The notes below the pieces were generated by a model. That model ran no database searches and was not told the origin of the DNA. It was given only the letters and a program-made list of their open reading frames with translations. Positions 1 through 64,000 of a DNA stretch of 64,000 bases are shown piece by piece. Position numbers and translations under genes: made by a program. Position 1 is the stretch's first letter, and each line of letters starts with the position of its first letter. This DNA is from Lysobacter sp. GX 14042 (GTDB taxonomy: Bacteria > Pseudomonadota > Gammaproteobacteria > Xanthomonadales > Xanthomonadaceae), in assembly GCF_021390425.1 (NCBI RefSeq), contig NZ_JAJUWY010000003.1, positions 1 to 64,000 of the forward strand. Direction: 5' to 3'.

Positions 1-50
1 CACGGCCATCACGCGGTGGAAGCCCCAGGTGGTAACGCGAGGGGAACTGT

Positions 51-1277
51 TCAGGTAGACACCAGGAGCACCCGGGCGAAGGTCCGCTTGCCGACCTGCA
101 ACAGGCCCTGGAAGCCGGGCAGCAACACGCGCTGGGCGTCCTCGACCACCTCCCCGTCGATCCGCACCGCGCGCTCGCGCAACTTGCGGTTCGCCTCCGA
201 ATTGCTGGGAGTCAGGCCGGCGGCGGTCAGCGCCGCGGCAATCCGCAGCCCTTCGCCCGGGACGGCGACCTCCTGCAGCGGCAGCAGGCGGGTATCGCCC
301 TCTCCACGCACGGCGGCATTCCATCCGGCGACCGCCTCGTCGGCAGCCGCTTCGCCGTGGAACCGGGCCGCCAGCTCGTGCGCCAGGCGCAGCTTGAGGT
401 CACGCGGGTTGAGCTCACCGGCCCCGATCGCCCGCCGCGCCGCCGCCGCCTCGTCCACGCTGATCTGGAAGCTGAGCAGGTCGATCCACTTCCACATCAG
501 CGCGTCACCGATCTTCATCGCCTTGGTGACGATGTCGATCGCCGGTTCGTCGATGCCGATGTAGTTGCCCAGCGACTTGCTCATCTTCTGCACGCCGTCC
601 AGGCCTTCCAGCAGCGGCATGGTCAATACCACCTGCGGCTTCTGCCCGTGGTGCTCCTGCAGGCCGCGGCCCATCAGCAGGTTGAACTTCTGGTCGGTGC
701 CGCCGAGCTCGACATCCGCCTGCAGGGCCACCGAGTCGTATCCCTGCACCAGGGGATAGAGGAACTCATGGATCGCGATCGGCTGCTGCGCGGCGTAGCG
801 CTTGGCGAAGTCGTCGCGCTCGAGCATGCGCGCGACGGTGTGCTGGCCGGCCAGGCGGATCATGTCGGCCGCCGACATCGACCCGAACCACTCGGAGTTG
901 AAGCGCACCACGGTGCGCTCCGGGTCGAGCACCTTGTAGACCTGGTCGGCGTAGGTCCTGGCATTGGCCAGCACCTGCTCGCGGTCGAGCGGCTTGCGGG
1001 TGACGTTCTTGCCGGAGGGGTCGCCGATCATCCCGGTGAAGTCGCCGATCAGGAACACCACTTCGTGGCCGAGGTCCTGGAAAACCCGCAGCTTGTTGAG
1101 CAACACGGTGTGGCCCAGGTGCAGGTCGGGGGCGGTGGGGTCGAAGCCGGCCTTGATACGCAGCGGTCGTCCGCTCGCCAGGCGCTCGGCCAACTCTTCA
1201 CGCTTGAGCAGTTCATCGGCACCCCGCTCAATGAGGGCGAGCGCGGATGCCACGGTGGAAGCTGAATTGGGGATCAC
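51..1277 (-). CDS. tyrS: Tyrosyl-tRNA synthetase
   Basis: This enzyme charges tRNA-Tyr with tyrosine in the cytoplasm. The 408-aa protein has the class I signature HLGH at residues 53-56, the tyrosine-pocket stretch [19 protein letters not shown] at about 179-197, KMSKS at 231-235, and an S4-type RNA-binding C-terminus with [15 protein letters not shown] near 365. Length and layout fit the TyrZ-like bacterial form. The start is GTG at 1277. Bases 1-50 beyond the stop hold nothing I can name. It is divergent from the M23 peptidase gene, with about 180 bp between the two starts. Confidence 0.97.
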
Positions 1278-1381
1278 GGGGTTACCTGTTAAGAGCTCTG
1301 AACATTCGCGGTCACGTCATTGAATCCCGGCTGAGCCGGAGACCTGGGTCACGGGTCTGAAAAGCCATGGGGGTCAAGGGT

Positions 1382-1410
1382 TTGACGCATAATCCTCGCG
1401 CCTCTATCGT
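1382..1410 (+). promoter_or_regulatory. Sigma-70-like promoter for the M23 peptidase gene
   Basis: TTGACG at 1382-1387 and TATCGT at 1405-1410 are separated by exactly 17 bp. Transcription would begin near 1417. That lies downstream of the first in-frame ATG (1367) and upstream of the ATG at 1457, so it supports the later start for the peptidase. This is pattern matching only. Confidence 0.5.
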
Positions 1411-1456
1411 ACCTTCCACACGGCGCCTTCACACAGACGGCCCAGGGGATCCCTTG

Positions 1457-2875
1457 ATGATGTCACCCGGAACCGGTCACGCCCGGCGCGAACGCCTGAA
1501 GCAATTGCGCGAAGCCGCCCTGCACCGACCGGTGCCGGCCCACGGCCACACCCACGGATTCACCGGTCGATGGTCGCGCCGGCAGTGGGCCCAGGCCAGC
1601 CTGTTGGCCACGATGGCAGCGCTGACGGCGGCCATCGTTCCCGGCTTCGGCGACCTGTCGCCCAGCCACGCGCATGTCCCGCTGCAGTCGACGGTACTGC
1701 CGCTGCCGCCGATGCCGGCCCGGGAGGACACCGCACCGGCCGAGCTGTGGCAGACCGTCGAGGTCCGCAAGGGCCAGACCCTGGGCGAGCTGTTCCAGCA
1801 GATGGGCGTGCCGGCCACGACCATGCACCGCATCCTTGAACAGCCTGGCGCCGAGCAGGCGCTTACCCGGCTGCGCCCGGGCGCGGAGCTCGGTTTCGAG
1901 ATCGGCGCCGAAGGCGAACTGCTCGGCTTCCGCTACCAGCGTGACCGCGACAACCGGGTCGAGGTGAGCCTGGCCGATGGCGCGGTCAAGCAGCGCACCA
2001 TCGAGCTGCCGCGCGAGATCCGCTCGCGCGTGGTCACCGGCGAGATCGGCACCTCGCTGTATGCCGCCGCCCGCAAGGCGGGGCTGTCGCCGGCCTCCAT
2101 CGCCACGATGACCGACGAGATCTTCCAGTACGACATCGACTTCACCACCTCGCAGAAGGGCGACCGCTTCAGCGTGGTCTACGACGAGGTGTGGCGCGAC
2201 GGCGAGCGCATCGGCAGCGGCGAGATCCAGGCCGCCACCTTCAGCACCGGCGGCAAGACCTATACCGGCCTGCGTTTCGAGCACGATGGCCAAGCGGGCT
2301 ACTTCGACGCCGAGGGACGCCCGCTGAAGAAGGCCTTCATCCGCATGCCGATCCCCTACGCACGGGTGACCTCCGGCTTCACCAGTGCGCGCAAGCACCC
2401 GGTGCTGGGCAAGACCCGGGCACACAGGGGCGTGGACTACGGCGCGCGTCCCGGCACCCCGATCATGGCCGCCGGCGACGCCCGGGTGACCTTCGTGGGC
2501 TGGCAGAACGGCTACGGGCGCACGGTGATCCTCGACCACGGCAAGGGCCACACCACGCTGTACGCGCACATGTCGCGTTTCGGCAACTTCAAGCGCGGCC
2601 AGCGGGTCAAGCAGGGCCAGACCATCGGCTTTGTCGGCGCCAGCGGCCTGGCGACCGGCCCCCACCTGCACTACGAGTTCCGCGTCAACGGCGTGCACAA
2701 GAATCCGCTGGCGGTGACCCTGCCGCCGCCGGAGCCGCTGAAGGGCTCGGCACTGGTCGCGTTCCGTGCCGCCACCGCACCGGCCCTGGCACGGCTGCAA
2801 CAGGCCGATGACCGCGCGCGCCGTGCCGCGGCGATGGCGGCGACCGCACCGGCCGACAGCGCGCCCAAGGCCTGA
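1457..2875 (+). CDS. M23 family murein endopeptidase (MepM-like)
   Basis: A probable periplasmic metallo-endopeptidase that cuts peptide cross-links in peptidoglycan. The 472-aa protein has a single N-terminal membrane segment near residues 40-60. A LysM/OapA-like stretch follows ([18 protein letters not shown]), then the M23 domain with zinc ligands in HRGVDYG (about 323) and HLHYEF (about 403). I chose ATG 1457 because AGGGGA at 1444-1449 is a good ribosome site and a likely promoter lies after the alternative ATG at 1367. It may be co-transcribed with anmK, which starts one base after its stop. The E. coli relative is MepM (YebA). Confidence 0.9.
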
Positions 2876-2876
2876 C

Positions 2877-4067
2877 ATGACAGATGGCGGTCCGGGGCCG
2901 GGCCCTTCAGGGCCGGATCCGTCCGGGCCTGCTCTTCCTGGATTGTTCGTCGGGCTGATGTCGGGCACCAGCGCCGACGGCATCGACGCGGCGTTGGTCG
3001 AATTCGACACGGCCGGCCAGTGCCGGCTGGTCCACGGAATCCATAAGGCCTGGGATGACGGGGTCCGCCGGCAGTTGCTGGAGATCGGCCAGGCCCGCGC
3101 CGAGCCCGGACTGGACGCGCTGGGAACCCTGGATGTCCGCGTCGCCGAGGCCTTTGCCGCGGCAACCCTGTCACTGCTCGATGCGGCAGCCGTCCCGGCC
3201 TCCGCGGTCACCGCGATCGGCTCCCACGGCCAGACCATCCGCCACCGCCCCGCGGGGGCATGCGGCGATGGGCGCCACCCCTTCACCCTGCAGCTGGGCG
3301 ACGGCAACATCATCGCCGAACGCACCGGCATCGCGACCGTGGCCGACTTCCGCCGCCGCGACGTCGCCGCCGGTGGCCAGGGCGCGCCGCTGCTTCCGGC
3401 GCTGCATGCCGCCCTGCTCGCGGCACCCGGCGAGGACCGCGCGGTCCTCAACCTGGGCGGGATCGCCAACCTGACCCTGCTGCCCGGCGCCGGGGAGGGG
3501 ACCGCCGTCCGTGGTTTCGACACCGGCCCGGCCAACGCCCTGCTCGATGCCTGGTGCGAGCGCCACACCGGCCACCGCTACGACGACGGCGGCCGGTGGG
3601 CGGCGGGCGGCACGCTGGACGACACCCTGTTGCAGCGGCTGCTCGCCGAACCCTGGTTCGCGCTGCCGCCCCCGCGCAGCACCGGACGCGAGCAGTTCCA
3701 CCTGGACTGGGTGCATGCCCGGCTCGCGGGCACGGAACGGGCGCGCGACGTGCAGGCGACGCTGCTGGAGCTGACCGCGTTGACCGTGGCGCAGGCGCTG
3801 CAGCGCGAACAGCCCGGCACCTCGCGGGTCCTGGTGTGCGGCGGCGGAGTGCACAACCCGGTGCTGATGGCGCGCCTGGCGGCGCTGCTGCCCGGGACAC
3901 CGGTGGAGTCGACCGCCGGCCACGGGCTGGACCCGGACTACATCGAGGCAATGGGGTTCGCCTGGCTGGCCCGGCGCACGCTGGCGCGGCTGCCGGGCAA
4001 CCTGCCGGCGGTCACCGGAGCAGCCGGCCCGCGGGTACTCGGCGTGGTCTATCCAGCGGCGAGCTGA
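2877..4067 (+). CDS. anmK: Anhydro-N-acetylmuramic acid kinase
   Basis: AnmK uses ATP to hydrolyse and phosphorylate 1,6-anhydro-MurNAc to MurNAc-6-P, a step of murein recycling. The 396-aa protein shows the family start [18 protein letters not shown], then [30 protein letters not shown] and [17 protein letters not shown] 2877 follows the peptidase stop by one base. An earlier in-frame ATG at 2766 lies inside the peptidase gene and would add a low-complexity leader. The 3' end overlaps the convergent small gene by 19 bp. The nearby ampG acts on the same recycling route. Confidence 0.95.
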
Positions 4068-4351
4068 CGCGCCGCCGCCCCGCCCTGCGGCTCCTCGCGC
4101 GGGGTGCGGGTACGGCCGATCAGCGAGAAACCCGGGTCGTCGGCGATCTGTTCCATGGCATTGATCGCCTCCTGCAGCACCGCCGCGTCGCCCTGGTCGA
4201 ACCGCGGCATCGCTTCGGCCTCGGCGGCCAGCAGGCCACGCTCGACCAGCTGCCCCAGCGCGTGCTCCAGGCTCCAGCCACGGGAGCCGGCAAACCGGCG
4301 CACGCGCTCAAGCAGCAGCGGCTCCAACTCCACCTGTACGTTCCAGCTCAT
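4049..4351 (-). CDS. Small conserved hypothetical protein
   Basis: A 100-aa soluble protein that I cannot assign to a function. It starts [11 protein letters not shown] and is mostly helical, with two acidic or mixed amphipathic stretches and no signal or membrane segment. Its ATG (4351-4349) overlaps the ampG stop as ATGA, so it is probably translated by coupling with ampG. A strong AGGAGG lies about 9-14 bases upstream. A longer reading from 4447 would add a proline/glycine-rich leader inside ampG and is less likely. The opening residues weakly resemble CopG/ribbon-helix-helix style proteins (a beta strand then helices), but this is only an impression. Confidence 0.7.
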
Positions 4352-5781
4352 GGTCGTCCACCCTCCTGCGCCGGAGGATATGCCCGGCCGCCGGCCACGC
4401 CAACCCGGGGCGTACCCGGGGGCCGGCGGGTGGCCAGCACGATGCACAGCAGCACCCCCGGGATCCCCACCGCGGCGGTGCCGGCGAAGAACAGCGAATA
4501 GGCTTCGAGCAGGCCGCGCCCGCTCGCCTCCAGCTGCTCGACCGCCACCCCCGACAGGCCCTTGAGCAGCTTGCCCAGCAAGGCGTAGAACGAGCTGAGC
4601 AGCGCGTACTGGGTCGCCGTGTAACCGACGTTGGTCAGGCTGGACATGTAGCCGACCAGGGCCACCCCGGCATAGCCGCTGCAGAAATTGTCGATCACCA
4701 TCGCCGCGGCGAACACGCCCTCGTCGGCGCCGTGCAGGGCCAGGTAGCTGAAGGCCAGGTTCGACCCCGGCCCGAGCACCGCGCCGGCCAGCAGGGTCGG
4801 CATGAAACCGAAACGCACCGCAGTCAGGCCGGCGGCGGCCACCCCGACCACGGTGGCGACCAGCCCGACCGAGCCGCGCACCGCGCCGACGGTTTCCTTG
4901 TCGATCCCCAGGTCGGCATAGAAGGGATTGGCCATCGGGCCCATCAGGAAGTCGGGCAGCCGGTACAGGCTGATCACCAGCAGCATCAGCAGTGCCCAGC
5001 TGCCGTGCTGGCGGAAGAACGCCACGAATGGCCCGACCACCGCATCGAGCATCCCGTGCCCCGACAGCAGCGGAACCGGCGAGGCGATCGCTGTGGCCGA
5101 ACCGGTGGCCGTCGGTTCGCGGGCGTACAGGGTCGCGAACACGCCGACGCCCATCAGCACGGCCATCAGCCCGTAGGAAGCCACCCAGCCGACCTGGGCG
5201 GCGATGATCAGGATCAGCGCATCGGTGACCAGCAGCGCCCCGCGGTAGCCCAGGGTCGAGGTCGAGGTCAGCAGCCCCTGTTGTTCGGGGCTGCCTGCCG
5301 ATTCGATGCGCCAGGCGTCGATCACGATGTCCTGGGTCGCCGAGGCGAAGGCCACCACCAGCGCCAGCGCGCCGAACACCAGCAACTGGTCCACGCGCAC
5401 GCCGGCCAGCAGCAGCGCGCCCTCGCGCGGCTGTACCAGCGCCATGCCGACCAGCGCCGCCGCCACCACCAGCTGCGCCAGCAGCATCCAGCCACGCCGG
5501 CGCCCCAGCCAGCGCCCCAGCAGCGGCGCGTCGAGCTTGTCGACCAGCGGCGCCCAGAGGAACTTCAGCGAGTAGGCCAGCCCGACCCAGGACAGGAAGC
5601 CGATGGTCGACAGCTCAATGGCGTTTTCGCGCATCCAGAAGCCGAGGGTGTTGCCGACCAGGTAGATCGGCATGCCGGAGCTGAAGCCCAGCAGCAGCAT
5701 CGCCAGCACCTTGCGCTGGCGCAGGTTGGCCAGGACCGCGCGCCAGCCGGGCGCGACGGTACCGCCGGCCTCAGGACTCAT
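4348..5781 (-). CDS. ampG: AmpG-family muropeptide permease (MFS)
   Basis: An inner-membrane major facilitator protein expected to import GlcNAc-1,6-anhydroMurNAc peptides for murein recycling. The 477-aa protein has about 12-14 hydrophobic segments. Near the N-terminus are AmpG-type motifs: LLLGFSSGMPIYLVGNTLG, SLKFLWAPLVDKLDAP and LGRRRGWMLLAQ. ATG 5781 is preferred over 5802. It overlaps the end of xthA by 11 bp, so the three leftward genes xthA-ampG-small protein look like one transcript. Proximity to anmK supports the recycling role. Acetyl-CoA transporters of the AT-1 type are related, so the substrate is inferred. Confidence 0.88.
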   Translation of the reverse strand: MSPEAGGTVAPGWRAVLANLRQRKVLAMLLLGFSSGMPIYLVGNTLGFWMRENAIELSTIGFLSWVGLAYSLKFLWAPLVDKLDAPLLGRWLGRRRGWMLLAQLVVAAALVGMALVQPREGALLLAGVRVDQLLVFGALALVVAFASATQDIVIDAWRIESAGSPEQQGLLTSTSTLGYRGALLVTDALILIIAAQVGWVASYGLMAVLMGVGVFATLYAREPTATGSATAIASPVPLLSGHGMLDAVVGPFVAFFRQHGSWALLMLLVISLYRLPDFLMGPMANPFYADLGIDKETVGAVRGSVGLVATVVGVAAAGLTAVRFGFMPTLLAGAVLGPGSNLAFSYLALHGADEGVFAAAMVIDNFCSGYAGVALVGYMSSLTNVGYTATQYALLSSFYALLGKLLKGLSGVAVEQLEASGRGLLEAYSLFFAGTAAVGIPGVLLCIVLATRRPPGTPRVGVAGGRAYPPAQEGGRP

Positions 5782-6538
5782 AGTCCACCGTGAACGGCGC
5801 ATGGTCGGAGAAGCGCGGATCGCGCAGGATCGACCAGCGCTTCAAGCGCTGCGCCAGCGCCGGGGTGACCAGCTGGTAGTCGATCCGCCAGCCGACGTCC
5901 TTCGTGTAGGCCTGGCCGCGGTTGCTCCACCAGGTGTAGTCCTGGCCTTCCGGCTCCAGCGCGCGGTAGGCATCGACCCAGCCATCGCCACACAGCCGGT
6001 TGAGCCACTCGCGCTCGGGCGGCGTGCAGCCGGAATTCTTCTGGTTGGACTTCCAGTTGCGGATGTCCAGCTCGCTGCGCACGATGTTCCAGTCCCCGCA
6101 CAGCACGTAGTCGCGGCCGCTGGCCAGCCACTGGTCCAGCACCGGGCGCAGCCAGTCCATGACCTCGAACTTGAAGCCCTGGCGCAGCTCGCCCGAGGAG
6201 CCCGAGGGAATGTAGAACGAGACCACCGACAGGTTGCCGAAGCGCGCCTCGATGTAGCGCCCCTCCTCGTCGAAAGGCGCCCAGCCCAGGGCGGTGCGGA
6301 CCTCGTCGGGCTCGCGCCGGGTGTAGATGGCCACGCCGCTGTAGCCCTTTTTCGTGGTCGCGTCGCGGAAGAAGGCCTGGTAGCCGTCGACCACGAACTC
6401 GGGCGCGGCGAGCTGGTGCTCCTGGGCCTTGGTTTCCTGCATGCACAGGATGTCGGCGTCCTGCCCGCGGAACCAGTCGAAGAAGCCCTTGCGGGCCGCC
6501 GAACGCACGCCGTTGGCGTTGAAGCTGATGATGCGCAT
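5771..6538 (-). CDS. xthA: Exodeoxyribonuclease III / AP endonuclease
   Basis: This enzyme repairs abasic sites and removes 3' blocking groups from DNA. The 255-aa protein shows the EEP-fold active site: SFNANGVRSA at the start, CMQETKAQ with the metal-binding Glu near 34, CGDWNIVRSELD with the Asp/Asn pair, and the catalytic SDHAPFTVDY at the C-terminus. The length is near that of E. coli XthA (268 aa). ATG 6538 begins MRIISFN, the usual family start. It is divergent from pyrE. Confidence 0.95.
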   Translation of the reverse strand: MRIISFNANGVRSAARKGFFDWFRGQDADILCMQETKAQEHQLAAPEFVVDGYQAFFRDATTKKGYSGVAIYTRREPDEVRTALGWAPFDEEGRYIEARFGNLSVVSFYIPSGSSGELRQGFKFEVMDWLRPVLDQWLASGRDYVLCGDWNIVRSELDIRNWKSNQKNSGCTPPEREWLNRLCGDGWVDAYRALEPEGQDYTWWSNRGQAYTKDVGWRIDYQLVTPALAQRLKRWSILRDPRFSDHAPFTVDYES

Positions 6539-6633
6539 GCACTGCCGGGAATGGTGGAGGGGATGCGGCGGCGCCGCCGGGGCAGGATAGCGCGCCGCCG
6601 GCCGGGCGCGGGCAGGCGCGCGGGGCGCGCCGG

Positions 6634-6639
6634 TATCAT
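6634..6639 (+). promoter_or_regulatory. Candidate -10 box for pyrE
   Basis: TATCAT lies 29 bp before the TTG start of pyrE. I see no convincing -35. A transcription start near 6646 would give a leader of about 20 nt, which agrees with the chosen start codon. Confidence 0.3.
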
Positions 6640-6667
6640 CCGGGTTTTCCCCACGCCCGCGACCGCC

Positions 6668-7330
6668 TTGGACGACCACCGCTCCCGCTTCCTCACGCTG
6701 GCGATCGATGCCGGCGCCCTGCGCTTCGGCGAATTCACCCTGAAATCCGGGCGCACCAGCCCGTACTTCTTCAATGCCGGCCGTTTCGATTCCGGGTCCG
6801 CCCTGGCCGCCCTGGCGGGCTGCTACGCCGACGCGATCGACGCGGCGGGAGTCGAGTTCGACCTCCTGTTCGGCCCCGCCTACAAGGGCATCCCGCTGGC
6901 GACGGCGCTGGCCTGCGAGTACGCCAGGCGCGGGCGCGACCTGCCGGTGGCCTTCAACCGCAAGGAAGCCAAGGCGCACGGCGAAGGCGGGAACCTGATC
7001 GGCGCGCCGCTGCAGGGACGGCGGGTGCTGGTGGTCGATGACGTGATCACCGCCGGTACCGCGGTGCGCGAGGCGCTGGCGATGATTGCCGCGGCGGGCG
7101 GCGGGGTGGCGGCGGTGGCGATCGCCCTGGACCGCCAGGAGGCACTGGACCCCGACCGCAGCCGGCGCTCGGCGGCCCAGGCGCTGACCGCCGAGGAGGG
7201 AATCCCGGTGGTCGCCGTCGCGACGCTCGGGGACCTGCTCGCGCTGTCGGCCGGCAGCCCCGGGCTGGCTGGCCGCCAGCCACTGCTGCAGGCGTATCGT
7301 GACCGGTATGGCAGTCGGGACGACACCTGA
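6668..7330 (+). CDS. pyrE: Orotate phosphoribosyltransferase
   Basis: PyrE makes OMP from orotate and PRPP in pyrimidine synthesis. The 220-aa protein contains RFGEFTLKSGRTSPYFFNAG at the N-terminus, FGPAYKGIPLA, the flexible catalytic loop FNRKEAKAHGEGG, and the PRPP-binding VLVVDDVITAGTA at about residue 120. The start appears to be TTG 6668 (reading LDDHRSRF), because homologues begin close to this DHRSRF and no in-frame ATG or GTG lies nearby. The frame is open far upstream, but that part is antisense to xthA and not coding. The start codon is the least certain point. Confidence 0.92.
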   Translation: MDDHRSRFLTLAIDAGALRFGEFTLKSGRTSPYFFNAGRFDSGSALAALAGCYADAIDAAGVEFDLLFGPAYKGIPLATALACEYARRGRDLPVAFNRKEAKAHGEGGNLIGAPLQGRRVLVVDDVITAGTAVREALAMIAAAGGGVAAVAIALDRQEALDPDRSRRSAAQALTAEEGIPVVAVATLGDLLALSAGSPGLAGRQPLLQAYRDRYGSRDDT

Positions 7331-7425
7331 CCGCCAACACTGGCGTGATTCTTGCGTCGGTACTTTGGACGACCCGGGCGCGTCCGACCGCGCCCGGACC
7401 GGACCGCAGACAACCGCCTGATGCC

Positions 7426-8079
7426 ATGACCCTGAAGTCGTTCCCGCCCCTGCTTGCCCTCGCCACCGCTGCGCTGCTGGTGGCCCCTCCGGCCGGCGCG
7501 CAGAAGCGCGGCGGGGAGACGGCGAAAACCATCTACTGCTGGGAAGAAGACGGCAAGCGGACCTGCGGCGATGCGCTGCCGGTCGACGCGGTGGACAACG
7601 CGCGTACCGAGTTCAGCGCCAGTGGCATGCTGACCCGCAAGCTCGGCCGGGCGCTGACCGAGGAAGAGCGCGCCGCCGCCGAGGCATTGGCCGAGATGGA
7701 GCGCCAGGCCGCGGCCCAGGTCGCCGCCCGCGCGCGGCAGGAACGGGCGATGGTGCACGCCTATGACAGCGAGCAGGCGCTGGAGCGCGCGTTCGGGGCC
7801 CGCCTGGAACTGGTCGATGCCGCCGCGCGAAGCTCCGAGCTGGGCATCGAGAGCATCCGCGGCAGCCTGATGGGCCTGCTGCGCCAGGCCGCGGAGGCCG
7901 AACTGGCCGGCCGGCCGGTGCCCGCGACGCTCGCCAGCGGCATCCGGGAACAGCACGGCGGCCTGCGTCGCCAGCAGGCGCAACTGGAGCAGCAACAGGT
8001 GCAGCGGCGCCTGCTGACCGAGGAGTTGGAGCAGGCCCTGGTGCGCTACCGCGAACTCAGGCAGGGCACCACGCGCTGA
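7426..8079 (+). CDS. Secreted DUF4124-like protein with coiled coil
   Basis: A 217-aa exported protein. Residues 1-25 form a typical signal peptide ending near PPAGAQ. The stretch IYCWEEDGKRTCGDALP that follows resembles the start of DUF4124, with two cysteines that could form a disulfide. The rest is Ala/Glu/Gln/Arg-rich and predicted helical or coiled coil, including LRRQQAQLEQQQVQRRLL near the C-terminus. The function is unknown, and cell-envelope association is inferred. ATG 7426 is chosen because it starts the signal peptide. The gene stands alone and converges on algC. Confidence 0.8.
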   Translation: MTLKSFPPLLALATAALLVAPPAGAQKRGGETAKTIYCWEEDGKRTCGDALPVDAVDNARTEFSASGMLTRKLGRALTEEERAAAEALAEMERQAAAQVAARARQERAMVHAYDSEQALERAFGARLELVDAAARSSELGIESIRGSLMGLLRQAAEAELAGRPVPATLASGIREQHGGLRRQQAQLEQQQVQRRLLTEELEQALVRYRELRQGTTR

Positions 8080-8136
8080 GACACGCCGCCGGCGCCGCGC
8101 CCGCCCGCGTCCGGGCGGACCATCGCGCCACGGCGC

Positions 8137-10488
8137 TCAGAACCCCAGCGGCAGGTCCGGCTCGAGCGCCAGCAGCCGCCGGCGGAACTCGTCCTGGATC
8201 CGCTCCAGCGCGGCCTGGTCGTCGGCATCGAAGCGCAGCACCAGCACCGGGGTGGTGTTGGAAGCACGCACCAGGCCCCAGCCGTCGGGCCAGTCCACCC
8301 GCAGGCCATCGATGGTCGACAGCCGGGCGCCGCTGAAGTCCGCCTCGGCAACGAAGCGTTCGACGAAGGAGTGCGGATCCTCGCCCGGCGCCGGCACCTT
8401 GATCTCCGGCGTCGAGACGCCCTCCGGCAATGCCTCCAGCACCTCGCCGGCGCTCTCCGCACGGGCAGCCAGGATCTCCAGCAGGCGGGCGGCGGCGTAG
8501 ATGCCGTCGTCGAAGCCGTACCAGCGCTCCTGGAAGAAGAAGTGGCCGCTCATCTCCCCGGCCAGCTCGGCCCCGGTTTCGCGCATCTTCGACTTGATCA
8601 GCGAGTGCCCGGTCTTCCACATCAGCGGGCTGCCGCCATGGCGCAGCACGTAGCCCGGCAGGCGCCCGGTGCACTTCACGTCGAAGATGATCTGGGCGCC
8701 CGGGTTGCGCTCGAGCACGTCGGCGGCGAACAGCATCAGCAGCCGGTCCGGGTAGATGTTGTGGCCGTCGCGGGTGACCACGCCGAGGCGGTCGCCGTCG
8801 CCGTCGAAGGCGACCCCGAGATCGGCTTCCAGCCTGCCGACCATCTGCACCAGGTCGGCGAGGTTCTGCGGCTCGCTCGGGTCGGGATGGTGGTTGGGGA
8901 AGCTGCCGTCGATGTCGCAGTACAGCGGCACCACCTCGGCGCCGATCGCCTCCAGCACCTTGGGACCCAGCCCGCCGGCGACGCCGTTGCCGGCGTCGAC
9001 CACCACCTTGAGCGGGCGCTCGAGCTGGATGTCGGTGGCCACGCGCTGGACGTAATCGTCCTCGATGTCGCGCTGCTCGAGCCCGCCCTCGGCCGGCGCC
9101 TCGTACAGGTGCCCGCCGGCGATGCGCGCGTACAGGTCGGTGACCGCATCGCCCGACAGGGTGTCGCCTCCGACCACGACCTTGAAGCCGTTGTAGTCGG
9201 GCGGGTTGTGGCTGCCGGTGACCGACACGCACGAGCCGGCGCGCAGGTGGTAGGCGCCGAAGTACACCAGCGGCGTCGGTGCCATGCCGATGTCGACCAC
9301 GTTGCGGCCGGCCTTGCGCAGGCCTTCGATGAGCGCCGCCGACAGCATGGAGCCCGACAGCCGCCCGTCGCGGCCGACAACGATGTCGGTCAGCCCCTTT
9401 TCCTGCATCACGGTACCGATCGCCTGGCCGACCAGGCTGGCGACCTCCGGCGACAGGGTGCGTCCGACGATGCCGCGGATGTCGTAGGCGCGGAAGATGC
9501 CCGGGTCGACCTGTACGTCCGGGACGACCGGCGCGGGCGTGGCGGAATCGGACGGGCCGGCGGAGGGGGTGTCGGTGTCGATCTCGTCGTCCTCGGGTTG
9601 TGCGGCCGCTTCGGCCAGGGTCGGCGAATCTGCCGTGTCCTCGATATCGGTGGCGTGAGCATGCGCCCGGACGCGCGCGACCAGGCGCGGTGCCAGCAGC
9701 ACCAGCAAGGCCAGGCCGAGCAGCACCAGCGCGCCGAGTGTGGCGCCCGGCGCGGAAAGCCCCAGCGGCGCCGGGGCCACGTAGGGCACCGCGGCGGACA
9801 CCCGCAGGCCGCTGCCGGGCACGCGGGTGCCCAGCGCTTCGGCGCTGCCGGACAGGCGGTTGTCGCCACGTTCGAGCACGCTGTGTCCACCCTGGCGCAG
9901 CGCCAGGTAGGTCCCATCGGGAATGGCGGCGCTGCTCACCGGAGCGGTGACCACCTCGAGCGGCAGATGGACCAGCGCCACGGCCAGCAGCCGCCCCTGC
10001 TCGCCGCGCACCGGGGCGGCGATCGCCATGCGCTCGGCATCGCCCGCGCGCACCACCCAGGCCACCGGGGCATCGGCCGCCAGCGCGGCTTCCATCGCCC
10101 CCAGCCGGCCGTAACCGCCGTCCGGCAACGCCTGGTAGGCGGCATCGAGCTCGGCCGGCATCAGCACGCCGTCCACCACGCCGGTCCAATCGTCGTCGAG
10201 CAGATCGGCGGCGCGCGGGAAGTCGCCGTCGGCTGCCGCCTGCTGCACCGGCGCCGAACCGACGCGTTCGGCCATCCGTTGCTGCTGCCCACCCAGGGCT
10301 GCGCTGATCCCTGCCACCGCCTCGTCGCGGGCACGGGTGACTCCGCTCCGGCGCTCGCCATCGAGGTGTTGCTGCCAGGCGCTCCAGGCAAACCAGGCGG
10401 CAAGCAGCACCAGCAACGCCGCCAGCGCTGCGAGCAGCAGGCGCAGCCGGTCCGGGCCGGATCCGATGCCGTTGGTGGTCTTGCTCAC
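8137..10488 (-). CDS. algC: Membrane-anchored phosphomannomutase/phosphoglucomutase
   Basis: The C-terminal part (about residues 328-783) is a complete alpha-D-phosphohexomutase. It has the phospho-serine loop TGSHNP at 424-429, the metal loop DGDGDR at 562-567 and the sugar-binding GEMSGH at 644-649. It interconverts mannose-6-P/mannose-1-P and the glucose equivalents for LPS and exopolysaccharide precursors. The first 270 residues differ: membrane segments at about 17-37 and 250-269 bracket a roughly 210-residue domain likely to be periplasmic, followed by a charged Pro/Thr linker. GTG 10488 follows a GGGGAG site. It lies downstream of dut and coaBC, an order also seen in Pseudomonas, where long AlgC forms are annotated. 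Confidence 0.93.
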   Translation of the reverse strand: MSKTTNGIGSGPDRLRLLLAALAALLVLLAAWFAWSAWQQHLDGERRSGVTRARDEAVAGISAALGGQQQRMAERVGSAPVQQAAADGDFPRAADLLDDDWTGVVDGVLMPAELDAAYQALPDGGYGRLGAMEAALAADAPVAWVVRAGDAERMAIAAPVRGEQGRLLAVALVHLPLEVVTAPVSSAAIPDGTYLALRQGGHSVLERGDNRLSGSAEALGTRVPGSGLRVSAAVPYVAPAPLGLSAPGATLGALVLLGLALLVLLAPRLVARVRAHAHATDIEDTADSPTLAEAAAQPEDDEIDTDTPSAGPSDSATPAPVVPDVQVDPGIFRAYDIRGIVGRTLSPEVASLVGQAIGTVMQEKGLTDIVVGRDGRLSGSMLSAALIEGLRKAGRNVVDIGMAPTPLVYFGAYHLRAGSCVSVTGSHNPPDYNGFKVVVGGDTLSGDAVTDLYARIAGGHLYEAPAEGGLEQRDIEDDYVQRVATDIQLERPLKVVVDAGNGVAGGLGPKVLEAIGAEVVPLYCDIDGSFPNHHPDPSEPQNLADLVQMVGRLEADLGVAFDGDGDRLGVVTRDGHNIYPDRLLMLFAADVLERNPGAQIIFDVKCTGRLPGYVLRHGGSPLMWKTGHSLIKSKMRETGAELAGEMSGHFFFQERWYGFDDGIYAAARLLEILAARAESAGEVLEALPEGVSTPEIKVPAPGEDPHSFVERFVAEADFSGARLSTIDGLRVDWPDGWGLVRASNTTPVLVLRFDADDQAALERIQDEFRRRLLALEPDLPLGF

Positions 10489-10509
10489 TGTCTTCTCCCC
10501 TTTTGCCTT

Positions 10510-10968
10510 TCAGCGCACACCGGTGTGGCCGAAACCGCCGTCGCCGCGGGCGCTCGGCCGGAACGCGTCCACCACCCGCAGGTTCGCACGGACCACCGGC
10601 AACAACACCAGCTGCGCGATCCGGTCCCCCGGCTGGATCGTAAAAGCCTCGTGGCCGCGGTTCCACACGCTGATCTTCAGCGGCCCCTGGTAGTCGGCGT
10701 CGACCAGCCCGGTGCCGTTGCCGAGCACGATCCCGTTGCGGTGCCCCAGGCCCGAGCGCGGCAGGATCACCGCACACAGCGACGGGTCCCCGATATGGAT
10801 CGCCAGCCCCGACGGGACCAGCTCGGCGGCGCCGGGCGCCAGTTCCAGCGGCTGCCCGAGCGCTGCGCGCAGGTCCAGGCCCGCGCTGGCATCGGTGGCG
10901 TAGGCCGGCAGCGGCCAGTCGTTGCCCCAGCGCGGATCGAGGATCTTAAGTTCCAGCGTATGGTGCAT
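10510..10968 (-). CDS. dut: dUTP diphosphatase
   Basis: This enzyme hydrolyses dUTP to dUMP and PPi, keeping uracil out of DNA and feeding dTMP synthesis. The 152-aa trimeric-type protein shows the conserved motifs in order: [56 protein letters not shown], and the C-terminal arm [10 protein letters not shown]. Its start overlaps the end of coaB by one base, consistent with a coaC-coaB-dut-algC transcript. Confidence 0.97.
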
Positions 10969-11654
10969 CAGTCGTGTCCCGGAATGGCCGCCAGGCGCGC
11001 GGCCAGCAGTGCGACCAGTTCGGTCGCGACGGTGGTTTTCGGTGCCGGACCCAGCCGGCGGTGGCCCCCGGCCCAGTACACCTCGAGGGTGTTGTCGGCC
11101 GACTCGAAGCCGCCATCCGCGCCACCGACCAGGTTGCCGCAGACCAGGTCCAGCCGCTTGTCACGCAACTTGGCGAGGGCGTTGGCCTGCAGCTCGCGGG
11201 TTTCCGCGGCGAAGCCGACCACCAGCGCCGGTCGCCGCGGATGGGCGGCGACGTCGGCGAGGATGTCGCGGGTGCGGACCAGCTCGAGCACCAGGCCGTC
11301 GCCACCAGGCCGCTTCTTGATCTTGTGGCCGGCGACCGTGGCCGGGGTGAAATCCGCCACCGCCGCAGCGCCGATGTAGAGGTCGGCCGGCAGCGCGTCC
11401 ATCACCGCCCGGTGCATCCGGGCGGCCGAGCGCACGTCATGGCGCTCCACCCCCGCAGGCGTCGGCAGGACCACCGGTCCGGCGACAAGGGTCACCCGCG
11501 CGCCTGCCGCGCGCGCGGCGGCGGCCAGCGCGAAGCCCATCCGACCACTGCTGCGATTGCCGAGGAAACGCACGGGGTCGAGGTCCTCGTAGGTCGGCCC
11601 TGCCGTGACCAGGACATGGCGGCCGGCCAGCGCGCTGCCAAGCGAAGTGCTCAA
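10968..11654 (-). CDS. coaB: Phosphopantothenate-cysteine ligase half (CoaB)
   Basis: CoaB joins 4'-phosphopantothenate and cysteine using CTP, in coenzyme A synthesis. The 228-aa protein has [30 protein letters not shown], the CTP-site stretch ending KIKKRPGG, and VVGFAAET. In relatives it is the C-terminal half of a fused CoaBC. Here it is in a different frame from coaC. Its probable TTG start (11654-11652) overlaps the coaC stop as TTGA. The frame stays open upstream across coaC, so a true or artefactual frameshift is equally possible. Function is not in doubt; the gene structure is. Confidence 0.85.
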
Positions 11655-12199
11655 CCGGCCGCTCCTGCCAGTTCGGCGACCACCTGCCCGGGTTCGAGCA
11701 TGCGCCCCTCGCCCACTTCGCCGCATGCCTGGCCACCAGCAGCCGGGCCAAGCACCCGCACGCCACGGCCGCGCAGCAGCGCGAGGTTGGACTGGGTGGC
11801 CGGGTGCGCCCACATGAGCCGGTTCATCGCCGGCACCACCGCCAGCGGCGCCGCGGTCGCCAGGCACAGGGTGCTGACCAGGTCGTCGGCCAGGCCGTGG
11901 GCGAGCTTCGCCAGGGTATTGGCGGTGGCCGGGGCGACCAGCACCTGGTCGGGCCAGCGGGCGAGCTCGATGTGGCCCATGGCGGCTTCGGCGGCCTCGT
12001 CCCACAGGCTGGTGCGGACCGGCCGGCCGGACAGTGCCTGGAAGGTCTGCGCGGTGACGAAGCGGGTGGCGGCATCGGTCATGGCGACCTGCACGCGGGC
12101 ACCGGCATCCCCCAGCCGGCGCACCAGCGCGGCCGACTTGTAGGCGGCGATGCCGCCGCACACGCACAACAGGATCTTCCGGTCCTGCAAACCATCCAC
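11651..12199 (-). CDS. coaC: Phosphopantothenoylcysteine decarboxylase half (CoaC)
   Basis: CoaC is the FMN-dependent decarboxylase that makes 4'-phosphopantetheine. The 182-aa reading shows [21 protein letters not shown] at the N-terminus, the family motif [29 protein letters not shown] with the PXMNXXMW signature, and GEGRMLEP. It ends [10 protein letters not shown] at a TGA just where the fused homologues continue into CoaB. GTG 12199 ([11 protein letters not shown]) is the likely start. An upstream start at 12313 would add 38 residues reaching past the divergent radC start. See the frame-split finding. Confidence 0.85.
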
Positions 12200-12318
12200 G
12201 GGCAAAACTCCGACCTTGCGGGCGGCCGTCAGCTTACCCGACCGGCCAAGGCCGCCCGATGTCGGTGATGCCGGGAACCGGCGAAAGTCGTCTACCTGCC
12301 CATCAACGCGCATCCACC

Positions 12319-12993
12319 ATGCACATCCGCGACTGGCCGGCGGGCGAGCGCCCCCGGGAAAAGCTCCTTGCCCGGGGCAGCGGCGCGCTTTCCGACGCCG
12401 AACTGCTGGCCCTGTTCCTCGGTTCCGGCCTGGCGGGGCGCGATGCGGTCACCACCGCGCGCGAGCTGCTCGCCGCCCACGGCCCACTGCGTGCCCTGCT
12501 GGACCGGCCGCCGGCCGAGCTCGCCCGGCTTCCCGGGCTGGGTCCGGCCCGCGCCTGCACCCTGGCGGCCGCCCTGGAGCTCGGCCACCGGCACCTGGAG
12601 GCGCAACTGGAGCGTGGCGCCACGCTGAGCGACCCGCAGGCCGCCGGACGCTACTTCGCCCAGCGCCTGCGCGGGCGCCCGCACGAGGTGTTCGCCGCAC
12701 TGTTCCTGGACAACCGTCACCGGGCGCTCGGCTTCGAGGAGCTGTTCCGCGGCACCATCGACGGCGCCGAGGTGCACCCGCGCGAGGTGGTGCGCCGGGC
12801 ACTGGCCCACAACGCGGCGGCGGTGATCGTCGGGCACAACCACCCCAGCGGGAACCGGGAGCCAAGCGCCGCCGACCGCGCAGTCACCGCCCGGCTCAAG
12901 CAAGCCCTGGCGCTGGTGGACCTGCGGCTGTTGGACCACTTCGTGATAGCCGACGGCCCGCCGGTCTCCCTGGCCGCCCGCGGCTGGGTCTAA
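12319..12993 (+). CDS. radC: RadC family JAB/MPN-domain protein
   Basis: A 224-aa RadC-type protein of uncertain role (the old DNA-repair name is not well supported in E. coli). It has an N-terminal UPF0758 helix-hairpin-helix part ([30 protein letters not shown]). A C-terminal JAB domain carries the metal site EVHPREVV plus [14 protein letters not shown] near residues 173-186, all ligands present. ATG 12319 begins [16 protein letters not shown], the usual family start. It is divergent from coaC. Confidence 0.92.
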
Positions 12994-13025
12994 CGCCTTC
13001 ACCGCCGTGGACGCCCGGGAGCGGC

Positions 13026-13031
13026 TAAAAT
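13026..13031 (+). promoter_or_regulatory. Candidate -10 box for argS
   Basis: TAAAAT stands out in very GC-rich DNA 31 bp before the argS GTG start. No good -35 is visible at 17 bp spacing. It would give a leader of roughly 24 nt. Confidence 0.3.
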
Positions 13032-13061
13032 GGGCGGTTCCGTGCAACGCGCAGGTCACCC

Positions 13062-14750
13062 GTGAAAGCCTCCCTCCACCTCCTGGTCAGCCGGGCCATC
13101 GATGCCCTCCGTTCCGCCGGCACCCTGCCAGCGGATGCGGAAACGCCCGATTTCGTCATCGAGCGGCCGAAGAACCGCAACCAGGGCGACTTTTCGACCA
13201 ACGCCGCGCTGCTGCTGGCCAAGCCGGCGCGCAGCAACCCGCGGGCGATCGCCCAGGCGCTGGTCGACGCGCTGCCGGTCAATGCCGATGTCGCCGCGGT
13301 GGAGGTCGCCGGCCCCGGGTTCATCAATTTCCGCATCAGCGAGGCCTCCTGGCGGCGCCAACTCGGCGAGGTGCTGGCGCGCGGCGCCGATTACGGCCGC
13401 AACGAGGCCGGGAGCGGCTGCCGCGCCGGGGTGGAATACGTCTCGGCCAACCCCACCGGCCCGCTGCACGTGGGCCACGGCCGCGCGGCGGTGATCGGCG
13501 ACTGCATCGCCCGGATCCTGGACGCCAATGGCTGGGAAGTGGTGCGCGAGTACTACTACAACGACGCCGGCGCGCAGATCGACAACCTGGCCCTGTCGGT
13601 GCAGGCGCGCGCCCGCGGCCTCGGCCCGGATGACCCGTCCTGGCCGGCCGACGGCTACCGCGGCGATTACATCGTCGATGTCGCCCGCGGCTACCTCGGG
13701 CGTGCCGCCGTCGAGCTCGACGGCGAGACCGTGACCGCGGCGGGCGATGCCGACGACCTGGACGCGATCCGGCGCTTCGCCGTCGCCTGGCTGCGCCGGG
13801 AGCAGAACGAGGACCTGGCCGCCTACGGGGTCGGCTTCGATGTCTACTTCCTGGAGTCCTCGCTGTACACCGACGGCAAGGTCGAGGAGACCGTCAGGAC
13901 GCTCACCGCCAACGGCCACACCTACGAGGAAGGCGGCGCATTGTGGCTGCGCACCACCGGGTTCGGCGACGACAAGGACCGGGTGATGCGCAAGTCCGAC
14001 GGCAGCTACACCTACTTCGTGCCGGACGTGGCCTACCACCTGAGCAAGTGGGAGCGCGGCTACGAACGCGCGATCACCGAGTTGGGCGCCGACCACCACG
14101 GTTCGCTGGCGCGGGTGCGTGCCGGCCTGCAGGCGCTGGACGCCGGCATCCCGCAGGGCTGGCCGGAGTACGTGCTGCACCAGATGGTGACCGTGGTGCG
14201 CGGCGGCGAGGAAGTGAAGCTGTCCAAGCGCGCCGGCAGCTACCTGACCCTGCGCGACCTGGTCGAAGAGGCCGGGCGCGACGCCACCCGCTGGTTCCTG
14301 GTCGCGCGCAAGCCCGATTCGCAGCTGACCTTCGACATCGACCTGGCGCGCAGCCAGTCGCTGGACAACCCGGTCTACTACGTCCAGGTCGCGCATGCGC
14401 GCATGTGCGGGCTGGAGCGCCAGATGCGCGAGCGCGGGCTGGCATTCGACCGCGCGAACGGCCTGGCCCAGGCGATCGAGCTCGACGACGAGGCGACCCA
14501 CGAGCTGGTCACCGGACTGCTGCGCTACCCCGACGTGGTGGCCACCGCCGGGCGCGACCTGGAGCCGCACCAGCTGGCCACCTACCTGCTGGAGTTGGCA
14601 CAGTCGTTCCAGACGTATTACAACGATCACCAGTTCCTGGTCGACGAAGCCGACATCCGCGATGCGCGCCTGGTGCTCGCGGCGGCAACCCGCCAGGTGC
14701 TGGCAAACGGTCTTGGTCTGCTGGGCGTCAGCGCCCCCGAGGTGATGTAA
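13062..14750 (+). CDS. argS: Arginyl-tRNA synthetase
   Basis: This class I synthetase charges tRNA-Arg. The 562-aa protein has the N-terminal Arg-specific domain ending in [10 protein letters not shown], then [18 protein letters not shown] with the HIGH-equivalent HVGH near 134. The KMSK-equivalent KLSKRAG lies near 386, and the DALR anticodon domain carries ARMCGLERQ at about 445-452. The start is GTG 13062. The SPOR gene begins at the base after its stop codon, so the two are very likely co-transcribed. Confidence 0.97.
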
Positions 14751-15542
14751 GTGGCGGCACGACGCGGCAAGTCCCAGGCCCGGCGCAACAGCGGCAGCGG
14801 AGGGCTGCCCGGCTGGGCGTGGATGATCCTGGGCATCCTGCTGACCCTGCTGGCGGTGGCCTTCGTCCCGCGCCTGCTCAAGCCCGGCGGGGACGGCTTC
14901 TTCCGCCCCACCCCCAATCCCGATGCCCAGCCTGCGCCGGTGGCGGTGGACGAATTGCCGGCGCCGGCGGCGCGGCGTACCGACGGGCCGGCAGCCGGCG
15001 GCGGGAACGCGTCCGGCGAGCAGCCGCGGCGCGGTTCGCAATACGACTTCTACACCGTGCTGCCCGGGCGCGAGGTGCCGATGACCGACGCCGAACTCGC
15101 CGCCACCCAGCGCGAGGAGGCCGAGCGCCTGGCGCGCCAGCAGCAGGAGGCGACAGCGGCCGGCAATGAGGACGCCGCCGAGCTGGCACTGCCCGCGCCG
15201 GTCCCGGCCGAGCAGGCACCCGCACAGGCTCCCGCCCAGCCGGCCGGCAGCCAGGCGTCCGCCCAGTCACCGGACGCGGCCCCGACCACCGGCGCCGGGA
15301 TCGGCGATGGCAGCCGCTACCTGCTGCAGGCCGGTGCGTTCGAGGCCTCCGGCCAGGCCGAAGAGCTCAAGGCGCGCATCGCCCTGCTCGGCCTGACCGC
15401 GCGGGTGGAGTCGGCGCGGATCAACGACCGCACGGTCTACCGCGTCCGCATGGGGCCCTACGGCACCGCGGGCGATCTCGCCGAGGCCAAGCAGAAGCTG
15501 GCCAACGGCGGGCTCGACGCGCTGGCGATCAAGGTCCAGTAA
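14751..15542 (+). CDS. SPOR-domain membrane protein (FtsN-like)
   Basis: A 263-aa bitopic protein: a short basic cytoplasmic tail, one membrane segment at about 21-41, a long Pro/Ala/Glu-rich periplasmic linker, and a C-terminal SPOR domain (about 185-263). The SPOR domain has YLLQAGAFEASGQAEELKA and YRVRMGPYG. SPOR domains bind glycan strands stripped of stem peptides at the division septum, so a role at the divisome is likely, perhaps as FtsN. Identity as FtsN itself is not proven. The GTG start abuts the argS stop. The 3' end overlaps the convergent dehydrogenase gene by 14 bp. Confidence 0.88.
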   Translation: MAARRGKSQARRNSGSGGLPGWAWMILGILLTLLAVAFVPRLLKPGGDGFFRPTPNPDAQPAPVAVDELPAPAARRTDGPAAGGGNASGEQPRRGSQYDFYTVLPGREVPMTDAELAATQREEAERLARQQQEATAAGNEDAAELALPAPVPAEQAPAQAPAQPAGSQASAQSPDAAPTTGAGIGDGSRYLLQAGAFEASGQAEELKARIALLGLTARVESARINDRTVYRVRMGPYGTAGDLAEAKQKLANGGLDALAIKVQ

Positions 15543-16404
15543 CCGGCTTCGGCCCGGCGCGCTTGAGGTCGATGAGCGAGGAGGTGTCCTCCTCGCCGCG
15601 GCGGCGCTCGACCAGCTCGCCGTAGTCGGCCAGCGCCTGCTGCAAGGTCGGCAGCTGCAGGCCGGCGGAGGCGGCGATGGCGCTGGCGATGCGCAGGTCC
15701 TTGAGCATGTGGGCGTTCTTGAAACCCGGGGTGAAGCGGCTTTCCAGCAGGGTCGCCCCGCGTTTTTCCAGGAACCAGTTGCCGGCCGCACCGGCCATCA
15801 GGGTCGGCAACAGGGTCTGCGGGTCCAGTCCGAGCTTCTCGCCCAGCGCCAGTCCCTCGCACACCGCCTCGTTGATCCCGGCCACCAGCACCTGGTTGAC
15901 CGCCTTGGTCGCCTGGCCGGCGCCGGTGCCGCCCATGTGGCTGATGCGCGCGGCGTAGGCCTCCAGCACCGGGCGCACCTGCTCCAGCACCGCGGCCTCG
16001 CCCCCGGCCATCACCGACAGCCGGCCGTTGCGCGCGCCCTCCACCCCACCCGACACCGGCGCGTCGATGAAGCCGATGCCCTCCGCGCCCAGCAGCGCGG
16101 CTGCCCGGGTCGCGGTCTGCACCGAGACGGTCGAGTGGTCGACCACCACCGCGCCGCGCCTGAGCACCCGGGCCAGCGCGGCGACGTTTTCCAGCACGTC
16201 GGCATCCAGCGAGACGCACAGCGCCACCACGTCGCAGTCGGCGAAGTTGTCCGCGGAACGCGCCGCGCGCACGCCCAGCCCGGCGGCCAGGGCATCGGCC
16301 TTGGCCTGGGTGCGGTTGCCGACCGCGGTCAGCAGCCCGCGGGCGTGCAGGTGGCGGGCCATCGGAGCGCCCATTGCGCCCAGCCCGATGAAGCCGGTGC
16401 TCAT
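15529..16404 (-). CDS. NAD(P)-dependent beta-hydroxyacid dehydrogenase (HIBADH family)
   Basis: A 291-aa member of the 3-hydroxyisobutyrate / tartronate-semialdehyde reductase family. The N-terminal Rossmann motif is GFIGLGAMGAPMARHL. The substrate loop is DAPVSGGVEGARNG and the catalytic lysine lies in GQATKAVNQVLVAG. LESRFTPGFKNAHMLKDL is the usual C-terminal signature. The natural substrate cannot be told from sequence. Its ATG overlaps the speA stop (ATGA), so it may be the second gene of a speA operon, though I know of no biochemical link. Confidence 0.88.
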   Translation of the reverse strand: MSTGFIGLGAMGAPMARHLHARGLLTAVGNRTQAKADALAAGLGVRAARSADNFADCDVVALCVSLDADVLENVAALARVLRRGAVVVDHSTVSVQTATRAAALLGAEGIGFIDAPVSGGVEGARNGRLSVMAGGEAAVLEQVRPVLEAYAARISHMGGTGAGQATKAVNQVLVAGINEAVCEGLALGEKLGLDPQTLLPTLMAGAAGNWFLEKRGATLLESRFTPGFKNAHMLKDLRIASAIAASAGLQLPTLQQALADYGELVERRRGEEDTSSLIDLKRAGPKPVTGP

Positions 16405-18347
16405 GCGCCACCCCCGTCCATGCCGACCGGTGGGCGGTCCTCCAGGTAGGTGTAGGCGGTAAGCCCGGCCTCCAGCGCGTCCTCCAGCCGCTCGGCCTCC
16501 TCCGGCGACAGCTCGGCGCAGGCGACCTTCGCCCGGTAGGCGCGGCGCAGGTCGTCGAGCCTGTAGCCGACGTAGTCCAGCATCACGTCGGCGGTGTCGC
16601 CGCGGCGCTGCTGGGTGATCTTCACCCCGTCCCCGTCGATGCGTGCCTCGACCGCATCGGTGTCGCCGAACAGGTTGTGGATGTCGCCGAGGATCTCCTG
16701 GTAGGCACCGACCAGGAAGAAGCCCAGCCGGTACGCCTCGCCCGGTACCGGCGCATGCAGCGGCATCGAGCTGTCCAGGCCCTCGTCCTCGACATAGGTG
16801 TCGATGCGCCCGTCGGAGTCGCAGGTCAGGTCCTTGATCACCCCCCGGCGGTCCGGGCGCTGGTCCAGCCGCTCGATCGGCATGATCGGGAACACCTGCC
16901 CGATCGCCCACACGTCGGGCATCGACTCGAACACGCTGAAGTTGACGAAGTACTTGTCGACCAGCCGCTGGTTGAGTTCCTCCAGTACCGGCTGGTGGGC
17001 CTTCTCGCCGGCGTCCAGGCGCGCGCGCACCCCGTGGGCGACCAGGTAGAACAGGTCGTCGATCCGCGCCCGGTGCACCAGGTCGATCTGCCCAAGGGCG
17101 TAGGCGGCCAGGCCCTCGCTGTGGAAGTGCGCCGCCTCGTGGAACAGCTCCACCGGCGGGCGCTGGCCCAGCTCGGCGTGGATCTCGCGCAGCTGGCGGA
17201 TCACCTGCGGCTCGTCGTCGTGCACGTCGGGCACCCGGCCCTCCGGCGCGCGTTCGACCTCGCTGACGTTGGCCACCAGCACCGCGTGGTGGGCGGTCAT
17301 CGCGCGGCCGCACTCGGTGACGATGCGCGGCGGCGGCAGGCCGTGCTCGGCGCAGGCGGTGGCCAGCGGCTGGACGATGTTGAGCGCGTACTGGTCAACG
17401 CCGTAGTTGATCGAGCACTCGCTGCGCGAGCGGGTGCCCTCGTAGTCCACCCCCAGCCCTCCGCCCACGTCCATGTAGCGCAGCTGCGCGCCCAGCCCGG
17501 ACAGCTCGACCAGGTAGCGGGTCGCCTCGCGCATGCCGCCGGCGATGTCGCGTACGTTGGAGATCTGGCTGCCCATGTGGAAATGCAGCAGCTGCAGGCA
17601 GTGGGTCATCCCGCTGTCGCGCAGGCGCTTCCACAGGTCCAGCAGCTGGCGCGGGGACAGGCCGAACTTGGCCTTGTCGCCGCCGCTGTTCTGCCACTTG
17701 CCCGCGCCCAGCGTGGCCAGGCGCATGCGCACGCCCAGCAACGGCTCCACGCCCAGCGCGCGCGCCTCCTCCAGCACCAGTGGCAGCTCCGACGGCTTCT
17801 CGATGACGATGAACGTCTCCAGCCCCAGCTTGCGGCCGATCAGCGCCAGGCGGATGTACTCGCGGTCCTTGTAGCCGTTGCAGACGATCAGCCCGCCGGG
17901 CCGGCTCAGCGCCAGCACCGCCATCAGCTCGGGCTTGCTGCCGGCCTCCAGGCCAAAGGCGGTGGCGGCGGGCGTGGCCGGCGCTCCGGCCACCGCATCG
18001 TGGCCGTGCGCGGCCAGCATCCCGGCCACGCCAGCGTGCTGGTTGACCTTGATCGGATAGACCGCGGTGTAGCCGCCGGCGTAGTCCAGTTCGTCCATGG
18101 CCCGGGCGAAGGCGCCCTGCAGCCGGCGCAGGCGATCACCGAGGATGTCCGGGAAGCGCACCAGCAGCGGCAGCTTGGCGCCGCTGCCGCGGGCCCGGTC
18201 GACCACCTCGGCCAGCGCCACCGAAGGGCCGTCGGCGCCGCGCGGATGCACCCGCACCCGGCCGCTGTCGTCGACATCGTAGTAGCCCTCCGACCAGTAG
18301 GGAACGGAATAGGTCTGGCGGGCCAGCTGGGTCGACCAGTCGGTCAT
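16401..18347 (-). CDS. speA: Biosynthetic arginine decarboxylase
   Basis: SpeA is a PLP enzyme converting arginine to agmatine, the first step of putrescine/spermidine synthesis. The 648-aa protein has the PLP lysine in AVYPIKVNQ (Lys100), LLHFHMGSQISNVRDI, the glycine-rich DVGGGLGVDYEG, and the C-terminal substrate region DLTCDSDGRIDTY. The length fits E. coli SpeA (658). ATG 18347 (MTDWSTQLARQTY) is preferred to 18356. It is divergent from speE, which uses putrescine later in the same pathway. Confidence 0.96.
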   Translation of the reverse strand: MTDWSTQLARQTYSVPYWSEGYYDVDDSGRVRVHPRGADGPSVALAEVVDRARGSGAKLPLLVRFPDILGDRLRRLQGAFARAMDELDYAGGYTAVYPIKVNQHAGVAGMLAAHGHDAVAGAPATPAATAFGLEAGSKPELMAVLALSRPGGLIVCNGYKDREYIRLALIGRKLGLETFIVIEKPSELPLVLEEARALGVEPLLGVRMRLATLGAGKWQNSGGDKAKFGLSPRQLLDLWKRLRDSGMTHCLQLLHFHMGSQISNVRDIAGGMREATRYLVELSGLGAQLRYMDVGGGLGVDYEGTRSRSECSINYGVDQYALNIVQPLATACAEHGLPPPRIVTECGRAMTAHHAVLVANVSEVERAPEGRVPDVHDDEPQVIRQLREIHAELGQRPPVELFHEAAHFHSEGLAAYALGQIDLVHRARIDDLFYLVAHGVRARLDAGEKAHQPVLEELNQRLVDKYFVNFSVFESMPDVWAIGQVFPIMPIERLDQRPDRRGVIKDLTCDSDGRIDTYVEDEGLDSSMPLHAPVPGEAYRLGFFLVGAYQEILGDIHNLFGDTDAVEARIDGDGVKITQQRRGDTADVMLDYVGYRLDDLRRAYRAKVACAELSPEEAERLEDALEAGLTAYTYLEDRPPVGMDGGGA

Positions 18348-18445
18348 TCGTCTCACCGGGGGCAGTGCGTGGGGATGCGCATTCTAGCCGGCGGTCCGGG
18401 TGTGTCCCGTCAGTGCCGGTCACGGGGTTCACCGTCCGGCTTGGC

Positions 18446-18451
18446 TACAAT
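18446..18451 (+). promoter_or_regulatory. Candidate -10 box for speE
   Basis: TACAAT matches the sigma-70 -10 at five of six positions and lies 50 bp before the speE ATG. No clear -35 is seen at the correct spacing. Confidence 0.3.
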
Positions 18452-18500
18452 CCGCGGCCCTTACAGCCGTGCCCCGCGCGGCCCCGACCACGGACATCGC

Positions 18501-19358
18501 ATGAACGCTGACACCCAGTGGCACTACGAGAACTTCGAGCCGACCGGTTCGGCCATCGGCTACCGGATCACCCGCAAGCTCGACGAGGTCCGCTCGCCGT
18601 TCCAGCGCATCGAAATTTTCGAGACGACCGACTGGGGCAACCTGATGCTGATCGACGGCGCGGTGATGCTCACCAGCCGCGACAACTTCCTGTACCACGA
18701 AATGATGTCGCACCCGGCGCTGTTCACCCACGCCGACCCGAAGGACGTGGTGATCATCGGCGGCGGCGACTGCGGCACGCTGCGCGAGGTGCTCAGGCAT
18801 CCCGGCGTGCGCACCGCGGTGCAGTGCGACATCGACGAGCAGGTTACCCGGATGTCGGAGAAGCACTTCCCCGAGCTGTGCGAGTCCAACGATGACCCGC
18901 GCGCGCAGCTGCTGTTCGACGACGGCATCGCCTACATGAGGAACTGCGCGCCGGGCAGCCTGGACATCGTGATCGTCGATTCCACCGACCCGGTCGGCCC
19001 GGCCGAGGGCCTGTTCAACCGGGCCTTCTATGAATCCTGCTTCCGCGCCCTGCGCGAGGACGGGATCCTGGTCCAGCAGTCCGAGTCGCCGTTGGCGCTG
19101 CTGGAACTGATCCGGGAGATGCGCGCGGAAATGGGCAAGGCCGGGTTCGGCGCGTTCCAGACCCTGTCCTTCCCGCAGCCGTGCTACCCGACCGGCTGGT
19201 GGAGCTGCACGCTGGCGCGCAAGCAGGCCGGTGCGGACTTCGGGTTCCGCGAGGCCGACGCGCATGCCAAGGCGTTCGATACCCGGTACTACAGTGCCGG
19301 TATCCACCGCGCCGCCGCGGTGCTCCCGCCGTTCGTGCGCGAGGCACTGGACGGCTGA
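18501..19358 (+). CDS. speE: Spermidine synthase
   Basis: SpeE transfers aminopropyl from decarboxylated SAM to putrescine. The 285-aa protein has the catalytic layout of the family: MLIDGAVMLTSRDNFLYHEMM with the tyrosine and histidine of the substrate pocket, the SAM-binding VVIIGGGDCGTLREVLRH, the acidic IVDSTDPVGPAEGLF, and QPCYPTGWWS. It starts at ATG 18501. It is divergent from speA with about 150 bp between, so the two polyamine genes could share control. An adjacent SAM decarboxylase is not present. Confidence 0.96.
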   Translation: MNADTQWHYENFEPTGSAIGYRITRKLDEVRSPFQRIEIFETTDWGNLMLIDGAVMLTSRDNFLYHEMMSHPALFTHADPKDVVIIGGGDCGTLREVLRHPGVRTAVQCDIDEQVTRMSEKHFPELCESNDDPRAQLLFDDGIAYMRNCAPGSLDIVIVDSTDPVGPAEGLFNRAFYESCFRALREDGILVQQSESPLALLELIREMRAEMGKAGFGAFQTLSFPQPCYPTGWWSCTLARKQAGADFGFREADAHAKAFDTRYYSAGIHRAAAVLPPFVREALDG

Positions 19359-19367
19359 AGCCGGACC

Positions 19368-21164
19368 TCAGGGCGACGGCGCGTCCACCGGGACGCGCTG
19401 TCCGCCGACCTCCAGGTCCGGCCAGCGGCGCGGCAGCACCCCGACCTCGCCGCGGCGCAGGGCCGCCTGCACCTCGCCCTCCTCGCCCGGGGCGACCACC
19501 AGCGCGGCGACATCGACCCAGCTGCCGTCCTGCCGCGCGTGCAACCGGCAGTGCCCGGCGGCCCAGCCGGCGCCCAGGTTGCACAGCAGCATGTCGATGG
19601 CACCGTCGCCATCCAGGTCGCGGGCGATGGCGATGCAATCACTGCCCGGCTGCAGGCAGGCGATCGAATCCAGTCCCGCATCGCCAAGCAGTGCCGGCCA
19701 CCAGTCTTCGGGCACCGCGCCCGAAGTCCTCACCAGGTCACGCGCCTGCGCGACATCGTCGATCGTGGCGCCGGCCTCGCGGCCCCAGGGCAGGTAGCGG
19801 TACTGGCGCTGCAGCGCGCGGTCGATCCGCTCCAGCAGCGCCGCATCGGCCTGCACCCGCGGTGCGTCCTTCAGCTCGGAGAGGGCCCGGTAACCCGCGC
19901 GTCCGGACAGGAAGCGCAGGTAGTCGACGTCGAAGGCCCCGGCATCGGTCCTGCCGTCCAGCAGGCGCTGCACCTGGCTGTGCGCGGCGATCCGTTGCGG
20001 ATCCAGCACCGGCGAGTTGGCCAGCAGCACCAGTGCCACGCCCAGCAGCGCCGCAGTGACGTTCACCGGTTCCAGCCGGGCCAGCCACGGCCCGCGCCGC
20101 GACAGCGCCGCCCAGGCGTAGCCGAAGGCATGCACGCAAAGCACGCAGGCGGCCAGCACGCCCCACAGCCGGTCCACGCTCCAGCCGTACTGGCTGATGC
20201 GCAGGCCGAGTGCCACCAGCGCCAGCACCGCGAACACCGGCAGTACCACCAGCCCCGCCAGGGCCAGCAGGCGCAGGGCACGCGGGTACGGTGGCGGCTC
20301 GTCGCCGTCCTGGTACACGGCATTGGCGAACACCACCATCGCCAGCACCAGCGACATCAGCACCGTGGCCGCCGAGCGGGTCCCCCACAACGGCGCCAGG
20401 CCGGTGAACGGCAGGGTCGCGACGAACAGCAGCGCGATCGCCGCCAGCAGCGGAAACAACCCGGTGAAGATCGCGAACAGCAGGCGCCGCAGCACGCGTA
20501 CCGGCTTCGACTGGCTGCGCCCGACCAGCACGCCCAGACCGACGATCACCCCGGTACCCAGGTAGACGAACGGGCGGGAGGTGAACAGGTCGGCGAAGAA
20601 CCCGACCCCGATCAGCTTGAACAGCCCGCCCCACAGGCCCAGCACCGCCCAGCACAGCCCGGTGAATACCGCAGCCACCACCAGCGTCAGCGCGTTCTGC
20701 CAGGCATGGGCGAACAGCTCCGGGTACGGCGCGCACCAGCGGCCGTGTTCCTGCCGGCATTGCAGGAACGGGCCGGCGACGAACAGCGCGGCCGCCATGC
20801 CCGCCGCGAACGGGGTCAGGATGCGGTTCGGCTCCAGCCCCGGCGCCCCGGTGGCCGCGTGTGCCGCCCAGGCCGACAACGCCAGGTAGACCACGGCGAT
20901 GAGCGCGGCGTGCTGCCAGAAACGCGCCTCGTCCAGCCGTCGCACCGACAGCGCCATCGCGGTCGGCACCGACAGCACCAGGGTGTACCAGCACACCCGC
21001 GGCCCCAGGGTGTCGAGCAGCGGCCAGCCCTGCTCGCCGCCCAGGTGCACCAGCCACAGCGCCAGGCCCTGCAGCAGGGCCAGCAGGACGATGAAGGCGC
21101 GGACCTGCGGCTCCAGCCGCAGCGCGGCGTCGTCCGCGGCCGGCGGCTCAGAGCGCGTCGGCAT
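19368..21164 (-). CDS. DUF4153-type polytopic membrane protein
   Basis: A 598-aa protein with about ten hydrophobic segments in the first 390 residues. A soluble C-terminal part follows that holds DLDGDGAIDML, a calcium-binding EF-hand/FG-GAP-like loop. The membrane half resembles DUF4153 proteins of unknown function. It begins inside the end of the P-II gene (17-bp overlap), so the two are probably translated together. A P-II partner role is suggested only by position: glnK usually sits with amtB, and this is not an ammonium transporter. Confidence 0.75.
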   Translation of the reverse strand: MPTRSEPPAADDAALRLEPQVRAFIVLLALLQGLALWLVHLGGEQGWPLLDTLGPRVCWYTLVLSVPTAMALSVRRLDEARFWQHAALIAVVYLALSAWAAHAATGAPGLEPNRILTPFAAGMAAALFVAGPFLQCRQEHGRWCAPYPELFAHAWQNALTLVVAAVFTGLCWAVLGLWGGLFKLIGVGFFADLFTSRPFVYLGTGVIVGLGVLVGRSQSKPVRVLRRLLFAIFTGLFPLLAAIALLFVATLPFTGLAPLWGTRSAATVLMSLVLAMVVFANAVYQDGDEPPPYPRALRLLALAGLVVLPVFAVLALVALGLRISQYGWSVDRLWGVLAACVLCVHAFGYAWAALSRRGPWLARLEPVNVTAALLGVALVLLANSPVLDPQRIAAHSQVQRLLDGRTDAGAFDVDYLRFLSGRAGYRALSELKDAPRVQADAALLERIDRALQRQYRYLPWGREAGATIDDVAQARDLVRTSGAVPEDWWPALLGDAGLDSIACLQPGSDCIAIARDLDGDGAIDMLLCNLGAGWAAGHCRLHARQDGSWVDVAALVVAPGEEGEVQAALRRGEVGVLPRRWPDLEVGGQRVPVDAPSP

Positions 21165-21486
21165 CCAACTCGCCGGTGCGGATGCGCACCACCCGCTCCA
21201 GGTCCCAGACGAACACCTTGCCGTCGCCGATCTTGCCGGTGCCGGCGGCCTTCATGACCGCCTCGACCACGGTGTCGAGCTGGTCGTCGGTGACCGCGAC
21301 CTCGAGCTTGATCTTGGGCAGGAAGTCGACCACGTACTCGGCGCCGCGGTAGAGCTCGGTATGGCCCTTCTGGCGGCCGAAGCCCTTGACCTCGGTCGCG
21401 GTGATGCCGGTCACCCCCGCCTCGGCCAGCGCTTCGCGTACGTCGTCGAGCTTGAACGGCTTGATCACCGCCATGACCATCTTCAT
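21148..21486 (-). CDS. glnB: Nitrogen regulatory protein P-II
   Basis: A 112-aa trimeric signal protein that senses 2-oxoglutarate and ATP/ADP and is uridylylated under nitrogen limitation. The sequence is canonical: KPFKLDDVREAL, the T-loop around TELYRGAEYVVDF with the modified Tyr51, and GKIGDGKVFV. It could be GlnB or GlnK; without amtB beside it I use glnB provisionally. It overlaps the DUF4153 gene downstream. NtrB/NtrC, a known downstream target of P-II signalling, is encoded near the right edge of this window. Confidence 0.95.
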   Translation of the reverse strand: MKMVMAVIKPFKLDDVREALAEAGVTGITATEVKGFGRQKGHTELYRGAEYVVDFLPKIKLEVAVTDDQLDTVVEAVMKAAGTGKIGDGKVFVWDLERVVRIRTGELDADAL

Positions 21487-21657
21487 CGGCTGTCTCCGGC
21501 GCTGTCCTGCGACCGGGCGAGGATACGCCAGCCCCGTCGCGCTGCGCTAAAGTGGCGCCACCGGAGTCGGACAATCCCGACCCGCCGGCAGGGCACCCGC
21601 CGATGGCGCGGGGCCACCGCGCGGGCGAGGCTGTGCCCCACACCGGAGGAGCCCCAG

Positions 21658-21954
21658 ATGATCGACCTTGCCCACATCGACGACCTCGCCCGGCGCCTGT
21701 CCGCGCTGGTCCCGCCCGGCCTGCGCGAGGGCCGCGAGGAAATGCAGCAGAACTTCAAGGCGGTGCTGCAGTCCGGCCTGTCGAAGCTGGACCTGGTGAC
21801 GCGGGAGGAATTCGAGGTGCAGCGCGCGGTGCTGGCCCGCACCCGCGACAAGCTCGAGTTGCTGGAGCGCCAGGTGGCCGAACTGGAGGCGCGCCAGTCC
21901 GGCGCCACGCCGCCCCCCGGCGCCGTGGCGGGCAGCGATATCCCGCGCCACTGA
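21658..21954 (+). CDS. ubiK: Ubiquinone biosynthesis accessory factor UbiK (BMFP family)
   Basis: A 98-aa helical protein. UbiK (YqiC) forms coiled coils and works with UbiJ in the soluble ubiquinone-synthesis complex. The N-terminal part IDDLARRLSALVPPGLREGREEMQ and the DLVTREEFEVQRAVLARTR coiled coil are typical; the tail is Gly/Pro-rich. CGGAGGA at 21644-21650 is a strong ribosome site for ATG 21658. It lies 9 bp before comM. ubiJ and ubiB are at 32.9-35.2 kb. Confidence 0.88.
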   Translation: MIDLAHIDDLARRLSALVPPGLREGREEMQQNFKAVLQSGLSKLDLVTREEFEVQRAVLARTRDKLELLERQVAELEARQSGATPPPGAVAGSDIPRH

Positions 21955-21963
21955 TCCACCTCC

Positions 21964-23493
21964 ATGAACCTGGCACTCGTGCACAGCCGTGCGCGGGTGG
22001 GCGTGCGCGCACCGGAAGTGCGCGTGGAGGTCCACCTGGCCGGCGGGCTGCCGTCGATGTCGATCGTCGGATTGCCGCAGGCGGCGGTCCGCGAAGCCAA
22101 GGACCGGGTGCGCGCGGCGATCCAGTGCGCACAGCTGGAGTTCCCGGCACGGCGGATCACCGTCAACCTGGCCCCGGCCGACCTGCCCAAGGGTGGCGGG
22201 CGTTTCGACCTGCCGATCGCGCTCGGCATCCTCGCCGCGAGCGGGCAGATACCGCTGCAGGCGCTGGAGGAGTGCGAGTTCGTCGGTGAGCTCGCACTGA
22301 CAGGGCAGCTGCGCGAAATCGATGGCGTGCTGCCGGTGGCGTTGGCCAGTGCGGCGTCCGGGCGGCGGCTGGTGGTGCCGGCCGGAAACGGTGCCGAGGC
22401 GGCGCTGGCCGGCACTGCAGGGGTCAGCGTGGCGCGCACGCTGTCGGAGGTGTGCGCCGGCCTGGCCGGGCGCAGGCGCCTGCAACCGGCGCAGGCGCCG
22501 CAGACAGGGGCGCCGGCCGACGGTCCGGACATGCGTGACGTGCGCGGGCAACTGCATGCCCGGCGCGCCCTGGAGGTGGCCGCCGCCGGGGCGCACCACC
22601 TGTTGCTCGTCGGCCCTCCCGGTTGCGGCAAGACCCTGCTCGCCTCGCGCCTGCCCGGCCTGCTGCCGCCGGCCAGCGAGGCCGAGGCGCTGGAGACCGC
22701 CGCGGTGCAATCCCTGGCCGGCCGCGCCAGCGGCCGCGGTCTCGACCCGGCACGCTGGCGCCAACGGCCCTACCGCGCGCCGCACCATACCGCCAGCGCG
22801 GTCGCGCTGGCCGGCGGCGGCGGCGAGCCACGGCCCGGCGAGATCTCGCTGGCGCACAACGGCGTGCTGTTCCTGGACGAATTGCCCGAATGGGGCCGGC
22901 ACGCCCTGGAGGTCCTGCGTGAGCCGCTCGAGGCCGGCCGGGTCACCGTGTCGCGCGCGGCGCGCAGTACCGAGTTCCCGGCCCGCTTCCAGCTGGTGGC
23001 GGCGATGAATCCCTGCCCCTGCGGGCTGGCAGGCGATCCCTCGGGCCGCTGCAGCTGCAGTCCCGACCAGGTGGCGCGCTACCGCGCGCGCATCTCCGGC
23101 CCGCTGCTCGACCGCATCGACCTGCACGTGGACGTGTCGCGCCTACCCCCGTCGGAGCTGCGCGCCGACGCGCCACCGGGCGAAGCCAGCGCGGCCATCC
23201 GGGCGCGGGTCTGCCGTGCCCGGGAACGCCAGCTCGAGCGCGGTGGCCGCCCCAACGGACTGCTGGAGGCAGGCGGGACCCACGCCGCCTGCGCGCTGTC
23301 GCCGGGCGACCAGCAGCTGCTTGAGCGCGCGGTCGAGCAACTGCAGCTTTCGGCACGCTCGATGCACCGGATCCTGCGGGTGGCCCGCACCATCGCCGAC
23401 CTGGACGCCAGCACGCATATCGCGACCGCCCACCTGGCCGAGGCGATCGGCTACCGGCGCATGGACCGCAGGAGCGAGGCCCTGGCGGGCTGA
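21964..23493 (+). CDS. comM: YifB/ComM family AAA+ ATPase
   Basis: ComM is a hexameric helicase that promotes branch migration during natural transformation. The 509-aa protein starts with the Lon-protease-like fold (VHLAGGLPSMSIVGLPQAAVREAKDRV). It then has a Mg-chelatase AAA+ module with Walker A GPPGCGKT near 217, GVLFLDELPEW near 300, and the zinc-like NPCPCGLAGDPSGRCSCSPDQ. The C-terminal FRIR-type region ends SARSMHRILRVARTIADL. It suggests the organism may be naturally competent, as many xanthomonads are. It is probably co-transcribed with ubiK. Confidence 0.94.
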   Translation: MNLALVHSRARVGVRAPEVRVEVHLAGGLPSMSIVGLPQAAVREAKDRVRAAIQCAQLEFPARRITVNLAPADLPKGGGRFDLPIALGILAASGQIPLQALEECEFVGELALTGQLREIDGVLPVALASAASGRRLVVPAGNGAEAALAGTAGVSVARTLSEVCAGLAGRRRLQPAQAPQTGAPADGPDMRDVRGQLHARRALEVAAAGAHHLLLVGPPGCGKTLLASRLPGLLPPASEAEALETAAVQSLAGRASGRGLDPARWRQRPYRAPHHTASAVALAGGGGEPRPGEISLAHNGVLFLDELPEWGRHALEVLREPLEAGRVTVSRAARSTEFPARFQLVAAMNPCPCGLAGDPSGRCSCSPDQVARYRARISGPLLDRIDLHVDVSRLPPSELRADAPPGEASAAIRARVCRARERQLERGGRPNGLLEAGGTHAACALSPGDQQLLERAVEQLQLSARSMHRILRVARTIADLDASTHIATAHLAEAIGYRRMDRRSEALAG

Positions 23494-23510
23494 ACCGGCG
23501 GCGGCGGAAC

Positions 23511-24695
23511 TCAGCCCGCCCGCGGCCCGGCCACCTCCCACACCTCTCCGGCCGGATCGAATTCGGCGGTTTCCATCCGTCCGGCACGCCAGCCGAAACC
23601 ACATACCGCCAGCGGACTCTCCTCCAGTGGGTCCAGCCCGAACGCCTGCTCGATGTCGATCTCGTTGATCGCCGAGGTCACGAACGCGCCCAGCCCCAGC
23701 TCGGTGGCCGACAGGTACAGGGTCTGCGACAGGTGGCCGGCGTCCAGCACCAGCGCGCGGTAGGCCTTGGGATGGTGGCGGTACTTCCAGTAGCTGCGGG
23801 CGAACCGCGGCACCAGCGCCACCAGCACCGGCGCATCGGCGAACCAGTGCTGGCCCGACAGCGCGAGCAGCGCCAGTTCGTCGAGCGGCGCCGCCGGCGT
23901 GGGCAGCGGCTCCAGCGCGTGCTCCACCGGGTGGTAGTGGTACAGGCCGGGCGCCACGTCCTCGACGTTGCGCACCAGCAGGTAGGCACCGGTCGAATGC
24001 AGCCCGCCGCCGGAGGGACTGCCCTTCTTCAGGAACGTGGCGCCCGTGCCGGCATCCACGTGGGCACGGGCGCCGAACACCCGCTCCAGCATCGTGGCGA
24101 AACGTGCGTGGTCCAGCGGCCGCGCGGTATCGAAGTTGCGGCAGGTCGTGCGCCGGACCAGCAGGCGGTCGAAGTCGGCATCCGGCGTGCGCGGCAACGG
24201 CTGCCGTGCCGCCCCGGTCCGGGTGGCCGCCACGTGCGGCGGCGGAGGGCCGAAACGCGACTCCAGGCCCTCGACCGTCAGCAGTCCGGCACGCTCGCTT
24301 TCGCCGGCCCCGTCCACGCCCTGCCAGCGCCCGTGGCGATGCGCCACCGCCGACGGCGTCCACCAGCACAACTCGCGCAGCCGGGCATCGGCATCCGACA
24401 GGGTCGGATCGGCTGGAGCCTCTTCCAGCATCAGGCCTTCCGCGACCAGGCGCGGCACGGCGGCGGCCAGATCGTCGGGCAGCACGCCGGGCTCCAGCCA
24501 ATCCGAAGGACTGGCCCGGCCGAGCAGCTCGCGTTCGGCGGCATCGACCTCCACCGGCGCATCCAGGTGCCCGGCCAGCGCAAGCCAGCGCAGCGTGCGA
24601 AGCAGCCCGTTGCCGCCGGCCAGCAGGTCCTCCAGCGCGAAGCGCATTTCCTCGCGCGGCTCCAGCAGCAGGACCGCGCATCGACGTATCCGCAT
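23511..24695 (-). CDS. SagB/ThcOx-like peptide maturation dehydrogenase
   Basis: A 394-aa FMN nitroreductase-fold protein of the SagB group, which oxidises azolines or similar residues in ribosomal peptides. Residues 1-175 are a variable N-terminal region. The dehydrogenase domain begins with RRTTCR (181-186, FMN phosphate contact), then KKGSPSGGGLHST (223-235), GLYHYHPVEHALEPL, SYWKYRHHPKAYR (301-313) and LGLGAFVTSAINEIDIE. I recognise this as the class named 'putative peptide maturation dehydrogenase' in xanthomonads, from memory. ATG 24695 has a purine-rich AGGGGGA upstream. No YcaO cyclodehydratase lies near. It is divergent from the precursor gene. Confidence 0.85.
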   Translation of the reverse strand: MRIRRCAVLLLEPREEMRFALEDLLAGGNGLLRTLRWLALAGHLDAPVEVDAAERELLGRASPSDWLEPGVLPDDLAAAVPRLVAEGLMLEEAPADPTLSDADARLRELCWWTPSAVAHRHGRWQGVDGAGESERAGLLTVEGLESRFGPPPPHVAATRTGAARQPLPRTPDADFDRLLVRRTTCRNFDTARPLDHARFATMLERVFGARAHVDAGTGATFLKKGSPSGGGLHSTGAYLLVRNVEDVAPGLYHYHPVEHALEPLPTPAAPLDELALLALSGQHWFADAPVLVALVPRFARSYWKYRHHPKAYRALVLDAGHLSQTLYLSATELGLGAFVTSAINEIDIEQAFGLDPLEESPLAVCGFGWRAGRMETAEFDPAGEVWEVAGPRAG

Positions 24696-24737
24696 GTTGC
24701 CCGTCCCCCTTGTGTCCGGCACGTCAGCCACGGCTGC

Positions 24738-24743
24738 ATTATG
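24738..24743 (-). promoter_or_regulatory. Candidate -10 box for the peptide maturation dehydrogenase
   Basis: On the minus strand this reads CATAAT, five of six to the sigma-70 -10, about 43 bp before the dehydrogenase ATG. No matching -35 is seen, so activator dependence is possible. Confidence 0.3.
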
Positions 24744-24859
24744 CTCGGCCCAACCGCGCGCCCGTGCGGCCGACCTGGGGAGGGGAGCCGGCCTACGCGG
24801 TGCCGGATCGACAGCTCCATTGAAGTGGCCGACTGACGGGCGCACTCACGTTGTAGCCT

Positions 24860-24871
24860 GATCATGTGATC
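24860..24871. promoter_or_regulatory. Perfect inverted repeat before the RiPP precursor gene
   Basis: GATCATGTGATC is a 5+2+5 perfect palindrome 36 bp upstream of the precursor ATG, where an operator would overlap or follow a promoter. It contains TGTGA, as in CRP/Clp half-sites, but lacks the second half-site at the correct distance. Its role is inferred from position only. Confidence 0.3.
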
Positions 24872-24907
24872 CGCCTCGAGGCGGCGGCAAGTACAAGGGG
24901 GAAGGGA

Positions 24908-25255
24908 ATGACTGAAAAACGACTGGACCGGTCCGCTCACGAGAGGCTCGCGCCGGAGGTGGCGGACCGACTGCTGGATCTTCTTTCAAGCGACGACGGC
25001 TTTCGCGAGCGGTTCCAGAGTGATCCCGCCGCCGCGCTTCGCGAAGCCGGGCATCCGTCTTCAACAACTGAAGGATCAGGGCGACCTGAAAAAGGGCAGC
25101 CGTACTACTGCATGACGTCACAGGTGCTCGCCAGCAAGGACGAGTTCAGCCGATCGCGCGAAGTACTAAAGGACTATCTCACGCGTCGCACTGACCACGC
25201 CGTGATCTATTACTTCGAAGCCGGGAAGATCGAGGCAATCCTGCGCTCCAAGTGA
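24908..25255 (+). CDS. NHLP-like RiPP precursor (putative modified peptide)
   Basis: A 115-aa putative substrate peptide. Residues 13-46 (LAPEVADRLLDLL, then SDDGFRERFQSDPAAAL) look like a nitrile-hydratase-type leader, the class used by several RiPP systems. A short Ser/Gly/Pro linker (48-66) follows, then a C-terminal region with the only cysteine, Cys68 in PYYCM, and later VIYYFEAGKIEAIL, rich in aromatics. No double-Gly cleavage site is evident. ATG 24908 is chosen over 24866 because of the AGGGGGAAGGGA just before it. The divergent dehydrogenase and the convergent cyclase-like gene match the three-part xanthomonad cassette. The modification and final product are unknown. Confidence 0.8.
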   Translation: MTEKRLDRSAHERLAPEVADRLLDLLSSDDGFRERFQSDPAAALREAGHPSSTTEGSGRPEKGQPYYCMTSQVLASKDEFSRSREVLKDYLTRRTDHAVIYYFEAGKIEAILRSK

Positions 25256-27849
25256 TCTGGCAGGCGGTCACGTGGCCAGGCTGCAAGGAACGCGTTCAGC
25301 GCCAACGCCTGCCCCGTGCTGTTGTCCGCGGCCGCGTGTATTTCGGCCAAGTCCAGCAGCGCCAAGCGTGTGTCCATCACATTGAGTGATTGAAGGACCT
25401 GCGATGCATTTGCCTCGGCGAATGCACGACCGCGGTTGGCAGCGAGCCACCGCGCGTGCTCTTCTGCCTCGGGCAACCGGCCGGATGCTCGCAAAGCGGA
25501 GAGCATGGCCACTCGCGTCTGGACCAACTCCGTGCCGTCCAGTGCTGCGTCCAGTAACTGGACAGCCAGATCGGGCCTGCCAATCAACTCTTGCTCACCA
25601 GCCTCGACCAGCAGCGCAATGTCGTCTACAACAGTGCCTGCCAAGCGTTCCCGCAAGGGACGCAGCTCTTCCATTGCGAGGCGCGCAGGCTCCGTGTGTC
25701 CCGCGCGCTGCGCCAACCAAGCCGCTGCCATCAGCATCGAAGCGTCCCGAACTTCTTGCCCGCGGGTCGTCCTCAGCTGGTCAGCCATCCGTCTGACCAG
25801 ACTCCGGGCGTACTCCGCATCGAATGCTTCAGGAGAAACCACCAGCAAGCTGCCCGCTTCAATCAATGCGAACTGCGTGGCGAGCTCTTCGACCGCAAGC
25901 CCGCGCTCAATTGCCTTACGCATTGTTGGCCAATCCGCCGTGTCTGCTGCAAACGCTGCCCGGTCGATTTCACGAATGGTGTCATTCACTCCATGTCCTG
26001 ACGCAGGGATCCCATCGATTACCTGGTACGCAGCTGCATGTTGGCCAAGCACTGCCTGCGTCCATGCGAGTCGCCGCGAGGAGGTTCCAGGCTGCATCGC
26101 TTCCGCTGCATGGAACCGTTCCTGCGCATCCCGTATACGCCCCTTTACGAGGTGAATACGCCCGACCCGGTCGTGGGCAAAGAACTGCAGCGGGGCAGCC
26201 GGAGCGCCTGAGGCCTCGACGTACGGCAGCGCGTCGTCAAATGCATTGAGTTGAAACAAATGCCACCCTGCATTTGCCTGCCCTGCGTGGTAATCCGGAT
26301 ACATTGAAGCGAGCGTCTTCCATCGCAGCAATGCCAGGCCGGGATCCACCATCTCGGCTTCCCAAGCATCCAGATATAACCGCTCCCGCGGCGGCATCCG
26401 GTCACGCCGCGCCAGCGCGGCATCCAGATGCGGCAGGGCGGACGGCCGGTCGCTCAGCGCAACATGCACCTGGCTGATCGCCAGGTGCGCCAAGGCAAAC
26501 TCACGGTCGATCGCCAGCGCAGCCTCGTACAAGGCGATGGCATCGCGCCATTCACCCTTGGCGAACGCCTCCTTCCCCTGCGCATAGGCCTTCAGTGCAT
26601 CGAGGCTGGACGTGCTCACCTCGGGCAGCGGCGCATGGTCGCGCTCGATGTTCGCGACCGCTTCCCCCAGCCGGGCGCGCAGTGACGTGGTCACTTGGTC
26701 AATCGAGTCCAGCGCCGCCCCCGGGCTACGCGCGTCGGCGAACTCGGTGTAGACGGTGGTCTGGGTGCCCGGCTCTATGACTTCGGCGCTGACGCGCAAG
26801 CGGCCACTGACGTCGGCCACGGTGGGCAGGATCACCGCACGGGCACCGCTGCGCAGGGCGACCTCCGAGGCAGTCGCACGGTCCAGCGCCGCGCCCGGCT
26901 GCAACTGCATCCGCGCGATGGTGTCCCGCACCTTCATGTCCCCCAGCACGTTCACATGCCGCGACTGCTCCAGGCTCACCCGGAAGGCGAGCGCAAGCGA
27001 GTCGTCCAGCAGCGGTTCGCCGGTGAGGTTGCGCACGTCGGCCAGCACCACCCAGTCGCGCTCGCTGAAGGCGATCGCCGGTTGTGGCCGGCCGAGGAAC
27101 CACATCGCCCCCACCACCACCGACAGCAGGGCCACCTGGGCGACCAGCGCCGCCGGCCGCCGCCACAGCGGCAGGTCGCGCCAGGCCTTGGGGCCGCGGA
27201 TGGGCATGCGCAGCGGGGCAATGCCCGGTTCGCCGACCTCGATCACTTCCTGGGCTTCCGGCACGCCCTTGAACCGCCAGCGGCCCCAGGACTTCCAGGC
27301 CAGGTGCTGGCCACGTTCGCCCAACTCGCGCGCGGCGCGGTGGGCAAGTGGCTCGGCCACCGCCGAGAGCAGGATCTGCCCGGGCCGGGCGAGCCCCATC
27401 AGTCGCGCGGCCATCGGCTTGGCCAGGCCTTCCACCTCCAGCGGCTTGGCACCCACGCGCACCGCCTCTTCGCTGTTGCGCCAGGTGAGCACTTCGCCCA
27501 CGTGCAGTCCGGTGCGGGACTTGAGTTCCGCCTGGTGCGGGGCGCCGACCTCGCGCAACCCGCGCGCATAGTCCAGCGCGAATCCCAGTCCGTCGATCGG
27601 CCGCTCGAACAGCAGCAGCATGCCGTCGGAACGGTCGATCAGGCGCCCGTGCCAACGCTGCTGCAGCTGCAGTACCAGGCGGTCGTGGGCGCGGAACAGC
27701 TCGGCGGCGGCGCCGTCGCCGAGCTTCTCGACCAGTTCGGTGGAATCGACCAGGTCGGTCAGCAGGATGGTCCGCAACTGCGGCGGGGTCCGCACGGCGG
27801 CGGGGGGCGGCGTGGCCTCTGTGTTCGCGGTCTGGTCGATGACGCCCAT
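25210..27849 (-). CDS. Putative peptide-modification-system cyclase (class III cyclase domain + TM + TPR)
   Basis: An 879-aa protein. Residues 25-165 are a class III nucleotidyl cyclase homology domain with both metal aspartates (Asp32 in LLTDLVDST, Asp75 in DRSDG). A transmembrane segment lies at about 233-252. A CsgG/TolB-like part follows (VVLADVRNLTGEPLLDDSLALAF), and then about 450 residues of helical, TPR-like repeats. I recall this class as 'putative peptide modification system cyclase', found beside NHLP-type precursors in xanthomonads. Substrate-site residues are unusual (see findings), so cyclase activity is not assured. ATG 27849 lies 7 bp after the GGDEF gene. The 3' end overlaps the precursor gene by 46 bp on the opposite strand. 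Confidence 0.85.
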   Translation of the reverse strand: MGVIDQTANTEATPPPAAVRTPPQLRTILLTDLVDSTELVEKLGDGAAAELFRAHDRLVLQLQQRWHGRLIDRSDGMLLLFERPIDGLGFALDYARGLREVGAPHQAELKSRTGLHVGEVLTWRNSEEAVRVGAKPLEVEGLAKPMAARLMGLARPGQILLSAVAEPLAHRAARELGERGQHLAWKSWGRWRFKGVPEAQEVIEVGEPGIAPLRMPIRGPKAWRDLPLWRRPAALVAQVALLSVVVGAMWFLGRPQPAIAFSERDWVVLADVRNLTGEPLLDDSLALAFRVSLEQSRHVNVLGDMKVRDTIARMQLQPGAALDRATASEVALRSGARAVILPTVADVSGRLRVSAEVIEPGTQTTVYTEFADARSPGAALDSIDQVTTSLRARLGEAVANIERDHAPLPEVSTSSLDALKAYAQGKEAFAKGEWRDAIALYEAALAIDREFALAHLAISQVHVALSDRPSALPHLDAALARRDRMPPRERLYLDAWEAEMVDPGLALLRWKTLASMYPDYHAGQANAGWHLFQLNAFDDALPYVEASGAPAAPLQFFAHDRVGRIHLVKGRIRDAQERFHAAEAMQPGTSSRRLAWTQAVLGQHAAAYQVIDGIPASGHGVNDTIREIDRAAFAADTADWPTMRKAIERGLAVEELATQFALIEAGSLLVVSPEAFDAEYARSLVRRMADQLRTTRGQEVRDASMLMAAAWLAQRAGHTEPARLAMEELRPLRERLAGTVVDDIALLVEAGEQELIGRPDLAVQLLDAALDGTELVQTRVAMLSALRASGRLPEAEEHARWLAANRGRAFAEANASQVLQSLNVMDTRLALLDLAEIHAAADNSTGQALALNAFLAAWPRDRLPDHLERRIASIFPASK

Positions 27850-27856
27850 GCAGACC

Positions 27857-28927
27857 TCAGCCCGATCCGGTCCCGGCATCCTGCCACTCCACCCGGCCAC
27901 CGCCAAGGCGCTTGGCCCGGTACAGGGCGGTATCGGCCAGGGCGTACCAGTCGCCCCATTCCCCGCCCTGCGCCAGCAGGCTGGCCCCGACGCTGAGCGC
28001 GCACATGCGGGGCGGCAGCTGCGGGATGGTGGTCAGGCTGCGCGCGGTCTCGACGATGAAACGGGCGTAGCGGATGGCCTCCGCGCGGCCGTCGGCCTTG
28101 ACCAACAGGGCGAACTCGTCGCCACCCAGGCGGCAGGCGAGGTCGCCGGCGCCGGCCACCGAGCTGAGGATGCTGGCCACGCCCTGCAGCACGCGGTCGC
28201 CGGCGAGGTGGCCGTGTTCGTCATTGATCTGCTTGAAGCCATCGCAGTCGATCAGCAGCAGGCCCAGGCCCTGCGTGGCGCCATTACGCTGGCGTTCCTG
28301 CAGGTGGGCCAGCAGTCCGCGCCGGTTGTACAGGCCGGTCAGCTCGTCGCGCAGCATCAGCGCCTCGGCCTGGCTGAGCTGGTGGCTGGTCGTGCGCAGG
28401 CTGTCCAGTGCGCCCTCGAGCTCGGCGTTGCGCCGACGCAGGCGGCGGATCAGCCCCTGCTCGTTGAGCACCACGCGGGCGATCGCCCGGCGCAGGAAAT
28501 GGGCGACCACCCCGGGTCGCGACTCGACCAGGCGCTGGAATTCCTCGTGGCGGATCTCCAGCAGCTCGCCATCGGCGAGCGCACGCGCCTCGGCGCTGCG
28601 CGCGTGGTCTCCGATCAGCAGGCCGAGCTCACCAAAGAACTCGCGCGGGCCCAGCGACTTGCCAACCAGGTCCTGGCCGAAATCGAGCTCCACCCGCCCG
28701 CTGGTGATCACGTACATCGTGGTCCCCAGATCGCCGCGGCAGAACAGCACCTCGCCCGCGCGCATCGTCCGCGGCCGGGCGACCGTGGCAAACAACGCGT
28801 ACTCGGCGTCCGACAGTTCCGGCTCTCCCGGGTCCCCGGGGGACAGCGGGTTGCCTGTATCGGCAGGAGGCTGCGGCGGCTGCGGGTCGACGCCCGCGCG
28901 CGCAGCAAGTGCTGTAATGCCCTTCAC
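27857..28927 (-). CDS. cNMP-binding domain + GGDEF diguanylate cyclase
   Basis: A 356-aa soluble regulator that probably makes cyclic di-GMP. Residues about 40-155 are a cyclic-nucleotide-binding fold, with the phosphate cassette FGELGLLIGDHARSAEARA retaining the Glu and the Arg-Ser-Ala pair. A coiled linker (LIRRLRRRNAELEGALDSL) leads to a GGDEF domain with DELTGLYNRRGL, RLGGDEFALL and ALYRAKRLGGGRV. The inhibitory RxxD site is GAGD, so product feedback is probably lost. GTG 28927 is the best start I can see; no ATG is near. It lies directly upstream of the cyclase-like gene, which suggests a shared transcript. Confidence 0.85.
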   Translation of the reverse strand: MKGITALAARAGVDPQPPQPPADTGNPLSPGDPGEPELSDAEYALFATVARPRTMRAGEVLFCRGDLGTTMYVITSGRVELDFGQDLVGKSLGPREFFGELGLLIGDHARSAEARALADGELLEIRHEEFQRLVESRPGVVAHFLRRAIARVVLNEQGLIRRLRRRNAELEGALDSLRTTSHQLSQAEALMLRDELTGLYNRRGLLAHLQERQRNGATQGLGLLLIDCDGFKQINDEHGHLAGDRVLQGVASILSSVAGAGDLACRLGGDEFALLVKADGRAEAIRYARFIVETARSLTTIPQLPPRMCALSVGASLLAQGGEWGDWYALADTALYRAKRLGGGRVEWQDAGTGSG

Positions 28928-29027
28928 GCCGGATCCACATGCCTCGGGAACGGCAGCATAGTCTGCCAGACAGGAGTACGCAGTCGACGCGGGTGACCGG
29001 CCGCGGGGAAACCCGCGCAACTCCGTC

Positions 29028-30452
29028 TCAGCCTTGCCGCGCCGAGGCGCCGCGTGAGCGGCCCGGCGGCCGCGGGCGGCGCCAGCGGAAGCGCCGGTCC
29101 AGCCAGATCCCGCTGGCCACCCGCAACAGGGCCACGGGAGCGACCAGCGCCACACCCCATCGCAGCGGCGTCGCGACCGCGGCGTGGAGCAACGCGGCAC
29201 GGCGGGTACCGGGCGCCGCGACCCTGTCCGTCAGCACACCGGCGACCACCGCTTCGCCAAGCGCCAGCAGGCCCAGTGACGGCCACCGGCCAAGGAGCAC
29301 GAGCACCCAGGCCAGCACCGGCACCGCGACGGCAAGGACCGTCCATGCCAGCAGCCAGCGCCCCAGGGGCCGGCCCTGCAGGCGGGTGATCCGTTCGCCG
29401 AAGGGTTCGCGGAACGCATCCTCGATGACCCGCCGCTCGGCGGCGTGCGGGTGCCCGCCTGCGCCGGCGGGCCAGATCCGCCGCCAGGCGCGCAGCGGGC
29501 TGCGCAACAGCGGGTCGAACCAGTAGCCCGCCTGCAGCCACCCGACCATGCACGACCAGGCCAGCCGCGGCAGGCGCGACAGCGGCGGTGGCTGCATCCG
29601 GGCGGTGACACCGTCCACCCGCACCGCACGGTAGCCCTCGGTGGCGAAGGCACGAGCGATCACCTGCTCCGGCCACGCTCCGAGGTCATCGCCGCGGACC
29701 GGCTCGACCCGGTCGAACAGGTCCTGCAGGTAGCGACGCCGGTAAGCCACCGCCCCGCCGGCCGGCAGGGCGATGCCACCGCAGGCGCGCATGGTGGCGC
29801 GATCGGACACTTCCAGCCCCAGGCGGGCGACATGCGCCAGCATCGCCGCGGCCAGCCAGGCCTGCAGTCGCCCCAGCCGGCCGCGGGCGGCGAGTGGATC
29901 ACGATAGACATCGCCGGCGGCCCAGCGGACGAACGGCGCCAGGTGCTCGAGTTGCCGGCGCCGGGCGGGCCACAGCACGGCAGCCCGGCCGCAGGCCGAG
30001 GCCACCGCGACCGTTCCGTCCAGGGCGTCCAGGCAGGCCTGCAGGTAGTCCGGGGACTCGAGCACGGTGCAGGGCGACAGCACCAGGAGCACGTCGGCGC
30101 CGGACTCGCGGGACTGGCGCTTCAGGGTGGCGACATGGCCGATCGACCAGCGCCGGGCGATGCCGGTCAGCTCCACCCCGTTGGCCCGCGCGAACTCGTG
30201 CGCCAGGTTGAGGGCGTGGTCGCGTCTGGCACCGCCATCGTCGACCAGCACCAGGCGTTGCGGCTTCACCGTCTGCTGCAGCAGCGCCGAGAGGCAATGG
30301 ATGATCGTGGCGTGGTCGCCCGGGCGCAGCGGCACGACCACGTCAAAGGTGGTCCGTTGCGCATCCCCGGCGCGTGCCCTGCCCCGCTCGTCCACCGCCG
30401 CCTCCGCCGTTCCCTCCAACGGATCACGCAATAGCCATGCCAAGCCGGGCAC
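29028..30452 (-). CDS. GT2-family membrane glycosyltransferase
   Basis: A 474-aa protein with an N-terminal GT-A type fold: FDVVVPLRPGDHATIIHCL, QTVKPQRLVLVDDGGARRD with the acidic metal/UDP-sugar site, and CGGIALPAGGAVAYRRRYL. Three or four hydrophobic segments near the C-terminus (about 365-450) anchor it in the membrane. The acceptor is unknown; LPS, polysaccharide or lipid are all possible. GTG 30452 begins 6 bp after the acyltransferase stop, so the two genes are likely co-expressed. Confidence 0.8.
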   Translation of the reverse strand: MPGLAWLLRDPLEGTAEAAVDERGRARAGDAQRTTFDVVVPLRPGDHATIIHCLSALLQQTVKPQRLVLVDDGGARRDHALNLAHEFARANGVELTGIARRWSIGHVATLKRQSRESGADVLLVLSPCTVLESPDYLQACLDALDGTVAVASACGRAAVLWPARRRQLEHLAPFVRWAAGDVYRDPLAARGRLGRLQAWLAAAMLAHVARLGLEVSDRATMRACGGIALPAGGAVAYRRRYLQDLFDRVEPVRGDDLGAWPEQVIARAFATEGYRAVRVDGVTARMQPPPLSRLPRLAWSCMVGWLQAGYWFDPLLRSPLRAWRRIWPAGAGGHPHAAERRVIEDAFREPFGERITRLQGRPLGRWLLAWTVLAVAVPVLAWVLVLLGRWPSLGLLALGEAVVAGVLTDRVAAPGTRRAALLHAAVATPLRWGVALVAPVALLRVASGIWLDRRFRWRRPRPPGRSRGASARQG

Positions 30453-30458
30453 GCAGGC

Positions 30459-31076
30459 TCAGGCGTCGCGGTTCCGCCCCCTGGAAACCTGCCGGTACCA
30501 GTGCCTGATCGCGGCGATTTCGCCGTCCATGTCCTCGCCGGTGTGGATCGGCGGGGCGACCACGATGCGCCGGTCCCGGTAATGGAAATAGACCGGCACG
30601 ATCGGCACCCCGGCGCCGTGGGCGATCTTCCAGAAACCGGTTTTCCAGCGTTCCACCGGCTTGCGCGTGCCTTCCGGCGCCAGGCCGAACCACAGCCGGT
30701 CGGACTGCCGGATCATCGCCACCGCCTGGTCGACCACGCCATGCGCGGCGCTGCGGTCGACCGGAATCACCCCCAGCGCCCGGACCAGCCAGCCGACCAC
30801 GGGTACCCGGAACAGCGAGTCCTTGCCCAGGATCCGCATGTCCAGCCCCAATGCCAGCTTCGCCGCGAAACCCCACACCCCGTCCCAGTTGGAGGTGTGC
30901 GGCGCGCCGATCAGCACCGCGCGCGGCAGGTCGGGAAACTCGCCGGCCACTTTCCAGCCGCCGAGCCTCAATACGGCCCGGCCGACGCCGCGGGTAAAAC
31001 GGTTTTCCGGCACCCGCGGAACGCGGGGCGGCAGCGTCGGCACCACCCCGGTGCCGGGCGTCTTGTGTTCCTGCAT
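30459..31076 (-). CDS. PlsC-like lysophospholipid acyltransferase
   Basis: A 205-aa acyltransferase of the glycerolipid LPLAT group, with the catalytic HX4D in APHTSNWD and the substrate motif APEGTRK. It lacks a clear membrane span but has hydrophobic patches typical of peripheral binding. The acyl acceptor is not determinable; short forms like this often act on lysophospholipids or ornithine-type lipids. It lies between arfB and the GT2 gene, 18 bp after the arfB stop. Confidence 0.85.
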   Translation of the reverse strand: MQEHKTPGTGVVPTLPPRVPRVPENRFTRGVGRAVLRLGGWKVAGEFPDLPRAVLIGAPHTSNWDGVWGFAAKLALGLDMRILGKDSLFRVPVVGWLVRALGVIPVDRSAAHGVVDQAVAMIRQSDRLWFGLAPEGTRKPVERWKTGFWKIAHGAGVPIVPVYFHYRDRRIVVAPPIHTGEDMDGEIAAIRHWYRQVSRGRNRDA

Positions 31077-31094
31077 AGGCTGGTGCCCCCCTTG

Positions 31095-31508
31095 TCAGTC
31101 CCAGTCGCGCACCGTGCGCTGGCGCTTGAGGTTACCCCGCTGCTGTTTGGTTTCCAGCCGCCGCTCACGCGAGCCGCGGGTGGGCCGGGTGGCAATGCGC
31201 CGCGGCGGGGCCTCGCGCCCGGCCTCGATGAAAGCGGCCAGTCGCTCGCGCGCGTCCTGCCGGTTGCGCTCCTGGGTACGGAAGCGCTGGGCATTGATCA
31301 CCAGCACGCCCTCGGTGGTGACCCGGCGGTCGCGCCGCGACAGCAGCCGCTCGCGGACCGGCTCGGGCAGCGAAGGGGACTGGGCGATGTCGAAGCGCAG
31401 CTCGACCGCGGTCGAGACCTTGTTGACGTTCTGCCCGCCCGGGCCCGCCGCGCGCACGAAACGCTCGGTGATCTCGGATTCGGGGATTTCGATCGGCTGT
31501 CCAACCAT
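31095..31508 (-). CDS. arfB: Peptidyl-tRNA hydrolase ArfB (ribosome rescue)
   Basis: ArfB releases peptides from ribosomes stalled without a stop codon. The 137-aa protein has the catalytic GGQ at residues 24-26 in AAGPGGQNVNKVSTAVELRF and the basic C-terminal tail RRLETKQQRGNLKRQR that enters the mRNA channel. The length matches E. coli YaeJ (140). ATG 31508 is better than GTG 31526, which only adds six residues. Confidence 0.93.
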   Translation of the reverse strand: MVGQPIEIPESEITERFVRAAGPGGQNVNKVSTAVELRFDIAQSPSLPEPVRERLLSRRDRRVTTEGVLVINAQRFRTQERNRQDARERLAAFIEAGREAPPRRIATRPTRGSRERRLETKQQRGNLKRQRTVRDWD

Positions 31509-31607
31509 CGGTGCGATTGTAGGCACCCGGCCGGCCCGGCGAGTTGACGGTTGCCCCCCGCGGCCGCACCCTCGTCCGCGGGGATCGCCACAGAAGGAAC
31601 TACACCA

Positions 31608-32120
31608 ATGAGGGGATTGGGTTTGCTACTTGCCGGCGCACTGGCGCTGGGCGCTGCCACTTCCGCCCACGCGGCGGAACCCGCCGCGGCCGACGTCGAC
31701 CGGCTGATGGATGCCATGCGCATGCAACAGTCGCTGGACGCGATGTGGCCGCAGATCGGTGCCATGCAGGCGCGGATGATCGACCAGCTGTATGAGGGGG
31801 AGCCCGACGCAGAGGCGGAGGCCGAATTCCGGGCTGCCGCCGAGCGCAGCACCGCACGGCTGCGGGACGCCATGTCCTGGGACAAGGTTCGGCCGTTATA
31901 TCGCGAGATCTACCAGCAGACCTTCGATGCCGCGGACGTGCAGGCGATGACCGAGTTCTATGCCAGCCCGACCGGCCAACGCGTGCTCGACAAAACCCCG
32001 CAGCTGATGGCCAACACCATGGCCGCGGCGCAGCAGCTGATGATGCCGCTGTTGCAGGAGATGGAGCGCGACCTGCAGGCAACGGCCGCCGCACTGGAGG
32101 AGGGCGACCGGGCGCCGTAA
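31608..32120 (+). CDS. Secreted DUF2059-like protein
   Basis: A 170-aa exported protein: signal peptide to about residue 22 (cut near SAHA/AEP), then an all-helical domain with YQQTFDAADVQAMTEFYASPTGQRVL. That stretch is the DUF2059 hallmark (a phenylalanine/tyrosine-rich helix before SPTGQ). The function is unknown and the location is probably the periplasm. AGAAGGAAC precedes ATG 31608. It is divergent from arfB and converges on truC, with 7 bp between them. Confidence 0.85.
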   Translation: MRGLGLLLAGALALGAATSAHAAEPAAADVDRLMDAMRMQQSLDAMWPQIGAMQARMIDQLYEGEPDAEAEAEFRAAAERSTARLRDAMSWDKVRPLYREIYQQTFDAADVQAMTEFYASPTGQRVLDKTPQLMANTMAAAQQLMMPLLQEMERDLQATAAALEEGDRAP

Positions 32121-32127
32121 GCCGCGC

Positions 32128-32895
32128 TCACGGAGCTGCGCGGGGCGTCGGCGACCACGGCCCCGGCCCGAACGGACCGAGCGCCCTGTCGAAGGCACCG
32201 TCCGGCGGGGCCTCCACCACCAGCGTGCGGTCATCGCGAGGGTGCTCGAACCTGAGCGCCCGCGCATGCAGCAGCATCCGGTGCACGCCGATCATGCGGA
32301 AGGCGCGGTTGTGCCGCCCATCGCCGTGGCTGGTGTCCCCGATGAGATGGTGGGAGGCGTGCTTGAGGTGCCGGCGGATCTGGCGGAAACGCCCGGTCAA
32401 TGGCTGCGCTTCCAGCAGCGCGTAGCGAGAGGTGTCGAAGCCGGTGCAAGGCCAGTCGCACTCCGCCCGCGCCAGGACCCGGAAGCGGGTGACGGCGGAC
32501 TTCTTTTCCGGCTTGCCCGGGCCGCCATCGAGTGGGTGGTCGACCTCAAAGGTGTCCTCCGCGGGCCAGCCGCGGCAGACCGCCCAATAACGCTTGTCCA
32601 CCGTGCCGGCCATCAGCTGCCGGCCCAGCGCCGAGGCGGTGTCGCGGTCGAAGGCCAGCAGCAGGCAGCCACTGGTGGCTCGGTCCAACCGATGGACCAG
32701 GAACACCGGGCGGCCGAACTGACGGCGCAGGCGGTCGACCGCGAAGTCGGATTCGCCACGCGCCAGCGCGCTGTCATGGACCATCAGGCCGGCGGGCTTG
32801 TCGACTACGGCGAGCGATTCGTCCTGGTGGAGGACGGCCAGGGCAAGGGCGTCCGTGGATTCCCGCGTGCGCGGGAATGACGGTGATGGGCTCAA
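32128..32895 (-). CDS. truC: RluA-family tRNA pseudouridine synthase (TruC-like)
   Basis: A 255-aa reading of a pseudouridine synthase, most like TruC (tRNA position 65). It has [13 protein letters not shown], the catalytic aspartate in [35 protein letters not shown] and [10 protein letters not shown]. The start is problematic. The core begins near [16 protein letters not shown], but no ATG or GTG is close. The only plausible codon is TTG 32895, overlapping the ubiB stop as TTGA. The first residues are then coded by a REP-like palindrome (SFPRTRES). Confidence 0.85.
32856..32883. repeat. REP-like palindrome (TTCCCGCG / CGCGGGAA)
   Basis: ATTCCCGCG at 32859-32867 and CGCGGGAAT at 32870-32878 are perfect 9-bp arms around TG, with flanking TGG and GACGG. 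This is the form of the abundant short palindromic repeat seen in Xanthomonas-group genomes (CATTCCCGCG..CGCGGGAATCC). It is the only copy I found in the window, and it lies inside the 5' end of truC next to the ubiB stop. Confidence 0.75.
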
Positions 32896-34565
32896 CGCCG
32901 CAGCCAACCGGTCACCAGTGCCAACAACCCGGCCACGCCCGGGATCCAGGCTACCAGCGGAATCCCGAGCCAGGCAGGTCCACCTGCCTCCAGTCCGTGC
33001 AGTACCGCGGCGGTGACCAGCAGTCCCGCGCCGGCGACCACGCCCGCCAGCCGGCGGCGCGAGCGCTGCAACTCCACGGTGAGCGCCAGGATGTCGGCCG
33101 AGCGCATCGCCAGCTGGTGGCGGCCGTCGACCTGCTGCTGCAGCCACTGGTGCACCAGCTGCGGCATGTGCGGGGCCTGGGTGACCAGCTCCGGCAGGCG
33201 CTTGCGGATCTCGCCCAGCAGCCGGCGCGGGCTGTAGCGGCGGGCCAGGATGCGCCCGAGCACCGGGCGGGCCACCGCCCAGATGTCGATCTGCGGATCC
33301 AGCTGCCGGCCAACGCCCTCGATGTTGAGCAGGGTCTTCTGCAGCAGGATCAGCTGCGGCTGCAGGGTCAGCTGGTAGCGGCGGGCGGTGCTGAACAGCT
33401 TGGCCAGCACTTCGGCCAGCGAGATCTCACTCAGCGGTCGGGTGAAGTACGGCTCGCACACTGCGCGCACCGCGGCTTCCAGCTCGTCGACCCGCACGGT
33501 GGCGGGCATCCAGCCGGCGGCCACGTGCAGCTCGGCGATGCGGCGGTAGTCGCGGTTGAAGATCGCCATGAAATTCTCCGCCAGGTAGTACTGGTCCTGG
33601 TCGGAGAGCTGGCCGACGATGCCGAAGTCCAGCGCGATGAAACGCGGGTTGCTGCGTCGCGCCGGGTCGATGTCGACCCAGATGTTGCCGGCGTGGGCGT
33701 CGGCATGGAAGAAGTTGTCGCGGAACACCTGGGTGTAGAACACCCGCACGCCCTTGGCCGCCAGTGCCTTGCGGTCGACCCCGGCGGCGTCCAGCGCGGC
33801 GATGTCGTCGGACGGGATGCCGTGCACGCGCTCCAGGGTCAGCACCTGTTCGGCGGTGTGGCTCCAGATCACCTCGGGCACGTACAGGTCGTCGCTGCCG
33901 GCCCAGAAGCGGCGCAGCACGCTAGCGTTGGCGCCCTCGCGCTGCAGGTCGAGCTCGGCGGTCAGGGTCGACTCGATCTCCGCCACCACCTCGCGCGGAC
34001 GGATCTTGTCGGCACTGGGGTGGGTGCGCTCGACCACTGACGCCAGGGACTTCAGCAACCTGATGTCGGCTTGGATCTGCTGCCGGATGCCAGGGCGCAG
34101 GACCTTGACCACCACCTCGCGCGGGGCGCCGCCAGCGGCAGCCGGCAGCGTGGCCGCGTGCACCTGGGCGACCGAGGCCGAGGCCAGCGGGGTGGTGTCG
34201 AAGCTGGCAAAGGCCTCGGCGACCGGCCGCCCCAGCGCCTGCTCGACGCGCTGCCGGGCAAGCGCGCCATCGAACGGCGCCACCTCGTCCTGCAGCTTCG
34301 CCAGTTCGTCACCCAGGTCCAGCGGGACCAGGTCGCGGCGGGTGGACAGGATCTGGCCGAACTTGACGAAGATCGGCCCCAGCTCCTGCAGCGCCAGGCG
34401 CAGCCGGACGCCACGCGGCTGGTCCAGCAGCCCCGCCGGGGCGGAAGGCGCGAACGGCCGGACCAGTCCCAGCCAGCGGCGCGCCGGGGTGCCGTCCAGC
34501 AGGTCCTCGAGCCGGTACCTGAGCAGCACCCCGCCGATCCGCCAGGCACGCAATGCGGCCCTCAC
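32892..34565 (-). CDS. ubiB: UbiB ABC1/ADCK-type kinase-like protein
   Basis: UbiB is an atypical kinase-fold ATPase that supports ubiquinone synthesis at the inner membrane. The 557-aa protein has the signature KxGQ in [21 protein letters not shown], the modified nucleotide loop region [20 protein letters not shown] as the DFG-like site, and two C-terminal hydrophobic segments (about 500-550) for membrane anchoring. GTG 34565 overlaps the ubiJ stop (GTGA). ubiJ-ubiB is the usual order in Gammaproteobacteria, and truC follows here. Confidence 0.93.
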
Positions 34566-35203
34566 CGGCGGCTCCCCGGGTGCAGGCGCGAGATCCGGGC
34601 GGCCAGCCGCCCGACGTCGTCATGCAGCACGTCGACGTCGTCGTTGAAGGCCTCCAGCTCGGCGCGCGCGACCACGTCACGCGATTCCTCGGTCAGGAAC
34701 TCGGCGGTGCTGGCGGCCAGCGCGGCGCCGGTCTCGCGGGCCTGGCGCAGCGCCGCGCGCACGCCATTGGCCACCTGCACGCCCAGCACGTCGCCGAATA
34801 CCTCGGTGAATGGCAGGTCCCAGTCCGGGTCGAAGCGGTCGGCCAGCTTGCGCAGCCGGCGGGCGAGTTCGGCATCGCCCTCGATGCGCAGTTCGCCGAC
34901 CGGCGCGGCGTCGTCGCGGCGCAGCATCGGCAACTGGCCGAGCAGGCCGGCCAGGGTGCCACGCACCGACAGGTCGGCCGGAGCATCGGCAGGCGGCCCG
35001 ACCCGCAGCCGCTCGCCATCGACGCTCACCTGCAGCGCCAGCGGCGGGCGCGCCAGGTGCAATGCGACGGCCCGGCCGTCAAGCCCCTTGAGGCTGGCAC
35101 GGGTGTCGGGATCGAGCGCGAGCGCACGGTTGAGCGCCAGTTCCAGCGCGCGGCCGGCGATCGGCTTGAGCATGCCCAGCGGCGAGGGTCGGGTATCGGC
35201 CAT
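34562..35203 (-). CDS. ubiJ: SCP2-domain ubiquinone accessory factor UbiJ
   Basis: A 213-aa lipid-binding protein with an SCP2-like N-terminal half ([60 protein letters not shown]). The C-terminal half is helical and may form a coiled coil ([22 protein letters not shown]). UbiJ binds the isoprenoid intermediates and works with UbiK. ATG 35203 ([14 protein letters not shown]) is preferred to the upstream ATG at 35212. It lies at the head of ubiJ-ubiB-truC. Confidence 0.9.
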
Positions 35204-35213
35204 GCGGGGCATT

Positions 35214-36233
35214 CTAAGCGTGCGCGGCGGCCCGGCCGCCGCCATCGAGCCACGCCTGGCGCAGCCGTGCCACGCCTTCGTCGAAACCAACCTGCGGCAC
35301 ATAGCCGAAGTCACGCCGTGCCGGCCCCATGTCGTACCAGTGGGTGGTCACCAGTTGTTCGGCGAGGAAGCGCGTCATCGGCGGCTCGCCCTTCAGCGGC
35401 AGCAGCGTCCACACCGCCTCGCATGCCGCGCCGAGCCGGTACGCCAGCCTGAAGGAGATGCTGCGCGTCACCTGGGGTGCGTCGACCGCGGCCAGCAGCG
35501 CATTCATCGTCGCGCGCATCGTCCTGGGCTCGCCGTTGCTGATGAAGTACGCCTGCCCGGCGCAGCGTGCGCCGGCGGCCAAGGCCTCGAAAGCATCGAA
35601 GTGCGCCTGGGCGGCGTTGTCGATGTAGGTGGTGTCGACCCGGTTTTCGCCGTCGCCGACCAGCCGCAGCCGGCCCTGGCGGGCGCGCTCGGCCAGCCGC
35701 GGCAGCAACTGGTTGTCGCCCGGTCCCCAGATCAGGCGCGGGCGCAGGGCGACGGTGGCCAGCGCGGCGCTGTTGGCCGCGAGCACGAGCTTCTCGGCCT
35801 CCAGCTTGGTGGCCGCGTAGGGCGCCTTGAGGTCGTCGCCATAGGGCACCTCGTGTGCACCGCGGCCTTCGACCGGGTGGGTGGCGCGATGGGTGACGCT
35901 GGGGGTGGAGGTGTAGACCAGCCGGCCGATGCGGTGATCGTGGCAGGCCTCCAGCACGTGGCGGGTGCCCACCACGTTGGCCCGGTGGTAATCGCGGTAC
36001 GGCCCCCAGGCGCCAGCCTTGGCGGCGTTGTGGAAGACCGCATCGCAGCCCTGGGCGGCGGCGAACAGGGCGTCGCGGTTGGCCAGGTCGCCACGGACCT
36101 GGGCCACGCCCATCGCGGCCAGCGCCGGGTACTCGCCGCGGTTGAAGCTGACCACCTGGTGGCCGCGTGCGCGCAGGCCGCGGCACAGTGCCTGTCCCAG
36201 GAACCCGCCGCCGCCGGTGACCAGGATCTTCAC
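35214..36233 (-). CDS. oleD: OleD: 2-alkyl-3-ketoalkanoate reductase
   Basis: OleD reduces the beta-keto acid made by OleA to a beta-hydroxy acid in long-chain olefin synthesis. The 339-aa extended SDR has the Rossmann [15 protein letters not shown] at residues 6-20 and the catalytic Tyr/Lys in [33 protein letters not shown] is typical of this clade and of 3-beta-hydroxysteroid dehydrogenases. The GTG start overlaps the oleC stop (GTGA), and with oleC and oleB upstream the assignment is strong. It is a short distance upstream of ubiJ on the same strand. Confidence 0.92.
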
Positions 36234-37891
36234 GGCGATTCCTCCAGCTTGCGCGCCGCCCAGGAGGCCAGCTGCTCCCGGCCGATCTTGGCGTTGTGGC
36301 GGATGTCGACCGGGAAACCCGGATGCAGGAGCACCCGCTCGATCCCGCTGGTGTGCGTGTGTGCCGCGCCCAGGGCGCGCAGCTCGCCGGCGACGATCGG
36401 CCAGTCATTCTCGGGCACGTCCGGCCTGAGTTCCACGCACAGCACCGGCTGCTTCGCACCGGCGATGCCAACCCCCACCAGGGCAGTGCGCAGCACCTTG
36501 GAATGGGTGTTGAACACCGGTTCGACCTGCTCGGTGTACAGCGTCCCCGCGGCGCTCTGCACCCGCTGCGTCTTGCGGCCGCAGAACCACAGCCGCCCGC
36601 TGTCATCCAGGTAGCCCACGTCGCCCATGCGGTGGACAACGCGCGTGCGCCCGTCGGGCAGCGTCTCGGTGATCTTGGCGGCGCGGGTCTGCGCCTCGCG
36701 GTTGAAATAGGTGTCGGTGGCGGTGGGTCCGGCGACGGTGATCTCGCCGACCTGCCCGGCCGGCAGCACCGTGACGTCGTCCCAGTGCCCGAGCGCGGCA
36801 TCGGTGATGGCGATGATCCGCACCTCGCCCGGCGCGACCGGGCGGCCGACACAGGTGCCGGCACCGTGTTCGGTCGCCTCCCGGGTCGATTGCAGCTCAC
36901 GGCCTTCGATGATCGACACCGGCAGGCACTCGGTGGCGCCGTACGGCGTCCAGAAACCCGCCTCGTCCGGCAGCAGCCCACGCAGGCGGGCGACCGTGTC
37001 CGCCGGCACCGGAGCACCGGCCGACATCACCCGCCTGACCGTCGGCAGCGGCTCGCCGTGCCGCGCCAGCACCGCCATCAGCGCCGGCGAGCCGAACAGC
37101 TGGTCGACACCGAAGCGGCGGATCGCATCATGCAGCTTGCGCGCATCGGCTTTGGCTGGCCGCGTGGGGTCCATGTCCGGGATCACCGACGTGGTCCCCA
37201 GAGCCGGGTCGAACAGGGCGAACGGCGGGAAGGTCGGCAGGTTCACCCCGCCCGGGCGGATATCAAAGGCCTCGCGCAGCATCTCCACCTGGGCGAGGAA
37301 GTGGCGATGCCGGTACACCACGCCCTTGGGCACCCCGGTCGAGCCGCTGGTGAACAGGATCGCCGCGACCTCGTCGGGGGCGGTATCCGCCAGCTGTGGT
37401 CCGGCCCCTGCCCCGGCGGCCTCCACCCGGGCCAGGGTGACCCCGGCAAGGAGGGCGCGCCGCCCAGTGGTCACCAGCACCCTGGCCGAACGTGCCCAGC
37501 CCAGCAGCCGCCGCGCCAGGTGCGCCAGCGGGATGCCGACGAAGGCGTCCGCCTCCGCCTCGGCCAGGCACTGGCGCAGGGCGCGCTTGTCGATGCCCGG
37601 ATCCACCAGCACCGGCACCGCGCCGGCCTTGAACAGCGCGAACATCAGCAGGAAGAACTCCGGCGACGGCCGGACCATCACCACCGTGCGGGTGCCCCGG
37701 GTGATCCCGTGCCGCGCCAGGCCAGCCGCGATCGCGTCGCTGCGGGTATCGAGCTCGCGATAGCTGAGGGTGACGTCGTAACGCGCCAGGCCATCGCGCC
37801 CGCGGCTGCCGGGACAATGCATCGCGATCGCATCCGGCTGCAGCGCCGCCAGCCGCGGCAGGGCCGCGGCGATGTTGCACGGTTCGGTCAT
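36230..37891 (-). CDS. oleC: OleC: beta-lactone synthetase (AMP-forming)
   Basis: OleC activates the beta-hydroxy acid with ATP and closes a beta-lactone, the precursor of cis-alkenes. The 553-aa ANL-family protein has [20 protein letters not shown] near residue 177, [12 protein letters not shown] and [20 protein letters not shown]. Near the C-terminus [14 protein letters not shown] carries the catalytic lysine. ATG 37891 ([14 protein letters not shown]) is chosen; the 47 residues above it are not family-like. It lies between oleB and oleD in one leftward operon. Confidence 0.93.
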
Positions 37892-37919
37892 GGCGCCAAT
37901 TGTAGGCGGGACAGGCCGC

Positions 37920-38837
37920 TCAGCCCTGCAGCCGGTGGCGGTCGAGGAAGCTACGGATCGCCGGCACCAGCACCTCGTGTTTGTCCTCCAGCACGTAGTG
38001 GCCCGCATCCTCGAAGGCGTGCACCTCCGCATCGGGCAGCGCCTTGCGGAAGCCGTCCAGGAAGTGACGGTCGAAGACGAAGTCTTTCAGCCCCCAGCCC
38101 AGGAACGCCGGCCGGTCCGCGTACTCCGGCAGCCGCCGCGCGACCTCCCGCAGCAACGGCCAGGCCCGGTCGCCTTCCGACAGCGGGATGTCCTGCATGA
38201 AGCGCAGCGTGCTGATGGCCTGGCCCCAGCCCTGGTAGGGCGCGATGTAGCCCCGGCGCACCCCGGCCGACAGCGAGCGCTCCGTCCCCAGCCAGGCCGC
38301 CCCGCGTGCGAACAGGTTGAAGCGCCGGATCAGCCACCCGCCCAAGCGCGAGTCCCGCCCCATCGAAAGTTGCCAAGGCATCGGCTTGACGTCCGGCAGC
38401 GGGAATGCCGCCGTGTTGAGGACCACCAGCCGCTTCACCCGGGGCAGGTGCTCCAGCGCCCAGCCGAAGCCGATCATCCCGCCCCAGTCGTGCACCGCCA
38501 GCGTGACCGGGCCGGTGATGCCGAGCGAGTCGAGCAGCGTGCCCAGGTCCTCCACCCGCGACTGCAGCGTGTAGTCGTAGCGCGGCTGCGCGGAGGGTGC
38601 ATCATCCGGCCGGTCCGACAGGCCCATGCCGACATGGTCCGGGACGATGCAGCGGTAGCGGTCGCGCAGGCCCAGCACCAGGTGGCGCCAGTAGAAGCTC
38701 CACGACGGGTTGCCGTGGACCATGACCACGGCCTCGCCATCGCGCGGACCCTCGTCGAGGTAGCTCAGGTGGATGCCCGGGCGGACTTCGACGCGGCGGG
38801 GGGTGAAAGGGTAGTCGGGGAGATTGGCGAGCATCAT
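37920..38837 (-). CDS. oleB: OleB: beta-lactone decarboxylase (haloalkane-dehalogenase-like)
   Basis: OleB removes CO2 from the beta-lactone to give the alkene. The 305-aa alpha/beta-hydrolase has HGNPSWSFYW at 41-50 (oxyanion hole), PDHVGMGLSDRP, the nucleophile Asp117 in VHDWGGMIG, and the late His in DAGHYVLED. Sequence alone cannot separate it from haloalkane dehalogenase; the oleC and oleD neighbours decide. It is the first gene of the operon as seen here. The expected oleA is not upstream: 134 bp of apparently empty DNA lead to the type VI cluster. Confidence 0.9.
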   Translation of the reverse strand: MMLANLPDYPFTPRRVEVRPGIHLSYLDEGPRDGEAVVMVHGNPSWSFYWRHLVLGLRDRYRCIVPDHVGMGLSDRPDDAPSAQPRYDYTLQSRVEDLGTLLDSLGITGPVTLAVHDWGGMIGFGWALEHLPRVKRLVVLNTAAFPLPDVKPMPWQLSMGRDSRLGGWLIRRFNLFARGAAWLGTERSLSAGVRRGYIAPYQGWGQAISTLRFMQDIPLSEGDRAWPLLREVARRLPEYADRPAFLGWGLKDFVFDRHFLDGFRKALPDAEVHAFEDAGHYVLEDKHEVLVPAIRSFLDRHRLQG

Positions 38838-38971
38838 GGCGGCAACACGGGGCAGGTCCGCATTGTGGCCCGGGCGCGGGATGCAGGCACGCCGGTGCCG
38901 TTTCCGTTCCGGCCAGCGCGGCGAGGGCTCGACCCGGCATCACCGCGGCGCGGAACCCCAGGCCTCAGCCC

Positions 38972-39964
38972 CTACCTCCATTGCTGCCGCTGGCGATGGC
39001 GCTCGATAGAACGCTCTTCGGTCTCGAGGGAGTCGGCGAACTCCGCCATGTAGGACGGCTCGGGCAGACGATACGGGTCCCCCGGTGCGATAGCACACTC
39101 GGCCTCGATCTCCGGAGGGAACACCGGTGCCCGACAGCTCTTCATGGTCAACCAACGGCTCAGCGTCAGTCCCCCATACAGGGGAAACAGCAGGTTCCAG
39201 CGAAACGGGTGGAGGTTTGTGCCTGCCATCAGGCACACCATCATCCAGCAATTGCGCCACGTTACACGGGTAGAAAGCGCCACCATCCGGTCGGCGGGGT
39301 GATCGAAGCAGTTTTCCGGGCCTTCCTCCATATAGCGCCGGATCAGCTCCCACTCCTCACGCACCCGGTTTTCGTGATCCCAGAAATGCCCGACGGTGAA
39401 GGTCTGTTGAACCTTGCGGTCGCGATCCAGCACATGACAGCGCAGGTCCCGCAGCCTCCTGCTCTGCTCACCCCGTCCAATGTGGAAGTAAACGCCTGGA
39501 TCCCCCCACCGCAGTGTCACTACACCGCCGGTTCCGTTGTGCCGGAAAAAGTGGATCTTGCCGGTCCTGCGGTTGAAACGGACTGGATAGTGGGTGTACT
39601 GAAAGAGGTCTTTTCCAAGATATGCCGCCCATATCAATGCCGTGCCGCCTACCGCTATAGGTCCCAACACGAGTACGCTAACTATTAAGGGCCCGACATC
39701 TCCGTCAACAAGATCCTCAGCGATGACTAAAAAAAACATCCCCAGCACCAACAGCAGCGAGGCCACGGAGACAGCCGTTACAAGCATTCCCTTGAGCTTG
39801 AATGTTCTGTCTACAAACTCGATAAAGGTACTATTGAACCTCACCACACCTATTGCATCATCCGGACTGAATTTCTGTGAAGTGTGGTACGACAGGTGAC
39901 AGGAGCGCTCGTAATCGTCCAATTCACGATCGACCTTGAACCTGGGAACCCAGCCCGTCAGCAT
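38972..39964 (-). CDS. DUF6708-like membrane protein (possible effector partner)
   Basis: A 330-aa protein with two membrane segments (about residues 58-82 and 89-113). Soluble ends include VRFNRRTGKIHFFRHNGTGG and FTVGHFWDHENRVREEWELIRRYMEEGP. I associate this layout with DUF6708 proteins found beside type VI effectors. Function is unknown. As the gene directly after a pore-forming-type effector (1 bp gap), it could be the immunity protein, which is inference. Hand-counted GC is 42-53% in the lines covering the membrane part, far below the about 70% around it. Confidence 0.7.
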   Translation of the reverse strand: MLTGWVPRFKVDRELDDYERSCHLSYHTSQKFSPDDAIGVVRFNSTFIEFVDRTFKLKGMLVTAVSVASLLLVLGMFFLVIAEDLVDGDVGPLIVSVLVLGPIAVGGTALIWAAYLGKDLFQYTHYPVRFNRRTGKIHFFRHNGTGGVVTLRWGDPGVYFHIGRGEQSRRLRDLRCHVLDRDRKVQQTFTVGHFWDHENRVREEWELIRRYMEEGPENCFDHPADRMVALSTRVTWRNCWMMVCLMAGTNLHPFRWNLLFPLYGGLTLSRWLTMKSCRAPVFPPEIEAECAIAPGDPYRLPEPSYMAEFADSLETEERSIERHRQRQQWR

Positions 39965-39965
39965 G

Positions 39966-42686
39966 TCACTGAGCCTGCCTCATAGCCACCAAGGCGTCGC
40001 CCTGCATCTCCAAACTGGGAAAAACATCCGAATCGTTCTTGCCAAAGTGCATGACCCGATCCAACCAACGTTGCATTTCATTGGGCTTGAACCATGAAAC
40101 CACTACCGTTACCACGGCAACCAGGATTAGCAATACGATTGCCACAGGCACAAAGAAGCCGCCAAATATCATGAGGGCTGCTAGTATGGACATGAATCCG
40201 ACAGCAATCATTGCGGTTCCATACGAATGGTTCAAGGCTCGCTCCTGATAGCCTTCAGCCATCATCACCACCCCTGTAATTACACCGCCAACCCCCGTCA
40301 ACACGCGCCCCACACCAGCAATCAGCGCGGCGCGCGTGTTTGCGTTGCGCAAGAACCACCTTCCCGGCCGGGACAATGTCTGCGAGAGCCAAGGCAGCCT
40401 GTTCCCCGCCGCACCCACGACTTCCGCGCTCCCGCCCAGCAGTCCCACCACGCCGGCCCCGAAGTTGGCTGCCTTCAGGCTCCGTGCTCCCGGTGCCGCC
40501 TTCGCGTATTCGCTGCTGAGCTGTCCCAGGCTGCCGCCAGCGAAGATCAGTCCCACCACGCCAAAGCCCAGTGATCGGCTCCCGAGTTGGCCGATGCTTT
40601 GCCGCAGCAGCACGCGGAACTCATGGACACGGTAGTGCTGCGGGAGCGAACTGCGATAGCTGTCGCCCGGTGAGATGGCGCGGACGTTCAGTGCATTCAT
40701 CAACCGCACCTGGCTGGCATTGGCCAGCACCACGTAACCGAACTTCATCCCGCCTGCTCCGCTGGTCGGCGCTCCTCCCGCCCGCAGCGCCTCACGCGCG
40801 GGCCCGCGCGCACTCACCTGGTCAGGCAATCCCGCCTGCACGGCGATCGTTGCACCCAACGCACGGGACGCATTCTGCGGGCTGAGGTGACCGACCAGAT
40901 CGATGATCTCGAGCAACGGGTCGTCGACCTTGACCAGCGCACCCAGCAGGCCGATCTGCATCCTGTGCGGCAGTTGCGTCACGGCGCCGGTCGCCAGGTC
41001 GCCCACGTATTTTCCGACCATGCCGGTCAACGGGCCGGCCAGTTGTTCGGTGTACTTGGCGAGGTTCCCGAACGCCCCGGTCACCCTGCCCGCGCCATGG
41101 GCATCGAGCAGCTCCTTCAGTGCGACGAACAGTCGGCCCGAAAGCGCGGTCCAATCGACCCGCGGTGCTTCCTGCTGGCCCGCGACTGCGGATTTCCATG
41201 CATCGATCGCCGCGTCCTGGTTCCACAGCTGTGCCCGCAGGATGATCGATCCCGGTTGCGCCGGGTCCTGCGCGTGCAGGCAGTGCACGATGTGGTTGTA
41301 GACCATGCCACGCGATGCCGCGTCCTGCAGGATCACCGCCACTGCCTCCTGGTACTGGATGCCGCTGTCTACGTTTCCCGGATCGAAGTTGCAGACCATG
41401 TGTTCCTGCAGCCGCGGGGCCTGCAGCCATCGCACGAACGCTTCGTCGAGCGCTGCCAGGTTCGCCTGGTAAAACGCCTTCTGTTCCGCCGGATAGGTTT
41501 TCGTCAGCCACACCTCGTATGCGTTGCCGTCCTTGAGGTGCTTGCTGTACTTCTCCCAGGATTCACTTCCCAGCCGAAGCACGGCTTCCTCGTCTTCCAC
41601 CCGGAACCAGTCGTCGTCCCAGTCCTCGGCCGGGACCATCATCCGGCTGCGCGCCGTGGGTCCGGCCAGAACCCCGACGATCGAACGCCCGACCAGGGCC
41701 CGGTCCCGGCGCCGGTGCTGCTCGTCTTCCAGTGCACCGTTCCTGATCGCTTCCCGCAATGACACGATGGCCGACGCGGAGGCTTTCTTCTCCTGGCGCT
41801 CCGGCTCCTGCTCCCACTCGGCGATGCGCTCCAGCACGATCTGGTTGAGGTCGGCCGCGATCCCGATCGGGTCATCGAGCGCGACGAGCGCCGGGGTCAC
41901 GCCTTGCGGGTCGTCAGGTGTCGTCTGTCGGGCACATTCCTGCGCCTTCGCCCGCAACTCGTCCACTTGGCCCCTCTCCACGGGAATGCACTCGGTGAGG
42001 CTGTGTTCGAAGGGGCGGGCACCCGGCGTCACCACCAGCGTGCCAAGGGTGCGGATGCTCTCCTGCCCGTCGGCGTACGGCCGGTAGCCGGTGGCCAGCC
42101 TGAACTCGGCGACCTGGTCGGTTGCCCGGTACAGGCTAGCCAGGTGAGGCTGCGGCGCCGGGGCCTTTGCCCACGCACCCACGTCAATCCGGCGCATGTG
42201 CCGCTGCCGGAACGATGCGTCGCGGTGGGCGGCGAGCCGTGCTGCCGTCCACGGCGCAACGCTGAAGGCCAGCCATACCTTCGTAAGCTTTTCCGGATCG
42301 GGAAGCACGATGCACCTGGCAAGCGCCGGCGCGCCGTGGCGTGAGCAGACGGCCTGCGGCCCCTCTTCCTGCGGCGGCGGCGACTTGGCCCGGATGTCGA
42401 ACTCGGCCAGGTCGCCGTAGCTGTCGACCTGGTACGCCTTCCACTCGTCGCCGGCCTCGTTGAAGACATACAGGTAGCCGTTGCGCAGCAGGCGCAGCGT
42501 GTAGGTGGCCGTGTCTTGCGGTAGCGCGATCTCCTGAACGCCATCGCCGAACGGCGCCTGGAGACCGGGCGCCCTGTTGCGCACGCTGTCGTCGTTCCGC
42601 GCCACCGCGTACCGCACCGGCAGGATCGGAAGGCCGGATCGCGTGCATTGCGGGCAATTGTCCTGTTGTGCCTCTGTCATCGCCAT
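39966..42686 (-). CDS. VasX-like type VI effector (BTH_I2691-type)
   Basis: A 906-aa putative antibacterial effector. The N-terminus (CPQCTRSGLPILPVRYAVAR, then ATYTLRLLRNGYLYVFNE) is the VasX/BTH_I2691 N-terminal module. The C-terminal 250 residues contain at least four hydrophobic segments, including GVITGVVMMAEGY and a double span ending VAVVTVVVSWF. This fits a colicin-like pore former acting on inner membranes of target cells. It overlaps the DUF4123 adaptor by 10 bp. GC drops near the 3' end. No enzymatic motif was seen. Confidence 0.85.
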   Translation of the reverse strand: MAMTEAQQDNCPQCTRSGLPILPVRYAVARNDDSVRNRAPGLQAPFGDGVQEIALPQDTATYTLRLLRNGYLYVFNEAGDEWKAYQVDSYGDLAEFDIRAKSPPPQEEGPQAVCSRHGAPALARCIVLPDPEKLTKVWLAFSVAPWTAARLAAHRDASFRQRHMRRIDVGAWAKAPAPQPHLASLYRATDQVAEFRLATGYRPYADGQESIRTLGTLVVTPGARPFEHSLTECIPVERGQVDELRAKAQECARQTTPDDPQGVTPALVALDDPIGIAADLNQIVLERIAEWEQEPERQEKKASASAIVSLREAIRNGALEDEQHRRRDRALVGRSIVGVLAGPTARSRMMVPAEDWDDDWFRVEDEEAVLRLGSESWEKYSKHLKDGNAYEVWLTKTYPAEQKAFYQANLAALDEAFVRWLQAPRLQEHMVCNFDPGNVDSGIQYQEAVAVILQDAASRGMVYNHIVHCLHAQDPAQPGSIILRAQLWNQDAAIDAWKSAVAGQQEAPRVDWTALSGRLFVALKELLDAHGAGRVTGAFGNLAKYTEQLAGPLTGMVGKYVGDLATGAVTQLPHRMQIGLLGALVKVDDPLLEIIDLVGHLSPQNASRALGATIAVQAGLPDQVSARGPAREALRAGGAPTSGAGGMKFGYVVLANASQVRLMNALNVRAISPGDSYRSSLPQHYRVHEFRVLLRQSIGQLGSRSLGFGVVGLIFAGGSLGQLSSEYAKAAPGARSLKAANFGAGVVGLLGGSAEVVGAAGNRLPWLSQTLSRPGRWFLRNANTRAALIAGVGRVLTGVGGVITGVVMMAEGYQERALNHSYGTAMIAVGFMSILAALMIFGGFFVPVAIVLLILVAVVTVVVSWFKPNEMQRWLDRVMHFGKNDSDVFPSLEMQGDALVAMRQAQ

Positions 42687-43372
42687 GCGTCCTTGTCTTG
42701 CGGCTCCAATACATTCCCCGGCAGGCCCCTGTCGCCGGCTTCCACCAGCTCGTTCAACAGGCGGCGGGCGACCACGTCGTCGGTATCCCCGCCTTCATCG
42801 GCCAGTTCGCCCAGGCGGCGGGTCAAAGCCCCGAGTTGCTCCAGCGACCGCCACTGCGCTGGCGACAACGACAGCCCCGCGTGCGGATCAGGCGGAGGGC
42901 GCCCGTGCCCGTGCCACTGGGCGCGCAACGGGTCGTACCAGGTCCAGGCCGTAACCGGTCCCATCAAACCGGCCATCTGTGCCGGCGTCAGCAGCCAGCG
43001 CAGGTGCCGGAATACGCGTGGATCGTGGAATCTAAGCCAGGCGGAGCTGCCGTCCGGTTTCCGCAGCACCATCCGGCGCCGCAGGTGGAAGACGAGGCGG
43101 GATGCCTCGGCCGGGCACGCCAGCAACGCCGAGAACAGTGGCAAGTCGTGTTCGTTGCTCCAGCGTTCCGCGCGCTCCAGCAGTTCCATCCGCCTGCCCT
43201 CCGGCAGTCCGCGCAGCTCCGCCAGCAACGGCATCATGCGCTCGTGCCGCTCCAGGCCCGCTGGCAGCACACGTACGACAGCCAGACCGACGTAGCCTTC
43301 CGCTCCCACCTGCAGCGGGTTGATGACGGCGTAATCCTGCGCGAGGAACAGGCGGTGGGTCAGTCCCGGCAT
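42677..43372 (-). CDS. DUF4123 type VI effector adaptor
   Basis: A 231-aa DUF4123 protein of the TAP/TEC chaperone class, which loads effectors on VgrG tips. Family-like stretches include LFLAQDYAVINPLQVGAEGYVGL, ERWSNEHDLPLFSALL, and FHDPRVFRHLRWLLTPAQMAGLMGPV with the DPR motif. It starts 4 bp after vgrG and its end overlaps the effector start, the standard vgrG-adaptor-effector order. Hence it likely delivers the VasX-like protein. ATG 43372 is chosen; the longer frame above it lies inside vgrG. Confidence 0.9.
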   Translation of the reverse strand: MPGLTHRLFLAQDYAVINPLQVGAEGYVGLAVVRVLPAGLERHERMMPLLAELRGLPEGRRMELLERAERWSNEHDLPLFSALLACPAEASRLVFHLRRRMVLRKPDGSSAWLRFHDPRVFRHLRWLLTPAQMAGLMGPVTAWTWYDPLRAQWHGHGRPPPDPHAGLSLSPAQWRSLEQLGALTRRLGELADEGGDTDDVVARRLLNELVEAGDRGLPGNVLEPQDKDAWR

Positions 43373-43376
43373 GGCG

Positions 43377-46154
43377 TCAGCCCAGCGGTACGACGCCCGC
43401 GCCGCCCGCATCCGCCTGCCTGGCGCCCAGCTCACAGAGCTTCGGCTCGGCCGTCCCGAACACCGGTGCCCGCCCGCTGTCCGCCTGCGCCCCCATCCAC
43501 TCCTTCTTCGCTGCCCTGAACTCCACCGTTCCCGGCGCACCGATCTCGATGTCGCCCCCCTCCAGCTTGAGGTAGGCCCCGGCCGCGGTCGCCAGCAGGT
43601 ACTTGTTGGGCGCGCCAACCTGGACGTCCGCGGTCGTACTGGCGATCGTGACGCTCTGCTGCGCGGCCACTTCGGCCAGGTTGCTTGCTGCGCGGGCACT
43701 CACCCGGCCCTGCGCGGCATGCAGTGCGATCCCGGTTTCCCGGTCGGGCTTGCCCGCTGGCGCGGCGCCACCCTGGGTGTACAGGGCGATGCCGCCGGCG
43801 ACCGCCAGGACCGCCTCGCCCTGGCTGAGCCACTGCAGGTCATGTGCGGCATCGAGGCTGGTGTGGGTGCCGGAGACCCACAGCTGGTCGGCCGGGGTGA
43901 CGGTGACGATGCCATCGGGGCTGGTGCCCAGCAGTACCGGGCGGCTCCAGCCCGGCACCTCGCCATCACCGCCGCCGATGCCGGGGCCCGCTGCGCTTCC
44001 GGCAGCGGTGGCGGCCAGTGTGTCCTGCAGCCCGTCGCGGGCCTTGGCCGTGGCGAGACGCTCCGGCTCTTCCGGCAGGTCGGCGCCCTGCTGGCGTGCG
44101 ACCCGGTCCAGGCTTTCGGCCAGCTGGCTTCCCTGCGCCAGCCGGGTCATGGCCCGGGCGGCATCGAGCTGGGTGCGCCCGGTATCGGCGCTCAGCAGCA
44201 GCCCGGCGCCGGCGCGCACCACGCCGCTTGCGGCCGTCGCCAGCTCCGCACCGAAACCGCGCTCGGCGTCACGCCGGTTGTCGTTGCCGGCCTTGAGGTG
44301 CCCGAGCACCAGCCGGCTGTCGTGCTGGGTGGTGGCGGCTTCCGCACGCCCCTGCCCGGGCGTGTCGTCGAGGCGCAGTTGCTGGTATCCCCCGGCGCCC
44401 GCCTGGCTGTCGGCGAGCGCCTGGGATTTGAAACCGGTGAACACCGCCGGATGTCCGTCGCCGTCGAACCAGGCTGGCGCGTTGCCGGTCGCTCCGGCGG
44501 CGCCGCCCGGCACCTGGTTGTGCGGGGCATCGGCCTGGCCACGGCCGTTGTAGAGGCTCCCGACCACGACCGGCCGGTCGATGTCGCCCTCGAGGAAGGC
44601 GACCAGCACTTCCTGGCCCTTGCGCGGCAGCATGACGCTGCCCCAGTTGTCCCCCGCCCACGCGGTCGCGACCCGGACCCAGGTTCCGGCCGAGCCGTTT
44701 CCCGGCGCATTGTCCCCACCGCCGGGATGGGCCAGGCGACTGCTGCCGTCGCGACCGCGCTGCCAGGGAAACTGCACCTTGACCCGATGGTCGCGGTCGG
44801 TCAGCAGCGGCCCGCCGTCCGCCACCACCACCGCGGCCTGGCTGCCATGCACCGTGGGTCGGGGATGGATGCGCAGGCCGTGCCCGTCGGCGGTCAACGG
44901 GCGGAACGGCACCGCCATCGGCAGCGCCTGCAGGCGGGCCTGGTAGAAGTCCACGTCACCGCTGGCGTCCGCTGTCGACGCGCCCGGGTCAAGCAGTCCA
45001 GGCAGCGGCGGTGGCGGCAACGCCACCAGGCCCAGCCGGCGCTCGACTTCGGACCAGACCTCGGCACCCAGGTTGTTGCGCGCGCGGTGGTGCACGTGGA
45101 TACAGGCGAACCGCGCTTCCTCGCCCGCATACGCGGGATGCCGGGCCAGCTCGAAGTGCCCCCCGGCCGCGACCGTGCGCCAGCTGCCCGACGCGTTGAC
45201 CACCTCGCGCGACACCTGCAGTGCTTCGAGCTGGCGCCTGGCCACGCGCTCGCCGGTCTCGCGGTCCGGCCATCGGTATGGCCCGGCCGTGTCGATGTCC
45301 TCGACCATCACCGGGACGGCCGCGGCATCGAGGGCTTCCGCCGGACGCGCATCCAGCGCGCGATGGTCCCAGCTCGCCCGGCGCAACCGGCCGGCCGTCC
45401 AGCGGCGGGCATGCACCCAGGCACACAGGCTGTCCTCCCGCTCGGTCACGTCGCTGCGGTGGAAGCGTATCGGCCCCAGTCCGCTGAAGGCCCCGTTGTG
45501 GTCGGCCAGCACCAGGGTGTGCGCGCCCAGGCTGTCGTCGCCGGGGGCGCCGCTGTGCTCGAACCAATAGAACAGCCCCTCCTCCGCCAGCAGCCGCTCG
45601 ACGAAGGCGAGGTCCGATTCGCCGTACTGGGTCGCCAGGCTGCGCTTGCGGTACACCGGGGGCTCGGCCAGGTCCCAGCGCCAGGCAGGTGCCAGCGCGC
45701 CCTGGCCCACGTAGTCGGAGAACACCGACTCGACGATCTCCATGACCGTCATGTCCTGGAACACGTAGCTGTCCACGCGCTGGCGCAGCAGCGCCAGCCA
45801 GGGCTCGACCACCAGCCGGTAACGCGCCAGTCCGCCATTGCTGCCGGTGCGCTCGAAGACGGTGACGTGGCCGTGGAAAGGCCGCAGCCGGGTACGCGAA
45901 GCCGCGGTCAGCAGCTCCAGCAGCACCGGCTGGCCGGGCAGCTCGGCCAGGTCGATGTGCGCATCGACCGAGAGCGCGGTCAGTTCGAGGCGGTAGCCGG
46001 CCGGTGCACCGGGCGCCGGGCCGACGGCCTCGACGCCATCCAGCCGCTCGGCCACCAGCACCTCCGGCCCCAGCGGCGTGTGCAGCCGCAGCAGGCGCCC
46101 GTGCTGCCGGGGACCGGCGCCGAGTGCCGACAAGGCTGTTGCGAGGACATCCAT
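43377..46154 (-). CDS. vgrG: Type VI spike protein VgrG (TssI)
   Basis: VgrG trimers form the puncturing spike of the secretion system. The 925-aa protein has the gp27-like part (DMTVMEIVESVFSDYVGQG, YGESDLAFVERLLAEEGLFYWFEH). The gp5-like OB fold follows (RDHRVKVQFPWQR, GTWVRVATAWAGDNWG, PRKGQEVLVAFLEGDIDRPVVVGSLYNG), then a DUF2345 beta-helix extension to the end. No separate enzymatic C-terminal domain is seen. ATG 46154 is preferred because GGAGG lies 8 bases upstream; in-frame ATGs at 46187/46190 lack such a site. Confidence 0.94.
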   Translation of the reverse strand: MDVLATALSALGAGPRQHGRLLRLHTPLGPEVLVAERLDGVEAVGPAPGAPAGYRLELTALSVDAHIDLAELPGQPVLLELLTAASRTRLRPFHGHVTVFERTGSNGGLARYRLVVEPWLALLRQRVDSYVFQDMTVMEIVESVFSDYVGQGALAPAWRWDLAEPPVYRKRSLATQYGESDLAFVERLLAEEGLFYWFEHSGAPGDDSLGAHTLVLADHNGAFSGLGPIRFHRSDVTEREDSLCAWVHARRWTAGRLRRASWDHRALDARPAEALDAAAVPVMVEDIDTAGPYRWPDRETGERVARRQLEALQVSREVVNASGSWRTVAAGGHFELARHPAYAGEEARFACIHVHHRARNNLGAEVWSEVERRLGLVALPPPPLPGLLDPGASTADASGDVDFYQARLQALPMAVPFRPLTADGHGLRIHPRPTVHGSQAAVVVADGGPLLTDRDHRVKVQFPWQRGRDGSSRLAHPGGGDNAPGNGSAGTWVRVATAWAGDNWGSVMLPRKGQEVLVAFLEGDIDRPVVVGSLYNGRGQADAPHNQVPGGAAGATGNAPAWFDGDGHPAVFTGFKSQALADSQAGAGGYQQLRLDDTPGQGRAEAATTQHDSRLVLGHLKAGNDNRRDAERGFGAELATAASGVVRAGAGLLLSADTGRTQLDAARAMTRLAQGSQLAESLDRVARQQGADLPEEPERLATAKARDGLQDTLAATAAGSAAGPGIGGGDGEVPGWSRPVLLGTSPDGIVTVTPADQLWVSGTHTSLDAAHDLQWLSQGEAVLAVAGGIALYTQGGAAPAGKPDRETGIALHAAQGRVSARAASNLAEVAAQQSVTIASTTADVQVGAPNKYLLATAAGAYLKLEGGDIEIGAPGTVEFRAAKKEWMGAQADSGRAPVFGTAEPKLCELGARQADAGGAGVVPLG

Positions 46155-46212
46155 GGCATCCGCCTCCGTGCGAATCCGAGCGGCCATCATGGCCACTGCC
46201 GGGATGATAGCG

Positions 46213-48963
46213 TCAGTTGATCCGGTACTTGAAGCCGCCCTTGCGGTCGGCCGACGCCTTGATCCGGGTGATCGTTCCACCCTCGGCCATGGTTGCCAGT
46301 ACCGAGCCGGCGACCTCCGGCAGCAAGGTCCCGCCGAGGATGTGGTCGACGTTGCGGGCGCCGGAGTCGACCTCGGTGCAGCGGGCCAGGACGGCCTCGA
46401 CCAGGCCGCCGCTCCACTCGAACGCCGCCTTGTGGTTGGCGAGGACCCGGTCGCGGATGCGGCCGAGCTTGAGCTCGATGATCCTGGCCAGCACCTCGTC
46501 GCTGATCGGGTAGTACGGCACCACCTTCATGCGGCCCAGGAAGGCCGGCTTGAAGGTCTTCATCAGCACCGGGCGCAGCGCTTCGGCCAGCGCGTCGGCG
46601 GCGGGCAGCTCGCCAGCCGGCCTGTTGAGGCAGGACTGCATGATCTGCGACGAGCCGATGTTGCTGGTGAGGATGATCAGGGTGTTGCGGAAGTCGATGT
46701 CCCGGCCTTCGGCATCCTCCATCTGGCCCTTGTCGAAGACCTGGAAGAACATCTCCAGCACGTCCGGGTGGGCCTTTTCGACCTCGTCCAGCAGCACCAC
46801 CGAGTAAGGGTTGCGGCGCACCGCCTCGGTCAGCACGCCACCCTCGCCGTAGCCGACGTAACCGGGCGGGCTGCCCTTCAGGCCGGACACGCTGTGCGCC
46901 TCCTGGTACTCGCTCATGTTGATGGTGACCAGCTTCTTCTCGCCGCCGTAGAGGATGTCGGCCAGCGCCAGCGCGGTCTCGGTCTTTCCCACCCCCGACG
47001 GGCCGACGAACAGGAACACGCCGCGCGGCTTGTCCGGGTCTTCCAGCCTGGCCGAGGCGGTGCGCACGCGCTGGGCCACCGACTCCAGTGCATGGTCCTG
47101 GCCGATGACGCGCTCGGCCAGCAGCGGGGCGAGGTTGCGGACGGTGCGGATCTCGTCCCTGACCATTCGGCCCAGCGGAACGCCGGTCCAGGCGCTGACG
47201 ATCTCGGCGACGATGCCGCCGTCGACCTGCAACGGCACCATTGGCGCCTCGCCCTGCAGCGCGCGCAGTTCGGCCCGCAGCAGGTCGAGTTCGGCCAGCT
47301 TCGGACTGGCCACCCTGGCGGTTTTCCTCGACTTCGCCGCCTTCGGCCTGGCGACGACCGCGACGTCACCGTCGGCCGCAGCGGCATCGCCCCCGGCGCC
47401 GGCTTCGCCCGACGACGCGGCCGCGGTGTTCCCGGCCTGCTCGAGCTCCGTGCGCAGCGCCTGGATCCTGCCGGCGATCCCGCTCTCGGCCTTCAGCCGC
47501 TTCTCGTTCCCGGCCAGCACGGTCTGCGCCTGCGACTGCTGCGCCAGCAGTTCGGCCAGGCGCTCGTCATGGCTGGCGCCGCCGGCGGTCTCGCGGCGCA
47601 ACGCGGTGATCTCGGCAGCGAGGCGGTCGAGGTGCCTGCGGGTGTCCTCGATGACCGCCGGCGTCGCGCTCTGCCCGAGGGCGACCCTGGCGCAGGCGGT
47701 GTCGAGCACGCTGACCGCCTTGTCGGGCAACTGCCGGCCGCTGATGTAGCGGTGCGACAGCCGCACCGCCTCGGTCACCGCCTCGTCCATGACCCGGATG
47801 CCGAAGTGCTTCTCCATCAGCGGGACCATGCCGCGCAGCATCGCCGCGCACAGCGGCTCGTCCGGCTCCTCGACCTTCACCACCTGGAAGCGACGGGCGA
47901 GCGCGGCGTCCTTCTCGAAGTACTTCTTGTATTCGCTCCAGGTGGTTGCTGCGATCGTACGCAACTCGCCCCGGGCCAGCGCCGGCTTGAGCAGGTTGGC
48001 GGCGTCGTTCTGCCCGGCCTGGCCGCCGGCGCCAATCATGGTGTGCGCCTCGTCGATGAACAGCACGATCGGGTGCGGGCTCTTGCTGACCTCGTCGATC
48101 ACGCCCTTCAGGCGGTTCTCGAACTCGCCCTTCACGCTGGCGCCGGCCTGCAACAGGCCCAGGTCGAGCACGTGCAGTTCGACGCCCTGCAGCACCTGCG
48201 GCACGTCGCCGGCGGCGATGCGCGCGGCCAGCCCCTCGACCACCGCGGTCTTGCCCACACCGGCCTCGCCGGTGAGGATCGGGTTGTTCTGCCGGCGGCG
48301 CAACAGGATGTCGATCATCTGCCGGATCTCGGCATCGCGCCCGATCACCGGGTCGACGTGGCCGTCGCGTGCCCGCCCGGTCAGGTTGGTGGTGTACTGG
48401 TCCAGCGCCGGGGTCTTCGACAGGCCGGGGTCGGCCGGTGCTTCGCCGCCACCTGCCGCCGGCGCATCGGCGAAACGCACTTCGGCCGCTTCCGAGGAGC
48501 CCTCCGTGAGCCTGGCGAAGTCGTGCTTGAGCTCCTCGCGCCTGATCTTCGCGAACTGCGCGGAGCCGCGACAGGCCAGCTGCGACAGCGCCGGCCCGGT
48601 CAACAGCGCCAGCAGCAGGTGGCCGCTGCGGATGCGCGTGGTGTGGGCGTCCAGCGATGCCAGCAACCAGGCGTGCTCGAACAGGCTCGGCAGGTGCGGG
48701 GAGAGCACCGGGGTGCGGCTGTTACCGGCCCTGAAGCGGCCCAGTTCGCCTTCAAGATCGCGGCGCAGCGAGTCGAGGCCGATGCCGCTGCGCCCGGCGA
48801 CCAGGGCGACATCGCCGCGTGGCTCCTCCAGCAGCGCCAGGAACAGGTGCTCCAGGTCGACCTCATAGTGCCCGCGCGCCATGCACAGGTTGGCCGCGCG
48901 CTCTGCGGCCCGGCGGCAGGTGTCGTTGAGTTTTCCGATCAGGGTCTTGAGGTTGCTGCTCAT
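46213..48963 (-). CDS. tssH: Type VI sheath-disassembly ATPase ClpV (TssH)
   Basis: ClpV is an AAA+ unfoldase that recycles contracted TssB/TssC sheaths. The 916-aa protein has the N-domain (ERAANLCMARGHYEVDLEHLF), Walker A1 GEAGVGKT near 231-238, and the middle coiled coil. Walker A2 GPSGVGKT lies near 652-659 and is followed by the ClpB-type arginine-finger region. The Ala/Gly-rich insert with AGEAGAGGDAAAADGDV at about 515-530 is longer than usual. It lies 30 bp downstream of tssG and 58 bp upstream of vgrG. Confidence 0.95.
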   Translation of the reverse strand: MSSNLKTLIGKLNDTCRRAAERAANLCMARGHYEVDLEHLFLALLEEPRGDVALVAGRSGIGLDSLRRDLEGELGRFRAGNSRTPVLSPHLPSLFEHAWLLASLDAHTTRIRSGHLLLALLTGPALSQLACRGSAQFAKIRREELKHDFARLTEGSSEAAEVRFADAPAAGGGEAPADPGLSKTPALDQYTTNLTGRARDGHVDPVIGRDAEIRQMIDILLRRRQNNPILTGEAGVGKTAVVEGLAARIAAGDVPQVLQGVELHVLDLGLLQAGASVKGEFENRLKGVIDEVSKSPHPIVLFIDEAHTMIGAGGQAGQNDAANLLKPALARGELRTIAATTWSEYKKYFEKDAALARRFQVVKVEEPDEPLCAAMLRGMVPLMEKHFGIRVMDEAVTEAVRLSHRYISGRQLPDKAVSVLDTACARVALGQSATPAVIEDTRRHLDRLAAEITALRRETAGGASHDERLAELLAQQSQAQTVLAGNEKRLKAESGIAGRIQALRTELEQAGNTAAASSGEAGAGGDAAAADGDVAVVARPKAAKSRKTARVASPKLAELDLLRAELRALQGEAPMVPLQVDGGIVAEIVSAWTGVPLGRMVRDEIRTVRNLAPLLAERVIGQDHALESVAQRVRTASARLEDPDKPRGVFLFVGPSGVGKTETALALADILYGGEKKLVTINMSEYQEAHSVSGLKGSPPGYVGYGEGGVLTEAVRRNPYSVVLLDEVEKAHPDVLEMFFQVFDKGQMEDAEGRDIDFRNTLIILTSNIGSSQIMQSCLNRPAGELPAADALAEALRPVLMKTFKPAFLGRMKVVPYYPISDEVLARIIELKLGRIRDRVLANHKAAFEWSGGLVEAVLARCTEVDSGARNVDHILGGTLLPEVAGSVLATMAEGGTITRIKASADRKGGFKYRIN

Positions 48964-48993
48964 GTGCGGTCCTTGCAGGGTTGCTCCATGGGG

Positions 48994-50082
48994 CTACTGG
49001 AGGGTGTTGATGCCATAGGTGGTGTCCGAGCGCGCGGCAGTGGCCGGTCGCGAGCACAGGTAGCTGTCGAAACCGAGCCGGGCGCCCCCTTTCGGTCCCA
49101 GGCCGATGCCGCGGACGTGCTCGGCACGCAACACCAGCCGCACTTCGTACTCGAGGCTCGAGCCGGTCAACAGAGTCAGCCACTTGGCCAGCGCCGCGGC
49201 GGCCTGGCCGCCGGGCAGGAAGTCGTCGAAGTCCGCGCGGTCCAGCGGGCCGATCCACAGCCGCATGCGCAGATCGCGCTGCCAGACCCGCCCGCCGGCC
49301 AGCGCGGTACTGCCGAGCGCGGCGTTGCCGACGCCAAGGCGGGTCCGCTGCGCCTGTGGCACCGGGTACCAGGCACCGACGAACTGCTCGACCTCGAGCG
49401 GCACGCGGAAGTAGCCCGCCAGTACCTGCTGCAGGCCTGCCGCCGAGACCGGTTGCTGGCGGATCACTCCCGCGTAATGGGCCACCGCCTGGTCGAATAC
49501 CGCTCCGTTCCCCCCGCGCATGCGTCCCCGCAGGGACTCCATGCCCAGGCCAGAGAGCGCCAGCACCAAGGGCAGGAACCGTTCCTCGCGATCGAGTTCG
49601 TACTGGAAGCCCAGGCGATAGCGTTTCCATGCCGCGTAATGCAGGGCGACCGCACGGTTGCTGAAGATGTCGAGGAAGGCCCGCGCGGCACGGTCGCGAC
49701 CGAAGGTCTCGCGCTCGTTGAGGGTCTCGGTGTAATGCAGCGGCAGCGCGCCATGGGTCCCGAGCAGGCCCATGAAGGCGGGGGTCAAGTGGACCTCGCC
49801 CAGTTCCTCCATGGTCACCGCGTGCTCGACGGCGGCATCGCGGTCGAGCGCGGTGCCGTCGGCGGAGAAGGCGGCGGCGTCCTCGATCTCGCCCGGGGCG
49901 AAGCCCAGCGCCGTCGAGTTGCGGAAGCGGATGCGACGGGCAACCACCTCCACGGCCGGAATGCCCTGGCGGACGAACAGCCGCTCCAGGATCCGCATCG
50001 CCTGGAAGAAGCCAAAGCGCTGCGGCCGCGCCAGCAGCTGCTGGGCTAGGCCAGGATCGAGTCGCCGCTGCGGGGTGCGCAT
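48994..50082 (-). CDS. tssG: Type VI baseplate protein TssG
   Basis: TssG links the TssF dimer and TssK in the baseplate wedge. The 362-aa protein has RPQRFGFFQAMRILERLF near the start, LGTHGALPLHYTE, FLDIFSNRAVALHYAAWKRYRL, and the late AALGSTALAGGRVWQRDLRMRL. ATG 50082 overlaps tssF by 37 bp. The longer frame upstream lies wholly within tssF and is not family-like. Confidence 0.92.
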   Translation of the reverse strand: MRTPQRRLDPGLAQQLLARPQRFGFFQAMRILERLFVRQGIPAVEVVARRIRFRNSTALGFAPGEIEDAAAFSADGTALDRDAAVEHAVTMEELGEVHLTPAFMGLLGTHGALPLHYTETLNERETFGRDRAARAFLDIFSNRAVALHYAAWKRYRLGFQYELDREERFLPLVLALSGLGMESLRGRMRGGNGAVFDQAVAHYAGVIRQQPVSAAGLQQVLAGYFRVPLEVEQFVGAWYPVPQAQRTRLGVGNAALGSTALAGGRVWQRDLRMRLWIGPLDRADFDDFLPGGQAAAALAKWLTLLTGSSLEYEVRLVLRAEHVRGIGLGPKGGARLGFDSYLCSRPATAARSDTTYGINTLQ

Positions 50083-51881
50083 CGGTGCAGTTCCTCGCCG
50101 CTGTTGGCCGATACCAGCACCAGCCGGGTGAAGCTGTTGGCGTGCACGTACAGGCCGAAGAAGTGCTCGAGCACCCGGGCGAAGGCCGCGATGCCATGGC
50201 CGACGAACGCCGCCTCGTCGATCTCCAGCCGGATCTCGATCCCGCGCACCACGCTGGCGAAGGTCTTGCCCGGCAGCCAGGCGGTGGCCGGCGCATGGGT
50301 GATCGACACCAGCCCGTCGACCTGCCGCCGCGACACGCTGCTGCGGGTCACGTCGTACAGGCGCAGCATCTCCTTCAGTGCCGGCAAGCCGTCCTGGGTC
50401 AGCGACAGGTGGTTGAGCGAGAGGTGCGAAATCAGCCGCCACTGCGCCCCACGCCCACGCTCGAAGCGGCGCGGCGGGGTCGGCTTGCGCAACAGGGCGA
50501 TCGTGCGCGCCGGACCGCCACCCTCCATGGTCAGGTCACCGCCCTGCACCCCGTAGGCGAGCCGGGTCGGCAGGTCGCGGTTGCTGCAGGTCAGCTCCAG
50601 GCTGACGACGTCGGCCTGCGGCTGGACCGGGTTGAAGTCCAGGTCGACGAAGGACAGTTCGGTTTCGTAGCCGGGGCTGCTGTGTGCCACCTGTTCGTCG
50701 CGCCGGACCAGCCAGTAATGCCCGGTCTGCTCCGGCGTCTCGCCGTGGTGGAGGGCGTAGAACGGGCGGAACTCGGTGACCTGCTCGCCTTGCGGCCCCT
50801 GACGGACCCGCTTGACCGAATCGATCGAGACCACCTCGTAGGCGAACGCGCGGCGCGCATCGGCGACCACCGGGTAACCGGTGCTGCGATGGTGCACGCG
50901 GATCGGCTCGCCGTGCTGGGCGAACAGGTTGACCACCGGGCTGCAACCGAGGCGGAAGTTGTCCGGTCCCACGCCCTCCAGCAGCCGGTTGGCCGGTTCG
51001 TCGGCCGGCTGCGAGGCCAGCACGAAATGGACGGTGAAGCGGGTGCCCGCCAGGCCGCGCAGCGGCCGCAGGTCGAGGTCGAAGAAGCCGAACTTGTCGG
51101 GGAAGGCGAACAGTTCGGTGAGCAGGCGGTAGGCCGGCAGCGAGCGTTCGCCGGTGTCGATCAGCGCATGCTCCGGACCGAAGCCCACCTGCTCCAGCGG
51201 GACCCCGGCCAGGCGCTGCCAGCGCCCGCTGCCAGCCGGCTCTGCGTAGGCCACCTGGACGCCAAAAGCCAGTCGGTCGCGCAATGCCGCGCAGACCGAG
51301 GCCTCGCCATCGATGAACAGGCGCAAGGCGTCGACCCCCAGCCCGTCGATCCCGGTGCAGTCACCCAGCAATTCGAAGCCCAGCGACACCTGTCCGCCGC
51401 AGCCCTGCGGCAGGGCAGTCGCCAGCGGCGGCTCGGCGACCGGAACAAAGCGCGCACCGGTCACCCGCACCGGCGCCAGGGCCACGTCATGGGCGGTGCG
51501 GAAACGGCAGGCGACCCCGCGGACCGGGCGCGAGTGCAGCAAGGTCCCGCGCGGCACCGTCACCGGGGCGGTCAACCTGGCCAGCCCCGGCCCCATGTCG
51601 AAGCTGGCGATGGAACACGACGGGAACGGGCGCAGGTAGTGCGGGTACAGCACCTCCAGCAGCGCTTCGGTCAGTTCCGGATAGTCGTCCTCGACCTTCT
51701 TGCTGATCCGCGCGCTCAGCAGCGCGAACGACTCGACCAGCCGCTCCACGTGCGGGTCCTGGCTGCCGTCGGCCGACAGCAGCAGCCGGCTGGCGATCTT
51801 CGGGTAGCGTTCGGCGAACTCGCGGCCGTAGGTCCGCAGCCAGGCGAGCTCGCGCTCGTAGTAGGGAAGCAGGTCCTCCAT
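50046..51881 (-). CDS. tssF: Type VI baseplate protein TssF
   Basis: A 611-aa baseplate subunit. The N-terminus DLLPYYERELAWLRTYGREFAERYPKIA and ARISKKVEDDYPELTEALLEVLYPHYLRPFPS are the strongest family marks, with SHLSLNHLSL further on. It starts 7 bp after tssE ends and overlaps tssG, consistent with one baseplate operon E-F-G. Confidence 0.94.
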   Translation of the reverse strand: MEDLLPYYERELAWLRTYGREFAERYPKIASRLLLSADGSQDPHVERLVESFALLSARISKKVEDDYPELTEALLEVLYPHYLRPFPSCSIASFDMGPGLARLTAPVTVPRGTLLHSRPVRGVACRFRTAHDVALAPVRVTGARFVPVAEPPLATALPQGCGGQVSLGFELLGDCTGIDGLGVDALRLFIDGEASVCAALRDRLAFGVQVAYAEPAGSGRWQRLAGVPLEQVGFGPEHALIDTGERSLPAYRLLTELFAFPDKFGFFDLDLRPLRGLAGTRFTVHFVLASQPADEPANRLLEGVGPDNFRLGCSPVVNLFAQHGEPIRVHHRSTGYPVVADARRAFAYEVVSIDSVKRVRQGPQGEQVTEFRPFYALHHGETPEQTGHYWLVRRDEQVAHSSPGYETELSFVDLDFNPVQPQADVVSLELTCSNRDLPTRLAYGVQGGDLTMEGGGPARTIALLRKPTPPRRFERGRGAQWRLISHLSLNHLSLTQDGLPALKEMLRLYDVTRSSVSRRQVDGLVSITHAPATAWLPGKTFASVVRGIEIRLEIDEAAFVGHGIAAFARVLEHFFGLYVHANSFTRLVLVSANSGEELHRCAPRSGDSILA

Positions 51882-51888
51882 CGCCGCT

Positions 51889-52374
51889 TCAGGCCGCCGC
51901 GGCGCGGCGCAGCCTGCTCACCGAGTACTGCAGGGTGTTGGGCTGCAGCATGGCATCGAAGCTGACCGGCTCGCGCGCCGGGTGCAGGTCCAGCAGGGCG
52001 TGAATGGTGAAGTGCAGTGCCCCGGGGCCGCGGCCATTGCCCTCGAGTGCCACCTGCACGTTGTGCAGGCGCGGCTCGTGGCGCGCGATCGAGCGCTCCA
52101 GCGAGCGGCAGATCGTAGCGCGGTGGTGGCCGTTGGCCAGGCTCAGGCCGGAGAAGTCGCCCAGCCCGTAGGTCATCATCGAGCGGCGGCAGTTGGGGAA
52201 CGCTTCCAGCTCGTCCTCGGTGAACGCCGAACGGCTGTTGAGCAGTCCTTCCAGGTCGCGGGCGACCGACTCCTTGTACTGCTCCAGCGAGACCGACTTG
52301 AACACGCCGCCGCCGGCACTGCGGGGCGCCTCGTCGAACAGCTTGTCGAGCAGGCTGGGCTCGAATCCCTTCAT
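51889..52374 (-). CDS. tssE: Type VI baseplate protein TssE (gp25-like)
   Basis: TssE is the gp25-like hub that starts sheath assembly. The 161-aa protein has SLLDKLFDEAP, SLEQYKESVARDLEGLLNSR, the motif CRRSMMTYGLGDFSGL, and LERSIARHEPRLHNVQVALE. ATG 52374 with GGGGAAAC upstream is a better start than 52557, which lies inside hcp on this strand. It is separated from hcp by a 73-bp gap containing a hairpin. Confidence 0.92.
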   Translation of the reverse strand: MKGFEPSLLDKLFDEAPRSAGGGVFKSVSLEQYKESVARDLEGLLNSRSAFTEDELEAFPNCRRSMMTYGLGDFSGLSLANGHHRATICRSLERSIARHEPRLHNVQVALEGNGRGPGALHFTIHALLDLHPAREPVSFDAMLQPNTLQYSVSRLRRAAAA

Positions 52375-52412
52375 GTTTCCCCGTCCGCCCGGGCGGCGCC
52401 CGTACCGCAAGA

Positions 52413-52438
52413 CGGTGGCGACCCGGAGGCCGCCACCG
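52413..52438 (-). terminator. Hairpin between hcp and tssE
   Basis: CGGTGGCG at 52413-52420 pairs perfectly with CGCCACCG at 52431-52438 around a 10-base loop, 9 bp after the hcp stop. Only a weak T-rich run follows on the minus strand (TCTTGC), so it is more likely a partial terminator or an mRNA-stabilising structure that raises hcp relative to tssE. Confidence 0.45.
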
Positions 52439-52447
52439 AACGACACA

Positions 52448-52951
52448 TCAGGCGACCGTGTAGGTCGGCTTGTTGTTGGTGTTGCTCCACTGGGCCACGG
52501 TCTTGCCACCGGTGCCGCCACCCTGCTTCTGCTGGGTATAGGACCACTTGATGGCACCGAAGCTCAGCTGGACGTTCTCCGACGGCATGCCGTCATGGCC
52601 CATGGTGGTGGCCACGCGGTGCACCAGCACGTTCAGCAGTTCGATCGTGTAGTAGTTGATCGCGTTGCCGTCCTTGTCGGCGCGCATGAACTCGATGCGG
52701 GCCTTGGGGAAGGTGGTGCCGTTGGCGCAGGCCTGGAACAACGCGGTGGAGGCGAGGTCGATCCGCTTGTTGAGCTCGATCGGGGCCATCTCCACGCGGG
52801 CGGCGGTGGTGCCGCCGGCGCTGGAGGCGGTTGCCGAACGCGGCTGCAGGACGTCCTGGTTGAAGGACTCGATCTCGATCCAGTCCTTGTGCTCGGCGTC
52901 CTTGGACTCGCCCTTGATGGTGTCGATCGTCAGGAAGGCGTGTTGCATCAT
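52448..52951 (-). CDS. hcp: Type VI tube protein Hcp (TssD)
   Basis: Hcp hexamers stack to form the inner tube and carry small effectors. The 167-aa protein has AFLTIDTIKGESKDAEHKDWIEIESFNQDV, the conserved IDLASTALFQACANGTTFPKARIEFMRAD, YYTIELLNVLVHRV and LSFGAIKWSYTQQ. ATG 52951 with AGGAAA upstream is chosen; M11 at 52948 is equally possible. The slightly longer C-terminal tail (KTVAQWSNTNNKPTYTVA) is normal for this group. It lies in its own pocket, with 92 bp before and 73 bp after. Confidence 0.95.
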   Translation of the reverse strand: MMQHAFLTIDTIKGESKDAEHKDWIEIESFNQDVLQPRSATASSAGGTTAARVEMAPIELNKRIDLASTALFQACANGTTFPKARIEFMRADKDGNAINYYTIELLNVLVHRVATTMGHDGMPSENVQLSFGAIKWSYTQQKQGGGTGGKTVAQWSNTNNKPTYTVA

Positions 52952-53043
52952 CTGGTTTCCTTTGTTCCGTTCTTCCATGAGGTAGTTACCGGGCAGGCCC
53001 GGCGCGGTTTACAGCCAACCACTTGTTGGGAAGTGCGCCGCGG

Positions 53044-54531
53044 TCAGGACTTCATGCCGGCAGGCAGTTCCGCCACCAGCCGCAGCGACACCGACAGCTC
53101 GTCGAGCTGGAAATGCGGCCGCAGGAACGACACGGCGCGGTACACGCCGGGCCTGCCGGGAACCTCCGACACCTGGACCGAAGCCTCTCGCAGCGGGTAT
53201 TGCGCCTTCGCTTCCTGCGTGGCGTTGTCATCGAGCAGCACGTACTGCGCGATCCACCGGTTGAGGAAATCCTCGACGTTGCCGGCCGAGGCAAAGCTGC
53301 CGATCTTCTCGCGCATCATCGCCTTGAGGTAATGGGCTACGCGGGAGACGGCAAAGATGTACTGCAGCTGCGCCGACAGCGAGGCGTTGGCGTTGGCCGC
53401 GTCGCTGTTGTACTTCTTCGGCTTCTGCGCCGACTGCGCGCCGAAGAACGCGGCGTAGTCGGTGTTCTTGCAATGGACCAGGGGGATGAAGCCCAGGTCG
53501 GACAGTTCCTTCTCGCGGCGGTCGGTGATCGCGACCTCGGTCGGGCACTTGAGCGCGACCTCGCCGTCGTCGGTGCGGAAGGTATGGGTCGGGAGCTCCT
53601 CGACCAGCCCGCCGCCCTCCACCCCGCGGATCGCCGCGCACCAGCCGAAGTCCTCGAAGGCCCGGGTCAGGCGCGCGCCGAAGGCATAAGCGGTGTTGCA
53701 CCACAGGTAGCTGGAGTGGTCGGCGCCGTCGACCTCCTCGACGAAGTTGAAGCCCTCGACCGTGGTGCCTTCCTTCGGGTCGTACGGCAGGCGGCCGAGG
53801 AAGCGCGGCAGGGTCAGGCCGACATAGCGGCTGTCCTCGGAGTCGCGGAAGGACTTCCACTTTGCGTACTCGACGGTGTCGAACACCTTGGCCAGGTCGC
53901 GCGGCTTGCCCAGTTCGGTGAATGCCTCCACGCCGAACATTTCCTCGGAAGCGGCCGAGATGAAGGGCGCATGCGCGGCGGCGGCAACGTGCGACATCTG
54001 CTCGATGAAGTACATGTCCTGCGGCTGCCGGCCGATCTGGTAATCGCCGATCAGCACACCGAACGGGGCGCCGCCGAAGGTCCCGAACTCCTCCTCGTAG
54101 ACCTTCTTGAACAGCGCGCTCTGGTCGAAGTCGATCGCCGACTTGAAATCCCTGACCACGTCAGCCTTGGGCGCGTTGAGCACCTTGATCTTCAGCAGCG
54201 CACTGGTGGAGGTCTGGCTGCACAGGTAGTGCAGCCCGCGCCAGGTGCCCTCGAGTTGCTGGAACTCCGGGGCGTGCATGACCGCGGTGAGCTGCTCGGA
54301 GATCATCCGGTCCAGCTCGGCCACGCGGGCATCCAGCGCCAGGTTGAGGTTTTCCGACACCACCACGGTGCCCTCGAGCACCTCGCGGGCGAGCCCGGAA
54401 ATGATGTCGCGCGCGCGTTTGTGCTCGGCGTCGGAGCGCGCCACCTTGCTCTGCTCGACGATCTGGTCGAGCAGCCCGGGGGTGGCGGCGGCCTGGGCGG
54501 CGGGTGCGGCGGCAATGGCCTCAGCGTTCAT
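53044..54531 (-). CDS. tssC: Type VI sheath large subunit TssC
   Basis: TssC (VipB) forms the contractile sheath with TssB. The 495-aa protein has LEGTWRGLHYLCSQTSTS, FGVLIGDYQIGRQPQD, FLGRLPYDPKEGTTVEGFNFVE, WCNTAYAFGARLTRAFEDFGW, and the late RPHFQLDELSVSLRLVAELP. It begins 3 bp after tssB, the fixed sheath gene order. Confidence 0.96.
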   Translation of the reverse strand: MNAEAIAAAPAAQAAATPGLLDQIVEQSKVARSDAEHKRARDIISGLAREVLEGTVVVSENLNLALDARVAELDRMISEQLTAVMHAPEFQQLEGTWRGLHYLCSQTSTSALLKIKVLNAPKADVVRDFKSAIDFDQSALFKKVYEEEFGTFGGAPFGVLIGDYQIGRQPQDMYFIEQMSHVAAAAHAPFISAASEEMFGVEAFTELGKPRDLAKVFDTVEYAKWKSFRDSEDSRYVGLTLPRFLGRLPYDPKEGTTVEGFNFVEEVDGADHSSYLWCNTAYAFGARLTRAFEDFGWCAAIRGVEGGGLVEELPTHTFRTDDGEVALKCPTEVAITDRREKELSDLGFIPLVHCKNTDYAAFFGAQSAQKPKKYNSDAANANASLSAQLQYIFAVSRVAHYLKAMMREKIGSFASAGNVEDFLNRWIAQYVLLDDNATQEAKAQYPLREASVQVSEVPGRPGVYRAVSFLRPHFQLDELSVSLRLVAELPAGMKS

Positions 54532-54534
54532 GGC

Positions 54535-55044
54535 TTACTCCTGTCCTTCCGGCCCGGGCTGGCCGAGCTGCCGCAGCTGCTCGGTATTGGCGAGTACGTC
54601 GTTGAGCAGGTCCTCGAGCTTTTCGTTGCCGGCGACCTTGTTGCGCAGGTCGGCCAGGCGCGAACGGGCTTCCAGCAGCTTGCGCAGCGGCTCGACCTGC
54701 TCCACCACCGCCTCCGGACGGAAGTCGTCGATGGAGCTGAACTTCAGCTCGACCGCGAACTCGCCGCCCTCGTCACCGAGTTTGTTGGGTACGCGGAACT
54801 GCGCCCGCGGTGCCATGCCCTCCATCACCTCGTCGAAGTTGTCCAGGTCGACATTGACGAACTTGCGGTCCTTCAGCCGTGGCAGCGGCTGCTCGGGCTT
54901 GCCGCTGAAGTCGCCCAGCACGCCGACCACGAACGGGATCTCCTTCTGCTCGATGGCGTCGCCCTTCTCGACGTCGTAGGTCAGCTGGACACGCGGTGGC
55001 CGCACCTTCTGCAGGCGTTTCTGGGTGCTCTCTTTCTTGGACAT
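54535..55044 (-). CDS. tssB: Type VI sheath small subunit TssB
   Basis: The 169-aa small sheath subunit (VipA). It has QKRLQKVRPPRVQLTYDVE, IPFVVGVLGDFSGKP, the hallmark DRKFVNVDLDNFDEVM, and the C-terminal helix region RLADLRNKVAGNEKLEDLLND, which includes the ClpV-contact zone. ATG 55044 is chosen; the frame above it runs back into the TPR lipoprotein gene. Confidence 0.96.
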   Translation of the reverse strand: MSKKESTQKRLQKVRPPRVQLTYDVEKGDAIEQKEIPFVVGVLGDFSGKPEQPLPRLKDRKFVNVDLDNFDEVMEGMAPRAQFRVPNKLGDEGGEFAVELKFSSIDDFRPEAVVEQVEPLRKLLEARSRLADLRNKVAGNEKLEDLLNDVLANTEQLRQLGQPGPEGQE

Positions 55045-55081
55045 CTCATCGTCTCCCTGACGAGAATGGCGGGCGGTACGG

Positions 55082-55693
55082 CTAGCCGCCGATGCCGCCG
55101 AACGGATTGGCGATCTTGTTGCCGGAGCCCTCGGCCGGTGCGGGCTGGCCCGCGGTGCTGCGACGGACCGGGGCGGCGCGCCGGCGCACCGGCGGCTGCG
55201 GCTTGCTGGCGTCCGGGTCGGCGAGGATGTCCCCACCCATGGTCGCGCGCATGGTGGTGGCGAGCCGGCCGGCTTCGGCGCGGGCGGATTCGGACGCGAT
55301 CGCGCCGTTGCCCTGCAGGCGCTGCAGTGATTGCGCGGCGACCCGCAAGCCGGCGACGGTCAGCACGCTGTCGGCGACCGGGTCGGCGGCATCGCGTTGC
55401 AGGACCTCCTCGGCGGCCACGATCGCGCGGCCATAGTTGCCGGCGTCGAAATGCAGTTGGGCGATGCGGACCCAGGGCTCCTTGCGCAGCGGATCGGCGC
55501 GGGCGGCCTCGTTGAACCCGATCACCGCCTCGTCCACCCGGCCGGCCCCGACCTCGGTCTCGGCCTGGTCCATGAGCTGGGCGAACGGCGGTGCCTCGCG
55601 CGTGTCGCCGGTGGTGTTGCAGGCGGCGAGTGCCACCGCCAGCAGCACGGCGGCGGCGATGCGGCAGGCGGATTCCGGACGGAACACGGGCAT
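55082..55693 (-). CDS. TPR-type lipoprotein at the head of the leftward T6SS operon
   Basis: A 203-aa putative outer- or inner-membrane lipoprotein. The signal ends in the lipobox LAAC with Cys25. The next 100 residues are TPR-like (AETEVGAGRVDEAVIGFNEAARADPLRKEPWVRIAQLHFDAGNYGRAIV). A basic Pro-rich tail ends NPFGGIGG. The role in type VI secretion is unknown; similar TPR lipoproteins are found before tssB in some clusters. It is the first gene after the likely promoter at 55.8 kb and lies 37 bp before tssB. Confidence 0.8.
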   Translation of the reverse strand: MPVFRPESACRIAAAVLLAVALAACNTTGDTREAPPFAQLMDQAETEVGAGRVDEAVIGFNEAARADPLRKEPWVRIAQLHFDAGNYGRAIVAAEEVLQRDAADPVADSVLTVAGLRVAAQSLQRLQGNGAIASESARAEAGRLATTMRATMGGDILADPDASKPQPPVRRRAAPVRRSTAGQPAPAEGSGNKIANPFGGIGG

Positions 55694-55795
55694 GGGGTCA
55701 CTCTCCTTGTGGGCGCGCACGGTGCGATGCGGCCAATCCTTTGGACTTGCGGGCGCCCCGGCCAAACCGGTGGGGCAGGCGTGCACCGGGCGCTA

Positions 55796-55825
55796 GGTAT
55801 AGTAGCCTTGCCTGCCCGAAGTCAA
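55796..55825 (-). promoter_or_regulatory. Sigma-70-like promoter of the leftward T6SS operon
   Basis: On the minus strand TTGACT (55825-55820) and TATACC (55801-55796) are separated by 18 bp. The start would be near 55789, giving a leader of about 95 nt to the TPR lipoprotein gene. No -24/-12 RpoN site was noticed here by eye. Confidence 0.45.
55798..55803 (+). promoter_or_regulatory. Candidate -10 box of the tssJ-tssK-tssL operon
   Basis: TATAGT on the plus strand matches the -10 consensus at five of six positions and overlaps the -10 of the leftward operon. No good -35 is seen 17 bp upstream. The two divergent T6SS transcripts may therefore compete for the same segment. Confidence 0.35.
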
Positions 55826-55879
55826 CCGGCGTCGCACACGCGCGTGTTGCACGGGAGCATGGAAAACGGAGTGGAAACG

Positions 55880-56527
55880 ATGGAGCAACACACCAGGGAT
55901 GGCGTGGCGCCCGGCGGCCGCACGGGCGTCGGCACGATGCGTCGCGGACTGCTGCTCGCGCTTGCCTGCGCCGGCCTTTGCGCATGTGCCACCGGGGGCG
56001 GCGGGGTACGCCAGGCGATGGACACGGCGCTGCAGAAGGTCGGGCTGCAGGACGCGGCGCCGCAGCCCCGGCAGGTGCAGCTGCGCCTGCATGCCGGCGA
56101 CAACCTCAACGCCGGTACCGGCCCGCAGCCGCTCTCGCTGGTGGTGCGGGTGTACCAGTTGCGTGACCGCACGCGTTTCGAGCAGGCAGCCTTCGAGGTC
56201 TTCGTCGACGAACAGCGCGAACGCGACGTGCTCGGTGGCGACGTGCTCGCGGTCACCGAGTTCCTGCTCGCGCCCGGCCAGCGCCACGAAGTGCTCGAAC
56301 AGCTCCCCGCCGAAGGCCGGCACCTGGGCGTGGTCGCGCTGTTCCGCCAGCCGGCCCCGGTGCGCTGGCGCCTGACCTTCGACCCCGCCGCGGCCGCGCC
56401 GGCCGGGATCACCGTGGGGTTGCACGCCTGCGCGATGACCACCCCGTCGGCGGCGGCCCTGCAGACCCCGCTGGCCGGCGAGGCGCACAGCCTGGCCGGC
56501 AGCCGCTGCAGCGGCAACCCGGGTTGA
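55880..56527 (+). CDS. tssJ: Type VI outer-membrane lipoprotein TssJ
   Basis: TssJ anchors the membrane complex at the outer membrane. The 215-aa reading has a signal peptide ending LACAGLCAC, an imperfect lipobox. The family beta-sandwich follows: VQLRLHAGDNLNAGTGPQPLSLVVRVYQLRD, RFEQAAFEVF, and APGQRHEVLEQLPAEGRHLGVVALFR. Two starts are possible. ATG 55880 has GGAG 8 bases upstream but gives a 19-residue extension before the signal; ATG 55937 gives a compact signal but no ribosome site. I list the first. Confidence 0.9.
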   Translation: MEQHTRDGVAPGGRTGVGTMRRGLLLALACAGLCACATGGGGVRQAMDTALQKVGLQDAAPQPRQVQLRLHAGDNLNAGTGPQPLSLVVRVYQLRDRTRFEQAAFEVFVDEQRERDVLGGDVLAVTEFLLAPGQRHEVLEQLPAEGRHLGVVALFRQPAPVRWRLTFDPAAAAPAGITVGLHACAMTTPSAAALQTPLAGEAHSLAGSRCSGNPG

Positions 56528-56609
56528 CCGGCCGCGGTTTGCGGTAACCTGCCGCCGCGGCCGCACGTACGCGGCCACGGACGGCACCAGATCCACGGAA
56601 GGAAAACGC

Positions 56610-57950
56610 ATGAGCCGGATGTCGAAGGTCCTGTGGGGCGAGGGTCTCTTCCTGCGCCCGCAGCACTTCCAGCGCCAGGACGCCTACCACGAGGCCAGGC
56701 TGCAGGCCATGGCCGCCACGCTGCACCCCTACGCCTGGGGCATGCGCGAGCTCGTCTTCGACCGCGAATCGCTTTCCGGCGGAACACTGCGCGTGCAACG
56801 CCTGTCGCTGGTGTTCCCCGACGGGGAGCCCTACGACGCCCCCGGTGCCGACGAGCTGCCCGCCCCGCTGCTGCTGGAACAGCTGCCGGACGGCGTGCAG
56901 TCGACCACCATCCACCTGGGACTGCCGTTGCTGCGCGAGCAGGGTGGCAACTGCGTCGATGCCCAGGGTCGCAGCGCGCGCTACCTGCAGTCCAGCCAGC
57001 CGGCCGCCGACCTCTATACCGACGCCGGCGAGGCCGAGCTGTCGGTGCTGTGCAAGAGCGTGCGCCTGCTGACCGACGACGAGCCACGGGATGGTTTCGC
57101 AAGCCTGCCGGTGATGCGGGTCCAGCGCACCGCGGCCGGCGGCTTCGAGGTCGACGCGGCATTCCTGCCACCGGCACTGTCGCTGCAGGCGCTGCCCGCC
57201 CTGCAGGCGCGGCTGCGCCGGCTGCTCGATAGCCTGCAGGCCAAGACCGCCTCACTCCACGGCCACCATCGCGAGCCATCGCAGTCGGTGGTCGAGTTCC
57301 GCTCCGGCGACACCGCCTCGTTCTGGCTGCTGCATACGGTCAATACCGCCCATGCGGCGCTGGGCCACCTCCACCAGCACCCCGGCCTGCATCCCGAGCG
57401 CCTGCACCAGGAGCTGCTGCGGCTGGCCGGCGGGCTGCTGACCTTCTCCCGCGGGCACACCCTGGCCGACCTGCCGCCGTACCGGCACCGGGAACCGGCG
57501 GCGGGCTTCGAACCCCTGCTGGAGATCATCCGCGAGTTGCTCGATACGGTGATCTCGGCGCGCTACACGCGCATCCCGCTGGAGGAAACCAAGCCCTCGT
57601 TCCACCTCGGCCGGCTGGATGCGCACGGGATCGACGGCAAGGCCGCGCTCTACCTCGCCGTCGGCGCCGACCTGCCGGGTACCGAGCTGGTCCAGAGCGT
57701 GCCGGTGCGTTTCAAGCTTGGCGCGCCGGACGATGTCGAGAAGTGCGTGCTGTCGGCACTGCCCGGGCTGAAGCTCACCCACGCCGCGCAGGTGCCGGCG
57801 GCGGTCCCGGTCCGCCCGGGTTGCCAGTACTTCGCCATCGAACCGCGCGGGCCGCTGTACGAGCGCATGCTCAAGGCCGGCTCGCTGTCCGTCTACGTGC
57901 CGTCGGGCCTGCGTGAGCTGCGGCTCGAGCTGATCGCACTGACTTCCTGA
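56610..57950 (+). CDS. tssK: Type VI baseplate protein TssK
   Basis: TssK trimers connect the baseplate to the TssJLM membrane complex. The 446-aa protein begins VLWGEGLFLRPQHFQRQDAYHEARL, the clearest family mark. It continues with LDTVISARYTRIPLEETKPSFHLGRLD and ends VYVPSGLRELRLELIAL. GGAAGGAAAA lies just before ATG 56610. There are 82 bp from tssJ and 22 bp to tssL. Confidence 0.96.
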   Translation: MSRMSKVLWGEGLFLRPQHFQRQDAYHEARLQAMAATLHPYAWGMRELVFDRESLSGGTLRVQRLSLVFPDGEPYDAPGADELPAPLLLEQLPDGVQSTTIHLGLPLLREQGGNCVDAQGRSARYLQSSQPAADLYTDAGEAELSVLCKSVRLLTDDEPRDGFASLPVMRVQRTAAGGFEVDAAFLPPALSLQALPALQARLRRLLDSLQAKTASLHGHHREPSQSVVEFRSGDTASFWLLHTVNTAHAALGHLHQHPGLHPERLHQELLRLAGGLLTFSRGHTLADLPPYRHREPAAGFEPLLEIIRELLDTVISARYTRIPLEETKPSFHLGRLDAHGIDGKAALYLAVGADLPGTELVQSVPVRFKLGAPDDVEKCVLSALPGLKLTHAAQVPAAVPVRPGCQYFAIEPRGPLYERMLKAGSLSVYVPSGLRELRLELIALTS

Positions 57951-57972
57951 GCAGGACCCACGGCAGGACGCC

Positions 57973-58764
57973 ATGAACTACCCCAATCCGCCCATTCCGA
58001 GCCGCGCCATTCCCTCGCTGGACCCGTCCCTGGCCACGCCCGCGCCCGCGCGCGGCGGCAGCGCGCGCAGCCTGCTGGACCTGATGGCCGACGGCTTCCA
58101 CCTGCTGATGCTGCTCAGGCGCGGCCGCCTGCCGGGCGACGCGGAGAGCTTCGTCGCCTCGATCCGGCGCTTCCTGGACGAGGTCGAACGCGGCGCCCAC
58201 AGGCTTGGCATCGCCGCCGAGGACGTGTACGCGGCGCGCTACGCCTTCTGCGCCGCGGTCGACGAGGCGATGCTCGGCCAGCCCTCGGCGCTGCGCGAGG
58301 AATGGGAACGCAACCCGCTGCAGCTGCGGCTGTTTGGCGAACACCTCGCCGGCGAGCACTTCTTCGACCGGCTCGAGGAACTGCGCGCCCAGGGCGCCCC
58401 GCGCCTGCCGTCGCTGGAGGTCTGCCATTACGTGCTGCTGCTGGGCTTCGAAGGCAAGTACCGGATCGAGGGTCCGGAGAAGCTCGGTTACCTGGTGGCG
58501 CGACTGGGCGACGAGATCACCTACCTCAAGGGCCGGCGCGCGGCATTCGCGCCGCACTGGCTGCCGCCGGACCGGGTGGCCCACGCCTTGCGCCGGGTGA
58601 TGCCGCTGTGGGCACCGGCGGCGGTACTGGCGCTGGTCGGGCTGGTCGGCTGGTTCGGGCTGGACCGGGTGCTGGCCGGGGAGAGCGAAGAGACCCTCGC
58701 CGCCTACCAGGACGTGGTGCACATGCCGGGGCGGACTGCGAACCTGACCATCACCCTGCCCTGA
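57973..58764 (+). CDS. tssL: Type VI inner-membrane protein TssL (DotU-like)
   Basis: A 263-aa IcmH/DotU protein. The cytoplasmic hook domain has DEVERGAHRLGIAAEDVYAARYAFCAAVDEAM, the DE motif being typical. LRLFGEHLAGEHFFDRLEELR and YVLLLGFEGKYRIEG follow. One C-terminal membrane span lies at about 214-234, and there is no peptidoglycan-binding extension. TssL normally works with TssM (IcmF), which is not encoded next to it: the thiolase gene follows on the other strand 5 bp later. Confidence 0.95.
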   Translation: MNYPNPPIPSRAIPSLDPSLATPAPARGGSARSLLDLMADGFHLLMLLRRGRLPGDAESFVASIRRFLDEVERGAHRLGIAAEDVYAARYAFCAAVDEAMLGQPSALREEWERNPLQLRLFGEHLAGEHFFDRLEELRAQGAPRLPSLEVCHYVLLLGFEGKYRIEGPEKLGYLVARLGDEITYLKGRRAAFAPHWLPPDRVAHALRRVMPLWAPAAVLALVGLVGWFGLDRVLAGESEETLAAYQDVVHMPGRTANLTITLP

Positions 58765-58769
58765 CGGGC

Positions 58770-60047
58770 CTAGCGCTCGAGGATTGCCACCACGCCCATT
58801 CCTCCGGCGGTGCAGATCGACACCAGGCAGCGGCCGCCCCCACGCACCTTCAGCTCCTTCGCCGCGGTGGCGACGATCCGCGCACCGGTCGCCGCGAACG
58901 GATGCCCGGTCGCCAGCGAGGAGCCGTTGGGGTTGATCTTCGACGGGTCGATCCGCCCCAGCGGGGCCTCCAGGCCCAGCCGGTTGCGGCAGTACTCCTC
59001 GCTCTCCCACGCCCGCAGGGTGCACAGCACCTGGGCGGCGAAGGCCTCGTGGATCTCGTAGAAGTCGAAGTCCTGCAGGCTCAGGCCGTTGCGCGCCAGC
59101 ATCTGCGGCACGGCCACGGTCGGGGCCATCAGCAGGCCTTCGCCGTGGACGAAGTCGACCGCCGCCACCTGCACGTCGCGCAGGTGGCACAGCACCTCGT
59201 GGCCGTGCTCGGCGGCCCATTCTTCCGAGGCCAGCAGGCAGGCGGCGGCGCCGTCGGTCAGCGGGGTCGAATTGCCGGCGGTCAGCGTGCCGCGGCCGGA
59301 GGTCCGGTCGAAGGCCGGCTTGAGCGTCGCCAGCTTCTCCAGCGAGCTGTCCGGGCGCAGTACGTTGTCGCGCGAGACGCCGCGGAAGCTCACCACCAGG
59401 TCGTCGAAGAAGCCGCGCTCGTAGGCGGCCGCGAGCTTGAGGTGCGAGGACAGCGCCCACTCGTCCTGCGAGTCGCGGCTGATGTTCCACTGCTTGGCCA
59501 TGTCCTCGCAGTGCTCGCCCATCGACTTGCCGGTGCGCGGCTCGGCCACGCCCGGGAACTCGGGCTTGAGCTCGCCCAGGCCGAAGCCGCGGAACTGCGC
59601 GAGCTTGGACTTCGGGTCCCTGGCGGCGTTGGCCGCCAGCAGGCGCCGGCGCAGCTCCTTGCCATAGACGATGGGCACGTCGGAGGTGGTGTCGCTGCCG
59701 CCGCCGATGCCGGCCTCGATCTGCCCGGTGGCGATCTTGGTGGCGATCGTGTTGATGGTGTCCAGCGAGGTGCCGCAGGCGCGCTGCAGGGTGATGCCGG
59801 GGGTCAGCGGCGACAGCCCCGACGACAGCGCCGCCTCGCGGCCCAGGTTCCAGTCCGAGGAGTGCTTGATCACCGCGCCCATGGCCACCTCGCCCAGCAC
59901 CTGGCCGTGCAGCCCGTATTTCTCGACCAGCGCGCCGAGGGTACGCACCGACATCCCGAGGTTGCCGACGTCGGCGTAGGCGGTGTTCTGCCGGCAGAAC
60001 GGGATTCGCACGCCGCCAAGGATGGCTACGGGGCGGACTGGACGCAT
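58770..60047 (-). CDS. fadI: Acetyl-CoA acyltransferase (thiolase, FadI-like)
   Basis: A 425-aa thiolase cleaving 3-ketoacyl-CoA or, in reverse, condensing acetyl-CoA. The active-site cysteine is Cys91 in LQRACGTS, with NPNGSSLATGHPFAATGARI carrying the histidine and SICTAGGMG the second cysteine. The length (about 425) and KSMGEHCEDMAKQWNISRD fit the FadI/AtoB-type long group. The symbol is provisional, because no fadJ is adjacent. It borders the type VI cluster. Confidence 0.88.
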   Translation of the reverse strand: MRPVRPVAILGGVRIPFCRQNTAYADVGNLGMSVRTLGALVEKYGLHGQVLGEVAMGAVIKHSSDWNLGREAALSSGLSPLTPGITLQRACGTSLDTINTIATKIATGQIEAGIGGGSDTTSDVPIVYGKELRRRLLAANAARDPKSKLAQFRGFGLGELKPEFPGVAEPRTGKSMGEHCEDMAKQWNISRDSQDEWALSSHLKLAAAYERGFFDDLVVSFRGVSRDNVLRPDSSLEKLATLKPAFDRTSGRGTLTAGNSTPLTDGAAACLLASEEWAAEHGHEVLCHLRDVQVAAVDFVHGEGLLMAPTVAVPQMLARNGLSLQDFDFYEIHEAFAAQVLCTLRAWESEEYCRNRLGLEAPLGRIDPSKINPNGSSLATGHPFAATGARIVATAAKELKVRGGGRCLVSICTAGGMGVVAILER

Positions 60048-60189
60048 CGGGTCACCTCGTGGTCGGCCGTTCGGGGCCGGGTGGGGATCGCGTGCCGCGG
60101 CGGCACTGCCCGGACGGGCATAATGGGCCGAGTGTAGCGCCGCCCCTGTGCGTCACCAAACGCCTGCGTACCGTCTGCGTCCCGAATCC

Positions 60190-61110
60190 ATGCCCGCCAC
60201 CGAAAACCTTCCTGCCGCGGATGCTCCGCGGGTGCTCGGCGCCCTGGCGCTGGAACTGACCGGCCTGTCCCCGGTGGGGCGCGACGCGCTGGCCCGGACC
60301 GAGGTGGAGACCCTCGCCGGCCTGGTCGCGCGCGACTTGGCCCGGCTGGCCCCCGAGGCCGCCTCGCTGGAGCTGGTGACGGTGGGCGCGCACTACGATC
60401 CGATCGAGCTGCTGCGCCCCGGCTGGCCGCTGCACGCGGAACTGGACCAGCTGGCGGCGCGCGCGCCGCGCGCCGGCATGGGCGCGGACCAGGGCCGGGT
60501 GATCGCCTTCGGCAGCCACGAAGGGCGCTTGCCCGGCGCGCTCTCGCCTTCCAGCGAGCATGCCGGCGGCCCGCTGCGGCTGATGCCGTTCCTGCTGGCG
60601 GGGGTGGAAGACACCGCCTCGCGGGTGTCGCGCCGGTTCGAAGAGGAACTGCTGGAAACCGGCATGGCCGGTGCGGGCACCGCGCTGGCGGCGCAGGAGG
60701 CCTTCGGCCTGCAGGTCGAGCACGCCCGCTACCTCACCGTGCACGACCTGCTGGCGATGACCGCGATGCAGTACGAACACGCCGGCCTCGCGCCGCTCTG
60801 GCCGGTGCTCGAGACGGCACTGCTGGCGCCGGCCGAAGAGGTCTGGCTGGACCAGGCGCCCGAGCCGCTGGTGCGCTTCCATGACGGCGAGGCACGCATC
60901 GCGATGTTCGATCCGGGCGCCTGGTACGACCGCTACGGCGATGGCGCCCCGCACCAGGCCGGGGCCGAGCGCGAACACCTGCGGCGGATGCACCAGCACT
61001 TCGAGGCCCGCCAGCGCCAGCTTGGCGCGGTGCTGGCGGCCCATGGCGTGCCGGTGACCTTCGTGCATTGCGGGCGCGGCGGGGATTGCCGCGCCCTGCT
61101 GTCGGGCTGA
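60190..61110 (+). CDS. Conserved hypothetical protein
   Basis: A 306-aa soluble protein without signal or membrane segments. I do not recognise the family. It is Ala/Leu/Glu-rich, with the blocks LELVTVGAHYDPIELLRPGWPLH, GADQGRVIAFGSHEGRLPG, RFEEELLETGMAGAGTALAAQEAFGLQVEHARYLTVHDLLAMTAMQYEHAGL and, at the C-terminus, VTFVHCGRGGDCRALLSG with two cysteines. ATG 60190 is used; ATG 60148 would add 14 residues. It stands between the divergent thiolase gene and the convergent sodC, so context gives no hint of function. Confidence 0.75.
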   Translation: MPATENLPAADAPRVLGALALELTGLSPVGRDALARTEVETLAGLVARDLARLAPEAASLELVTVGAHYDPIELLRPGWPLHAELDQLAARAPRAGMGADQGRVIAFGSHEGRLPGALSPSSEHAGGPLRLMPFLLAGVEDTASRVSRRFEEELLETGMAGAGTALAAQEAFGLQVEHARYLTVHDLLAMTAMQYEHAGLAPLWPVLETALLAPAEEVWLDQAPEPLVRFHDGEARIAMFDPGAWYDRYGDGAPHQAGAEREHLRRMHQHFEARQRQLGAVLAAHGVPVTFVHCGRGGDCRALLSG

Positions 61111-61117
61111 GTACGGC

Positions 61118-61711
61118 TTACGGGGCGGCCTTGATGATGCCGCAGGCGACCCGGTTGCCGGCGTCGCCGGTGGGCTGGCTGGTGTAGTCGTCGGCGCCGC
61201 CGTGGACGATCACCGCCTTGCCCAGCGCGTCGTTGGGCGCGCCGCCGCCAAGCACCACGCCCATCGCGTGCACGTCCACCCGCGCCACGCCGTTGGCATC
61301 GGCGACGATGTTGTCCATGTCGCCACCATGGTGGGCGCCCCGCCCGGCCCGGCCGTGCGGATTGCTGTGGGGATTGAAGTGCCCGCCGGCGCTGCTGGCG
61401 TCGGCCGCGCTGCAGTCGCCCTTCTCGTGGATGTGGATGGCGTGGGTGCTGTTGGGCGCCAGGCCGCCGACCTCGCCGGTGACGTGCAGCCCATCGCCCA
61501 TCGCCATGACCCCCAGGGTGCCGCTGACCAGGCTGCCCGACGCCGAGGCGAGGTTCACCCGGGCGTTGTGCACGGTGGAGGCGGTCGCCATCCGCGGGCT
61601 GGCTTCGGCGGATGCCACGGCGGTGCTCGTGGTGGCGGTTTCCGGCGCGCTGGCGCAGGCCGCCAGGCCGGCCACGCCGGCGGCGACCATCAGGGTGCGG
61701 AAGGTCTTCAT
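61118..61711 (-). CDS. sodC: Cu/Zn superoxide dismutase, lipoprotein type
   Basis: SodC detoxifies superoxide outside the cytoplasm. The 197-aa protein has a lipoprotein signal with GLAAC (Cys19), then a Thr/Ala-rich linker. The copper/zinc fold carries HAIHIHEKGDC, SSAGGHFNPHSNPHG, HHGGDMDNIVAD and IVHGGADDYTSQPTGDAGNRVACG, and all usual histidine and cysteine ligands appear present. GAGGAAAAC precedes ATG 61711. It stands alone. Confidence 0.94.
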   Translation of the reverse strand: MKTFRTLMVAAGVAGLAACASAPETATTSTAVASAEASPRMATASTVHNARVNLASASGSLVSGTLGVMAMGDGLHVTGEVGGLAPNSTHAIHIHEKGDCSAADASSAGGHFNPHSNPHGRAGRGAHHGGDMDNIVADANGVARVDVHAMGVVLGGGAPNDALGKAVIVHGGADDYTSQPTGDAGNRVACGIIKAAP

Positions 61712-61794
61712 CGCGGTTTTCCTCGGTAGGTGGGGACAGTGGACCCGGGTGGGGACCACCAAAGCTAGCGCAGCACGCACGCCGGGGCAGTGAA

Positions 61795-63212
<1,418 letters not shown>

Positions 63213-63216
<4 letters not shown>

Positions 63217-64000
63217 GCCGGCCCGTCCGCAGGGGGGTGCTCCCGCGTGAACGGCAGCAGCAGGGTAAATACGGTGTGCCCCGGGCGCGAGCGCCACGCC
63301 AGCGAGCCCCGGTGCTCGCGCGCGACCTGCTGGGCCAGTGGCAGGCCCAGGCCGGTGCCCTCGGCGTGGCCGGTCACCAGCGGCAGGAAGATGCGCCCGG
63401 CCAGGTCGGCCGGCACCCCGCGCCCGTCATCGACCACCTCCAGCCGCAGCGCCAGTGGCCAGGCCTGGTCACCGATACGCAGCCCATGCTCGGCCCGGGT
63501 GCGCAGGACGACCCGGCCGGCGCCGGCCTGGATCGCGTTGCGCACCAGGTTCCACAGCGCCTGGACCAGCCGGTCGGCGTCGCCTTCCAGCTCGGGCAGG
63601 CTGGGGTCGTAGTCGCGTACCAGCCGCACCGCCCAGCCGGCGTCACTCTCGGCCAGGCGCAACACCCGTTCCAGCACCACGTGGATGTTCACCGGCGCCT
63701 GTGCGGCCGCGGCTTCCGGGTGCAGCAGCTGGTCGACCAGGGTCGCCAGCCGGCCCACCTCGTCCTCGATCAGGCCGACCAGTTCGCGTTCGCCGCCCGC
63801 CGCCCGCCGGCCCAGCAGCTGCGCGGCGCCCTTGAGGCCGGCGAGTGGATTGCGCAGCTCGTGCGCCAGGCCCTTCAGCGTCGCCGACAACGCCGACGGC
63901 AGCAGCAGCGCGGGGTCGTCGCCGGGAAACTCGTCCACCGGATGGGCCTCCACCAGCACACCGGCGTCCGTCATCGACAGCCACAGGTCGGCGAAACGCT
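63213..64000 (-). CDS. glnL: Nitrogen sensor kinase NtrB (partial at window edge)
   Basis: The C-terminal part of the NtrB histidine kinase, whose activity is set by P-II. The phospho-histidine is in LAHELRNPLAGLKGAAQLL. The ATP-binding domain has LVRNAIQAGAG (N box), DDGRGVP (G1) and GTGLGLPLAQQVA (G2). An in-frame ATG exists at 63974, but the frame continues beyond it (RFADLWLSM precedes), so the gene starts outside the window, probably with a PAS domain. It overlaps glnG by ATGA. Confidence 0.92.

Follow-up and report, generated by a model that had tools for sequence, protein, structure and literature searches.

Genes at the locus and their distribution

The window, by which we mean the whole 64-kb stretch of DNA analysed, encodes a 115-aa precursor peptide (24908-25255, + strand) between two genes on the opposite strand. 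On one side, across a 212-base divergent intergenic region (24696-24907), lies the gene for a SagB/McbC-like FMN dehydrogenase of 394 aa (23511-24695, - strand). On the other is a convergent gene for an 879-aa transmembrane guanylate cyclase with a TPR half (25210-27849, - strand), which overlaps the 3' end of the peptide gene by 46 bases; the stop codons of these two genes are at most 60 bases apart in 67 of 72 loci. This gene order, like the nitrile-hydratase-type leader SDDGFRERFQSDPAAAL at residues 28-44 of the peptide, is as described in the initial annotation, which had also proposed three NCBIfam families for the trio. Our HMM search places all three adjacent genes far above the curated cut-offs: TIGR04509 for the peptide (102.4 bits; cut-off 34), TIGR04511 for the dehydrogenase (537.8; 240) and TIGR04510 for the cyclase/TPR protein (1049.8; 400). 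The annotation did not include a fourth gene (27857-28927, - strand; start uncertain, frame open to 29200), which encodes a cNMP-binding and GGDEF protein and ends at 27857, 7 bases from the cyclase start. No sigma-70 promoter match was found in 24696-24907, the best CRP/Clp-like sites of 98 intergenic regions average 3.67 mismatches compared to 3.66 in shuffled sequence, and the 64-kb window contains no tRNA match and no Rfam match at the gathering threshold.

In a survey of 151 genomes of the order, one per species, the three families exceed their cut-offs in an identical set of 32. The GGDEF gene adjoins the cyclase gene in 28 of these, and a GGDEF orthologue (E<1e-134) is found in 31 of the 32 versus 2 of the 119 other genomes (3 of 119 at E<=1e-50). 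Two peptide matches among the 32 barely pass the cut-off (34.7 bits in G059; 34.6 bits in G136, where the match contains a stop), and eight genomes have 2-5 precursor matches each. In G111 and G106 the three genes are missing together, and YifB adjoins the GGDEF gene. A further scan yielded 80 loci, 69 with all four genes and six, all from actinomycetes (Streptomyces, Kribbella), with a peptide and dehydrogenase but no cyclase beside them. With 33 loci retrieved individually, the scan brings the collection to 113; both sets hold one genome per species, and near-duplicates may remain across them. The locus lies within conserved chromosomal synteny (YifB, aceA/aceB-like neighbours), and no exporter, protease or immunity gene is apparent among the neighbours conserved across loci, as judged by eye from the clusters. 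The covariation set consists of the 98 loci with a cyclase, dehydrogenase and peptide by score limits, identical cyclases being counted once; 92 loci with the GGDEF gene were used for distances, and the first alignments included 31 of 34 cyclases, 39 of 44 peptides and 25 of 28 GGDEF proteins.

The peptide comprises an NHLP-like leader (residues ~20-48), a linker containing C68, an ASK motif (75-77) and a hypervariable tail from residue 94. It has no solved relative by sequence at E<=1 and no obvious signal sequence by eye. A cysteine is present in the linker of 84 of the 98 peptides and at the aligned column in 79; because 10 have no cysteine at all, a single conserved modified residue is not evident, and we discarded that idea. 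The dehydrogenase, with an N-terminal domain (~1-170) covered by its BmdC and ThcOx alignments and a nitroreductase domain (~171-385), belongs with SagB/McbC enzymes by family score, by fold and by a Lys-Tyr pair (K304-Y305, invariant) that we take to be catalytic. These features would suit a classical azole RiPP, in which the dehydrogenase oxidizes azolines as in TOMM/LAP pathways. However, no YcaO cyclodehydratase was found in 31 of the 32 cassette genomes, including the source genome, so the SagB-like enzyme is not finishing YcaO azolines there, and YcaO-dependent azole formation is rejected for those 31. Tail cysteines are also limited to 42 of 98 peptides, although 89 have S, T or C in the tail. 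We consider an azole product very improbable.

A nucleotide cyclase and its GGDEF neighbour

The TIGR04510 protein consists of a class III cyclase domain (residues 23-200; 27250-27783, - strand) with PDB matches to Ma1120 and Rv1900c, a transmembrane helix (234-252; 27094-27150, - strand) found in 48 of 48 sequences, and a modeled TPR solenoid (416-874; 25228-26604, - strand); Foldseek matches are mostly cyclase domains and repeat proteins. The TPR region is fast evolving (conservation 0.23-0.43 vs 0.715 for the cyclase domain) and is a putative peptide sensor. K+R residues number 4.2 before the helix and 2.0 after it (48 sequences), so the positive-inside rule predicts a cyclase domain inside and a TPR half outside the membrane. 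In the cyclase domain D32 and D75 are present in all 98 loci and R149 in 97. Among the exceptions, the cyclase domain of G091 (L122) has changed by D45Y, R149A and a gap but keeps D32 and D75; this genome lacks a GGDEF orthologue and retains five peptide genes along with the dehydrogenase. L097 has a second copy without the cyclase domain.

The TIGR04510 protein is orthologous to XC_0250 of Xanthomonas campestris, a proven guanylate cyclase that makes cGMP and not cAMP, and the adjoining GGDEF protein to XC_0249, a cGMP-activated diguanylate cyclase (An et al. 2013, PMC3770947). XC_0250 residues D41, D71, L73, A150, L157 and A161 correspond in the window protein to D45, D75, M77, A154, L161 and A165, five of six being identical, with Met in place of L73. 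All six occur at identical numbers in four 886-aa Xanthomonas relatives (loci L150, L162, L169, L172), and four further relatives depart only by Ile at 157, in a numbering that depends on starts picked by our own scoring and on loci that do not include XC_0250 itself. The GGDEF protein matches PDB 5h5o_A (E 5.5e-41, residues 64-184) and keeps all five cGMP contacts of XC_0249 (F73, E90, H98, N145, E146), which lie at offset 0 in six Xanthomonas loci. Across 92 loci, F, E, H and E are invariant, N is found in 72, and the RLGGDEF motif in all 92. By this orthology, the RiPP-like pair sits on a cGMP to c-di-GMP relay.

These comparisons argue against the initial annotation's view of the cyclase as part of peptide maturation: the protein is an orthologue of a proven guanylate cyclase, spans the membrane with one helix, carries a TPR half with a predicted periplasmic location, and does not occur next to the actinomycete pairs. 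On orthology, fold and this last absence we also reject a peptide-cyclizing role, and the TIGR04510 protein is best regarded as a nucleotide cyclase. The same annotation knew of no characterized product; this holds for the peptide in the literature searched, but the cyclase and the adjoining GGDEF gene do have characterized orthologues.

The predicted topology also bears on whether the peptide leaves the cell. Staying in the cytoplasm, it could serve the flavoprotein as a redox sensor or regulatory partner, tune the cyclase from inside and never be exported, which would fit the frequent linker cysteine and the lack, by eye, of an obvious signal sequence or linked exporter. However, the predicted topology puts the TPR half on the far side of the membrane, 10 of the 98 peptides have no cysteine, and hypervariable tails seem better suited to an extracellular specificity factor; a purely cytoplasmic peptide is thus improbable.

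Replacement of the peptide and TPR half between relatives

A new observation is that among relatives whose outputs (cyclase domain and GGDEF protein) are very similar, the TPR half and peptide may be entirely different and the dehydrogenase partly so, the three changing as a single block. At output-half distances below 0.15, 126 of 135 pairs share both the peptide tail and the TPR half or share neither, and below 0.06 the figure is 43 of 49; the thresholds for same and different were chosen after the data were seen, and pairs are non-independent. At least two TPR types occur in 7 of the 12 output clusters that have at least two loci. Conversely, L095 and L164 have identical TPR, tail and dehydrogenase although their GGDEF proteins differ by 8%. 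In the window, a block at 24785-26808, covering the TPR half, the peptide and part of the intergenic region, has no blastn match of more than 150 bases in Lysobacter defluvii (L124), while the DNA is 79% identical at 26809-28990 and 89% at 23526-24784. The dehydrogenases of this pair are 89% identical, while the TPR half and peptide cannot be aligned.

The sharp drop in DNA identity falls within the cyclase gene, close to the TM/TolB-like part, and not between genes, in each of the seven swapped pairs that were profiled. Flanking DNA on both sides is mostly 0.8-0.98 identical in four pairs (L091/L095, L156/L164, L162/L192, L152/L158). Conserved flanks are not universal, because about 3 kb upstream of the GGDEF gene is not alignable in L128/L139 and L128/L132, and nothing aligns beyond 29408 between the window and L. 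defluvii. One swapped pair is recorded as a single species (L162/L192, both X. arboricola); the others are mostly from different species, named or unnamed. The arrangement looked for in a pherotype locus, where peptide, sensor and modifying enzyme vary together and are flanked by conserved genes, is present, its flanks clearest in four of the seven pairs.

Co-swapped polymorphic blocks are also typical of toxin-immunity loci. If the peptide were a RiPP bacteriocin, the polymorphic TPR half could confer self-immunity or sense the cell's own toxin, and the multiple precursors of some genomes and the lone actinomycete pairs would be accommodated. Such a role sits poorly with an output half that is a second-messenger relay, with a position in conserved synteny, and with conserved neighbours among which nothing resembles an exporter or immunity gene by eye; we judge it unlikely.

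Covariation suggests the TPR half as a putative partner of the tail. Across the 98 loci, the partial correlation of the tail with cyclase residues 501-640 is 0.495. In a window scan it peaks at residues 481-570 and is low at 781-870, where the cyclase gene comes closest to the tail; with five common controls, residues 481-570 give 0.36, the highest of all windows in three proteins (single-window maxima are 0.26 in the GGDEF protein and 0.22 in the dehydrogenase). Within clades the tail-TPR value is 0.24-0.32, reached in 2, 0 and 0 of 300 permutations. Also within clades, the tail tracks the dehydrogenase catalytic domain as well as the TPR or better (0.49, 0.48 and 0.31 vs 0.24, 0.30 and 0.32), and given all other regions the tail-TPR and tail-GGDEF values are 0.245 and 0.241. 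Almost every region pair reaches 0 of 500 permutations, so this test discriminates poorly and covariation is not exclusive to the tail and TPR.

Linkage by itself can cause neighbouring genes to be replaced together. The peptide and dehydrogenase could be an independent modified-peptide unit that recombines with the 3' half of the cyclase gene by hitch-hiking rather than binding, as the contiguity of the block, the closeness of the stop codons, the cyclase-free actinomycete pairs and the covariation of tail and dehydrogenase would allow. It does not readily account for an identity collapse inside the cyclase gene in seven of seven pairs, for covariation that is highest away from the tail, or for the joint absence of three genes in G111 and G106. 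Linkage without binding is an unlikely explanation, if the least unlikely of the alternatives.

A candidate signaling locus and its relation to known systems

We favor, with a probability of roughly 58%, a polymorphic peptide-signaling locus, in which a modified peptide pheromone acts through a TPR receptor-cyclase on cGMP and then c-di-GMP. We give about even odds to the more specific proposal that a pheromone system of the RiPP type, complete with pherotypes, exists in Gram-negative bacteria: an NHLP-leader peptide, matured by a SagB-like oxidase, would be detected by the exchangeable TPR half of a guanylate cyclase receptor, whose cGMP in turn feeds c-di-GMP production. The NHLP-like leader would guide the dehydrogenase in oxidizing the small precursor, and the processed C-terminal tail would reach the periplasm by an unlinked route. 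There it could serve as a ligand for the TPR half of the cyclase, as co-replacement and covariation suggest. The cytoplasmic domain would make cGMP, which would activate the adjoining cNMP-GGDEF protein to make c-di-GMP, two steps known from the Xanthomonas orthologues. The peptide and TPR half would thus form a variable, type-specific input, and the cyclase domain and GGDEF protein a constant output.

Some observations count against this model. The TPR half is predicted to be periplasmic, yet by eye there is neither an exporter or protease neighbour nor an obvious signal sequence on the precursor. Actinomycetes have peptide and dehydrogenase pairs without a cyclase, and G091 keeps both despite the loss of its GGDEF gene.

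If the model is correct, it would provide the input that the XC_0250 pathway still lacks in Lysobacter, Xanthomonas, Stenotrophomonas and their kin, what XC_0250-type cyclases sense would become directly testable, and these bacteria would have a peptide language with a guanylate cyclase as receptor, of which we know of no other instance. It would join two lines of work, the peptide families of database models and the xanthomonad cGMP pathway. To our knowledge, TIGR04509 and TIGR04511 are known only from such models.

The closest known system is the XC_0250/XC_0249 pathway, whose cyclase/TPR and cNMP-GGDEF proteins are orthologous to those of the cassette, are encoded by adjacent genes and have conserved residues. 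Its published account describes the TPR domain as uncharacterized and does not appear to name an input signal; there, the XC_0250 cyclase domain on its own was enough to restore biofilm formation, and output under those conditions therefore does not require the TPR half, which counts against the model (PMC3770947). The main text has no match to 'peptide' or 'XC_0251', and thus mentions no linked peptide or dehydrogenase, both of which are present in the window. PMC6341742 names XC_0249, XC_0250 and XC_0253. We found no published link between the peptide family and the cGMP pathway in the open-licence PMC literature. The cassette has full membership in the NCBIfam trio, to which we add the GGDEF gene and the block polymorphism; the name of TIGR04510, 'peptide modification system cyclase', suggests a maturation component and is misleading, as the evidence here points to a nucleotide cyclase. 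With NHLP/proteusin precursors the peptide shares a nitrile-hydratase-like leader and hypervariable C-terminus (Haft et al. 2010, PMC2887384; 'Xanthomonas' and 'Stenotrophomonas' have no matches in its available text), but the cassette lacks YcaO in 31 of 32 genomes and a transporter among conserved neighbours. With the azoline oxidases McbC, ThcOx and BmdC the dehydrogenase shares its fold, and with the last two its N-terminal domain, but their YcaO partner is missing.

The swapped block resembles pherotype loci such as comQXPA of Bacillus, in which comQXP is polymorphic, gyrA is near-clonal, and the comQ and gyrA trees disagree (PMC4408185, in its available text). The gene families are unrelated: the Bacillus locus encodes an isoprenyl transferase, a histidine kinase and a response regulator, the present, Gram-negative one a SagB-like oxidase, a guanylate cyclase and a GGDEF protein. 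In the Bacillus system the kinase part of ComP and ComA are constant, while ComX and the sensor part of ComP are variable, a division that parallels the output and input halves proposed here.

Gene content and distribution of the cassette

The initial annotation proposed a three-gene cassette, and the gene coordinates bear this out: a dehydrogenase gene (23511-24695, minus strand), a peptide gene (24908-25255, plus strand) and a cyclase/TPR gene (25210-27849, minus strand), the latter two overlapping by 46 bases at their 3' ends. By HMM search, all three proteins score far over the curated cut-offs of the families suggested for them, TIGR04511, TIGR04509 and TIGR04510, respectively. A fourth gene (27857-28927, minus strand; start uncertain), ending 7 bases before the cyclase start, encodes a protein with cNMP-binding and GGDEF domains.

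The expected co-occurrence of the three families likewise held, as each is above cut-off in 32 of 151 genomes of the order and the 32 are identical in all three lists, with marginal peptide matches in two (G059 and G136). Of these 32, 28 have the GGDEF gene next to that of the cyclase, and 31 carry an orthologue of the GGDEF protein (E<1e-134) versus 2 of the 119 other genomes (3 of 119 at E<=1e-50). With the dehydrogenase as query, a scan listed Lysobacter defluvii as the best hit (92%); among the best 80 of 295 loci, all four genes are present in 69, GGDEF is missing in three (one on a short contig), and dehydrogenase and peptide stand alone in eight (five Streptomyces, one Kribbella, two contig ends). 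In the six actinomycete loci (L126, L127, L129, L130, L131 and L135), a dehydrogenase about 60% identical to that of the window accompanies one to five peptides, with no adjoining cyclase or GGDEF gene, and neighbor clustering of these six, drawn from the best 80 of 295, found no other common neighbor. Judging from these sequences, a two-gene unit has apparently passed between phyla.

Relation to a characterized cGMP relay

In Xanthomonas campestris, according to An et al. (2013, PMC3770947), XC_0250, an 886-aa protein with a cyclase domain and TPRs, produces cGMP, and the linked XC_0249 binds cGMP, upon which its synthesis of c-di-GMP rises. Orthology was judged through the Xanthomonas loci of the cassette, XC_0250 itself lying outside our locus set. 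In four of these (L150, L162, L169 and L172) the cyclase has exactly 886 aa, with D41, D71, L73, A150, L157 and A161 at the XC_0250 numbers; four more (L151, L157, L159 and L161), also of 886 aa, depart only by an Ile at 157. The GGDEF protein of the six Xanthomonas loci inspected has F73, E90, H98, N145 and E146 at offset 0. The window cyclase keeps five of its six residues, L73 being replaced by Met, and the window GGDEF protein has all five cGMP contacts. The cyclase and GGDEF proteins are almost certainly orthologous to the XC_0250/XC_0249 relay, and the TIGR04510 protein is, by sequence, a predicted guanylate cyclase.

Following the class III pattern, we take D32 and D75 to be the metal aspartates of the cyclase (present in 98 of 98) and R149 its transition-state arginine (97 of 98); D32, not D45, would presumably suit the usual class III metal site. 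The metal-binding D41 named in PMC3770947 aligns with window D45, not with the invariant D32, and that assignment may need re-examination. Two genomes lacking the three families, G106 and G111 (loci L205 and L204), retain the XC_0249-type GGDEF protein, its gene directly adjoining YifB, implying that the protein draws on a different source of cGMP or acts without it.

All 48 cyclase sequences analyzed have a single transmembrane helix (residues 234-252), with more K+R before it (4.2) than after (2.0); the cyclase domain is therefore predicted to be cytoplasmic, and the TPR and TolB-like parts (the latter our own label, with no family match behind it) periplasmic. The predicted structure of the window cyclase (pLDDT 90.5, pTM 0.60) has a helical solenoid starting at 416, and conservation falls from 0.715 in the cyclase domain to 0.23-0.43 in the TPR. 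Locus L097 carries a second cyclase-like gene (10935-12857; 641 aa, TM and TPR) that lacks the cyclase domain and adjoins the dehydrogenase.

Exchange of the TPR half and peptide between relatives

In the aligned peptides, an NHLP-kind leader precedes a linker, in which 84 of the 98 have Cys; an ASKE-like motif comes next, and the tail is hypervariable. Of the cassette genomes, 8 of the 32 have two to five peptide matches. Relatives with a near-equal output half (GGDEF protein and cyclase domain) have cassettes that are alike throughout or wholly different in part. We profiled DNA identity in 500-base windows for seven swapped pairs and one same-type control. Between L162 and L192, both recorded as X. 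arboricola, identity is 0.82-0.97 up to the cyclase gene start, 0.70 in the next window, 0.00-0.08 across the TPR half, peptide and dehydrogenase start, 0.21 and 0.45 in the remaining dehydrogenase, and again 0.86-0.96 beyond it. L091/L095, L156/L164 and L152/L158 share this pattern, with some flank windows lower (to 0.73) and the L152/L158 alignment ending about 4 kb upstream. In L128/L139, L128/L132 and L183/L196, identity drops within the cyclase gene too, closer to the TPR part, and the dehydrogenase is largely retained, most of its windows being at 0.68-0.82; in both L128 pairs, no DNA can be aligned upstream of the GGDEF gene. The control, L162/L172, has at least 0.91 in all windows from -966 onward.

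The window and L. defluvii (L124) share 89% DNA identity in the dehydrogenase and 79% in GGDEF plus cyclase domain, while between 24785 and 26808, in the TPR half and peptide, no match exceeds 150 bases. Because no L124 DNA aligns beyond window position 29408, the conserved flank is on the dehydrogenase side only. Taken with the other pairs, this leaves the TPR half plus peptide as the segment that every swap includes. L124 has two peptide genes (8170-9716), one beside a different TPR type and the other, closer to that of the window (54 vs 44 identical residues of 115), beside the dehydrogenase; the pair could have been left behind by a swap.

Among 135 pairs at output-half distance <0.15, 62 match in TPR and tail alike, 64 differ in both and nine are discordant, six of the nine belonging to a single Stenotrophomonas group close to the thresholds; concordance is 43 of 49 at <0.06 and 81 of 89 at <0.10. 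For dehydrogenase and tail, 122 of the 135 pairs are concordant. At least two TPR types occur within 7 of the 12 output clusters holding at least two loci, and L095 equals L164 in TPR, tail and dehydrogenase despite 8% GGDEF difference; each of these two lineages also shows the other type, in L091 and L156.

Across 92 loci, tail distance tracks the TPR part best (r 0.73 for residues 501-640, with a partial value of 0.495 once cyclase domain, dehydrogenase and GGDEF are controlled for), and tracks neither the TolB-like part (-0.21) nor, with control for dehydrogenase, GGDEF and TPR, the cyclase domain (-0.10). Permutation says little, since most region pairs, leader included, reach 0/500. Rank control for all other regions leaves tail-TPR at 0.245, tail-GGDEF at 0.241 and tail-dehydrogenase at 0.199. 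Scans in 60-residue windows peak at cyclase 481-570, reaching 0.39 under three controls and 0.36 under five, against 0.26 in GGDEF, 0.22 in dehydrogenase, 0.19 in the rest of the TPR and only 0.06-0.14 at the cyclase end nearest the tail. Within clades, at three cut-offs, tail-TPR is 0.24, 0.30 and 0.32 and tail-dehydrogenase 0.49, 0.48 and 0.31. Related sequences make such matrix tests liberal, and we give the block swaps more weight than covariation.

A model of peptide sensing

We propose that the dehydrogenase modifies the peptide, which we consider probable, and that the modified peptide would be sensed by the receptor guanylate cyclase; to recognition of the peptide by the TPR half we assign a probability of about 0.6. 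This model explains the neighborhood, the joint absence and the swaps, and does not yet explain export. Against it, parts of the cassette persist in other settings, namely the actinomycete pairs and G091. The G091 locus (L122) has five similar peptide genes, no GGDEF orthologue and an altered cyclase domain (D45Y, R149A and a gap, with D32 and D75 retained); output has apparently been lost and the input genes retained. Two dehydrogenases or cyclases with several peptides occur in L110 (G110), L116 and L117 (G025), and L158, L178, L179 and L190, possibly two types within one genome.

In its arrangement, with modifying enzyme, peptide and sensor half varying and the output half constant, the cassette resembles the Bacillus comQXPA pherotype locus (PMC4408185).
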